Part shown: piece after piece, positions 1 through 42,486 of the stretch
Numbering within the stretch: position 1 is the stretch's first letter
Layout: each line of letters begins with the position of its first letter
NCBI GenBank assembly: GCA_017852335.1
Contig: JAFMLG010000008.1
Location: 1-42,486 of the forward strand
DNA from: Actinomycetota bacterium
Lineage (GTDB): Bacteria > Actinomycetota > Nitriliruptoria > Nitriliruptorales > Nitriliruptoraceae
Direction: 5' to 3'
Length of the DNA stretch: 42,486 nt
Translations under genes and position numbers: made by a program
The notes under the pieces: model-generated
The model's input: only the letters and a program-made list of their open reading frames with translations
Database searches by the model: none
What the model was told of the DNA's origin: nothing

Positions 1-2
1 GG

Positions 3-554
3 CTGGGCGCGGCGCTGATGGCGGGCGTCGCCGCGGCGTTCCGCGCGCCCCGGCCGCGCGGGCCCGTGGCACGCCTGCGCGAGGCGGCGGCGCCCGGTCT
101 GCTCGGCCTCCTCGCCCTGACCGGCGCCGTCGTCGGCGCCGTCGTCGCCGGGGTGCGGGACCTGCTCAACCCGGTGCTGCCGGGCGCGGTGCCCGGTCCG
201 GCCGTCACGGCGGTCGCGGCCGTCGGCGTCACCGCCCTCGACGCCGTCGTCGTCGCCGGACTGTTCCGGCTGCTCGTGCCGCGGGCCGGTCCGCTGCGCC
301 GGCACCTCGTCGGCGCGACCGTCGTCGCGGTCGGGTGGGGGGCGCTGCGGGCGCTCGGCGGGGCGTTCGTCGGGGGGCGGATCGCGGCGGCCGGTGCGGT
401 CTGGGGCGCGCTGGCCGGGGTCGTCACCGTCCTCGTGCTGCTGCACGTGCTGGCCCGTCTGCTCCTCATCGGGGCGCTGGTCTCGGCCCTCCGCGGCGAG
501 GCCGGCGCGTCCGGTGACCCCGCGGACGCGGCGCCGGATCCGGACCCCTCGTGA
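3..554 (+). CDS. YihY/BrkB-like membrane protein, 5' end outside window
   Basis: The reading frame is open to the left edge, so this is the C-terminal part of a longer gene; an ATG at 18 is probably internal. The visible part is strongly hydrophobic with about four membrane segments. A basic segment followed by GATVVAVGWGALRAL, then a small-residue segment (AVWGALAGVVTVLVLLHV) ending in ARLLLIGALV, resembles the end of the YihY/BrkB family, where a conserved YGSLAGV..LLLWLY..ALLLLGAE pattern closes the protein. These are inner-membrane proteins of poorly defined function (once wrongly called ribonuclease BN). The final 20 residues are a Pro/Asp-rich tail. The stop overlaps the next GTG by 4 nt, so the two genes are probably co-translated. 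The family call rests on pattern memory and is moderately secure. Confidence 0.65.
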   Translation: MGAALMAGVAAAFRAPRPRGPVARLREAAAPGLLGLLALTGAVVGAVVAGVRDLLNPVLPGAVPGPAVTAVAAVGVTALDAVVVAGLFRLLVPRAGPLRRHLVGATVVAVGWGALRALGGAFVGGRIAAAGAVWGALAGVVTVLVLLHVLARLLLIGALVSALRGEAGASGDPADAAPDPDPS

Positions 555-1291
555 TCCCGACCCCCGGCCCGGCCTGGCTCCGCGACGTCGCGCTCGCCCA
601 CCGCGGGCTGCACGGTCCCGACGGTCCGCCGGAGAACTCGCTGCCGGCGTTCGCGGCCGCCCGTGCGGCCGGGCACGGCGTCGAGCTCGACGTCCGGCTC
701 GCCGCGGACGGCGTGCCGGTGGTGGTGCACGACGCCGACCTGGCGCGCGTCGCCGGCCGGCCGGACCGGGTCGCGGCCACCCCGTCGGCCGCGCTGGCCG
801 CCGTGCCGCTCGGCGGGGATCCGGACGCGGGGGGCGTGCCGACGCTGGCCGCCGTCCTCGCCGCGCTGCCCGACGTCCCGGTCATGGTCGAGCTGAAGCA
901 CGACGGCGTCCGCCGCGGTGGGCTCGAGGCGGCGGTCGCCCCGGTCGTCGCGGCCCACCGCGGGCCGGTCTGCGTCGCGTCCTTCCACCCGGGGGCGGTG
1001 ACGTGGTTCCGGCGCCACGCCCCCGAGGTAGTCCGGGTGCTGACGCTGACCCACGCACCGGAGCGCGGCGTCCCGCGGTGGGTCGCGCGGCTCCTCGCCG
1101 AGCGGGCGGTCGTCCGGGCCGCCGCACCGCACGCGCTCAGCCACGACGTGCGCGGCCTCCCGACCGGGCTGACCGACGTCTGGCGGGCGGCCGGCGGTCC
1201 GGTCTACGCCTGGACCGTCCGGGACGCCGACGGGCTCGCGGCCGCGCGGGCCCACGCCGACGCGCCGATCTTCGAGACCGTCCGCCCCTGA
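551..1291 (+). CDS. glycerophosphodiester phosphodiesterase
   Basis: A 246-residue protein that should hydrolyse glycerophosphodiesters to glycerol 3-phosphate and an alcohol, using a metal in a TIM barrel. The family's landmarks are in order: AHRG (His17, Arg18), ENSLPAF (Glu28), ELDVRLAADGVPVVVHD (Glu45, Asp47, His60, Asp61) and VMVELK (Glu114, Lys116). Later come VASFHP and, near the C-terminus, VYAWTVRD, which matches the usual V.vWTVN segment. Length fits the cytoplasmic GDPD family, and no signal peptide is seen. The GTG start at 551 overlaps the upstream stop (GTGA). The role is probably phospholipid or teichoic-type headgroup turnover; the exact substrate cannot be read from sequence. 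Confidence 0.93.
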   Translation: MIPTPGPAWLRDVALAHRGLHGPDGPPENSLPAFAAARAAGHGVELDVRLAADGVPVVVHDADLARVAGRPDRVAATPSAALAAVPLGGDPDAGGVPTLAAVLAALPDVPVMVELKHDGVRRGGLEAAVAPVVAAHRGPVCVASFHPGAVTWFRRHAPEVVRVLTLTHAPERGVPRWVARLLAERAVVRAAAPHALSHDVRGLPTGLTDVWRAAGGPVYAWTVRDADGLAAARAHADAPIFETVRP

Positions 1292-1340
1292 GCGGCGCCG
1301 CGCCCGCGCCGGCCCGGACGGGGTCCTGCGGGGCTGCTGG

Positions 1341-1346
1341 TACCTT
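1341..1346 (+). promoter_or_regulatory. putative -10 element of the bc-complex operon
   Basis: TACCTT in the 133-bp gap before the first operon gene. It fits the TAnnnT hexamers found before other operons here. Transcription would begin near 1353, giving a leader of about 70 nt that carries a GGAGGG ribosome site just before the GTG at 1425. No clear -35 element is visible and nothing else in the gap is recognisable. Confidence 0.4.
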
Positions 1347-1424
1347 CCACGCCCGAACGGGCCCGACGGGGTCCCGAGGCTCCCGCTGCGCCGGCGGCCT
1401 CGCACGAGCGACGGAGGGTGGCCC

Positions 1425-1940
1425 GTGGTCGAGTGGCTGACCGGCCTCCCCGAGGTCCTGCCGGACGTCGGCCGCGCGCTGTACAACTTCGGCGACCCGC
1501 AGAACCTCGGCCGCGGCTGGGTCGGCGCCGCGATCATGCTGCTCTGGTTCGGCCCGCTGACCGCCCTGCCGCTGTTCATCGCGAAGCGGACCCACGGGAA
1601 GCGGGAGTGGGTCTCGTCCACGATGGGCGTGATGGCCGGGACGTCGTTCCTGTGGTGGGTCCACGGCGTGTTCCCCCACGCCTGGATCCAGTTCACCGAG
1701 TCGAACGCCAACCTCCTCGAGGGCACGGTCATCCCCGCGTCGGCCGGGTTCACGATCGGGGAGACCCGCATCGACATCGCGACCAACCTCTACGGCGTCA
1801 TCACCGAGGGCGTCGTCGGCGGGCTGATGGTCGCCGGCATCGCGCTGACCATCGTCGTGTTCCTCCGCGCGCAGCGGATGCTGCCCGCGAAGACCCTCGC
1901 GTCCGGCGAGACCAAGCCCGAGTCGGGCGGGTACAAGTAA
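1425..1940 (+). CDS. unknown three-TM protein, first gene of the bc-complex operon
   Basis: A 171-residue protein I do not recognise. The GTG start follows a good GGAGGG site. Three hydrophobic segments are visible, at about residues 33-53, 66-85 and 126-147. Between TM2 and TM3 lies an approximately 40-residue polar stretch (FTESNANLLEG onward), probably outside the membrane. TM2 is aromatic and contains two histidines (WWVHGVFPH, His80 and His85), which could sit near a quinone or heme, but there is no CxxCH or iron-sulfur motif. The stop overlaps the ATG of the ferredoxin gene (TAATG), so the two are translationally coupled. Position at the head of the operon suggests an accessory or anchoring subunit of the bc complex; that function is inferred from context only. 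Confidence 0.8.
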   Translation: MVEWLTGLPEVLPDVGRALYNFGDPQNLGRGWVGAAIMLLWFGPLTALPLFIAKRTHGKREWVSSTMGVMAGTSFLWWVHGVFPHAWIQFTESNANLLEGTVIPASAGFTIGETRIDIATNLYGVITEGVVGGLMVAGIALTIVVFLRAQRMLPAKTLASGETKPESGGYK

Positions 1941-2284
1941 TGGGCAAGACGGACCGCGGCGAGCACCCCCTGATGTTCGACGACTACGTCGTCCAGGAGG
2001 TCGACGCGCACTGGTTGCAGGAGCGCGTCAAGCCGAAGCGGCACATCGGCCTGACGCCGGAGCTCTGCATCCTCTGCCGGGCCTGCGAGGACGTCTGCCC
2101 CTGGGAGTGCATCTACATGATGTCGCCGGACATCATCAAGGGTGCGGACTCCCCGAACCTGCTCAGCCTGAAGGAGCAGTCGCACGCCGTGTTCATCATC
2201 GACGACAACGAGTGCACCCGCTGCGCGATCTGCGTCGAGCGGTGCCCGACCGATGCCCTCTGGCTCGGCCGGGTCGACGGCTGA
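1940..2284 (+). CDS. 8-Cys ferredoxin (2x[4Fe-4S]) in the bc-complex operon
   Basis: A 114-residue soluble protein with two complete [4Fe-4S] motifs, CxxCxxCxxxCP at Cys43/46/49/53 and at Cys92/95/98/102. They are separated by about 39 residues rather than the short linker of clostridial ferredoxins, so the fold is closer to NuoI-type or long-linker ferredoxins. An extra cysteine (Cys57, PWEC) follows cluster 1. The N-terminal 40 residues are charged, without a signal peptide or membrane segment, so the protein is cytoplasmic and could dock on a membrane partner. The ATG overlaps the stop of the upstream membrane protein, and the cytochrome b gene begins 10 bp downstream. A ferredoxin in this place suggests electron exchange with the bc complex (inference). 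It could instead serve another reductase. Confidence 0.9.
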
Positions 2285-2294
2285 GGAGGACCCC

Positions 2295-3077
2295 GTGGCG
2301 AAGCTGAGCCTGCCGAAGCCGCCGAGCGGCGACGAGCTGAAGGCCTCCGTCCAGGACAACGTCATCTGGCGGTCGATCTTCCGGCCCGGCTCGATCTACC
2401 GGAAGGGGTACCGGGACACGTCGCGGGACCGCGCGCTCGCCTCGATGAACAACGTCCTCTACCACCTGCACCCGGTGAAGGTGAAGCGGCACGGGCTGAA
2501 GCTGACCTACACCTACTGCCTCGGCGGGATGAGCTTCTTCCTGTTCGTGCTGCTGACGATCACCGGCATCTTCCTGATGTTCTTCTACACGCCGGCCGCC
2601 GGCGCCGGGACCGAGCTCGCGTACCTCAACATGCGCGAGCTGTCCGCCTCGGTCACGTTCGGGAACCTGGTGCGGAACATGCACCGCTGGGGCGCGCACC
2701 TGATGGTGTTCACCGTGTTCCTGCACATGGCCCGCGTCTTCTACCACGGCGCGTACAAGGCCCCCCGCGAGTTCAACTGGGTCGTCGGCGTCATCCTGCT
2801 GCTGCTGACCCTGCTGCTGTCCTTCACCGGGTACCTGCTGCCGTGGGACCAGCTGGCGCTCTGGGCCGTCACCGTCGGCACGAACATGATGGGCTACACG
2901 CCGGTCTTCGGCGACCAGGTCCAGTTCGTGCTGCTCGGCGGGCTCGAGATCGGCCCGGCGACCCTGCTGCGGTGGTACGTCCTGCACGTGCTGTTCATCC
3001 CGTTCGTCACCGTCGTCTTCCTCGCGGTCCACTTCTGGCGGATCCGCAAGGACGGCGGCATCTCGGGCCCGCTGTGA
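2295..3077 (+). CDS. cytochrome b6-type subunit of menaquinol:cytochrome c oxidoreductase
   Basis: A 260-residue cytochrome b N-terminal half, carrying both b hemes of the quinol-oxidising core. The GTG at 2295 is chosen because GAGGAGGA lies directly before it and the upstream frame only reads through the ferredoxin gene. Heme ligands are His130/His144 (spacing x13) and His231/His246 (spacing x14); the x14 spacing is typical of b6 rather than mitochondrial b. Other b6 landmarks are [16 protein letters not shown] at about 178-186 and the C-terminus [11 protein letters not shown]. Cys75 in TYCLGG aligns with the b6 cysteine (Cys35 in chloroplasts) that covalently holds heme c(n). The first 50 residues are a charged extension beyond chloroplast b6. 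About four TM helices are expected. The C-terminal half is the separate downstream gene. Confidence 0.95.
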
Positions 3078-3114
3078 CCCGCGCGCCCGAGCCGACGACC
3101 GTCAGGAGCCAGCG

Positions 3115-3972
3115 ATGAGCGAAGAGGTCCAGATCGATCAGGAGGTCTACGACCGTCTGATCGCCGAGGGCAAGAGCGAGCGCATCGCCCGCGCCAAGGC
3201 CAAGGCCGCCGGCGTGCGGAAGGCCAAGGAGGCCTCCGGCGAGAAGCTCGGCCCCCGCAGCGCCGAGGAGCTGGCCGCGAAGGCCGCCCCCGCCGCGGCC
3301 GCCGCCGGTGGTGACACCGGCGAGGGCGGTGGCGTCGCGACGATGGCCCCCCCGGCCGCGAAGGCGGGGAACGGGAACGGCGGCGGTCGGCTCAGCCCCG
3401 AGGAGCGCGCGGCCCGCGTCGCGGCCTCGCTCGGGAAGGGCGGCGAGGCCGCCTCGATCGGCGTCCCGGCCGCGTCCGCGCACACGCACCGCATGCTCGC
3501 GCTCGTGCCGCCGGCCGGCATCCAGCAGGTCAAGACCGAGCAGGAGGACAAGGTCTACACCTGGCCGCACCTGCTCCTCGTCGAGTTCGTCGCGCTGCTC
3601 GCGATGGGCTCGTTCGTGCTGCTGGTCTCGTTCTTCCTCGACGCGCCGCTCGGGTCGCTCGCGAACGCCAACGAGGTCCCGGCCATCAACAAGGCGCCGT
3701 GGTACTTCATGGGCCTCCAGGAGCTGCTGCGGTACTTCCACCCGATGGTCGCGGGCGTCACGCTGCCGGGCGTCGCGATCGTGCTGCTGATGGCCGCGCC
3801 GTACGTCGACAAGAACCCGTCGGCCCAGCCCGAGAACCGCAAGACCGCGAACCTCGCGTTCACGTTCTTCATGGTGTTCTGGGGCGTGCTCGTCATCATC
3901 GGCTCGTTCATCCGGGGCGCCGGGTACGAGTGGGTCTGGCCGTGGGTCAACGGCCTGGGGTTCGTCCTGTGA
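3115..3972 (+). CDS. cytochrome b C-terminal half (subunit IV type) with long N-terminal extension
   Basis: A 285-residue protein whose last 140 residues are the cytochrome b C-terminal domain. It has three hydrophobic segments at about 152-176, 211-229 and 247-266, and the Qo-site loop reads NKAPWYFMGLQELLRYF. The usual PEWY becomes APWY (194-197), a variant known in b6c-type complexes. Residues 1-125 are not part of the canonical fold. They contain a charged helical stretch (VYDRLIAEGKSERIARAKAK, 11-30), then Ala/Gly/Pro-rich, probably disordered sequence. The ATG follows CAGGAGCC and no better start exists inside the extension. Together with the previous gene this makes the split cytochrome b typical of b6f/b6c complexes. 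What the extension binds is unknown; it should face the cytoplasm. Confidence 0.92.
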   Translation: MSEEVQIDQEVYDRLIAEGKSERIARAKAKAAGVRKAKEASGEKLGPRSAEELAAKAAPAAAAAGGDTGEGGGVATMAPPAAKAGNGNGGGRLSPEERAARVAASLGKGGEAASIGVPAASAHTHRMLALVPPAGIQQVKTEQEDKVYTWPHLLLVEFVALLAMGSFVLLVSFFLDAPLGSLANANEVPAINKAPWYFMGLQELLRYFHPMVAGVTLPGVAIVLLMAAPYVDKNPSAQPENRKTANLAFTFFMVFWGVLVIIGSFIRGAGYEWVWPWVNGLGFVL

Positions 3973-4592
3973 GCGCCGCCACGCCCCCCACCCCGTCGCG
4001 CCGCGAGCGTCCGGCCCGGAAGCCCGTCGAGCGCCGCGCGTTCCTCCGCGCCTCGCTGATCGGCTCGGTCTCGGCCGGCCTCGGCGGGTTCGCGCTGGGT
4101 GCCCTCGGGTTCCTCTGGCCGCGCCAGGGCGACGGGCTGTTCGGCGAGGTCATCCTCGGCAACGCCCGCGACCTGGCCGAGCGCATCGTCGGCGAGCGCC
4201 GGCCGGTCCTCGTGCCGGAGGCCGCGCTCTCGATCATCTCCTGGGACCCGTCCGACGGCATCGCCGCCGGGGCGTACGGCGGCCAGCACGCCGTCGTGAC
4301 CGACTCGGTCGGCCTGATGTGCCTCGACACCGGCGCCTGCCCGCACCTCGGCTGCGCCGTCCCGTGGTGCCAGACCTCGCAGTGGTTCGAGTGCCCCTGC
4401 CACGGCTCCCGCTACAACAAGTACGGCGAGTGGACCGGCGGGCCGGCCCCGCGCGGCCTCGACCGGTACGTCTCGTTCATCGACGGCGAGGGGAACCTCG
4501 TGGTCGACCTCGGCTCCCCGGTGACGGGTCCCGCCCGCACCGCCAACGCGCTGGAGCAGGCCCGCGAGGGCCCCTCCTGCGTCGACGCGTGA
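3969..4592 (+). CDS. Rieske [2Fe-2S] protein of the bc complex
   Basis: A 207-residue Rieske iron-sulfur subunit that takes one electron from menaquinol at the Qo site and passes it to cytochrome c. The cluster motifs are CPHLGC (Cys124, His126) and CPCHGSRY (Cys142, His145), with Cys129 and Cys144 as the expected disulfide pair. A twin-arginine signal (Arg22-Arg23 in ERRAFLRAS) precedes a hydrophobic anchor at about 29-49, as in other Rieske proteins that are exported folded by Tat and remain anchored. The GTG start overlaps the previous stop (GTGA). Length is typical of b6f and bacterial Rieske proteins, and the residues needed for cluster binding are all present. Confidence 0.96.
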   Translation: MSAATPPTPSRRERPARKPVERRAFLRASLIGSVSAGLGGFALGALGFLWPRQGDGLFGEVILGNARDLAERIVGERRPVLVPEAALSIISWDPSDGIAAGAYGGQHAVVTDSVGLMCLDTGACPHLGCAVPWCQTSQWFECPCHGSRYNKYGEWTGGPAPRGLDRYVSFIDGEGNLVVDLGSPVTGPARTANALEQAREGPSCVDA

Positions 4593-4602
4593 GGTCCCGC
4601 GC

Positions 4603-5625
4603 ATGACGACGCTGCTGGCCGCGCCCCTCCGCCTCGCCGTCGAGGAGGCCCCCGAGCTGGTCGGGGGCTCCAGCCTGCCGATGCTGCTGCTGGTCCTCGG
4701 CCTCGGCGGGTTCGCCCTGGCCTACGTCCTTGTCGGCCCCGGGTCGCGCAAGGGCCCGAAGCGACACGGCGACATCCCGCTCGCGATGCGGCCCTACCAC
4801 TCGGACGCCGAGCTGGAGGGCCCGGGGCTCGAGCGGGCCATGAGCTGGGGCGTCGCGTTCGCCGTGTTCGCCGCGCTGTTCCTGCCGCTGTACTGGCTGA
4901 TCGAGCCGGGCCGCATCAACGACCGCGTCGAGGACTTCTACGAGGCCGACGTCGCGACGGGCCGGGCGCAGTACCAGAACGCCTGCGCGTCCTGCCACGG
5001 GGTGAACCTCGAGGGCGGCAGCGCCCCGCACCCCGATCCGGACGTCACCGCCGCATGGCCGGTGCCGGCGCTGAACAACATCGTCGCCCGGTATCAGGAC
5101 TCGGCGGTCGTCGACGACGTCCGCGAGCACATCCTGCTGACGCTGCGGTACGGCCGGACCGGCTCCCCGATGCAGGCGTTCAGCGTCGGGAACGGCGGGG
5201 CGCTCAGCGACTTCCAGCTCGAGGCGATCGCGGCGTACATCCTCTCGGTCCAGACCGGTGAGCTGCCGCAGGCGACGTCGTACGTCGGCCGGTCCAGCGA
5301 GGACGTCTTCGCCGCGAACTGCGCCCGGTGCCACGGCGAGAACGCCGAGGGGTACGTCGGGCCGCAGCTCCAGAACGTGTTCGAGCGGTACGGCTGGACC
5401 GGCGAGGACGACGCGTCGCTCGAGGAGGCCCGCGCCGCGGTCCGCCAGGCGATCGTGAACGGCCGCATCGTCCCGGGCCAGGCGCCGATGCCGTCGTTCA
5501 CCGGCGTGCTGACCGACGAGGCGATCGACGCGGTGGTGGACCACCTGCTCTCGATCCAGCGCACGGGCGGTCCCGCCTACGGCCAGATCGGCGGCGACCC
5601 GGTCGCCGCGCCCGCGGAGGAGTGA
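4603..5625 (+). CDS. membrane-bound diheme cytochrome c of the bc complex
   Basis: A 340-residue protein with two c-type heme sites, CASCH (Cys128, Cys131, His132) and CARCH (Cys240, Cys243, His244). Candidate axial methionines are Met190 (SPMQAF) and Met296 (APMPSF), so it has two mono-heme cytochrome c domains in tandem. Two hydrophobic segments at about 25-44 and 83-101 precede the heme domains, placing both hemes outside the membrane. It stands where cytochrome c1 or f would be and should accept electrons from the Rieske protein and hand them to an oxidase. Diheme c subunits replace c1 in actinobacterial bc complexes (QcrC), though this one has a different membrane topology. The ATG lies 10 nt after the Rieske stop, with GAGGTC just upstream. 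Confidence 0.93.
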   Translation: MTTLLAAPLRLAVEEAPELVGGSSLPMLLLVLGLGGFALAYVLVGPGSRKGPKRHGDIPLAMRPYHSDAELEGPGLERAMSWGVAFAVFAALFLPLYWLIEPGRINDRVEDFYEADVATGRAQYQNACASCHGVNLEGGSAPHPDPDVTAAWPVPALNNIVARYQDSAVVDDVREHILLTLRYGRTGSPMQAFSVGNGGALSDFQLEAIAAYILSVQTGELPQATSYVGRSSEDVFAANCARCHGENAEGYVGPQLQNVFERYGWTGEDDASLEEARAAVRQAIVNGRIVPGQAPMPSFTGVLTDEAIDAVVDHLLSIQRTGGPAYGQIGGDPVAAPAEE

Positions 5626-5627
5626 GC

Positions 5628-6542
5628 ATGTCCGGCACCCTGGTCCTCGCGGTCGAGAGCGTCATCCCGGCCGACCACCCGGTCTCGATCCTGGCCGTGC
5701 CGCTCGGTCTGCTGTTCCTCTCCGGCTCGGTCTACGTGCTGCTCTGGTCGAACTACGGCGCCCGGAAGGCCGCCGGCATCTACAGCACCGCGTTCTTCGG
5801 GTTCAACCTGCTCCTCGGCGTGTTCTGGTGGTTCGGCGGCCCCGGCATCGTCCCGGGCCTCGGCATCTCGAACCTGCCGGGCCAGGCCGCCGACCACTAC
5901 AACCCCGAGTGGTTCGGGTTCGAGCCCGGCAGCGAGCGCGCGCAGTTCTTCCGCGGCACGAACCTCGTCGACGAGTTCCGGCCCGTCGAGGTCCGTCTCG
6001 ACGTCGCCGAGCTGACGCCGCAGGAACGGAACCAGGACCCGGCCTTCGCCGCGCTGAACGGCTCGGCTCGGGCCGCCGGTCAGGTCATGGTCGACCAGTT
6101 CCTCCCCGTGGACCAGTTCGGCGTCGCCCGCATCGGCGTGACCCGCCGCACCGCCTTCGAGGAGGTCGTCGCGGCCGAGGCGCCCGCCGGTGCGTCGCGC
6201 GGCACGCCGTTCTACACGGCCCGCCTCGACGGCCCGGTCCGGCTGCTCGACGACCCGGGGACGGGCCTGCTCCTCGCCACGGCCCGCCTGCAGGTCGTCG
6301 CGAACTTCGTCGACGCCGAGGGTGCACCGCTGGCCCAGGTCCCCGTCGAGGCCCCGGTCGACTGGTTCGCGTTCTACGACCCGGGGGCGAACTGGTTCCC
6401 GTCGGCGCTCTGGACCATCGTGTCGCTGGTGCTGTTCCTCCTCAGCCTCGCCTGGCTCGACCGGATGGAGCAGCAGGAGAAGCGGCGGCAGGTCGTCGAG
6501 GTCGAGGAGCCGCAGGACCTGGCCGTCCCGATCGCGCAGTGA
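5628..6542 (+). CDS. unknown membrane-anchored protein, last gene of the bc-complex operon
   Basis: A 304-residue protein I do not recognise. The ATG lies 2 nt after the cytochrome c stop, with GGAGGAG overlapping the end of that gene. Two hydrophobic segments near the N-terminus (about 20-41 and 50-69) are followed by about 190 polar residues (70-258), a third hydrophobic segment (about 259-277) and a charged C-terminal tail (EQQEKRRQ onward). The topology suggests a large domain outside the membrane between TM2 and TM3. No heme, iron-sulfur or copper motif (CxxCH, CxxxCxxxH) is visible, and the only histidines are near residues 17 and 90. Tight linkage suggests a structural subunit of the bc complex or a link to the terminal oxidase; this is contextual only. 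Confidence 0.8.
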   Translation: MSGTLVLAVESVIPADHPVSILAVPLGLLFLSGSVYVLLWSNYGARKAAGIYSTAFFGFNLLLGVFWWFGGPGIVPGLGISNLPGQAADHYNPEWFGFEPGSERAQFFRGTNLVDEFRPVEVRLDVAELTPQERNQDPAFAALNGSARAAGQVMVDQFLPVDQFGVARIGVTRRTAFEEVVAAEAPAGASRGTPFYTARLDGPVRLLDDPGTGLLLATARLQVVANFVDAEGAPLAQVPVEAPVDWFAFYDPGANWFPSALWTIVSLVLFLLSLAWLDRMEQQEKRRQVVEVEEPQDLAVPIAQ

Positions 6543-6567
6543 GCGGCGCGCCCGAGCGGCGCGCGGC

Positions 6568-7167
6568 ATGAGGCGCGGTCGGCGGGCCGCCGGGGCGGCC
6601 GCCGTGGCCGTGGCGCTCGCTCTCGCCGGCTGCGCGGCGGAACCGGACTGCCCGCGCATCGCCGGCGTGCGGACCGGGGTCTGCCCGCTGCCGGTCGAGG
6701 ACCGCCAGCCTGCGCCGGACCTGACGCTGCCGGTGCTCGCCGTCGACGGCGTCGACGCCCCGGCCGAACTCTCCCTCGCCGACCTCCGCGGACGGGTCGT
6801 CGTCGTGAACTTCTGGGCATCCTGGTGCGGACCGTGCCGGATCGAGCAGCCCGACCTGAACGCCGCCGCGGCCCTCCTGCCGCCGGACGAGGTCGTGCTG
6901 GCCGGGGTGAACATCGAGGACACCGAGGCGAACGCCCGCGCGCACCTGCGGGAGTACGGCGTTCCCTACCCGTCGCTGTTGGACCCGGTGAACGACCTGG
7001 CCGGCCGGTTCGACGGCATCGGAGCCCGGACGATCCCTACAACGCTGTTCCTCGACCGCGAGGGCCGGGTCGCGGCGCGGGTGCTGGGACTCACGACGCT
7101 GGGGGAGGTCGTGGGGCTCGCGGATGCGATCGCGGCCGAGGACTCGGCGGCGGGGTCCGACGGCTGA
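6568..7167 (+). CDS. ResA/TlpA-like thiol-disulfide lipoprotein
   Basis: A 199-residue extracytoplasmic thioredoxin-fold protein. A basic N-terminus and hydrophobic stretch end in a lipobox, LALAGC, with lipidation at Cys22. The active site is WASWCGPC (Cys87, Cys90) and the cis-proline loop is TIPTT (Pro157). These mark the ResA/CcmG/TlpA group, which keeps apocytochrome CxxCH cysteines reduced for heme attachment. Two further cysteines (Cys28, Cys39) lie in the linker after the lipobox. The ATG at 6568 is chosen because the signal sequence starts there; its ribosome site is weak. The stop overlaps the ccdA-like ATG (TGATG). Location between the cytochrome genes and ccdA supports a role in cytochrome c maturation. 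Confidence 0.92.
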   Translation: MRRGRRAAGAAAVAVALALAGCAAEPDCPRIAGVRTGVCPLPVEDRQPAPDLTLPVLAVDGVDAPAELSLADLRGRVVVVNFWASWCGPCRIEQPDLNAAAALLPPDEVVLAGVNIEDTEANARAHLREYGVPYPSLLDPVNDLAGRFDGIGARTIPTTLFLDREGRVAARVLGLTTLGEVVGLADAIAAEDSAAGSDG

Positions 7168-7934
7168 TGGCTGAGACGATCCGGACGATCGTCCTCGACG
7201 CGAACGTGCTCGCGGCCACCGCGGTCGCGTTGGCGGCCGGCCTCGTCTCGTTCGCCTCGCCCTGCGTGCTGCCGCTCGTCCCCGGCTACCTGTCCTACGT
7301 CACGGGGCTGACCGGACAGGTCCTCGGCGGTCCCGAGGACGGTCGGGTCGCCGTCCGGGTCCGGGCCCGGCTGCTCACCGGCTCGGTGCTGTTCGTGCTG
7401 GGGTTCGCGGTGCCGTTCGCGCTGCTCGGCTGGGCCGCGGGGCTCCTGAACGTGCTCGAGCGTTCGGCCGCGGCGCAGGCCGTGATGGGTCTGGTGGTCG
7501 CGGCGCTCGGCGTCCTGCTGGCCCGCGGGCGGTTGGTGCGGGAGGTCCGGCTGGCCGGACGGGCGCCGCGGGGCGGGCTGCTCGGGGCGCCGGTCCTCGG
7601 CTTCGTGTTCGGCGTCGGGTGGACGCCCTGCCTCGGCCCGACCGCCGGGGCGATCCTGACGCTCTCCGCCGGGGTCTCCGGCGGCGTGTCCGGCCGTGGG
7701 GCGTTCCTCGGGCTCGTGTACGCGCTGGGGCTCGGCCTGCCCTTCATAGGACTGGCGGTCGGCGTCGGCCGCGCCCAGCGCGTCCTGGGGCTCCTTCGGC
7801 GGCACGCACGGCGGCTCCAGGTCGGCGGGGGCGCGCTGCTCGTCCTTGTCGGGCTCGCGATCGCGACGGGGCTCTGGGCGCGGTGGATGGTCGCGCTGCG
7901 GCCGCTCATCTCCGGGGTCGAGCTGCCGATCTGA
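7167..7934 (+). CDS. ccdA: CcdA-type thiol-disulfide electron carrier
   Basis: A 255-residue multi-spanning membrane protein with about six hydrophobic segments. It carries the two cysteines that define the CcdA/DsbD transmembrane family, Cys33 in FASPCVLPLVPGY and Cys155 in GWTPCLGPT. It moves reducing power from cytoplasmic thioredoxin across the membrane to ResA-like proteins. The ATG overlaps the stop of the thioredoxin-like lipoprotein by one base (TGATG), so donor and acceptor are translationally coupled. Length is close to CcdA (about 235 residues) and much shorter than DsbD. It belongs to the System II cytochrome c maturation set with the ResB and CcsA genes downstream, from which it is separated by an epimerase gene. 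Confidence 0.95.
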   Translation: MAETIRTIVLDANVLAATAVALAAGLVSFASPCVLPLVPGYLSYVTGLTGQVLGGPEDGRVAVRVRARLLTGSVLFVLGFAVPFALLGWAAGLLNVLERSAAAQAVMGLVVAALGVLLARGRLVREVRLAGRAPRGGLLGAPVLGFVFGVGWTPCLGPTAGAILTLSAGVSGGVSGRGAFLGLVYALGLGLPFIGLAVGVGRAQRVLGLLRRHARRLQVGGGALLVLVGLAIATGLWARWMVALRPLISGVELPI

Positions 7935-7942
7935 CGATCGCG

Positions 7943-7956
7943 GCCGCCGCGGCGGC
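7943..7956. repeat. 14-bp perfect GC palindrome
   Basis: GCCGCCGCGGCGGC is its own reverse complement. It sits 9 bp after the ccdA stop and just upstream of a putative -10 element (7962-7967). It could be an operator or part of a terminator without a T-tract. In such GC-rich DNA a chance palindrome is also plausible. Confidence 0.3.
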
Positions 7957-7961
7957 GTGGC

Positions 7962-7967
7962 TAGCCT
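7962..7967 (+). promoter_or_regulatory. putative -10 element before the epimerase gene
   Basis: TAGCCT matches the TAnnnT hexamers seen elsewhere in the window. It predicts a start near 7974 and a leader of about 31 nt that contains the GGAGG ribosome site at 7995-7999. No -35 element is evident. Confidence 0.4.
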
Positions 7968-8004
7968 CGGTCCGGCGGGGTCGCGGTCCCGGGCGGAGGC
8001 GAGC

Positions 8005-9012
8005 GTGCGGGTCCTGATCACCGGTGTGGCCGGGTTCATCGGCATGCACGTCGCGGAGCGCCTGCTGGCCCGGGGCGACGAGGTCGTCGGGTTCGACAGC
8101 CTCAACGCGTACTACGACCCGACGCTGAAGGAGGCCCGGCTCGCGCGGCTCGCGCCGCACGACGGCTTCACGTTCGTCCGCGGGCACCTCGAGGACCGGG
8201 CCGCCGTCGAGGAGGTGTTCGCCGAGCACCGTCCGGACCGCGTCGTCAACCTCGCCGCGCAGGCCGGGGTCCGGTACTCGATCGAGGATCCGCGGGCCTA
8301 CGTCGACGCCAACCTCGTCGGGTTCGCGAACGTCCTCGAGGGCTGCCGCGACCTCGGGGTCGAGCACCTCGTCTACGCCTCGTCCTCCTCCGTCTACGGC
8401 GCGAACACGAAGCTGCCGTTCGCCGTATCCGCCGCCGTCGACCACCCGGTCTCGCTGTACGCGGCGACGAAGAAGGCCAACGAGCTGATGGCGCACACCT
8501 ACAGCCATCTGTTCCGCATCCCGACGACCGGTCTGCGCTTCTTCACCGTGTACGGCCCGTGGGGCCGGCCCGATATGGCGCTGTTCCTGTTCACCCGCGC
8601 CATCCTCGCAGGCGAACCGATCCGCATCTTCAACCACGGCCGCATGCGACGGGACTTCACCTTCATCGACGACATCGCCGAGGGTGTGGTCCGGGTGCTC
8701 GACCGCCCGGCCGCGCCGGACCCGGCGTTCGACGCCGACGCCCCCGACCCGGCGACGTCGAGCGCGCCGTACCGGCTGTACAACATCGGGAACGACCGGC
8801 CGACCGAGCTCGAGCGGTACGTCGAGGTCCTCGAGGCCGAACTCGGCGTCCCGGCGATCCGTCAGTACAAGGACATCCAGCCCGGCGACGTCCCCGCGAC
8901 CTGGGCCGACGTCGACGCCCTCCGCCGCGACGTCGGGTTCGTCCCGGCGACGCCCGTCGAGGAGGGCGTGCGCCGGTTCGTCGCCTGGTACCGGGAGTTC
9001 CACGGGGTCTGA
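8005..9012 (+). CDS. UDP-glucuronate 4-epimerase-type SDR protein
   Basis: A 335-residue extended short-chain dehydrogenase. The NAD-binding GxxGxxG is at 7-13 (GVAGFIG), the catalytic YxxxK is Tyr152/Lys156 (LYAATKKANE), and the serine patch ASSSSVYG lies at 126-132. GFDSLNAYYDPTLKEARL near residue 29 and YGPWGRPDMALFLFT are typical of UDP-glucuronate 4-epimerases (CapI/LpsL group), which make UDP-galacturonate for surface polysaccharides. The GTG start has a strong GGAGG 5 nt upstream. The gene interrupts the cytochrome c maturation genes, lies in the same direction, and seems to have its own promoter. Base composition is the same as its neighbours, so there is no sign of recent transfer. 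Substrate is inferred from family resemblance; UDP-glucose 4-epimerase is less likely. Confidence 0.88.
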   Translation: MRVLITGVAGFIGMHVAERLLARGDEVVGFDSLNAYYDPTLKEARLARLAPHDGFTFVRGHLEDRAAVEEVFAEHRPDRVVNLAAQAGVRYSIEDPRAYVDANLVGFANVLEGCRDLGVEHLVYASSSSVYGANTKLPFAVSAAVDHPVSLYAATKKANELMAHTYSHLFRIPTTGLRFFTVYGPWGRPDMALFLFTRAILAGEPIRIFNHGRMRRDFTFIDDIAEGVVRVLDRPAAPDPAFDADAPDPATSSAPYRLYNIGNDRPTELERYVEVLEAELGVPAIRQYKDIQPGDVPATWADVDALRRDVGFVPATPVEEGVRRFVAWYREFHGV

Positions 9013-9070
9013 CGCGCTGTCCGAGCATGCCCTCGAACCGCTCGCCGGAGGCCCGTCCCCGGCCCGTCGG

Positions 9071-9076
9071 TACCCT
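9071..9076 (+). promoter_or_regulatory. -10 element of resB-ccsA, predicted leaderless
   Basis: TACCCT ends exactly 6 nt (CCCCCC) before the GTG of the ResB gene at 9083. Transcription normally starts about 7 nt after the hexamer, so the mRNA would begin at the start codon itself. No Shine-Dalgarno sequence is present, which agrees with leaderless translation. Confidence 0.55.
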
Positions 9077-9082
9077 CCCCCC

Positions 9083-10702
9083 GTGAGCCGTCCCGACTCC
9101 GCCGCCCCGCCCGTGATGGACCCGCCGGTGCGGCGGGCCGCGCCACCCCCGGGCCCACGCCCGCCCCACCGCGTCGTCCTCGACGCGGTCGCGATGGCCT
9201 GGCGGACGCTCACCCGCATGCGCACCGCCCTCTGGCTGCTGTTCGGCCTGGCGCTGCAGTCGGCCGTCGCGACCGTCGTCCCCCAGGCGCCGAACGTGCC
9301 CGGCACGGTCCGGGCCTGGCTGGCCGGGGAGGAGGGGCCGGGCGCCGGCGTGTCGGGGGTGCTCGACGCCCTCGGCGCGTTCGACGTCTACGGCTCGACG
9401 ATCTTCCTGGCGTTCCTGCTGCTGCTGTTCCTCAGCCTGACGGCCTGCCTCGTTCCGCGGATCCGCGGCTGGTGGCGGCTGGTCCGACGCTCGCAGCCGC
9501 CGCTGCTGCGGGCCGCCGCCCCCGACGACGTCCGGGCGGGCGTCCTCGTCGGCGGCGACCGCGACGCGGCGCTGGCCGCCGCCCGCGAGGTGCTGTCGGA
9601 CCGGATCCTCGGCGTGGCGCGGTGGCGGGTCCGGACCGCGCCCGACCAGGTGGCGGCCGAGACGGGGCTGTGGTCGCGGGAGGGCGGCAGCCTCGCGTTC
9701 CACCTCTCGTTCTACGCGCTGCTCGCCGCGATCGTGCTGGGGCAGCTGACGTCGTTCGAGGGTCAGCGGGGCGTCGTCGAGGGCGAACCCGGCTTCGTCG
9801 ACGCCGCGGTCTCGTACTGGACCTACGACCCCGGCCGGTGGTTCCCCGAGGACGCGCACGCCGGGTGGCGGCTGGACCTCGCGTCGTTCGAGGTCGACTG
9901 GATCCGCGATCCGCTCGCCCCGGGCGCCGGCCAGCCGACCGTGTTCCGCTCGGAGGTCGACGTCACGCGGCCCGATGGGACCGTCGAGCGGGCCGTCGTC
10001 GAGGGGAACCGGCCGCTCGTCGTCGACGGCCGCAAGATCCACCAGCTCGACTGGGGGTACGCGCCGCGGGTCGTCGTGCGCCAGGGTGGCGAGGTCGTCC
10101 ACGACGGCTGGGTCCCGACGCTGGCCGGCACCGGCGTGTTCTCTGGTGCGGTGAAGGCCCCGGCCGCCGAGCCCGACGTCGGCCTCGAGCTGTACCTCTA
10201 CCCCTACGCCCCCGACGGGCCCGACGGGCCGCGGCTGACCGGTGCGCCCTGGGCCGAGGCACCGGTGCTGCTGGCCTGGCAGTGGCGGGGCGACCTGCAG
10301 CTCGGGGCGACCCAGCAGACGATCACCGAGCTCGACGTGTCGCGGCTGGACCTCGAGGGCGCGGCCTGGTTGCGACCCGGCGACGTGACCGCGTTCGGCG
10401 ACGTCGAGGTGGAGTTCGTCGAGCTGCGCCGCTGGGTCGGGTTCCAGGTCTCGCGCCGGCCGCAGGTGCCGGGGCTGCTCGCGGCCTCGGCGCTGCTGAC
10501 GCTGGGGCTGGTCACGGCGCTGTACGCGTACCGCCGCCGGATCTGGGTGCTGGCTGAGCCGGCGCCCGGAGGGCCTGACGGGACGCCCCGTACCCTCCTG
10601 ACCGTCGTCGGACGCGCGTTCCAGCGGCCCGACGCCGCCGCCGAGGAGCACGCCCGGCTCGTCGACGAGCTCGCCCGACGCACCGGAGGGACGCGGACGT
10701 GA
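9083..10702 (+). CDS. resB: ResB cytochrome c biogenesis protein (System II)
   Basis: A 539-residue protein of the ResB/Ccs1 family, which with CcsA forms the heme-delivering cytochrome c synthase. Hydrophobic segments lie at about 48-66, 104-123 and 206-224, with a fourth near the C-terminus (LLAASALLTLGLVTALYAY). A large polar domain of about 240 residues lies between TM3 and TM4, as in the family. TM3 contains FHLSF with His207, at the place of the conserved heme-handling histidine. A proline-rich N-terminus (about 30 residues) precedes the first TM. The GTG at 9083 is supported by the leaderless -10 spacing rather than by a ribosome site. The stop overlaps the CcsA GTG by 4 nt. Confidence 0.93.
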   Translation: MSRPDSAAPPVMDPPVRRAAPPPGPRPPHRVVLDAVAMAWRTLTRMRTALWLLFGLALQSAVATVVPQAPNVPGTVRAWLAGEEGPGAGVSGVLDALGAFDVYGSTIFLAFLLLLFLSLTACLVPRIRGWWRLVRRSQPPLLRAAAPDDVRAGVLVGGDRDAALAAAREVLSDRILGVARWRVRTAPDQVAAETGLWSREGGSLAFHLSFYALLAAIVLGQLTSFEGQRGVVEGEPGFVDAAVSYWTYDPGRWFPEDAHAGWRLDLASFEVDWIRDPLAPGAGQPTVFRSEVDVTRPDGTVERAVVEGNRPLVVDGRKIHQLDWGYAPRVVVRQGGEVVHDGWVPTLAGTGVFSGAVKAPAAEPDVGLELYLYPYAPDGPDGPRLTGAPWAEAPVLLAWQWRGDLQLGATQQTITELDVSRLDLEGAAWLRPGDVTAFGDVEVEFVELRRWVGFQVSRRPQVPGLLAASALLTLGLVTALYAYRRRIWVLAEPAPGGPDGTPRTLLTVVGRAFQRPDAAAEEHARLVDELARRTGGTRT

Positions 10703-11838
10703 CCGACGCCCAGCTGGCCGACCTCTCCCGCGTCCTGTACTCGCCGGTGACGCTGGCGCTGTACACCGCGGCCGCCATCGCGCTGCTGGCCGCGCTGTCC
10801 CGGACCGTCGGCGGCGAGGTCGCCCGCGGCGGGGCGCTGCGCCGGCTGGGGCGCGTGCTGGCCGCCGCCGGGATCGCGGCCCACGTCGCCCACGAGGTCG
10901 TCCGCGGGCTGGCCCAGGACCGGCTGCCCCTCGGGAACATGTTCGAGGTCACGTCGCTGATGGCGCTCGTCGGCGTCGCCGGCGGGCTGTGGTACCTGCG
11001 GACGCGCCGGCGGCCCGAGCTCGAGGGGTTCGTGCTGCTCGGCGGGACGCTGCTGCTGGGGTTGGCGCTCCTGATGTACGCCGAGCCGGGTCCGCTGATG
11101 CCGATCCTCACGACGTGGTGGCGGACCTTCCACGTCTCGCTGCTGGTCGGCGGGATGGGCGTGTTCGCCGCCGGGTTCCTGTTCACGGCGCTGTACCTGC
11201 TGCGGGTGCGGATCGACGGCCTGGACGCGGACGCTGGCGAGCACCGCGGGACGTCCCCGGCCGACGCGACGGTGCCGGAGGGTGGCCCGGTCGACGGCGG
11301 TGGGGCCGCGGTCGCCGTGCGGTCCGCGCCGGACGTCGCCGCGCTGCGCCGACGCATCCCGGCCGGCCGCCTCGCCGCCGGTGTGTTCCTCGGCGCCTCG
11401 ACCGTGTCCTGGGTCTGGGCCGTCGCGCTCGAGCCGCTCTCGACCGGACTGGCGCGGATGCTGACGGTGAACGTCGCGCTCGTCGCCGCGGCGCTGCTGG
11501 CGCGGTGGTTCGCGCCGCACCTCCCGGACGCCGAGGTCCTCGACGGCATCGCGCACCGGACCGTCGCGTTCGGGTTCGTGCTCTGGACCGTCGGGACCAT
11601 CGCCGGGGCGATGTGGGCCGAGCAGTCGTGGGGCCGGTTCTGGGGCTGGGACCCGAAGGAGACCGGGGCGTTCCTGACCTGGGTCGCGTACGCCGGGTAC
11701 CTGCACGGTCGTGCGACCCGGGGCTTCCGGGGCGAGCGCGCGGCCTGGATCGGCGTCGGCGCGTTCGTCACGCTGATGGCGACCTACCTGGTGGCCAACT
11801 ACGTGATCGTCGGGCTCCACTCCTACGCGGGGCTGTAG
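10699..11838 (+). CDS. ccsA: CcsA/ResC cytochrome c synthase subunit (System II)
   Basis: A 379-residue multi-spanning membrane protein that carries heme to the outer face of the membrane for attachment to CxxCH motifs. The heme-binding WWD domain is clear at 309-322 (QSWGRFWGWDPKET). Histidines expected to ligate heme are His145 (WRTFHVS), His286 (AHRT) and His374 (GLHSY). About eight TM segments are visible. A hydrophilic insert of roughly 50 residues (172-222, rich in Ala, Asp and Gly) separates two halves and looks like an unstructured loop. The GTG start overlaps the ResB stop. The 3' end overlaps the end of the convergent menE gene by 16 bp. Confidence 0.95.
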   Translation: MTDAQLADLSRVLYSPVTLALYTAAAIALLAALSRTVGGEVARGGALRRLGRVLAAAGIAAHVAHEVVRGLAQDRLPLGNMFEVTSLMALVGVAGGLWYLRTRRRPELEGFVLLGGTLLLGLALLMYAEPGPLMPILTTWWRTFHVSLLVGGMGVFAAGFLFTALYLLRVRIDGLDADAGEHRGTSPADATVPEGGPVDGGGAAVAVRSAPDVAALRRRIPAGRLAAGVFLGASTVSWVWAVALEPLSTGLARMLTVNVALVAAALLARWFAPHLPDAEVLDGIAHRTVAFGFVLWTVGTIAGAMWAEQSWGRFWGWDPKETGAFLTWVAYAGYLHGRATRGFRGERAAWIGVGAFVTLMATYLVANYVIVGLHSYAGL

Positions 11839-12956
11839 GCCTCCGTCGCGGCGCCATCGACCAGTCGCCGCCGTTCCTCGGCGGAGACCTTCCCCATCCG
11901 GTCGCGTGGGACGCGATCCACGACGAGCAGTTGCCGCGGGGCGTGGGCCCCGCCGAGCCGATCCCCGACCTGCGTTCGCAGGTCGGCGAGGGTGACGGGG
12001 GACCGCGTGACCACGACCGCGCGGACCGACGTCCCCCACTCGGGATCCGGCACCCCGACGACGACCGCGTCGGCGACGGCCGGATGCGTGCGAAGCACGT
12101 CCGCGACCGCGACCGGATCGACGTTCACCCCCCCCGTGACGATGACGTCGTCGGCGCGTCCGAGGACCTCGAGGTGTCCGTCCACGATGCGGCCGAGATC
12201 GGAGGTCGTGAGCCAGCCCTCGGCGTCCGTCATCGGCGTGCCGTCGAGTCGCCGTGCGGCCACCGAGGGGCCGCGCAGTCGGATGCGACCGCCGTGGGCG
12301 ATCGTCACGTCCGTCCCGTCCAGCGGGGTCCCGTCGTAGACGCAGCCGCCGCAGGTCTCCGTCATGCCGTACGCGGTGACGATGCGGGCCCGGGTGGAGC
12401 GGGCCCGGTCCAACAGGGCGCCCGACGCCGGTCCACCGCCGACCAGCACGGTCCGGAAGCCGGAGAGGTCGTGGCCGGCGTCGAGCGCCCGGGTCAGCTG
12501 GGTCGGCACGACGGCGACGTGCTGCGCCGTCGTGGACGCCGCGGCCAGCGCCGCCGGGTCACCGGGATCGACGAGGACGGGGTCCGTGCCGAGCGCTCGG
12601 GCGCGGAGCAGGACAATCAGGCCCGCGACGTGACGGACCGGCAGCGCCAGCGCCCACCGTTCGCCGGGCGCGGCGTCCAGTCGGTCGTGGGCGGCGGCGA
12701 CCGCGGCGTCGAGCGCCGCCCCCGGCAGCGCGACCGCACGAGGTGTCCCGGTCGACCCGGAGGTCGTCACCACCAGCGCCGTTCCGGTGGGGACCGATCC
12801 TCGGCCCTCGAGCGCCGCCGAGACCTCCGGCGGCAGCGTCGCCGCCGGGGCGTCCGGCGGGAGGACGACGGCGGCGCCGCCGTCGTCCCACACGGTCGCG
12901 AGGTCCGCCAGCAGCGCGGCCGGGTCGGCGTCGGAGAGGCGGCGGAGGGTCGTCAT
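11823..12956 (-). CDS. menE: o-succinylbenzoate-CoA ligase
   Basis: A 377-residue member of the ANL adenylate-forming family that activates o-succinylbenzoate with CoA in menaquinone synthesis. The ATP-binding P-loop TTSGSTGTPRAV is at 64-75, the A5 motif reads TAYGMTETCGG, the hinge aspartate region TSDLGRIVDGHLEVLGRADD follows, and the catalytic lysine sits in RDRMGKV near the C-terminus. The protein is shorter than acyl-CoA ligases in general because the N-terminal subdomain is reduced, as in actinobacterial MenE. It is transcribed divergently from menB, with about 84 bp between start codons, and converges on ccsA at its 3' end. Position next to menB, A, C and D supports the assignment over other ligases. 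Confidence 0.93.
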   Translation of the reverse strand: MTTLRRLSDADPAALLADLATVWDDGGAAVVLPPDAPAATLPPEVSAALEGRGSVPTGTALVVTTSGSTGTPRAVALPGAALDAAVAAAHDRLDAAPGERWALALPVRHVAGLIVLLRARALGTDPVLVDPGDPAALAAASTTAQHVAVVPTQLTRALDAGHDLSGFRTVLVGGGPASGALLDRARSTRARIVTAYGMTETCGGCVYDGTPLDGTDVTIAHGGRIRLRGPSVAARRLDGTPMTDAEGWLTTSDLGRIVDGHLEVLGRADDVIVTGGVNVDPVAVADVLRTHPAVADAVVVGVPDPEWGTSVRAVVVTRSPVTLADLRTQVGDRLGGAHAPRQLLVVDRVPRDRMGKVSAEERRRLVDGAATEAYSPA

Positions 12957-12964
12957 CCGATGAG

Positions 12965-12971
12965 TAGCGTA
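12965..12971. promoter_or_regulatory. shared bidirectional -10 element between menE and menB
   Basis: The sequence TAGCGTA reads TAGCGT on the plus strand (12965-12970) and TACGCT on the minus strand (12971-12966), so the two -10 hexamers overlap by 5 bp. On the minus strand the hexamer ends 9 nt before the menE ATG, predicting a nearly leaderless mRNA. On the plus strand a start near 12977 gives menB a leader of about 64 nt with a GGAGG ribosome site. Confidence 0.45.
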
Positions 12972-13040
12972 GGTGCGCGCCGAGCCGCCGGGCCGAGACG
13001 GACCGGGATGACGCGGCCGGGTCCGGACGAGGAGGGTCGC

Positions 13041-13967
13041 ATGGCCCCGACGACCTTCGACCCGGCCCGCTGGGCGGTCGTCCCGGGGTTCGAGGACCTC
13101 ACCGACGTCACCTACCACCGCGCCGTCGGCGACCCGGGCGGACGCGGGACGGTCCGTATCGCCATCGACCGCCCCGAGGTCCGCAACGCCTTCCGGCCCC
13201 GGACCGTCGACGAGCTGCTCCGGACCCTCGACCACGCGCGCCGCACCCCGGACGTCGCGACGGTGCTCCTGACCGGGAACGGTCCGTCGCCGAAGGACGG
13301 CGGCTGGGCGTTCTGCTCGGGCGGCGACCAGCGCATCCGCGGGCGCGACGGGTACCGATACGACGGCGAGGCCGCTCCCGCGGAACCGGCCGACCCCGGC
13401 GGCGCGGCGCACCTCGGTCGGCTCCACATCCTCGAGGTCCAGCGGCTCATCCGGTTCATGCCGAAGGTCGTGATCGCCGTCGTCCCGGGCTGGGCCGCGG
13501 GGGGCGGACACTCCCTCCACGTCGTCTGCGACCTGACCATCGCGTCCCGGGAGCACGCACGGTTCAAGCAGACCGACCTCGACGTCGCGTCGTTCGACGG
13601 CGGGTTCGGATCCGCGTACCTCGCGCGGCAGGTCGGCCAGAAGCGTGCCCGGGAGATCTTCCTCCTCGGCCGCGAGTACTCGGCGGACGAGGCGTACGCC
13701 TGGGGTGCCGTGAACGCCGTCGTCCCGCACGCCGAGCTCGAGGCGACGGCGCTCGCGTGGGCGACGGAGATCGCCGGGAAGTCCCCGACGGCGACCCGGA
13801 TGCTGAAGTACGCCGTCAACCTCGCGGACGACGGGCTCGTCGGGCAGCAGCTGTTCGCCGGTGAGGCGACCCGCCTCGCGTACATGACCGACGAGGCGGC
13901 GGAGGGGCGCGACGCCTTCCTCGAGCGTCGCGACCCGGACTGGTCCCCGTGGCCCTACCACTACTGA
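13041..13967 (+). CDS. menB: 1,4-dihydroxy-2-naphthoyl-CoA synthase
   Basis: A 308-residue crotonase-fold enzyme that closes the second ring of the menaquinone head group from o-succinylbenzoyl-CoA. The oxyanion-hole and active-site segments are GWAFCSGGDQRIRGRDGY (88-105), PGWAAGGGHSLHVVCDL, and DLDVASFDGGFGSAYLARQ with the catalytic aspartate region. The C-terminal WSPWPYHY resembles the FPWYP-type MenB terminus. The length and the DQRIRGRDGY loop agree with the long actinobacterial MenB form. The ATG has a strong GAGGAGGG site upstream. It is the first gene of menB-menA-menC-menD, with 16 bp to menA. Confidence 0.96.
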   Translation: MAPTTFDPARWAVVPGFEDLTDVTYHRAVGDPGGRGTVRIAIDRPEVRNAFRPRTVDELLRTLDHARRTPDVATVLLTGNGPSPKDGGWAFCSGGDQRIRGRDGYRYDGEAAPAEPADPGGAAHLGRLHILEVQRLIRFMPKVVIAVVPGWAAGGGHSLHVVCDLTIASREHARFKQTDLDVASFDGGFGSAYLARQVGQKRAREIFLLGREYSADEAYAWGAVNAVVPHAELEATALAWATEIAGKSPTATRMLKYAVNLADDGLVGQQLFAGEATRLAYMTDEAAEGRDAFLERRDPDWSPWPYHY

Positions 13968-13983
13968 GCGCCGGGGACCGCGC

Positions 13984-14883
13984 GTGAACGTCTGGGTCGA
14001 GGCGGCCCGGCCGCGCACCCTGCCGGCCGCGGTCGTCCCCGTCGCCGTGGGCACCGCCACCGCTTCGGCGCTCGGCGTCCCGATCGTGGCGGTCCGCGCG
14101 GCGCTGGCGCTGGTCGTCGCGCTGGCGCTCCAGGTCGCCGTCAACTTCGCGAACGACCTCTTCGACGGGCTCGCCGGCGTCGACACGGCGGACCGGCTCG
14201 GACCGCGCCGCGTCGTCGCGGCGGGACTGGTCGCGCCGGGCGTCATGCGCCGGGCGCTCGCGGCGGCGCTCGCGGTGGCCGCCGCCGCGGGCGGGGCGCT
14301 GGCGCTGCTCGTGGATCCGTGGCTGCTGCTCGTGGGTGTCGCCGCCGGCCTCGCCACCCTCGGCTACTCGGGGGGTCGGCGGCCCTACGCGTCCCGCGGG
14401 CTCGGCGAGGCGATGGTGTTCGTGTTCTTCGGACTCGTCGCGACCGTCGGGAGCGCGTTCGTCCAGACCGGACGGATCGATGCGCTGGCCGCCGTCGCCG
14501 CCGTGCCCGTCGGTCTGCTGGCCGTTGCCCTGCTGATGGTCAACAACGTCCGCGACGTCGACACCGACGCGGCCGCCGGGAAGCGGACGCTCGCCGTCCG
14601 CCTCGGGGGCCGGCGCTACGGCCACCTCTACGGCCTGCTCCTGGTCGCCGCGGTCCTGCTCGTCCTCCCCGTCGCCGCGGTGGCCCGGTCGCCGTGGCCG
14701 CTGCTCGGGCTCCTCGCCGCCGCGCCCCTCGCGGTCACGCTCCGTCGTGCGCGCGGCGCCGCTCGCGCCGAGGGGTCGGCGCGGGGCCCGGCCTGGATCG
14801 CGGCGCTCGAGGCCACCGCCCGGACCCAGCTGGTCCTCGGACTCGGCCTCGCCGGTGGGCTCGTCACTGCGGGCCGGTGGTGA
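13984..14883 (+). CDS. menA: 1,4-dihydroxy-2-naphthoate polyprenyltransferase
   Basis: A 299-residue integral membrane prenyltransferase of the UbiA family, which joins the polyprenyl chain to 1,4-dihydroxy-2-naphthoate. The first Asp-rich motif is NFANDLFDG (about 55-62) and the second is NNVRDVDTDAAAGKRTLAVRLG (near 188-208), the diphosphate and Mg2+ binding sites. The N-terminal ARPRTLPAAVVPV is the usual MenA opening. About eight to nine TM helices are visible. A polar stretch near 255-268 (RRARGAARAEGSARG) is probably a loop. The GTG start has GGGGA upstream, and the stop overlaps the menC GTG (GTGGTGA context). The chain donor may come from the polyprenyl synthase at 37114-38154. Confidence 0.95.
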   Translation: MNVWVEAARPRTLPAAVVPVAVGTATASALGVPIVAVRAALALVVALALQVAVNFANDLFDGLAGVDTADRLGPRRVVAAGLVAPGVMRRALAAALAVAAAAGGALALLVDPWLLLVGVAAGLATLGYSGGRRPYASRGLGEAMVFVFFGLVATVGSAFVQTGRIDALAAVAAVPVGLLAVALLMVNNVRDVDTDAAAGKRTLAVRLGGRRYGHLYGLLLVAAVLLVLPVAAVARSPWPLLGLLAAAPLAVTLRRARGAARAEGSARGPAWIAALEATARTQLVLGLGLAGGLVTAGRW

Positions 14884-15890
14884 CCGACCTCCCGGTCTCG
14901 GCGTCGGTCGACGCGGCCCCCGTCGACCCGCGCCTCGCCGAGCTCGGGATCGACGCGGCGGTGCCGTTCCGCGTCGCGACGACGACCCGGTTCCGGGGGG
15001 TGACCCACCGCGACGGCTGGCTGCTCCACGGCGCGGCCGGGTGGGCCGAGTTCAGCCCGTTCCCGGAGTACGCGGCGCCCGTCGCGGCATGGTGGCTCCG
15101 CGCCGCCGTCGCCGCCGCGACGAGCCCGTCACCGCCGGCCCTGCGCGACGCCGTGGAGGTCAACGTGACCGTGCCGGCCGTCGGACCGGTCGACGCCGCG
15201 GCCCGGGTCGAGGCCTCGGGGTGTCGCACCGCGAAGGTCAAGGTCGCCGAGCCGGGTCAGACGCTCGCGGACGACGAGGCCCGGGTCACCGCGGTCCGTG
15301 CCGCGCTCGGGCCGGAGGGGCGGATCCGAATCGACGCCAACGCGGCCTGGGACGTCCCGGCCGCAGCGCACGCCCTGGCCCGGCTCGACGCCGCCGCGGA
15401 CGGGCTCGAGTACGCCGAGCAGCCCTGCCGGACCCTGGAGGAGCTCCGCGACCTCCGTGGCCGCACGGGCGTCCCCGTCGCGGCCGACGAGTCCCTGCGT
15501 CGCGCCGACGACCCGATCGCGGTCGCCCGGTCCGCGTCCCGAGCGGTCGACCTCGTCGTCCTGAAGGTCCAGCCCCTCGGCGGGGCGGCCGAGGCCCTCC
15601 GCTTGGCCGAGGCGGCCGGGCTGCCCGCGGTCGTATCCTCGGCGCTCGAGACCACGGTCGGTCTCGCGGTCGGCCTCGAGCTGGCCCTCGCCCTGCCCGG
15701 CCTCGCCGGGGCCTGCGGCCTCGGCACCGCGGCGCTGCTCGCGGAGGACGTCGTGGACGAGCCCCTCCGCCCCGAGTCCGGTCGCCTCGTCGGGCGGGCG
15801 CGTCCCGTCCCGGCCCGTGTCCCCGCTCCCGCCGACCCCGGCCCGCTCCGCGAGCGGCTCTCCGCCGCGCTCGACGTGATGCACGCATGA
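14880..15890 (+). CDS. menC: o-succinylbenzoate synthase
   Basis: A 336-residue enolase-superfamily enzyme that dehydrates SHCHC to o-succinylbenzoate. The barrel residues are in order: AKVKV (general acid/base lysine), RIRIDANAAWD, EYAEQPC and AADES as the three metal-ligand strands, and LVVLKVQPLGG (second lysine). The short N-terminal capping domain (GWAEFSPFPEYA) matches the actinobacterial MenC group rather than the E. coli form. The GTG start overlaps the menA stop, and the stop overlaps the menD ATG (ATGA), so the three enzymes are translationally coupled. The last 35 residues are a Pro/Ala-rich tail. Other enolase-superfamily functions are unlikely given the context. Confidence 0.95.
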   Translation: MTDLPVSASVDAAPVDPRLAELGIDAAVPFRVATTTRFRGVTHRDGWLLHGAAGWAEFSPFPEYAAPVAAWWLRAAVAAATSPSPPALRDAVEVNVTVPAVGPVDAAARVEASGCRTAKVKVAEPGQTLADDEARVTAVRAALGPEGRIRIDANAAWDVPAAAHALARLDAAADGLEYAEQPCRTLEELRDLRGRTGVPVAADESLRRADDPIAVARSASRAVDLVVLKVQPLGGAAEALRLAEAAGLPAVVSSALETTVGLAVGLELALALPGLAGACGLGTAALLAEDVVDEPLRPESGRLVGRARPVPARVPAPADPGPLRERLSAALDVMHA

Positions 15891-17674
15891 GCACCGGCGG
15901 ATCCCCCGACGCCACCGCGCCGAACGCGGCGACCGCGCAGGCGCGCGTCCTCGCGGACGAGCTCGCGCGCGGCGGGGTCCGGCACGTCGTCGTCTGCCCC
16001 GGGTCCCGCTCGGCCGCGCTCGCCATCGCGGTGCACGAGGACCCGCGGTTGACGGTCCACGTCCACCCGGACGAGCGCTCGGCGGCGTACGTCGCGCTCG
16101 GGGTCGGGCGCGCGACCGGTGTCCCGGCGGCCGTCGTCGTGACGTCCGGGACGGCCGTCGCGAACCTCCACCCCGCAGCCGTCGAGGCGGACGCCGCGGG
16201 GGTGCCGCTGCTGCTCCTCACCGCGGACCGGCCGCCCGAGCTGCGCGACACCGGCGCGAACCAGACGATCGCGCAGCGGGACCTGCTCGGCCCGGGGCTG
16301 CGGTGGGCCCACGAGCTCGGGGTCGCCGAGGACCGTCCGGACGCCGTCCGGACGTGGCGGGCGGTCTTCGCGCGGGCGGTCGCCGCCGCCCGGGGGGCGC
16401 TCGGCGCGGCGCCGGGGCCGGTCCACCTGAACGTCCCGACGCGGGAACCGACGGTGCCCGTCGGCGACGACGGCCGGACGTCCGCGGCCGCGTTCACGAC
16501 CCCGCTGGACGGACGACCCGCGTCCGCGCCCTGGACCACCGTCCGCACCGTCCCGAGGGACGCGTCGGCGGGACCGGTCGACGAGCTCGCGGTGCGGTTC
16601 GCCGCGGTGGAGCGCGGCCTGATCGTCGTCGGCGACGACGTCGGTGGTCCCGGCGTGTCGGCCGCGGCCGTCGACGCGGTGTCCCGGGCGACGGGCTGGC
16701 CGGTCCTCGCCGAGGGGCAGGTCCCGGCCCGCCACGGCGAGCGGGCGCTACGGGCCGGCTCGTGGCTCGCGGCCGACGCCCGGTTCGCCGCCGCCCACCG
16801 TCCGGACCTCGTGCTCCGCCTCGGACGGCCCACCGTCCAGGCTTCGTGGCGCGCGCTCGTCGCGGTGGGGGAGCAGCTGCTCGTCGACGCCCACGGCGGC
16901 TGGCACGACCCGTGGCGCGGGCTCGGCGAGGTGATCGTCGCCGACCCCGGTGCGCTGCTCACCGCCGTCGCCGAGCGGCTCGCGACCCGGGCCGGATCCG
17001 ACTGGTGGGGGTCCTGGGCCGCGGCCGACGCGGCCGCCGCCTCGGCCGTGGCCGACGTCGTCGCGGCCGGGCCGGACCTGACCGGGGCCGCGGTCGCCCA
17101 CGAGGTCCTGGCGGCCGTCCCGGCGGGGGCGTCGCTCGTCGTGGGGGCGTCGCTGCCGGTCCGCGACGTCGACCTCGCCCCCGCCGTCCGCCCCGACGTG
17201 CGGATGCTCGCGAACCGCGGCGCCGCCGGGATCGACGGCACGGTCTCGACCGCGCTCGGGACCGCGGTCGCCACGGACCTCCCGACCTGGGCGCTGCTCG
17301 GCGACCACACGCTGCTGCACGACACCAACGGCCTGCTCCTCCAGCCGGGGTCCCCCGAGCCGTCGGTCACGCTCGTCTGCGTCGACAACGGTGGGGGGCG
17401 CGTCTTCGACGGTCTCCCGCCGGGACGGCACGCACCGGCGCTCACCCGTCTGTTCACCGCCCCCCACGGCAGGGACCTCGCCGCCGTCGGCCGGTCGCAC
17501 GGCCTCGAGGTGGCCGTCGCGTCGGACCGTCCGACCCTCGCGGCAGCCCTGGCGGCACGTGCGGGGGACGGCCGGGGGACGTCGCTCGTCGTCGCCCGCG
17601 TCGATCCCGCTGCGGACGCCGAATCCCGCGCCCGGACGGCGGCGGCCGTGGCCGCGGCGGTCGCCGCCGCCTGA
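15887..17674 (+). CDS. menD: SEPHCHC synthase (2-oxoglutarate decarboxylase, ThDP-dependent)
   Basis: A 595-residue thiamine-diphosphate enzyme, the first committed step of menaquinone synthesis, joining isochorismate and a succinyl-ThDP unit from 2-oxoglutarate. The N-terminal domain has VVCPGSRSAALA and HPDERSAAYVALG (substrate and ThDP glutamate region), then TSGTAVANLHPAAVEA, LTADRPPELRDTGANQTI and QRDLLG. The C-terminal ThDP/Mg2+ motif is GDHTLLHDTNGLLL with VTLVCVDNGGGRVFDGLPP, as in E. coli MenD. The ATG overlaps the menC stop by 4 nt. The stop lies 16 bp from the end of the convergent isochorismate synthase gene. The final 15 residues are alanine-rich and dispensable-looking. Confidence 0.96.
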   Translation: MSTGGSPDATAPNAATAQARVLADELARGGVRHVVVCPGSRSAALAIAVHEDPRLTVHVHPDERSAAYVALGVGRATGVPAAVVVTSGTAVANLHPAAVEADAAGVPLLLLTADRPPELRDTGANQTIAQRDLLGPGLRWAHELGVAEDRPDAVRTWRAVFARAVAAARGALGAAPGPVHLNVPTREPTVPVGDDGRTSAAAFTTPLDGRPASAPWTTVRTVPRDASAGPVDELAVRFAAVERGLIVVGDDVGGPGVSAAAVDAVSRATGWPVLAEGQVPARHGERALRAGSWLAADARFAAAHRPDLVLRLGRPTVQASWRALVAVGEQLLVDAHGGWHDPWRGLGEVIVADPGALLTAVAERLATRAGSDWWGSWAAADAAAASAVADVVAAGPDLTGAAVAHEVLAAVPAGASLVVGASLPVRDVDLAPAVRPDVRMLANRGAAGIDGTVSTALGTAVATDLPTWALLGDHTLLHDTNGLLLQPGSPEPSVTLVCVDNGGGRVFDGLPPGRHAPALTRLFTAPHGRDLAAVGRSHGLEVAVASDRPTLAAALAARAGDGRGTSLVVARVDPAADAESRARTAAAVAAAVAAA

Positions 17675-17690
17675 TCCGGCCGGGCCGGCC

Positions 17691-18971
17691 TCAGCCGGTG
17701 GCGGCCGGACGCTCGGCGCCGAGGCCGCTGAGCACCCGGAGCATCGCCCGCAGCTTCAGCTGCGTCTCGCGCAGCTCCAGCTCGGGTAGGGAGCCGGCGA
17801 CCACGCCGGCACCGGCGAACACCCGGGCCCGGGCGCCGTCGACCTCGGCGCACCGGAGGGCGAGCGCCCACTCGCCGTCGCCGGCCCCGTCGGTCCATCC
17901 GACCGGGCCGGCGTACCGACCGCGGTCCATCCCCTCGGTGCTGCGGATCCGGTCCAGCGCCGCCGCGGACGGGACGCCGCCGACCGCGGCCGTCGGATGC
18001 AGCCGGTCGAGCAGCGTCAGCGCCGGCATCGGGGCGGGCAGCCGTGCCACGACGTCGGTGGCCAGGTGCTGCACGTTGTCGAGGGCCAGCCGCGACGGCT
18101 CGTCGGGGGCCAGGACGTCGGCGCCGAGCGCCGTGAGGGGCGCCGTGACCGACGTGACGGCCATGGCGTGCTCGTGGCGGTCCTTCGCCGACACCAGCAG
18201 GTCGGCCCAGGCGCGCTCGTCCTCCGCCGGGGTCGCGCCACGGGGCGCGGTCCCCGCCAGGACCCGGGAGCGCACCTCGGTCCCCTCGACGCGCAGCAGC
18301 GGCTCGGGCGAGGCGCCGATGAGCCGGTCGACCAGGAAGGTGCGGCAGGCGGGGAACCGCTCCGCGAGGGCCCCCAGCAGGGCGGGGACGTCGAACGGGG
18401 CCTCCGACCACAGGCGGTGGTCGCGGGCGAGGACCACCTTCTCGAGCTCGCCGGCGGCGATGGCGGCCACGGCGGCGTCGACCGCGGTCAGCCAGGCGTC
18501 GTCGCGGAGGCTCGACCCCGCGAAGCGCGGGCGGTCCCGCACCGGCGGACGTCCCGGGACCCCGGCCCCGGGGCGCCACGTCGGCGGGGGCGCGTCGACG
18601 GCGGCGGTCGTGACCCACGTCGCCCCCTCGCGCCGCCCGACGCTCAGCGACGGGACGACCAGCACCGACCCCTCGGCGTCGGGGTCGAACGTCAGGGACC
18701 CGACGGCGATCGCACCGGTGCCCCGGCCCCCCACCTCGTCGTCCACCTCCGCGGTCGCGAGCAGCCGGTCGAGCTCGGCCGCGGCCCGCGCACCGCGGTC
18801 GGTACCGGCCCCCACCGGGATCCGGACCGCGGCGCCCGCGCCGACCAGTCCGACGTCGCCACCGACGAACGCGAACCGGTCGTCGGCCGGCAGCGTCCCG
18901 AACACGTCGTCGAGGAGGTCGGCGGACGCCGCATCGTCGGGCAGGGCGACGGTCCGGACCCGGAGCGTCAC
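17691..18971 (-). CDS. menF: isochorismate synthase
   Basis: A 426-residue chorismate-binding enzyme that isomerises chorismate to isochorismate, supplying MenD. Conserved blocks are EKVVLARDH (lysine that activates water), ASPEPLLRVEG, AGTAPRGATPAEDERA, SAKDRHEHAM, LHPTAAVGGVP and the C-terminal RGRYAGPVGW with ELQLKLRAML-like helix. These fit MenF/EntC rather than anthranilate or aminodeoxychorismate synthases. The N-terminal 150 residues are divergent, as usual. The GTG at 18971 overlaps the stop of a MerR-like gene by 4 nt, so regulator and enzyme form a two-gene operon read opposite to menB-D. Its role in menaquinone rather than siderophore synthesis is inferred from the neighbours. Confidence 0.93.
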   Translation of the reverse strand: MTLRVRTVALPDDAASADLLDDVFGTLPADDRFAFVGGDVGLVGAGAAVRIPVGAGTDRGARAAAELDRLLATAEVDDEVGGRGTGAIAVGSLTFDPDAEGSVLVVPSLSVGRREGATWVTTAAVDAPPPTWRPGAGVPGRPPVRDRPRFAGSSLRDDAWLTAVDAAVAAIAAGELEKVVLARDHRLWSEAPFDVPALLGALAERFPACRTFLVDRLIGASPEPLLRVEGTEVRSRVLAGTAPRGATPAEDERAWADLLVSAKDRHEHAMAVTSVTAPLTALGADVLAPDEPSRLALDNVQHLATDVVARLPAPMPALTLLDRLHPTAAVGGVPSAAALDRIRSTEGMDRGRYAGPVGWTDGAGDGEWALALRCAEVDGARARVFAGAGVVAGSLPELELRETQLKLRAMLRVLSGLGAERPAATG

Positions 18972-19486
18972 GGCGCCGGCGTCCCGTCGGTCCCGGCGGC
19001 CATGCGGGCGACCGCGGCCGCGACCAGCCGCCGTCGCAGGTGGTGGGTGACCAGGCGTTCGACGGCAGGGAGCATGCGGTCGTAGGCGGCGACGAGCCGC
19101 CGCCCGGCCTCGCCGTCGTCCGGGGCCGTCCCGAGGACGGGATCGCGGACGAACCGCAGGAACGCCTCGACGGCGCGGTCGGCGATCGCCGCGACCGCCT
19201 CGTCGGTCGGTCCCGCCAGCTCCAGCAGCTCGGCCAGCGGCAGACCCGCCTCCAGCAGCTCGAGTCCGGCCCGGACCGCGTCGGCGTCGGCTGCCGAGTA
19301 CCGGGCCGTCCCGTCGGCGTCGACGTGATGGGGGAGGAGCAGTCCGGCCCGGCCGACCGCCTCCAGCAGCGCGACGGAGGTGCCGACCTCCGCGGCGAGG
19401 CCGCCGAGGTCGTGCGGGGCGTCGCGGTCGTCCGCGACGGCCCGGGCGAGCGCGGCGTCGGGGCCGTCGAGGTCGGGGGTTCGCAC
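18968..19486 (-). CDS. MerR-like helix-turn-helix regulator
   Basis: A 172-residue putative DNA-binding protein. Residues 25-60 (DLGGLAAEVGTSVALLEAVGRAGLLLPHHVDADG) look like a MerR-type winged helix: a helix-turn-helix followed by a wing that reads RYSAADADAV. A helical region with LELLEAGLPLAELLELA, typical of MerR dimerisation, comes next. The C-terminal 80 residues are helical and contain no cysteine metal site. The GTG at 19486 is chosen because TACCCT ends exactly 6 nt upstream. It is the first gene of an operon with menF and divergent from menG, with only 57 bp between start codons, so it may regulate menaquinone genes or itself. The effector is unknown. Confidence 0.75.
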   Translation of the reverse strand: MRTPDLDGPDAALARAVADDRDAPHDLGGLAAEVGTSVALLEAVGRAGLLLPHHVDADGTARYSAADADAVRAGLELLEAGLPLAELLELAGPTDEAVAAIADRAVEAFLRFVRDPVLGTAPDDGEAGRRLVAAYDRMLPAVERLVTHHLRRRLVAAAVARMAAGTDGTPAP

Positions 19487-19492
19487 GGGGGG

Positions 19493-19498
19493 AGGGTA
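19493..19498 (-). promoter_or_regulatory. -10 element of the regulator-menF operon, predicted leaderless
   Basis: On the minus strand TACCCT (19498 down to 19493) is followed by six C and then the GTG start at 19486. The same 6-nt spacing is seen on the other strand for menG and before resB. No ribosome site is present. Confidence 0.55.
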
Positions 19499-19499
19499 G

Positions 19500-19530
19500 G
19501 GCCGGCGGTCCCGCGGCCCCCCGCGCGGCC
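19500..19530. promoter_or_regulatory. dyad-symmetric centre of the divergent regulator/menG promoter
   Basis: GGCCG at 19500-19504 and CGGCC at 19526-19530 are inverted arms centred on 19515. The two -10 hexamers (19493-19498 minus, 19532-19537 plus) share this centre exactly. The symmetry would suit a dimeric regulator such as the neighbouring MerR-like protein. No recognisable -35 boxes are present. Confidence 0.35.
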
Positions 19531-19531
19531 G

Positions 19532-19537
19532 TAGCCT
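19532..19537 (+). promoter_or_regulatory. -10 element of menG, predicted leaderless
   Basis: TAGCCT ends 6 nt before the ATG at 19544, so the expected transcription start is the A of the start codon. No Shine-Dalgarno sequence precedes the gene. Confidence 0.55.
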
Positions 19538-19543
19538 CCGACC

Positions 19544-20278
19544 ATGCGCAGCGACCACGGTGACGCCGGTGACGCCGTCCTCCCCGCCGCCGGCCGGGAG
19601 GGGAAGGACTCCGCCCTCGTCCAGGCGATGTTCGACCGTGTCGCCCCCCGGTACGACGTGGCGAACGCGGTCCTCTCGCTCGGTCAGGACGCCCGCTGGC
19701 GGCGGGTCACGGCGGCCGCCGCCCGGCCCGAGGGGGCCGACGTCCTCGACGTCGCCGCGGGGCCGGGCAACGTGGCGGCCGAGCTGCTCGGCCGTGGTGC
19801 TCGCGCCGTCACGGCGCTCGACCTGTCCTACGAGATGCTCCGCGCCGGTGCCCGTCGGGCGACCCCCGGGCTGACGTGGGTCAACGGCGACGCGCTCGCC
19901 CTGCCGTTCGGCGACGCGACGTTCGACGCGGTCACCATCTCGTTCGGGCTCCGCAACACCACCGACCCGCGGGCGGCCCTGGCCGAGTTCGCCCGGGTGC
20001 TCCGACCCGGCGGCCGCCTCGTCGTCTGCGAGTTCGCCGATCCGACGTGGGGGCCGTTCCGCCACGTCTACCGCCGCTACCTCCTCGGCGCCCTGCCGCG
20101 GGTCGCGGAGGTCGTCTCCTCCGACGCCCCCGCCTACCGGTACCTCGCCGAGTCGATCCTGGCCTGGCCGGACCGCGGGACGCTGGCCGGGTGGCTCCGG
20201 GAGGCCGGGTTCGAGGACGTCCGCGTGCGGGACCTGTCGGGTGGGATCGTCGCCCTGCACCGGGGGCTGCGCCGCTAG
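19544..20278 (+). CDS. menG: demethylmenaquinone methyltransferase (UbiE family)
   Basis: A 244-residue class I SAM-dependent methyltransferase that makes menaquinone from demethylmenaquinone. The UbiE signature blocks are MFDRVAPRYDVANAVLSLGQD (split here by position: Met29 region), the SAM motif VLDVAAGPGNVA, ALDLSYEMLRAG, DALALPFGDATFDAVTISFGLRN and RVLRPGGRLVVCEFADP. About 25 charged residues precede the family start. The gene is divergent from the MerR-like/menF pair and is predicted to be leaderless. UbiE and MenG are the same family; with only menaquinone genes around, MenG is the better name. A menJ-like reductase follows after 72 bp. Confidence 0.95.
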   Translation: MRSDHGDAGDAVLPAAGREGKDSALVQAMFDRVAPRYDVANAVLSLGQDARWRRVTAAAARPEGADVLDVAAGPGNVAAELLGRGARAVTALDLSYEMLRAGARRATPGLTWVNGDALALPFGDATFDAVTISFGLRNTTDPRAALAEFARVLRPGGRLVVCEFADPTWGPFRHVYRRYLLGALPRVAEVVSSDAPAYRYLAESILAWPDRGTLAGWLREAGFEDVRVRDLSGGIVALHRGLRR

Positions 20279-20287
20279 GCCCGTCCG

Positions 20288-20293
20288 TACGCT
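20288..20293 (+). promoter_or_regulatory. putative -10 element before the menJ-like gene
   Basis: TACGCT in the 72-bp gap after menG would give a start near 20300 and a leader of about 50 nt. No -35 element and only a weak ribosome site (CCGGAG, 20338-20343) are seen, so read-through from menG is also possible. Confidence 0.3.
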
Positions 20294-20350
20294 GGTCGCC
20301 CGGCCCCGAACCCCTTCGCCCCCGTCCGACCCGACCCCGGAGCACCGCGC

Positions 20351-21685
20351 GTGGCGTCCGCACCGTCCCCCACCGTCCCCGACGAGGCCCTCCGGCCGGC
20401 GACCGTCGATCTCGACGCCGTCGAGCGGGCCGACGTCGTCGTGGTCGGGGCCGGCCCCGGCGGCGCGGCGACGGCGGCGCACCTGGCGCGGCGGGGCCGG
20501 GACGTGGTGCTCCTCGACAAGGAGTCGTTCCCGCGGGACAAGGTCTGCGGGGACGGGCTGACCCCGCGGGTCGTCCGGGAACTGCTCGACCTCGGCCTCG
20601 TCGACGAGGCCACCGGGCGGTCCGACGGCTGGGCGACCCAGAAGGGGCTGCGCATCCACGGTGGCCGCACGGTGATGGAGCTGCCGTGGCCGCAGCTCGA
20701 CGACTGGCCGGCCTGGGGGGCGACGGCGTCGCGCCGCGTGTTCGACGCGACCATCGCCGGCGCCGCCGTCCGGTCCGGCGCCCGGCTCGCCAGCGGCGTC
20801 TCCGTGACCGGCCCGGTCTGGCGCGACGCGACCGAGACGCGGGCCGCCGGCGTCGCCTGGCGGTCCGAGGACGAGGACGGCACCATCCGCGAGGGCGTGG
20901 TGCGTGCCCCCGTCGTGATCGCCGCCGACGGGCCGGGCAGCATCATGGCGAAGCGGCTCGGCGTCGAGCGCAGCGCCACCCGCCCGATGGCCGTTGGTGT
21001 GCGCTCCTACTACCGCTCCCGGCGCTGGGACGACGAGTGGATCTCGTCGTTCCTGAACCTCACCGACGCCGACGGGGGACTGCTGTCCGGGTACGGCTGG
21101 ATCTTCCCGCTGGACGACGGGACGCTGAACGTCGGCCTCGGGCTGCTCTCGACCTCCCGCGAGTTCCGGGGGACCAACTACCGACGCATGCTCTCGGCCT
21201 GGGCCGGCGGCATGGCCGAGGAGTGGGACACGACAGAGGAGCACCACGTCGGGCCGGTCCTGTCGGGTCCGATCCCGATGGGGTTCAACCGGGTCCCGCT
21301 GCACCAGCGCGGGGTGCTGCTGGTCGGTGACGCAGGCGGCATGGTCAACCCGTTCAACGGCGAGGGGATCTCGTACGCGATGGAGGCCGGTCGGCTGGCC
21401 GCGGACGTCGTCGACCGTGCGCTGACGACCCGCCGGACCGCCGACCTCGACGCCTACGACCTCGAGCTCCGCCGCCGGTGGGGCGGGTACTACCGGCTCG
21501 GGCACGTCTTCGCCGAGCTCGTCGGGAACCCGACCGTGATGCACGTCTGCACCGAGTACGGGATGCCGTACCGGCAGCTGATGGAGCTCGTGCTGAAGCT
21601 GATGGCGCACCTGACCGACGGCTCACCCGCGGACGGGAAGGACGTCGTCATCAACACGCTCCAGCGGTTGGCACCCGCCGCCTGA
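20351..21685 (+). CDS. menJ: MenJ-like FAD-dependent menaquinone/geranylgeranyl reductase
   Basis: A 444-residue flavoprotein of the geranylgeranyl reductase family. The FAD-binding Rossmann motif VVVVGAGPGGAATAAHLARRG is followed by the family block DKESFPRDKVCGDGLTPRVV. The second FAD motif is GDAGGMVNPFNGEGISYAME. In mycobacteria the equivalent MenJ (Rv0561c) saturates one isoprene unit of menaquinone, and that gene also lies among men and nuo genes, which favours MenJ here over chlorophyll or archaeal lipid reductases. The GTG start at 20351 is taken because the preceding sequence lacks an alternative and the FAD motif begins at about residue 28. The product is probably peripheral at the membrane. 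The exact double bond reduced cannot be read from sequence. Confidence 0.85.
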   Translation: MASAPSPTVPDEALRPATVDLDAVERADVVVVGAGPGGAATAAHLARRGRDVVLLDKESFPRDKVCGDGLTPRVVRELLDLGLVDEATGRSDGWATQKGLRIHGGRTVMELPWPQLDDWPAWGATASRRVFDATIAGAAVRSGARLASGVSVTGPVWRDATETRAAGVAWRSEDEDGTIREGVVRAPVVIAADGPGSIMAKRLGVERSATRPMAVGVRSYYRSRRWDDEWISSFLNLTDADGGLLSGYGWIFPLDDGTLNVGLGLLSTSREFRGTNYRRMLSAWAGGMAEEWDTTEEHHVGPVLSGPIPMGFNRVPLHQRGVLLVGDAGGMVNPFNGEGISYAMEAGRLAADVVDRALTTRRTADLDAYDLELRRRWGGYYRLGHVFAELVGNPTVMHVCTEYGMPYRQLMELVLKLMAHLTDGSPADGKDVVINTLQRLAPAA

Positions 21686-21695
21686 CGGCTAGACT
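21668..21695 (+). promoter_or_regulatory. promoter of the main nuo operon (TTGGCA-16-TAGACT)
   Basis: TTGGCA at 21668-21673 and TAGACT at 21690-21695 are separated by 16 bp. The -35 lies inside the last codons of the menJ-like gene. Transcription would start near 21702, leaving a leader of about 60 nt before nuoA with a GGAG at about 21738. The leader has a small CTTC/GAAG inverted repeat. It is the only promoter here with a near-consensus -35. Confidence 0.5.
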
Positions 21696-21761
21696 CGCCC
21701 CATTAGGGAAACGCTTCACGAAGTCCGTCGTCCCGCCCGCGACCCTCGGAGCCCAATCCGC

Positions 21762-22118
21762 ATGGACGCGATGCTCCCGGTGCTTATCCTCGGCCTGATC
21801 GCCGTGGGCTTCGCCGCGGGCTCCATCGCCGTCTCGAACCTGGTCGGCCCGAAGCGGCTGAACCCGACGAAGCTGGGTGCCTACGAGTCGGGGAACGAGC
21901 CCCTCGCGGACGTCCCGGGGACCCGGTTCAGCGTGAAGTTCTACCTCGTGGCGATGCTGTTCCTCGTGTTCGATGTCGAGGCCGTGTTCGTCTACCCCTG
22001 GGCCGTCGTGCTGCGCGAGCTCGGCTGGGCCGGGCTGTGGCAGATGGTCGCGTTCGTCGGCATCCTCGGGGTCGCGTTCGTGTACGAGATCGGTCGTGGG
22101 GGGCTGGAATGGGACTAG
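21762..22118 (+). CDS. nuoA: NADH-quinone oxidoreductase subunit A (copy 1)
   Basis: A 118-residue small membrane subunit of complex I with three hydrophobic segments (about 5-26, 60-80 and 90-109). Family landmarks are AYESGNEP (41-47), where the loop residue is Ser43 rather than Cys, then [21 protein letters not shown] with Asp71 and Glu73 in TM2. It sits at the junction of the quinone chamber and membrane arm. It is the first gene of a complete nuoA-N operon, and the nuoB ATG lies 10 nt inside its 3' end. The second copy at 38998 keeps the cysteine and differs widely, so the two are not a recent duplication. Confidence 0.96.
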
Positions 22119-22597
22119 AGGAGAAGCTCCCCTCGGGGATCCTGCTCACGAACCTCGAGCGGCTCGTCAACTACGCGCGCTCGACGTCGCTGTGGCCGGC
22201 GACGTTCGGTCTCGCCTGCTGCGCGATCGAGATGATGGCCACCGGCGGCCCGCGCCACGACATCGCCCGGTTCGGCATGGAGGTGTTCCGCGCCTCGCCG
22301 CGGCAGGCCGACCTGATGATCGTCGCCGGCCGCGTCTCGAACAAGATGGCCCCGGTGCTGCGGCGCATCTACGACCAGATGTCCGACCCGAAGTGGGTCC
22401 TCTCGATGGGCGTCTGCGCCACCTCCGGCGGCATGTTCAACAACTACGCGCTGGTCCAGGGCGTCGACCACGTCGTGCCGGTCGACATGTACGTCCCCGG
22501 CTGTCCGCCGCGGCCCGAGATGCTCCTCGACGGGCTGATCAAGCTGCACGCGAAGATCCAGGGAGAGTCCTTCGCCGACCAGGCGGCCTCGGCGTGA
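22109..22597 (+). CDS. nuoB: NADH-quinone oxidoreductase subunit B (copy 1)
   Basis: A 162-residue peripheral subunit carrying cluster N2, the last iron-sulfur cluster before menaquinone. Ligands are the tandem Cys37-Cys38 (LACCAIEMM), Cys103 (GVCATSGG) and Cys132 (GCPPRPE). The conserved [14 protein letters not shown] and [15 protein letters not shown] blocks are intact. The ATG at 22109 lies within nuoA, and the upstream in-frame region is only the overlapping frame of nuoA. The stop overlaps the nuoC GTG. The copy at 39372 has GSCSNCGG in place of GVCATSGG. Confidence 0.97.
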
Positions 22598-23208
22598 GCA
22601 CCCCGACCGCGACCGGCACCCGCCTCGCGAACGACGCGCTCGCCGCGCGGCTGACCGCGCGGTTCTCCGGCCTCGCGTCCGACGAGGCGTACGGCGAGCT
22701 GACCGTCCACGCCGACGCCGCCACCCTCGTTGACCTGCTGACGTTCTGCCGCGACGACGACGCGGTCGGCTGCGAGCTGCTGGCCGACCTCTCGGGGGTC
22801 CACTGGCCCCGGGGCGGGCACGACATCGAGCTGCAGCCGACGACGACCGGCTGGCCGACGTTCCGCCTCTCGCAGGAGGAGGGCCGGGTCGAGGTCCTGT
22901 ACGTGCTGCGCTCGATCCGGCACGGCCACGTCCTGCGGATCGCGGTCGCCGTCGACGACGAGGACCCGCGCCTCCCGACGGCGACCGGCGTGTACGAGAC
23001 GGCGAACTTCCACGAGCGGGAGGTCTACGACTTCCTCGGCGTCGAGTTCGACGGTCACCCGGACCTGACCCGCATCCTCATGCCGGACGACTGGGTCGGC
23101 CACCCGCACCGCAAGGACTACCCGCTGGGCGGCGTCGACGTGCCGTACAAGCACGACAAGCACGTGCCGCCCCCCGACGAGCGCGCGATCCGCGAGGTGA
23201 TCCGCTGA
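22594..23208 (+). CDS. nuoC: NADH-quinone oxidoreductase subunit C (copy 1)
   Basis: A 204-residue 30-kDa-type hydrophilic subunit at the quinone-binding end of the peripheral arm. The family core is [35 protein letters not shown], followed by [11 protein letters not shown] near 160-172. Before it come about 40 less conserved N-terminal residues. The GTG overlaps the nuoB stop and the stop overlaps the nuoD ATG (TGATG). NuoC and NuoD are separate proteins here, unlike the NuoCD fusion of enterobacteria. The C-terminal [19 protein letters not shown] is charged. Confidence 0.96.
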
Positions 23209-24581
23209 TGTCCGACACCACGCTGCACGGGACCGAGGCCGCCGAGGCGGCCGACCGCGCGACCTCGGCCGACGACCCGACGCTGGCGGCGCTCCGCGCC
23301 GGGCTCGAGGGCGAGTCCGAGCTGTTCGTCGAGGGCGCCGACTGGGAGTCGGTCGCCGACGCCGTCCGCGACGAGACGCTGATCGTCAACATGGGCCCGC
23401 AGCACCCCTCGACCCACGGCGTGCTCCGGCTGGTGCTCGAGCTCGACGGCGAGACCGTCACCAACCTCACCCCGATCATCGGGTACCTGCACACCGGCAT
23501 CGAGAAGTCCGCCGAGTACCGCAACTGGGTCCAGGGCACGACGTTCTTCACCCGGATGGACTACCTCTCGCCGCTGTTCAACGAGCTGGCCTACTGCCTC
23601 GGGGTCGAGCGGCTGCTCGGCGTCGAGGCCCCGCCCCGCGCCCAGGCCGTCCGGGTCATCCTGACCGAGTTCAACCGGATCGCCAGCCACCTCGTCTGGC
23701 TCGCGACCGGCGGGATGGAGCTCGGCTCGACGACCGTCATGACCTACGGGTTCCGCGAGCGCGAGCACATCCTCGACCTGTTCGAGTCGCAGTCCGGCCT
23801 GCGCATGAACCACGCCTACATCCGGCCGGGCGGCCTCGCGAACCAGGTCACCGACGACTTCGTGGCTCGGGCCGAGGCGCTGCTGCGCCGGCTGCCCGAG
23901 AAGATCGGCGAGTTCGAGGACCTGCTCACCGAGAACCCGATCTGGAACGACCGTCTCCGCGGTGTCGGCGTCATCGACGTCGAGCGTGCGCTGGCGCTCG
24001 GCGTCACCGGGCCGCTGCTGCGGGCCGCCGGCCTCGGCCACGACCTCCGCCGGACCGACCCGTACTGCGGCATCGAGCAGTACGACTTCGACGTCCCGAC
24101 CGACACCGCCGGCGACTCCTACGCCCGCTACACCGTCCGCATCGAGGAGATGCGGCAGTCGATGCGCATCATCCGCCAGGCCCTCGACACGCTGCCGTCC
24201 GGCCCGGTGATGGTCGCCGACCGGCGCATCGCGATGCCGTCGCAGCAGCAGCTCGGCGCCGACGGGATGGGGAACGACCCCGCCTACATCCGCCACATCA
24301 TGGGCGAGTCGATGGAGGCGCTGATCAACCACTTCAAGCTCTCCACCGAGGGGTTCACCGTCCCGGCCGGCCAGGTGTACTCGGCCGTCGAGTCACCCCG
24401 CGGCGAGCTCGGGTACGCGATCACCTCGATCGGTTCGAACAAGCCGTGGCGCGTGCACGTCCGCGAGCCCTCCTTCGTCAACCTCCAGGCCGCCCGCGAG
24501 ATGACGCGGGGCCACCAGGTCGCCGACGTCATCGCCGTGGTCGCCTCGATCGACCCGGTGATGGGCGGCGTCGACCGCTGA
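23208..24581 (+). CDS. nuoD: NADH-quinone oxidoreductase subunit D (copy 1)
   Basis: A 457-residue 49-kDa-type subunit, related to the large subunit of [NiFe] hydrogenases, that forms the quinone site with NuoB. The signature [21 protein letters not shown] begins near residue 61, leaving an acidic N-terminal extension of about 55 residues that is absent in copy 2. Other blocks are [39 protein letters not shown] and, at the end, [16 protein letters not shown] in place of the usual (F)GSIDPVMGEVDR. It is followed by a 51-bp gap before nuoE, the largest inside this operon; nothing recognisable lies in it apart from a weak GCAGGGA ribosome site. Confidence 0.97.
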
Positions 24582-24632
24582 CCGCCGCACCAGCCACCGC
24601 CTGACCGCCCGCCGAGAACCGCAGGGACCCCG

Positions 24633-25340
24633 ATGCCGATCGACGACACCACCCGGGAGGAGGCGCGCGTCCTCGCGCGTCGCTACCCCGTCGCGCGCTC
24701 GGCGCTGCTCCCGATGCTGCACCTGGTGCAGTCCGTCGACGGGTACGTCAGCGACGACGGCGTCGCGCTCTGCGCCGAGGTGCTGGGGCTGACCAAGGCC
24801 GAGGTCGCCTCGGTCGCGACCTTCTACACGATGTACAAGCGCGAGCAGGTCGGGGACTGGCTGCTCAGCGTCTGCACCAACCCGACCTGCCAGGTCGCGG
24901 GTGGCCAGGCGATCCACGACGGGTACGTCGACGCGCTCGGCGGTCACCACGATGCCGAGGCCGGCGTCACCGTCGAGCACGCCGAGTGCCTCGGGATCTG
25001 CGGTGACGCCCCCGTCGTCCAGGTCAACTACGAGATGTACGGTCGGCTGTCGCAGGACGAGGCCGACGCGCTGCTGGCGTCCTGCCGCCGTGGTCAGCCG
25101 CCGGCCTCGAACGTCTCGGGCGTCGTCCCCCCGGTGTTCCGGGCGGTCGAGCGCGAGCTCTCCGGCATCGACGACGGCGTCGACGCGCACCTCGCCCCCG
25201 CCGCCGCCCGTCAGGCCGCCGCGGCGAACCCGCCGGCCTGGCGCTCCGGCGAGACCGACCTGCCGGTCACGCACCCCGGCGGCGACCCGGCCGGCCACGG
25301 CGGTGAGGCGTTCCGCGCCGCCGCCGGACTGGAGGCGTGA
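24633..25340 (+). CDS. nuoE: NADH-quinone oxidoreductase subunit E
   Basis: A 235-residue 24-kDa-type subunit of the NADH-oxidising module with a thioredoxin-like [2Fe-2S] (N1a) domain. Ligands are Cys81 and Cys86 (CTNPTC) and Cys119 and Cys123 (CLGIC), spacing Cx4C...x32...Cx3C, as in the family. The four-helix N-terminal bundle is ARVLARRYPVARSALLPMLHLVQ to ATFYTMY. About 85 residues after the cluster domain form a Pro/Ala-rich tail, which NuoE of mycobacteria also has. It overlaps the start of nuoF. Confidence 0.96.
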   Translation: MPIDDTTREEARVLARRYPVARSALLPMLHLVQSVDGYVSDDGVALCAEVLGLTKAEVASVATFYTMYKREQVGDWLLSVCTNPTCQVAGGQAIHDGYVDALGGHHDAEAGVTVEHAECLGICGDAPVVQVNYEMYGRLSQDEADALLASCRRGQPPASNVSGVVPPVFRAVERELSGIDDGVDAHLAPAAARQAAAANPPAWRSGETDLPVTHPGGDPAGHGGEAFRAAAGLEA

Positions 25341-26734
25341 TGGCAGCGACCGAGGTGAAGGTCCTCTCCGCCCGGTACGACGTCCCGGGCGTCGACGACC
25401 TCGAGGTGTACGAGCAGCACGGCGGGTACGCCGGGCTCCGCCGCGCGCTCGAGATGCAGCCGGCGTACATCATCGAGGTCGTGAAGGCCTCGGGGCTGCG
25501 CGGCCGCGGCGGCGCCGGGTTCCCGACCGGCCTGAAGTGGTCGTTCGTCGCCCAAGGCACCGGGAAGCCGGTCTACGTCGTCTGCAACGCCGACGAGGGC
25601 GAGCCCGGGACCTTCAAGGACCGCCCGCTGATGGAGCGCGACCCCCACGCGCTCGTCGAAGGGATGATCGTCGCCGGCCTCGCCCTGAACAGCGAGCAGG
25701 GCTACATCTACCTCCGCGGCGAGTTCGCCCACGCCTCCCGCCAGCTCGCGAAGGCCATCCGCCAGGCCTACGCCGCCGGGTACCTCGGCGAGGACGTGAT
25801 GGGGTCCGGGAAGCGCTACCACCTGACGCTGCACCGGGCGGCCGGCGCGTACATCTGCGGCGAGGAGACGGCGCTCCTCGACTCGCTCGAGGGGCGGCGC
25901 GGCCAGCCGCGGCTCCGACCGCCGTTCCCCGCCGTCCACGGGCTGTACGGCTGCCCGACGACGGTGAACAACGTCGAGTCGATCGCGATGGTCCCGCTGC
26001 TGCTCGTGAACGGCGCCGAGTGGTTCCAGCAGTGGGGGACCGAGAAGTCCCCGGGCACCAAGCTGATCTGCATCTCCGGCGAGGTGAGGAACCCCGGCAA
26101 CTACGAGGTCGCGATGGGCACGCCCATCAGCGAGCTGATCGAGCTGGCCGGGGGGATGCTGGACGGCCGCGAGCTGAAGTTCTTCTGCCCCGGCGGGTCG
26201 TCGACGCCGATGCTCCCGGCCTCGATGGCCGACACGCCGTACACGTTCGAGGACATCGCCGGCGCCGGGTCGCTGCTCGGCACCGGAGCCCTGATGCTGT
26301 TCAGCGACCGCACGTCGGTCGTCTCGGTCGTCCGGCGCTTCACCGAGTTCTACGAGCACGAGTCATGCGGCAAGTGCACCCCGTGCCGCGAGGGCGGGTA
26401 CTGGGCCAGCCAGGTCCTGGCCCGCATCGAGACCGGGACCGGCGTGATGGACGACCTCGACACGCTCGAGCGCATCTGCGGCAGCGTCGCCGGTCGCAGC
26501 TTCTGCGCGCTGGGCGACGCGCTGACCTCGCCGATCATGTCGTCGCTGCAGTACTTCCGCGACGAGTACGTCGAGCACATCCGGAAGGGCGTCAGCCCCT
26601 TCGGCGTCGCTCCGCAGCGTGACGTGCCGATGCTCGACCCCGCCGCGGTCGCCGCGACCGCCCGCGAGCGGGCCTCGCTCTCGGCGCTCCTCTCGGCCGC
26701 GACGTCGGCCGCCGGCGACGGGAGCGGCGCGTGA
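25340..26734 (+). CDS. nuoF: NADH-quinone oxidoreductase subunit F (NADH/FMN site)
   Basis: A 464-residue 51-kDa-type subunit that oxidises NADH with FMN and passes electrons to cluster N3. The nucleotide-binding loop is GLRGRGGAGFPTGLKW (52-67), followed by NADEGEPGTFKDRPLM (83-98) and GAYICGEETALLDSLEGRRG. Cluster N3 ligands are Cys343, Cys346 and Cys349 (SCGKCTPCREGG) and Cys389 (GRSFCALGD). Two adjacent in-frame starts exist, GTG at 25337 and ATG at 25340. I prefer the ATG, which overlaps the nuoE stop and lies 4 nt after GGAGGC. Together with NuoE and NuoG it shows that this complex I uses NADH. Confidence 0.97.
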   Translation: MAATEVKVLSARYDVPGVDDLEVYEQHGGYAGLRRALEMQPAYIIEVVKASGLRGRGGAGFPTGLKWSFVAQGTGKPVYVVCNADEGEPGTFKDRPLMERDPHALVEGMIVAGLALNSEQGYIYLRGEFAHASRQLAKAIRQAYAAGYLGEDVMGSGKRYHLTLHRAAGAYICGEETALLDSLEGRRGQPRLRPPFPAVHGLYGCPTTVNNVESIAMVPLLLVNGAEWFQQWGTEKSPGTKLICISGEVRNPGNYEVAMGTPISELIELAGGMLDGRELKFFCPGGSSTPMLPASMADTPYTFEDIAGAGSLLGTGALMLFSDRTSVVSVVRRFTEFYEHESCGKCTPCREGGYWASQVLARIETGTGVMDDLDTLERICGSVAGRSFCALGDALTSPIMSSLQYFRDEYVEHIRKGVSPFGVAPQRDVPMLDPAAVAATARERASLSALLSAATSAAGDGSGA

Positions 26735-29196
26735 GCGCCCCCGCCGCACCCGGCGCCGCGAGCGCCGAGGACCTCGTCACGCTGACCATCGACGGCGAGC
26801 AGGTCAGCGTCCCGAAGGGCACGCTGATCATCCGCGCCGCCGAGATGGTCGGCACCATCGTCCCGCGGTTCTGCGACCACCCGCTACTCGACCCGGTCGG
26901 GGCCTGCCGGCAGTGCGTCGTCGAGGTCGAGGGCCAGCCGAAGCCGGTCATGTCCTGCACCGTCCCGGTCGCCGAGGACATGGTCGTCCGCACGCACCTC
27001 ACGTCCGCGATGGCGCGGCGCGGCCAGGAGGGGACGCTCGAACTGCTCCTCGTGAACCACCCCCTCGACTGCCCGATGTGCGACAAGGGCGGGGAGTGCC
27101 CGCTCCAGGACCAGGCCCTCGCACACGGCGCGAACCAGTCGCGGTTCCTCGACCAGAAGCGGAAGTACGAGAAGCCGGTCGCCGTCAGCCCCCAGGTGCT
27201 GCTCGACCGGGAGCGGTGCGTCCTCTGCGCCCGGTGCACCCGGTTCTCCGAGCAGATCTCCGGCGACCCGTTCATCGAGCTGTTCGAGCGCGGCGCCCTC
27301 GAGCAGGTCGCGATCTACGAGGACGAGCCGTACCACTCGTACTTCTCGGGGAACACCATCCAGATCTGCCCCGTCGGCGCGCTCACCTCCACGTCCTACC
27401 GGTTCAAGGCCCGGTCCTTCGACGTCGTCACGACGCCCAGCGTCTGCGACGGCTGCTCGGCCGGGTGCGGCCAGACCGTCCAGTCGCGACGCGGCGAGGT
27501 CCAGCGCCAGCTGGCGCGGACGAACATGGACGTGAACGAGGCCTGGAACTGCGACAAGGGGCGGTTCTCGTTCCCGCATCTCACCCACGCGCAGCGACTC
27601 ACCACGCCGATGGAGCGGGTCGACGGCGAGCTCGTCCCGACCACCTGGTCGCGGGCCCTCGCCCGCGTCGCGGACGCGGTCCGCGCTTCGCAGGACGTCG
27701 GGCCGGGACGCACGGCGCTGGTCTCCGGCGGTCGGCTCGCCGACGAGGACGCTCACGTCGCGGCCCGGCTGGCCCGCACCGTCCTCGGCACCGACCTCGT
27801 CGAGCACCGGACCCGGTTCGCGCCGGCCGACGAGGCGCCGGCCCGTGCGGTGCTGCTGGCCCGCGCCGGCGGCGCACCCGGCCTGACCTACGCCGACGTC
27901 GAGCACGCGCCCGTCATCGTCGTCGCCGGCCTCGACCCCGAGGAGGAGGTCCCGGTCCTGCACCTGCGCCTCCGCAAGGCGTGGCGGCAGCACCGGGCCC
28001 GCATCGTCGTCGTCGGTCCCCACCTCGGGACGCTCGACGGCATCGCCTGGCGCCGCGTCGCCACCGCCCCCGGCGCCGAGCCCGCCGCGCTGGCCGCGCT
28101 GGCCTACGGCGACGGCGAGATCGCCGCGGCCCTGCGGGGCGACGGCGCCCCGGCCGTCCTGGTCGGCGAGCGCGCGGGCGCCGGGTCGCTCGCCGCCGGC
28201 ACCCGCCTCGCCGAGGCCGTCGGCGGTGGCGTCGCGTTCGTCCCGCGCCGGGCCGGTGACGCGGGTGGTCTCGCCGCCGGGCTCGCCCCCGGGCTGCTGC
28301 CGGGCGGACGACTGCTCGCGGACGCCGCGGACCGCGCCGAGGTCGAGGCCGCGTGGGGGCCGCTGCCGGCCCACCTCGACGGCGCGGCGCCGGTCGACGG
28401 GCTGCGGGGGATCCTCGCCGCCGCCGCGGACGGCGCGGTCGACGTGCTCCTCCTCGCCGGGGCGGACCTCGCCCGCGACGCGCAGTCGGCGGCCCTCGCG
28501 GAGCGCGCCCTGGCCCGTGTCGCCGGCGCCGGCACCGTCGTCGTCCAGGACCTCGCGCTGACCGAGACGGCCGCGCGGTACGCCGACGTCGTGCTGCCCG
28601 TGACCGCGACCCAGGAGCGGGACGGCGCCCGGACCGACTGGGAGGGCCGGGCGCAGCGGTTCCGCCGGGCCGTCGACGCCCCCGAGCTGGCCCAGGACGA
28701 CTGGGAGGCGTTCGTGCAGCTGGCGGCGGTGCTGGGGCACCGCCTGTACGGCTCGCTCGACGCGATCCGCGCGGAGCAGGAGCAGCTCGGCGTCCGCGCC
28801 GCGGCCCACCCGCTCCCCGAGGCCGCGTCGGCCGGATCCACCGGCGCGCCGTCGGGCGACGCCCTCCTGGCCGTGGTGCGGCCGCTCCTCCTCGACGGCG
28901 GGACGATGCTGGCCGGTGCCGACGACCTGCGAGCGACGGCGCGCGCCGCGACCGTCGGCGTCAGCCGGGCCGACGCCGCCCGCCTCGGGATCGTCGACGG
29001 TGCGGACGTCACCGTGACCGGCGCCGGCGGCGCGACGGTGACGCTGCCGACCGCGGTCCTGCCGGACCTGGTCCCCGGTGCGGTCGTGCTGCCCCGCACC
29101 TCGACCGAGCCGCCGGTCACCCGCCTCGCCGACGAGGACGGCGTCGTGGCCGTGACCCTCGCGCCCGTCGCCGTCCCGGCGGAGGTCGGCGCATGA
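26731..29196 (+). CDS. nuoG: NADH-quinone oxidoreductase subunit G
   Basis: An 821-residue 75-kDa-type subunit with an N-terminal ferredoxin-like domain and a molybdopterin-oxidoreductase-like body. All expected clusters can be placed. N1b is at Cys48/59/62/76, N5 at His110/Cys114/Cys117/Cys123, and N4 at Cys163/166/169/213. An additional N7 site lies at Cys239/242/246/274 (Cx2Cx3Cx27C), as in E. coli and Thermus. The long C-terminal part (about 330-821) is Ala-rich and has lost catalytic molybdopterin features, as usual for NuoG. The GTG start overlaps the nuoF stop and the end overlaps nuoH (ATGA). Its length is close to that of mycobacterial NuoG. Confidence 0.97.
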
Positions 29197-30413
29197 GCCG
29201 TCCTCTCTGGGTCGCTGGCCTGACCGCGGGTCTGACCTTCCTCTACTTCCTGCTGACGACGGCGATCCTCATCTGGGGCGAGCGCCGCGTCGTCGCCCGC
29301 ATGCAGTCCCGCCTCGGACCGAACCGGGTCGGGCCGCTCGGGGCGCTGCAGACGCTCGTCGACGGCCTCAAGATGTTCTTCAAGGAGGACGTCACCCCGG
29401 CGATGGTGAAGCAGCCGATCTTCACCGTCGCGCCGCTCGTCGGCGTCGTCGCCGGCCTGCTCTCGACCGCGGTCATCCCGATCGGAGGCGAGGTCACGCT
29501 CGGCGGGGAGACGTTCACCCTGCAGGTCGCCGATCTCGGCGTCGGCGTGCTGTGGTTCCTCGCGATGGGGTCGATCCACGTCTACTCGGTGTTCCTCGCC
29601 GGGTGGGCGTCGAGCTCCCCGTACCCGCTGCTCGGCGGGGTCCGGTCCAGCGCCCAGATGATCTCGTACGAGATCGCGCAGGGACTCGCCGTCGCCAGCG
29701 TCTTCATCTACGCCGGGTCGCTGCGCGTCTCGGACATCGTCGCCGCGCAGTCGGGCGAGGGGCTGCTGCCGGGCCTGCCCGGCTGGTTCGCGATCCCCCT
29801 GCTGCCGGCGTTCGCCGTCTTCGTCGTCGGCATGGTCGCCGAGGCCGGCAGGCCGCCGTTCGACCTCGCCGAGGCCGAGGGCGAGCTCGTCGGGGGGTTC
29901 CACACCGAGTACTCGGGGCTGCGGTTCGGGATGTTCATGCTGGCCGAGTTCATGGCCGTCGTCATCCAGAGCGCGATGGTCGTGACGCTGTTCCTCGGCG
30001 GCCCCTCCGGTCCGACGTTCGGCCTGCCGGCCCCGATCGCGGCGGTGATGCCGACCGTCTGGTTCACCCTGAAGACGCTGCTCTTCATCTTCCTGTTCAT
30101 CCTGCTCCGCGGCGCCCTGCCCCGGACCCGGTACGACCGGCTCATGGCCCTCGGCTGGAAGCTGCTGATCCCCGTCGGCCTGGTCTGGGCGCTCGCGACC
30201 GCCGCGCTGGTCCTCGTCCGCGAGGACGGCGGGCTCTCGACCACCGCCCGCCTCGGCCTCGCCGCCGGCGCGGTCGTGGTCGCCGTCCTCGGGCTGGCCA
30301 CCGGCCGCGGCGGCCGCGACGCGGCGACCATCGGCCGGGCCGTCAGCACCGCGGTCCGGCCCACGGCGCCGGCCGCGACCGACGAGCCCGACCCCGCGGA
30401 GGTGGCCCGATGA
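29193..30413 (+). CDS. nuoH: NADH-quinone oxidoreductase subunit H (copy 1)
   Basis: A 406-residue eight-helix membrane subunit that forms the quinone entry chamber. Landmarks are the N-terminal [20 protein letters not shown] (near 28-47), [26 protein letters not shown] and the charged quinone loop [20 protein letters not shown] with the acidic residues of the E-channel. After the last helix of the core ([19 protein letters not shown]) there is a further hydrophobic segment and a 45-residue Ala/Pro-rich cytoplasmic tail. Such tails also occur in actinobacterial NuoH. ATG and stop overlap the neighbouring genes by 4 nt. Confidence 0.97.
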
Positions 30414-31150
30414 CCCTTCAGGCATGGCTGACCGCCGCCGGGGGCGCCGTCGCCCTCGTGCTGCTCGGGTGGCTCGCGCTGACGCGGACCGTGCTCGGCC
30501 GCGGCCTCGCCGTGCCGCTGCGCGCGATGTTCGTGAAGCCCGAGACGGCGTCGTACCCCGAGGCGCCGCGTCCGACCGCGCCGCGGTTCCACGGTCGCCA
30601 CCAGCTCAACCGGTACGCGGACGGGCTCGAGAAGTGCATCGGGTGCGAGCTCTGCGCCTGGGCCTGCCCGGCCGACGCGATCTTCGTCCAGGGCGGGGAC
30701 AACACCGAGGAGCAGCGGTTCTCGCCCGGCGAGCGGTACGCCGAGGACTACCAGATCAACTACAACCGGTGCATCCTCTGCGGGCTCTGCATCGAGGCCT
30801 GCCCGACGCGCGCGCTGACGATGACGCAGGAGTACGAGATCGCGGCCGACTCGCGCGAGGGGCTGATCTGGACCAAGGACATGCTGCTCGTCGACCCGCC
30901 CGAGGATGGGTACGACACGCCGCACACCGACCGCGAGGTCCGCGACCGGGGGCTGAACTACTACGGCGGCCTCGCCGTCACGCCGCCGACCCGGAAGGGC
31001 GGGTCGTTCGCGCCGGCGACCGCCGCCCCGCTCCAGCGGGCGGGGGCCGTCGTCCCGCGCCGCGAGCTGCCGCTGGTCCCGCCCGGGACCGGCGACGCCG
31101 AGGGCGAGCCGGACGGGGACGGCGGGTCCGCAGGCGCGGGCGACGCCTGA
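30410..31150 (+). CDS. nuoI: NADH-quinone oxidoreductase subunit I
   Basis: A 246-residue TYKY-type subunit with two [4Fe-4S] clusters (N6a, N6b). Ligands are Cys76/79/82/86 ([12 protein letters not shown]) and Cys121/124/127/131 ([12 protein letters not shown]). The flanking sequence [15 protein letters not shown] and [14 protein letters not shown] is very close to the actinobacterial NuoI I know from mycobacteria, which supports the taxonomic guess. Unusually the N-terminus (about 8-27) is a long hydrophobic stretch that looks like a real membrane anchor. The C-terminal 60 residues are Pro/Gly/Asp-rich and not part of the fold. The ATG overlaps the nuoH stop and the stop overlaps nuoJ (TGATG). 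Confidence 0.96.
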
Positions 31151-31755
31151 TGGGCGAGACGATCGCGTTCCTGGTCTTCGCCGGCATCGCGCTCGGCGCG
31201 GCGGTGGCCGTCGTGGCCATGCGCAACCTCGTCCACGCCGCGCTGATGCTCGTCATCCACCTGCTCGCGGTGGCGGGCCTGTACCTCGGGCTCGAGTCGC
31301 AGTTCCTCGCCGTCATCCAGGTCCTCGTCTACGCCGGCGCCATCGTCGTGCTGTTCCTGTTCGTGATCATGCTGCTCGGCGTCGACCGGGACGATCTGCT
31401 CGTCGCACAGGGCCGCCGTGCGGTGGCGGGGGCGGTCGCCGTCGGGCTGGTCCTCGCCGGGGCGCTGACGTTCGCGTTCGTCGGGCCGTACACCGGCGAG
31501 GCGTCGGTCTGCGGGTCCGACGTCGCCCCGACCGGCACCGAGCAGTCCTGCGCCGGCATCGCCCCCGTGCTCGACGCGGACGACGACGCCGGGGTCGCGT
31601 TCCTCGGTCGCCGCCTGTTCACGCGGTACACGCTCGCGTTCGAGCTCTCGGCCGTCCTGCTCACCGTCGCGACGATCGGCGCCGTCGTGCTGGCGCGACG
31701 GAGGGACCTCTCGCCCGAGGACGAGGACCTGCCGACGGGAGAGGTGACGGCGTGA
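31150..31755 (+). CDS. nuoJ: NADH-quinone oxidoreductase subunit J
   Basis: A 201-residue ND6-type membrane subunit with about five hydrophobic segments. The conserved third helix region reads [23 protein letters not shown] (near 56-78), which contains the pi-bulge helix important for coupling. A polar loop of about 45 residues ([15 protein letters not shown] onward), holding two cysteines, separates TM4 from TM5 and faces outside. The C-terminus is acidic. It overlaps nuoI and nuoK by 1 to 4 nt. Confidence 0.95.
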
Positions 31756-32060
31756 CCGCCATCCCCATCGGTGCCCACCTGATCCTCGCCGCCCTGATCT
31801 TCACCGTCGGTCTCGTCGGGGTGCTGATCCGTCGCAACCTCATCGTCCTGTTCATGTGCGTCGAGCTGATGCTGAACGCCGTGAACCTCACCCTCGTCGC
31901 CGCCTCCCGGATCTGGGGCGCGGCCGACGGGCAGGTGTTCACCTTCTTCATCATCGTGGTCGCGGCGGCCGAGGTCGTCGTCGGCCTCGCGATCCTCGTG
32001 AACCTCTTCTTCCGCCGCGGCACCGTCGACGTCGACGTGCCCTCACTCCTGAGGTCCTGA
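31752..32060 (+). CDS. nuoK: NADH-quinone oxidoreductase subunit K
   Basis: A 102-residue ND4L-type subunit with three TM helices. Conserved features are [24 protein letters not shown], with the proton-channel glutamate in CVELMLN (Glu36), and [15 protein letters not shown], with the second glutamate (about Glu72). The GTG start at 31752 overlaps the nuoJ stop. Length is typical. The last residues ([15 protein letters not shown]) form a short cytoplasmic tail. Confidence 0.96.
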
Positions 32061-32061
32061 C

Positions 32062-33999
32062 GTGCTGCTCGCCGCGGAGGCGGCCACCGCGAACGCGGTC
32101 GTGACCACGACCACGGGCGCCGTCGGCATCGCCTGGCTCATCCCCGTCCTGCCGGCGCTGGGCTTCCTCGCCGTGCTCGTCGCCCAGCGCTGGCTCCGCG
32201 CCCGCGCGGCCTACCTCGCGATCGCGGCCGCCGCCGGGGCGTTCCTGCTCTCGGCCGCCGTCGCCCGCGAGGTCATCGGCGCACCGGCGACGTACGTCCG
32301 GCCCCTGCCCGACTGGATCGAGGTCGGCGCCCTGTCGGTCGGGTTCGACCTGCTCGTCGACCAGCTGACGGTCGTGATGCTGCTGGTCGTGACCGGCGTC
32401 GGACTCCTCGTCCACGTCTACTCGGTCGGGTACATGCTCGAGGACCGCGGCTTCGCCCGGTTCTTCGCGTACCTGAACCTGTTCCTCGCCTCGATGCTGG
32501 TCCTGGTGCTGGGCTCGAACCTGCTGACGCTGTTCCTCGGCTGGGAGCTCGTCGGCCTCTCGTCCTACCTGCTCATCGGGTTCTGGTTCGAGAAGCGGGC
32601 CTACGCCACCGCCGCGAAGAAGGCGTTCATCACCAACCGCGTCGGCGACGTCTCGTTCATGGTCGCGATGTTCCTCGCGTTCGCGACCGTCGGGACCCTC
32701 GACCTCCTCGAGCTGAACGCCGCGGCGCCGGGGCTGTCCGCCGGCGTCGCGACGGCGCTGGTGCTGCTCCTCCTCGGCGGCGCCGCGGCGAAGTCGGCCC
32801 AGATCCCGCTGTACGTCTGGCTCCCCGACGCGATGGCCGGCCCGACCCCGGTCTCGGCGCTGATCCACGCCGCGACGATGGTCACGGCCGGCGTCTACCT
32901 CACCGTCCGGACCTCACCGGTGCTGACCGCCTCGATCGACGCGATGGAGGTCATCGCCTGGATCGGGGTGCTGACGGCGCTGCTCGCCGCGGTCATCGCC
33001 GTCCGGCAGGACGACATCAAGAAGGTGCTGGCCTACTCGACGGTGTCGCAGCTCGGGTACATGTTCCTCGCGGTCGGCGTCGGCGCGTTCCGCGAGGGCG
33101 TGTTCCACCTCGTCACCCACGCGTTCTTCAAGGGCCTGCTGTTCCTCGCGGCCGGGTCGGTGATGCACGCGCTCCACGACGAGACGGACCTCTGGCGGAT
33201 GGGCGGACTGCGGCGGGCGATGCCGGTGACGTTCGCGACCTCGGCCGTGGCCTGGCTCGCGATCTCGGGCGTGCCGCCGTTCGCCGGGTTCTTCTCGAAG
33301 GACCAGATTCTGACCGAGGCGTACAAGCACGGCTACGGCGCGATCTACCTGCTCGGGCTGGCCGGGGCGATCCTCACCGCGTTCTACATGACCCGGTGGT
33401 TCGTCCTCGTGTTCCTCGGCCCCGCGCGTCACCGTGACGGCGTCCACCCCCACGAGTCGCCGGCCTCGATGGCCGTCCCGCTCGTCGTCCTCGGCCTGCT
33501 CTCGGCCGGCGGCGGGCTGCTGAACCCCGTCCACGAGGGGCCGCTGTACCGGTTCCTCGGTCCCGCCGTCGCCCCGATCGGCGAGCTCGGGTACGTCCCG
33601 GTCGGCCCCCTCGAGGAGCCGGCGCTGATCGGCATCTCGATCGTCGCCGTCACGTTCGGGCTCGGGCTCGCATGGTGGCTGTACGGCCGGCGCGATCTCA
33701 CGGCCGGCCGCGTCGTCGAGCCGGTCCGGGGCACGCTCGCGGACCTCGCCGAGCGCCGGTTCCTCGTCGACGAGGCCTACGCCGCCGTGTTCGTCGGCGG
33801 CGGGGGTGCGGTCGCCCGCGGCCTCGCCCGGTTCGACGGCCGCGTCATCGACGGGCTCGTCCGCGGTGCCGGCGCCACCGCGGTCGTCGTCGGTCGCGTC
33901 GCCCGCCGCGCCCAGAGCGGCCGGGTCCGCGGCTACGTCGCGGTCACCGTCGTCGGCCTGGCCCTGCTCCTCCTGCTCGCCCTCTGGACGGTGCGCTGA
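32062..33999 (+). CDS. nuoL: NADH-quinone oxidoreductase subunit L
   Basis: A 645-residue ND5-type antiporter-like subunit at the tip of the membrane arm, which pumps protons. The antiporter core shows the TM5 glutamate in FLGWELVGLSSYLLIGFWFEKR, the TM7 lysine in GGAAAKSAQIPLYVWLPDAMAGPTPVSALIHAATMVTAG, and the broken-helix lysine in QDDIKKVLAYSTVSQLGYM. The C-terminal lateral helix region and final TM are present to the end (LALLLLLALWTVR). The GTG at 32062 is 1 nt after the nuoK stop, with GAGG just before; the first 25 residues are Ala/Thr-rich. It overlaps the nuoM ATG. Confidence 0.97.
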   Translation: MLLAAEAATANAVVTTTTGAVGIAWLIPVLPALGFLAVLVAQRWLRARAAYLAIAAAAGAFLLSAAVAREVIGAPATYVRPLPDWIEVGALSVGFDLLVDQLTVVMLLVVTGVGLLVHVYSVGYMLEDRGFARFFAYLNLFLASMLVLVLGSNLLTLFLGWELVGLSSYLLIGFWFEKRAYATAAKKAFITNRVGDVSFMVAMFLAFATVGTLDLLELNAAAPGLSAGVATALVLLLLGGAAAKSAQIPLYVWLPDAMAGPTPVSALIHAATMVTAGVYLTVRTSPVLTASIDAMEVIAWIGVLTALLAAVIAVRQDDIKKVLAYSTVSQLGYMFLAVGVGAFREGVFHLVTHAFFKGLLFLAAGSVMHALHDETDLWRMGGLRRAMPVTFATSAVAWLAISGVPPFAGFFSKDQILTEAYKHGYGAIYLLGLAGAILTAFYMTRWFVLVFLGPARHRDGVHPHESPASMAVPLVVLGLLSAGGGLLNPVHEGPLYRFLGPAVAPIGELGYVPVGPLEEPALIGISIVAVTFGLGLAWWLYGRRDLTAGRVVEPVRGTLADLAERRFLVDEAYAAVFVGGGGAVARGLARFDGRVIDGLVRGAGATAVVVGRVARRAQSGRVRGYVAVTVVGLALLLLLALWTVR

Positions 34000-35471
34000 T
34001 GGGACCGCTGACCCTCACCGTCCTGCTGCCCCTCGTCGGGGCGGTGCTGCTCGGCCTCGCGCCCGGGGCCCGCGACCGCGACGTCCGGGCCGTCGGACTG
34101 ATCGTCTCGCTCGCGACGTTCGCGTCCTCGGTCTGGGTCCTCGTCGGGTTCGACCGCGGCGAGGCCGGCCTGCAGCAGGCCGAGTCCTTCACCTGGATCC
34201 CGTCGGTCGGCGCCCGCGTCGCGTTCGCCGTCGACGGCGTCAGCCTCGCGCTGATCCTGTTGACCACGTTCCTCGTCCCCATCGTGCTGGTCGCGTCCTG
34301 GGACTCGGTGAAGGACCGCCTCGCGGCGTACACGGCGGCGTTCCTGATCCTCGAGGCGCTCGTCATCGGCGTGTTCGCCGCCACCGACCTGCTGCTGTTC
34401 TACGTCCTGTTCGAGTTCAGCCTCGTCCCGATGTACCTGATCATCGGCATCTGGGGCGGGGCCGAGCGCCGGCGCGCGGCTCGGAAGTTCTTCCTCTACA
34501 CGCTGCTCGGCGGGCTCGTGATGCTGGTCGCGATCCTCTACCTCCAGACCCGCACGGGCACGTTCGACTACATCGCCATCCGCGACGGGCTGGCGCTGGA
34601 CCCGACCGTGCAGGGGTGGCTGTTCGCCGCCTTCCTGCTGGCGTTCGCCGTCAAGGTCCCGCTGTTCCCGGTCCACACGTGGCTGCCCGACGCGCACACC
34701 GAGGCCCCGACCGGCGGCAGCGTGTTCCTCGCCGGCGTGCTGCTCAAGATGGGGACGTTCGGGCTGCTGCGCTACGCGCTCCCGCTGTTCCCCGACGCGA
34801 CCGTCGCGGCCGCACCCTGGCTGCTCGGCGTCAGCGTCGTCGGCATCCTGTACGGCGCGGCCGTCGCGCTCGTCCAGACCGACATCAAGCGGCTCGTCGC
34901 GTACTCCTCGGTCAGCCACATGGGGTTCGTCGTCCTCGGCACGTTCGCGCTGGACCGGACGGCGACCGCGGCGGCCGTCGTCCAGATGGTCAACCACGGG
35001 CTCTCGACCGGCGCGCTGTTCCTGCTGATCGGGTTCCTGTACGAGCGGCGGCACACCCGGCGCATCGCCGACTTCGGCGGCCTCGCGCGTCAGGTCCCCG
35101 TGATGGCCGGGCTGTGGCTGCTCGTCTCGCTGTCGTCGCTGGCCCTGCCCGGCCTGAACGGGTTCGTCGGCGAGTTCCCGATCCTGCTCGGGACGTTCGG
35201 CGTGAACCGCGCCGCCGGCGTGCTGGCGGCGTTCGGGGCCGTCCTGGCCGCGCTGTACCTGCTCTGGGCGTACCAGCGGATGTTCCACGGGCCCCTGGAG
35301 CGCGACGAGGACCGGGCGACGCCCGACCTGACCCGCCGGGAGCTCGCCGTGATGACGCCGTTGGTCCTGCTCATCGTCCTGATCGGACTGGTGCCCGGTC
35401 CGCTGTTCGACCTCGTCGGACCGTCCGTCGACCGCGTCCTCGCCGAGGTCGCGCTGGCGGTGGCGCCATGA
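33999..35471 (+). CDS. nuoM: NADH-quinone oxidoreductase subunit M
   Basis: A 490-residue ND4-type antiporter-like proton-pumping subunit with about 14 TM helices. Key segments are LLLFYVLFEFSLVPMYLIIGIWGG (TM5 glutamate), AFAVKVPLFPVHTWLPDAHTEAPTGGSVFLAGVLLKMGTFG (TM7 lysine and quinone-pump signature) and QTDIKRLVAYSSVSHMGF. The protein ends soon after the last helix without a tail. The ATG overlaps the nuoL stop (TGATG) and the stop overlaps nuoN. Confidence 0.97.
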   Translation: MGPLTLTVLLPLVGAVLLGLAPGARDRDVRAVGLIVSLATFASSVWVLVGFDRGEAGLQQAESFTWIPSVGARVAFAVDGVSLALILLTTFLVPIVLVASWDSVKDRLAAYTAAFLILEALVIGVFAATDLLLFYVLFEFSLVPMYLIIGIWGGAERRRAARKFFLYTLLGGLVMLVAILYLQTRTGTFDYIAIRDGLALDPTVQGWLFAAFLLAFAVKVPLFPVHTWLPDAHTEAPTGGSVFLAGVLLKMGTFGLLRYALPLFPDATVAAAPWLLGVSVVGILYGAAVALVQTDIKRLVAYSSVSHMGFVVLGTFALDRTATAAAVVQMVNHGLSTGALFLLIGFLYERRHTRRIADFGGLARQVPVMAGLWLLVSLSSLALPGLNGFVGEFPILLGTFGVNRAAGVLAAFGAVLAALYLLWAYQRMFHGPLERDEDRATPDLTRRELAVMTPLVLLIVLIGLVPGPLFDLVGPSVDRVLAEVALAVAP

Positions 35472-37117
35472 GCGATCTGCAGCCGGGCCAGTTGGCCCCC
35501 GAGCTCCTCGCGACCGCCGCGGCGCTCGTGCTGCTGCTCCTCGCCGTGTCGCGGCGGCGGCCGCAGCTGGTGATGCTCCCCGTCGGCCTCGGGTCGATCG
35601 CGCTGGGGGCGTGGATGGTCCTCGGCGGCGCGGTCGTGCCGGGCGCCGTGGTCGGGCTGCTCGGCGTCGCGGCGCCCCTGCTGCCGGTCCTGCTGCCCGG
35701 ACGTCCGACGCTGCAGCAGGCCTGGGGCGGCGGGCTGGCCCTCGCCGGGGCGCTGGTCCTGACCGGGTGGCAGCTGGCCGTCGCGCTCGGCGACGGCGGC
35801 GCGCTCGGCGTCACCGGGTGGCGCGGCTCGATCGCCGTCGACGGGCTGGCCGGGTTCACGCGCATCACCGTCTACCTCTCGGCGCTGCTCGTCATCCCGA
35901 TGGGGTACGGCTACCTGCAGGAGCGGCGGATCAACCGCGCCGAGGTCGAGCCGCTCATCCTCCTCGCCGCCGTCGGCATGGCGCTGCTCGGGGCCGCGAA
36001 CGACCTCGTCACGATCGTCGTCGCCCTCGAGGTGCTGTCCTTCGCGCTGTACGTGCTGGCCGGCCTGGCGCGTCGCGACCGCCGGTCGCAGGAGTCCAGC
36101 CTCAAGTACTTCGTCAGCGGTGCGGTCGCCTCGGCGGTGCTGCTGTACGGCATGGCCCTGCTGTACCTCGCGACCGGGTCGCTCGAGCTGCCGGCCATCG
36201 GCGCGGCCCTCGGGAGCGTGCTGGTCCCGGCCGCCCTCGTCGCCGTCGCCCTCGTCCTCGTCGCCGTCGGTGTCGCCTTCAAGGTCGCGCTGGCGCCGTT
36301 CCACCTCTGGGCGCCGGACGTCTACCAGGGCGCGCCGACCAGCGTCACCGCACTGATGGCCGCCGCGACGAAGGCCGCCGCGTTCGCGCTGCTGCTCCGG
36401 ATGGCGCTGGTCGCGTTCCCTGCGCTGGGCGACGTCTGGGCGCCGGCGCTGGCCGTGCTCGCCGCGGCGAGCATGCTGTACGGCGCGGTCGCCGCGCTGG
36501 TCCAGGCCGACCTGAAGCGCATCCTCGCCTACTCCTCGGTCACCCACGCCGGGTACGCCGCCATCGGCGTCGTCGCCCGCAGCACCGACGGGCTCGGCGC
36601 GACCATGACCTACCTGCTGACCTACGCCGTCGGATCGCTGGCCGCGTTCGGCGTGGTCATCGCCGTCGAGCGCCGCCGCCGCGGCGAGGTGACGCTGGCC
36701 ACGATCCGCGGGCTCGGCCGGACCTCGCCGCTGCTCGCGGGAATCCTCGCGCTGGCCCTGCTCTCGCTGGCCGGCATCCCGCTGACCGCCGGGTTCGTCG
36801 GGAAGCTCGAGGTGTTCCGGGCCGGCGTCGCCGCCGGGTGGACGTGGCTGGTCGTCATCGGCGTCCTCTCGAGCGTCGTCGCCGCCGGGTTCTACCTCCG
36901 CATCGCCGGCGTGATGTTCCTGGAGGAGGCGCCGGACGCCGCCCCGGCGACCGGGGACGCGGACGAGGACGGCGACGACGAGGATGCGCGCCTCCCGGTC
37001 CTCTCCACCGGGCTCTCGGCCGCGACGGCGCTGTCCGCCGCGCTGGTCCTCGTCGTCGGCCTGCAGCCGGCGCTGCTGCTCGAGCTCGCCGCGCAGGCGT
37101 CGGTGCTGGTCCGATGA
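35468..37117 (+). CDS. nuoN: NADH-quinone oxidoreductase subunit N
   Basis: A 549-residue ND2-type antiporter-like subunit, the third proton pump module. It shows VVALEVLSFALYVLAGLARRD (TM5 glutamate), VGVAFKVALAPFHLWAPDVYQGAPTSVTALMAAATKAAAF (TM7 lysine) and QADLKRILAYSSVTHAGYAAIG. An acidic loop (DAAPATGDADEDGDDEDARLP, near 495-515) before the final helix is unusual and probably disordered. It completes the set of fourteen nuo genes in the standard A-to-N order. Its stop overlaps the ATG of a polyprenyl synthase by 4 nt, so that enzyme belongs to the same transcript. Confidence 0.97.
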   Translation: MSDLQPGQLAPELLATAAALVLLLLAVSRRRPQLVMLPVGLGSIALGAWMVLGGAVVPGAVVGLLGVAAPLLPVLLPGRPTLQQAWGGGLALAGALVLTGWQLAVALGDGGALGVTGWRGSIAVDGLAGFTRITVYLSALLVIPMGYGYLQERRINRAEVEPLILLAAVGMALLGAANDLVTIVVALEVLSFALYVLAGLARRDRRSQESSLKYFVSGAVASAVLLYGMALLYLATGSLELPAIGAALGSVLVPAALVAVALVLVAVGVAFKVALAPFHLWAPDVYQGAPTSVTALMAAATKAAAFALLLRMALVAFPALGDVWAPALAVLAAASMLYGAVAALVQADLKRILAYSSVTHAGYAAIGVVARSTDGLGATMTYLLTYAVGSLAAFGVVIAVERRRRGEVTLATIRGLGRTSPLLAGILALALLSLAGIPLTAGFVGKLEVFRAGVAAGWTWLVVIGVLSSVVAAGFYLRIAGVMFLEEAPDAAPATGDADEDGDDEDARLPVLSTGLSAATALSAALVLVVGLQPALLLELAAQASVLVR

Positions 37118-38154
37118 GCGGGTCGCGCCCGGCGCGCCTCGCGGTGCCGGCGCCGGTGCTGGCCGAGCTCGACGCGAACGGGCTCGGCGTCACCGCGACG
37201 CTGGAGGCGGTCGAGGAGCGGCTGGCCGCTCAGGTCGCGTCGTCGCAGGCCTTCGTCGACCGCGCTGCCCGGTACCTGATCGACGCCGGCGGGAAGCGGT
37301 TCCGGCCGCTGCTGGTCGCGCTGACCGGACACCTCGGGGACGCGACACGGTCCGAGCTCGTCGACGCTGCCGCCATCGTCGAGCTGGTGCACCTCGCGAC
37401 GCTGTACCACGATGACGTCATCGACGAGGCCGCCGCGCGGCGCGGGACCCCGAGCGCCAACGCCCGATGGGACAACACGGTCGCCATCCTGACCGGCGAC
37501 TTCCTCTTCGCCCGGGCGTCCGAGCTGTCGGCCCGCCTCGGCGTCGAGGTGACCCGGATCATGGCCGACACGCTGGCGCGGCTCTGCGAGGGGCAGATCG
37601 GCGAGGTCCAGGCCTCGGCCGGGACGGTCCCCGCCGACGTGCCGCTGCTGCCCGCGACCCGCGCGCACTACCTCGAGGTCATCGCCGGGAAGACCGCGTC
37701 GCTGATCGAGACGTCCTGCCGGTACGGGGCGATGCTCAGCGGGGTCGAGCCCGACGGCGTCGAGGCGGCCGCCCGGTACGGGTTCGAGGTCGGGATGGCG
37801 TTCCAGCTCTCCGACGACCTCATCGACCTGCTGGCCCCGGCCGAGGTCTCGGGCAAGGTCCCCGGCACCGACCTGCGCGAGGGCGTGCGGACGCTGCCGG
37901 TGCTGTACGCGCTCGAGGACGAGGCGGCCGCCGGTGGCGACGAGCTGGCCGGCCTGCTCGCCGGTCCGCTCGGTGACGCGGAGGTCGACCGGGCGCTCGA
38001 GCTGCTGCGGGCGTCGAGCGGGCCGGACCGCGCCCGCGCCGAGGCGGGGGAGCGGGTCGACGCCGCGATCGCCCACCTCGCGCGGTTCGGGGACCGGCCG
38101 GTGGTGACCGCGCTCGAGCGGCTCGCGCGGTACGCGCTGGACCGGCTGGGCTGA
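37114..38154 (+). CDS. trans-polyprenyl diphosphate synthase
   Basis: A 346-residue all-helical prenyl elongase that probably makes the menaquinone side chain. It has the substrate lysine/arginine motif GGKRFRPLL (59-67), the first aspartate-rich motif DDVID (100-104) preceded by LVHLATLYH, and the second aspartate-rich motif in [10 protein letters not shown] (DDLID). The residues before the first motif are small or bulky in the pattern of long-chain (heptaprenyl to nonaprenyl, IspB/HepT) enzymes, but chain length cannot be fixed from the sequence. The ATG overlaps the nuoN stop. Co-transcription with complex I ties quinone supply to its main reductase. About 35 N-terminal residues precede the family core. 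Confidence 0.93.
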
Positions 38155-38832
38155 GTGGCTCTCGACGACTTCGTCGGCCCCGGCTGGGCGGAGGTCCTCG
38201 CTCCGGTCGCCGATCGCATCGCAGAGCTCGGCGAGTTCCTCCGGTCCGAGCGCGCGGCGGGTCGGACGTTCGCGCCGGCGGGCGACCGGGTGTTCGCGGC
38301 GCTGGCGATGCCGTTCGACGCGGTCCGGGTCCTCGTCGTCGGTCAGGACCCGTACCCGACGCCGGGGCACGCGATCGGGCTGGCCTTCGCGGTGGACCGG
38401 GGCGTCCGGCCGCTGCCCCCGAGCCTCGCGAACATCCACGCCGAGTACGCGGCGGACCTCGGGCTGCCGGCACCGTCGCACGGGGACCTCTCGGCCTGGG
38501 TGGCGCAGGGGGTCCTGCTGCTGAACCGGTGCCTGACCGTCCGCCACGGTGCCCCCGGGTCGCACCGGGGGTGGGGCTGGGAGGAGGTCACGGACGCGGT
38601 CGTCGCCGGACTGCTGACCCGGGACCGGCCGCTCGTCGCGCTGCTCTGGGGTCGGGACGCACAGCGCCTCGCGCCTCGCCTGAGAGCCGGCGGGGCGGCG
38701 GTCCTCGAGGCGCCGCACCCGAGTCCGCTCTCGGCCCACCGGGGGTTCCTCGGGTCGCGGCCGTTCACGGGGGCGAACGCGGCGCTGGCCGCGGCCGGGG
38801 CGGCGCCGGTCGACTGGACGCTGCCGGCCTGA
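38155..38832 (+). CDS. ung: uracil-DNA glycosylase, family 1
   Basis: A 225-residue base-excision repair enzyme that removes uracil from DNA. The water-activating loop [16 protein letters not shown] (63-78, Asp65), the uracil-binding asparagine region LLLNRCLTV (Asn124), and the minor-groove loop [17 protein letters not shown] (His188) are complete and match Ung proper. The GTG start directly abuts the stop of the polyprenyl synthase (TGAGTG). It is therefore probably the last gene of the nuo transcript although functionally unrelated. There is 165 bp before the second nuo cluster. Nothing in the protein is unusual for the family. Confidence 0.95.
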
Positions 38833-38879
38833 CGGGCCGGAGGTCCGTCGCCGCGGACGGGCGAGAAGGGCCCCCGCAC

Positions 38880-38894
38880 GGGCCGTCACGGCCC
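38880..38894. terminator. possible hairpin after ung
   Basis: GGGCCG-TCA-CGGCCC makes a 6-bp stem with a 3-nt loop, 48 bp after the ung stop, followed by CCTTGC rather than a T-tract. A second weak stem (GTCCG/CGGAC) lies just upstream. They may form a terminator of the long nuo transcript, but an operator for the next promoter is equally possible. Confidence 0.3.
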
Positions 38895-38900
38895 CCTTGC

Positions 38901-38906
38901 TACCCT
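38901..38906 (+). promoter_or_regulatory. putative -10 element of the second nuo operon
   Basis: TACCCT, the same hexamer as before resB and the MerR-like gene. Transcription would start near 38913, with a leader of about 85 nt. The leader ends with GGGGAGG 7 nt before the GTG of the second nuoA. No -35 element is obvious. Confidence 0.45.
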
Positions 38907-38997
38907 CCCGCCGCACCGCGGCACCCGTGGCCGCGCGTCCGCCGTCACATCGAGGCGCCGTCCGGCGCGAGGACCGCGAGACCATGGGGAGGCCGGC

Positions 38998-39381
38998 GTG
39001 ACCCTCGGGGGCCAGTACGGCACGGTCGCCGTGATGGTCGTGTTCGGGGCCGTCCTGTACGCGATCATCATGCTGCTGAACCGGCTGATGCGCCCCTCGG
39101 TCCCGTCGCCGCTGAAGCTGTCCACGTACGAGTGCGGGGTGGACGCGGTCGGCTCCGGCTGGTCGCAGATGAACATCCGGTACTACGTCTTCGCGTTCCT
39201 GTTCGTGATCTTCGACGTCGAGGCCATCTTCCTGTTCCCGTGGGCCGTCATCTTCGGCGACCTGACGTCCTCGACGACGCCGTCCGCGCTGTACGCCCTC
39301 GTCGCGATGTTCCTGTTCATCGCGACCCTGCTCGAGGGGCTGGCGTACGCCTGGCGCAAGGGGGTGCTCCGATGGGAGTGA
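38998..39381 (+). CDS. nuoA: complex I subunit A, second copy
   Basis: A 127-residue NuoA/ND3 homologue with three TM segments. It has [13 protein letters not shown] (43-55), including the loop cysteine (Cys46) that copy 1 lacks, and [21 protein letters not shown] with Asp73 and Glu75. The GTG start is supported by GGGGAGG at 38987-38992 and by the usual protein start. It begins a second complex I operon with different sequence from copy 1 throughout. The second nuoB begins 10 nt before its stop, the same arrangement as in copy 1. Confidence 0.95.
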
Positions 39382-39956
39382 TGGACCAGGTCGAGCTCCC
39401 GAAGCCGATCAAGTACGTCTTCAACTGGGGCCGGAAGTACTCGCTGTGGTGCTTCAACTTCGGCCTCGCCTGCTGCGCCATCGAGTTCATCGCCGCCTCG
39501 ACGTCGCGCCACGACTTCATCCGCCACGGCGTGATCCCGTTCGCGCACGGCCCGCGCCAGGCCGACCTCCTCGTCGTCTCGGGCACGCTGACCGACAAGA
39601 TGGCTCCGGCCGTGAAGCGCCTGTACGACGAGATGCCCGAGCCGAAGTACGTCATCTCGTTCGGGTCCTGCTCGAACTGCGGCGGCCCGTACTGGGACTC
39701 GTACTCGGTCACGAAGGGCGTCGACCAGGTCATCCCCGTCGACGTGTACGTCCCCGGCTGCCCCCCGCGGCCCGAGGCGCTCCTCGACGGGATCATGCGG
39801 CTGCAGGACCGCATCCAGAACGAGTCGCTGCCCGAGCGCATCGCCGAGCGCCGCCGCGATCCGGCGAACGTCGGCGCCGAGGCGGGTCTCGCGCTCGACC
39901 CCCACGCCGTCCACACGGCCGCGCCGGTCCTCGGGCCGACGGGCGGTGACGCGTGA
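39372..39956 (+). CDS. nuoB: complex I subunit B, second copy
   Basis: A 194-residue NuoB homologue with N2 cluster ligands Cys34-Cys35 (LACCAIEF), Cys100 (GSCSNCGG) and Cys130 (GCPPRPE). Additional Cys103 and the block [15 protein letters not shown] replace the sequence of copy 1. A C-terminal tail of about 40 residues beyond the core has no known motif. It starts within the upstream nuoA and its stop overlaps the second nuoC GTG. The cluster-binding residues indicate a working electron carrier, not a relic. Confidence 0.95.
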
Positions 39957-40696
39957 GCGTCCTCGCCCGCCGCGACCGTGCGCTGACCCCCGACGAGACC
40001 GAGGCGCTGCTGCGTGACCGCCTCGGTGACGGCATCGTCGGCGCGACGCTGGCGCACCGCACGTTCACGCTGCACGTCGCCCCTTCGGCCTGGGTCGAGG
40101 TCCACCGGCGCTGCCGGGACGAGGACCTCCTCGACATGGACCTGTTCGACTCGCTGTTCGGGGTCGACGCCGGTGACGACGGCTTCGACGTCGTGACCGT
40201 CCTGTACTCGACGTCCACCGGGAACCGGCTCTGCCTGCGCACGCGGTGCGAGGGCGGACGCGAGGCACCCGTCTGCCCCTCGGTCACCGACGTCTACCGC
40301 GGCGCGGACTGGATGGAACGCGAGACCTGGGACATGTACGGCATCGAGTTCCCCGGTCACCCGGGTCTCGAGCCGCGCATCCTCACCGTCGAGAACTTCG
40401 AGGGCTGGCCGCTCCGCAAGGACTTCCACCTCACCTCCCGGGTCGTCAAGCCCTGGCCGGGCGTGAAGGAGCCGGCGGAGCTCGACGAGGACGGCAACGT
40501 CATCGAGCGGGAGGCCGGCGTCGGCGACGCCCCCGGCCCCTACGCCCTTGACGAGGCGATGGCGAAGCAGGCGCTCGAGCGCCGCCGCGCCGCCGAGGAG
40601 GCCCTCGCGGCCGCCGCCGGGAACGCCGCCGCCGTCGAGGTCGGGGACGGCCCCGCCGCCGACGCGCCGACGTCCGAGCCGGAGGGCGACGCGTGA
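39953..40696 (+). CDS. nuoC: complex I subunit C, second copy
   Basis: A 247-residue NuoC homologue. The core block is [26 protein letters not shown] (split around residues 118-143), then [11 protein letters not shown] near 150. The match to copy 1 is limited to these family positions. The last 60 residues are an Ala/Glu-rich, partly coiled-coil-like tail ([19 protein letters not shown]) not found in copy 1. GTG start and stop overlap neighbouring genes by 4 nt. Confidence 0.93.
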
Positions 40697-41874
40697 GCGA
40701 CCTCGACACCCGCGAGCGGGTCCTGCAGGGCACGGCCCCCGGCGAGGGCCTGGCCATCGAGCTGATCGGCGATGGGGACCTCGTCACCGCCGACATGTCG
40801 CTCTCGATCGGCCCGGCGCACCCGGCGACCCACGGCGTGTTCCGCATCGTGTTCGAGATGGACGGCGAGCGCATCGTCCGGGCCCGGCCGGTCATCGGGT
40901 ACATGCACCGCGGGTTCGAGAAGCTCGCCGAGCACCGCGACTACCGCCAGATCATGGCGCTGGTGAACCGCCACGACTGGCTGTCGGGCTTCGCGAACGA
41001 GCTCGGCGTGGCGCTGGCCGTCGAGCAGATGCTCGAGATGGAGGTCCCCGAGCGGGCGCAGTGGATCCGGATGCTCATGGCCGAGTGGAACCGGGTGCTG
41101 AACCACCTGATGTTCATCGGGTCGTACGCGCTCGAGCTCGGTGCCATCACCCCGATGTTCTACGCCTTCCGGGAACGCGAGGACATCCAGCACCTCCTCG
41201 AGGCCGCGACCGGTGGCCGGCTCCACTTCACCTACAACCAGGTCGGCGGCGTGAAGATCGACCTGCCCGCCGGGTTCCTCCGCGAGTCCGAGCGGCTCGT
41301 CGGCGTGATGCGCCAGCGGATGCCCGACTACTTCGACCTCGTCCACGGCAACGAGATCTTCCGCGGCCGGACGGTGAACGTGGGGCCGCTCCCGGTCGAC
41401 GTCGCGACCTCCATCGGCGTGACCGGGCCGGCGCTCCAGGCGACGGGTCTCGCCGAGGACGCCCGCGTCACCGAGCCGTACCTGCAGTACGACAAGGTGG
41501 AGGTCGAGGTCCCCGTCGGCGCGAACGGCGACGCCTTCGACCGCTTCGACGTGCTGCTCCGTCGTATCGTCGCGTCGATCGACGTCATCGACCAGATCCA
41601 CGGGCACATCGGGGCCGGGCCGGTCAACCAGAAGCTCCCGAAGATGGTGAAGGCCCCCGAGGGCTGGACCTACGTCCGGACCGAGAACCCGCTGGGGCAG
41701 CTCGGGTACTGGCTCGAGTCGGACGGTGGCCGGACCCCGTGGCGGCTGAAGATGCGCACCCCGTCGTTCTCGAACGTCCAGGCCATCCCGTACCTGGTCG
41801 AGGGCCAGCTGCTGGCCGACGCCATCTCGATCCTCGGCTCGGTGTTCTTCGTCGTCGGGGACATCGACCGATGA
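40693..41874 (+). CDS. nuoD: complex I subunit D, second copy
   Basis: A 393-residue NuoD homologue. The quinone-site motif reads SIGPAHPATHGVFRIVFEMDG (near 37-57), where copy 1 has GPQHPSTHG. Other family blocks are RHDWLSGFANELG, MAEWNRVLNHLMFIGSYALELGAITPMFYAFRERE and the C-terminal GSVFFVVGDIDR. It lacks the 55-residue acidic extension of copy 1. The GTG overlaps the second nuoC stop, and the stop overlaps the ATG of a nuoH homologue. No nuoE, F or G follows. Confidence 0.95.
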   Translation: MSDLDTRERVLQGTAPGEGLAIELIGDGDLVTADMSLSIGPAHPATHGVFRIVFEMDGERIVRARPVIGYMHRGFEKLAEHRDYRQIMALVNRHDWLSGFANELGVALAVEQMLEMEVPERAQWIRMLMAEWNRVLNHLMFIGSYALELGAITPMFYAFREREDIQHLLEAATGGRLHFTYNQVGGVKIDLPAGFLRESERLVGVMRQRMPDYFDLVHGNEIFRGRTVNVGPLPVDVATSIGVTGPALQATGLAEDARVTEPYLQYDKVEVEVPVGANGDAFDRFDVLLRRIVASIDVIDQIHGHIGAGPVNQKLPKMVKAPEGWTYVRTENPLGQLGYWLESDGGRTPWRLKMRTPSFSNVQAIPYLVEGQLLADAISILGSVFFVVGDIDR

Positions 41875-42486
41875 GCCTCCTCCTCGCGGGCGCCTACGCC
41901 CCGTCCGAGTCCCTCCTCGACTCGTTCGACGGGGTCCTCGTCCCGACCCTGCTGAAGATCGCGTTCATCACCGTGATGTTCCTGGTCGTCCCGCTGGTCG
42001 GCGGGTACCTCGAGCACAAGGGCATGGCGCGGCTGCAGGCCCGGCGCGGTCCGGTCGAGGCCGGCCCGGCCGGGTCGCTCCAGCTGGTCGCCGACGGAAT
42101 CAAGTTCATCCAGAAGGAGGACATCATCCCGCGGGCGGCGGACCGGCGGGTCTTCGCGCTGGCCCCCGGGCTGGCGCTCGTCCCCACGCTGCTGACGTTC
42201 GCCGTCATCCCGCTGGGACCCGGCCTGTTCGCCCTCGACCTCGAGCTCGGCCTGTTCTACGCGCTGGCCATCTCGTCGGTCTCGGTGCTCGGCGTGATGA
42301 TGGCCGGATGGGCAAGCGCCAACAAGTTCTCGCTGATCGGCGGCCTCCGCGCCGCCGCGCAGCTGATCGCGTACGAGCTGCCCCTGATCCTCGTCGCGGC
42401 CACGGTGGCGCTGCAGGCCGGGACGCTGTCGCTCGTCGGCATCGTCGAGGCCCAGCAGGCCTTCGAGGTGCCGGGGCTCGGCATCA
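41871..42486 (+). CDS. nuoH: complex I subunit H, second copy, 3' end outside window
   Basis: The first 205 codons of a NuoH homologue, read to the right edge. Visible are three to four TM helices, the loop HKGMARLQARRGPVEAGPAG, corresponding to ERR..ARMQ.R.GPN.VG, then DGIKFIQKEDIIPRAADR and ASANKFSLIGGLRAAAQLIAYELPL. All are NuoH landmarks, but with different wording from copy 1. Its direct contact with nuoD (4-nt overlap) means that the NADH-module genes are skipped. The quinone-loop residues lie beyond the edge. Confidence 0.93.
   Translation, partial: MSLLLAGAYAPSESLLDSFDGVLVPTLLKIAFITVMFLVVPLVGGYLEHKGMARLQARRGPVEAGPAGSLQLVADGIKFIQKEDIIPRAADRRVFALAPGLALVPTLLTFAVIPLGPGLFALDLELGLFYALAISSVSVLGVMMAGWASANKFSLIGGLRAAAQLIAYELPLILVAATVALQAGTLSLVGIVEAQQAFEVPGLGI

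Follow-up and report, generated by a model that had tools for sequence, protein, structure and literature searches.

Why does a ferredoxin gene sit inside an operon for a b6-type cytochrome complex? In photosynthesis it is still debated whether ferredoxin can feed electrons into b6f at heme c(n), because the partner binds weakly there. The locus analyzed here lies at positions 1 to 42,486 of contig JAFMLG010000008.1 (this whole stretch of 42,486 nucleotides is referred to as the window), from an Actinomycetota bacterium of the Nitriliruptoraceae with an assembly of 1.7 Mb in 82 contigs that is 97% complete. An earlier note on this DNA had described an eight-cysteine ferredoxin with a long linker, coupled to a membrane protein gene and placed 10 bp before a b6-type gene, and had suggested from gene order that it reduces menaquinone at the Qi side.

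The operon comprises seven genes, all on the forward (+) strand. The first (TM3; 1425..1940) encodes a 3-TM protein without a Pfam or NCBIfam family, for which the AF2 model consists of three long helices and a search of the PDB gave no fold match at E≤0.001. Its TAA stop (1938-1940) overlaps the ATG (1940-1942) of the ferredoxin gene (FD; 1940..2284), which ends 10 bp before the GTG start, at 2295, of the cytochrome b6-type subunit (2295..3077; PF00033, 7.9e-45), with AGGAGG just upstream of that start. Next come subunit IV (3115..3972; PF00032), which has a long n-side N-terminus, a Rieske [2Fe-2S] subunit (3969..4592), a membrane-bound diheme cytochrome c with two CxxCH motifs (4603..5625) and P7 (5628..6542), a 3-TM protein with a large loop and no family that is the last conserved gene of the operon. 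The b6, subunit IV and Rieske proteins are encoded by three separate genes, all above the gathering score. Cytochrome f (PetA) is absent from the operon and is replaced by the membrane diheme cytochrome c, which makes the complex a relative of b6 type and no b6f complex in the strict sense.

FD is a protein of 114 residues with the motifs C43xxC46xxC49xxxC53-P and C92xxC95xxC98xxxC102-P, separated by a linker of ~38 residues. It matches Pfam Fer4 and the dicluster family Fer4_7, both above the gathering score, and its AF2 model has a mean pLDDT of 86. The two CxxCxxCxxxCP motifs and the dicluster fold identify it as a 2[4Fe-4S] ferredoxin, here with an N-terminal extension. The earlier description is correct on all points. 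Inspection revealed no signal peptide. A ninth cysteine, Cys57 in CPWxC, is conserved in 90+% of the ferredoxins of this complex (type 1) and has an equivalent in most of the inspected domains of the sister complex (type 2) described below. NuoI of complex I and the ferredoxin domains of the FwdF/MvhB polyferredoxins have the same 2[4Fe-4S] dicluster fold, likewise with an insert between the clusters. FD scores 43 bits against the NCBIfam NuoI subfamily, below the cut-off of 113, and in comparison with the window's own NuoI (34% identical) it has CPWxC57. That NuoI belongs to a group of complex I genes (NuoH, NuoI, NuoJ-like) recognized by eye at about 28353-31755 of the window.

With the fold of an ordinary dicluster ferredoxin, FD could be an ordinary soluble protein that works with other enzymes and only shares a transcript with the complex. 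Gene neighborhoods across the phylum speak against this reading. The order TM3-FD-b6-IV-Rieske-cytochrome c-P7 is kept, contig ends aside, in 40/40 loci drawn by similarity to FD from many families of Actinomycetota, a constancy far above chance. To avoid selection for FD, we picked 80 further loci from a public genome collection by b6 alone; these are the best 80 b6 matches (69-92% identical) and therefore fairly close relatives. FD lies upstream of b6 in all 78 of these loci that hold enough DNA, and the other genes are equally constant (TM3 76/76, subunit IV 76/76, Rieske 66/66, cytochrome c 65/65, P7 62/62). A hand count over 296 genomes, sampled evenly from the phylum, finds FD in 91 of the 96 genomes with a near-full-length type 1 b6 (67% or more identical). 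By the earlier note, absence of the ferredoxin from beside the complex in relatives would have refuted its proposal; the adjacency of ferredoxin and b6 holds. The nearest named b6 relatives belong to the Nitriliruptoraceae, followed by Acidimicrobiia and other Actinomycetota, and nearly all are MAGs; viral contigs yielded no relatives to TM-protein, b6 and flavoprotein queries.

A second b6 cluster, identified in eleven loci of the phylum (L158-L168), provides another connection between this cytochrome and ferredoxin. These type 2 clusters encode, in order, a small 2-TM protein, a protein of ~610 residues, b6, subunit IV, Rieske and a c-type cytochrome; two loci carry b6 and subunit IV as a fusion, and L161 ends within the Rieske gene. 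The ~610-residue protein, encoded directly before b6, joins a GltD/NfnB-like NAD(P)H flavoprotein (Fer4_20 + Pyr_redox_2) to a C-terminal FD-type domain, which in most cases includes the extra cysteine. The b6 proteins of types 1 and 2 form a single clade (100/100) relative to other b6 and are both extended at the N-terminus, on the n side, by a stretch containing HxHPVKV or HxYPVKV. The window's version of this motif, YHLHPVKV (2460..2483), is exclusive to the ferredoxin-associated b6 clade, and its H57 is conserved in both types. The window's own genome contains no GltD-like protein at E≤1e-10, and plasmids queried with the type 2 flavoprotein returned distant GltD-like proteins only, about 30-36% identical among the matches listed.

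The redox core of the clade has distinctive features of its own. The window b6 has the heme c(n) cysteine that the earlier note had pointed out: C75 (codon 2517..2519), the predicted attachment residue in TYTYCLGG, aligns with the spinach b6 heme c(n) cysteine in an alignment with spinach and Bacillus reference rows. This cysteine is present in type 1 and absent from 11/11 type 2 proteins, so heme c(n) is no shared requirement. At the Qo site, the window's subunit IV has APWY in place of the PEWY of b6f, and the same is true of all 142 readable clade members (127 with FD, 4 without FD and 11 of type 2), while PEWY is retained in four actinobacterial b6 complexes outside the clade. The canonical acidic quinol-oxidation residue is therefore missing throughout the clade, with or without FD. 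None of the papers listed by a search of open-access literature uses 'APWY'. Two further actinobacterial b6 clusters (L170, L171) lack a ferredoxin and encode multiheme cytochromes with 6-11 CxxCH.

We next consider the genomes in which FD is missing. TM3 is directly followed by b6 in four class-mates of the window's organism (L154-L157) and in G058 (L173), a genome from a different family. The remaining operon genes stay in the four class-mates, and G058 shows only TM3 and b6. A relocated copy of FD was sought in the four class-mates; matches there were weak (best E=4e-8) and none reached the level of FD. A tree built from b6, the subunit IV core, Rieske and cytochrome c, in which some deeper nodes are weak, splits the four: L155 and L156 together are sister to a genome with FD (100/100), and L154 and L157 fall elsewhere. 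These two groups and G058 thus imply at least three independent losses, and repeated loss means that FD is not needed for the core complex. The losses also bear on TM3, a candidate membrane anchor for FD: this role is weakened, since TM3 stays where FD is lost and so is not simply its anchor.

Loss of FD is accompanied by change in a defined part of the complex. For each subunit we took the alignment columns that are ≥90% conserved in FD-containing complexes and scored those changed in all four FD-less members. No such column was found in b6 (0/157), cytochrome c (0/17), P7 (0/5) or TM3 (0/5), which leaves b6 without a conserved residue that changes with FD loss. Subunit IV has 2/70 and Rieske 1/49, so subunit IV is not the sole subunit with a change. 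In subunit IV, four residues separate the two changed columns, which both fall within HTHRLLxxVPPxGIQ, an n-side segment of the N-terminus a short way ahead of the first TM helix; in the window this segment reads HTHRMLALVPPAGIQ (3481..3525). The segment is kept in all 135 readable ferredoxin-bearing complexes. Its core RLLxx[VI] occurs in 124/124 FD-containing complexes (three with I) and 11/11 of type 2 (one with I), is found in 0/4 FD-less complexes, and is absent from spinach PetD. Within family f5, the FD-containing genomes with a readable segment all keep RLLxx[VI]. The co-decay rests on two loss lineages, the third loss (G058) lying at a contig end where subunit IV is unreadable. The pattern is suggestive of a putative docking element that was freed from constraint once FD was lost.

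Taken together, the synteny, the type 2 fusion and the loss of the subunit IV motif along with FD argue that FD is a real n-side subunit. That the operon stays intact after FD loss would suit a merely co-transcribed ferredoxin. The near-perfect linkage to one b6 clade across the phylum, the fused FD-type domain beside the sister b6 and the decay of the subunit IV segment where FD is lost nonetheless make that reading very improbable. We consider it rather probable that FD is a peripheral n-side subunit of a distinct actinobacterial b6-type menaquinol:cytochrome c complex, with net electron flow likely inward. FD would dock near heme c(n), on the surface formed by b6 and subunit IV, where it would contact the RLLxxV of the subunit IV N-terminus. 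It would pass electrons singly between the heme chain of low potential and soluble donors that are also of low potential. An independent parallel comes from Synechocystis, where PetP, on the n side, touches Leu18 and His24 of subunit IV at the site predicted for Fd(-FNR) near heme c(n) (PMC9342900). The HxHPVKV motif of b6 is kept in the four FD-less complexes, which counts against the docking model.

The PetP precedent on the same n-side face also raises the prospect that FD serves in assembly, redox sensing or gating with no net electron transfer, Cys57 being a possible sensor. In favor of such a role, three or more lineages do without FD, and Cys57 is conserved in most type 1 proteins as well as in type 2. 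The eight cluster ligands, however, are invariant in 44 FD sequences, and the type 2 FD-type domain has an NAD(P)H flavoprotein on one side and b6 on the other, an arrangement that resembles an electron wire. We therefore regard a purely non-electron-transferring role as quite unlikely.

If FD is an electron-carrying subunit, as we favor, electrons may flow in either direction. Menaquinol lies near -70 mV and ferredoxin near -400 mV. Inward flow, from ferredoxin to menaquinone, is preferred because it is downhill: electrons would move from reduced ferredoxin (or an upstream dehydrogenase) through the FD clusters to hemes c(n)/b(n) and on to menaquinone at Qi, and in type 2 the donor would be the NAD(P)H flavoprotein fused to the FD-type domain. 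One candidate donor, 2-oxoacid:ferredoxin oxidoreductase (PF01855), is missing in two genomes with FD (G205, G226) and present in all four FD-less genomes; its presence is thus uncorrelated with FD, and it is no obligatory partner.

In the opposite direction, menaquinol would be bifurcated, with one electron going to Rieske and cytochrome c and the other passing via hemes b to FD and into the cytosol. On general grounds, the step from menaquinol to ferredoxin is steeper than that to NAD(P)H and opposes the membrane potential, and the complex I genes in the window mean that other low-potential electron routes exist. The closest analogues, Kustd1480-1485 and Kuste4569-4574 of Kuenenia stuttgartiensis, are proposed to run outward to NAD(P)H (PMC12954380). 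The window Rieske retains, in CPCHGSRY, the Ser and Tyr of CPCHGSxY, which are linked to a high Rieske potential (PMC12954380), and its best PDB match is 9rk4; 9rk4 and 9rk3 are probably Kuenenia Rieske structures, judged by their deposited names. In weighing these points, we consider outward flow unlikely, if clearly less so than a role without electron transfer. The link between ferredoxin and complex drawn by the earlier note is thus strengthened by synteny, fusion and co-decay, which add a place for FD as an n-side subunit; the proposed reduction of menaquinone at Qi fits these data, and the reverse could also operate. We judge the odds to be even that the complex truly works as a ferredoxin:menaquinone oxidoreductase, or as the bifurcating reverse of one, and that its sister form is wired directly to NAD(P)H.

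A comparison with known systems places the two Kuenenia complexes nearest (PMC12954380). They have in common with the window's complex a b6-like cytochrome b, a subunit IV-like protein, Rieske and a c-type cytochrome. Kuenenia has an n-side FeS-containing NAD(P) oxidoreductase, a layout that matches type 2, whereas type 1 keeps the ferredoxin module only. The FAD/NAD(P) domain with FeS that Kuenenia encodes with b6 is thus present in type 2 and lacking in type 1, where FD stands alone, with neither a flavin nor an NAD(P) domain; the resemblance of the FeS parts is one of layout. The cytochrome c is diheme in the window and hexa- or octaheme in Kuenenia, and subunit IV has about three TM helices in contrast to five. 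In Kuenenia, an N-terminal His of b6 ligates an extra interface heme b (His43-Arg247 and His62-Arg266; PMC12954380). For the candidate pair H57-R251 in the window b6 the spacing is 194, as against 204 in Kuenenia.

Chloroplast and cyanobacterial b6f share with the window's complex the split b6/subunit IV and the heme c(n) cysteine, and for b6f ferredoxin entry via heme c(n) has been proposed and an n-side partner contacts the subunit IV N-terminus (PMC9342900, PMC13287000). Binding of Fd/FNR to b6f is transient and debated, whereas the actinobacterial ferredoxin is operon-encoded and phylum-wide. Among NCBIfam models, Geobacter ExtP (NF040969) matches the window b6 at 297 bits (cut-off 290), and ExtQ (NF040970) scores 38 against its subunit IV (cut-off 150). 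The settings also differ, ExtP/ExtQ belonging to a selenite/tellurite operon and the window genes to a respiratory operon with Rieske and cytochrome c.

In the open-access literature we found no description of an actinobacterial ferredoxin-bearing b6 complex, though older papers may mention one. Many Actinomycetota, Nitriliruptoria and Acidimicrobiia among them, appear to have the ferredoxin as a dedicated subunit, and the complex may be stable enough to purify. If our reading is correct, it would provide a respiratory counterpart of the debated ferredoxin-to-quinone route through b6f and an extra point of electron entry or exit in the respiratory chains of bacteria that abound in soil and water. 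Natural controls, namely the FD-less clades, the predicted docking motif and the fused NAD(P)H form, make the question testable.

Two further observations lie outside the operon. Immediately downstream, at about 6542-10702 of the window, translations read by eye suggest thioredoxin-like, CcdA-like membrane and ResB-like ORFs of cytochrome c maturation. Elsewhere in the window's genome, an open frame of 546 residues encodes a second protein with a Rieske domain (G000:C69:20716-20964, L001).
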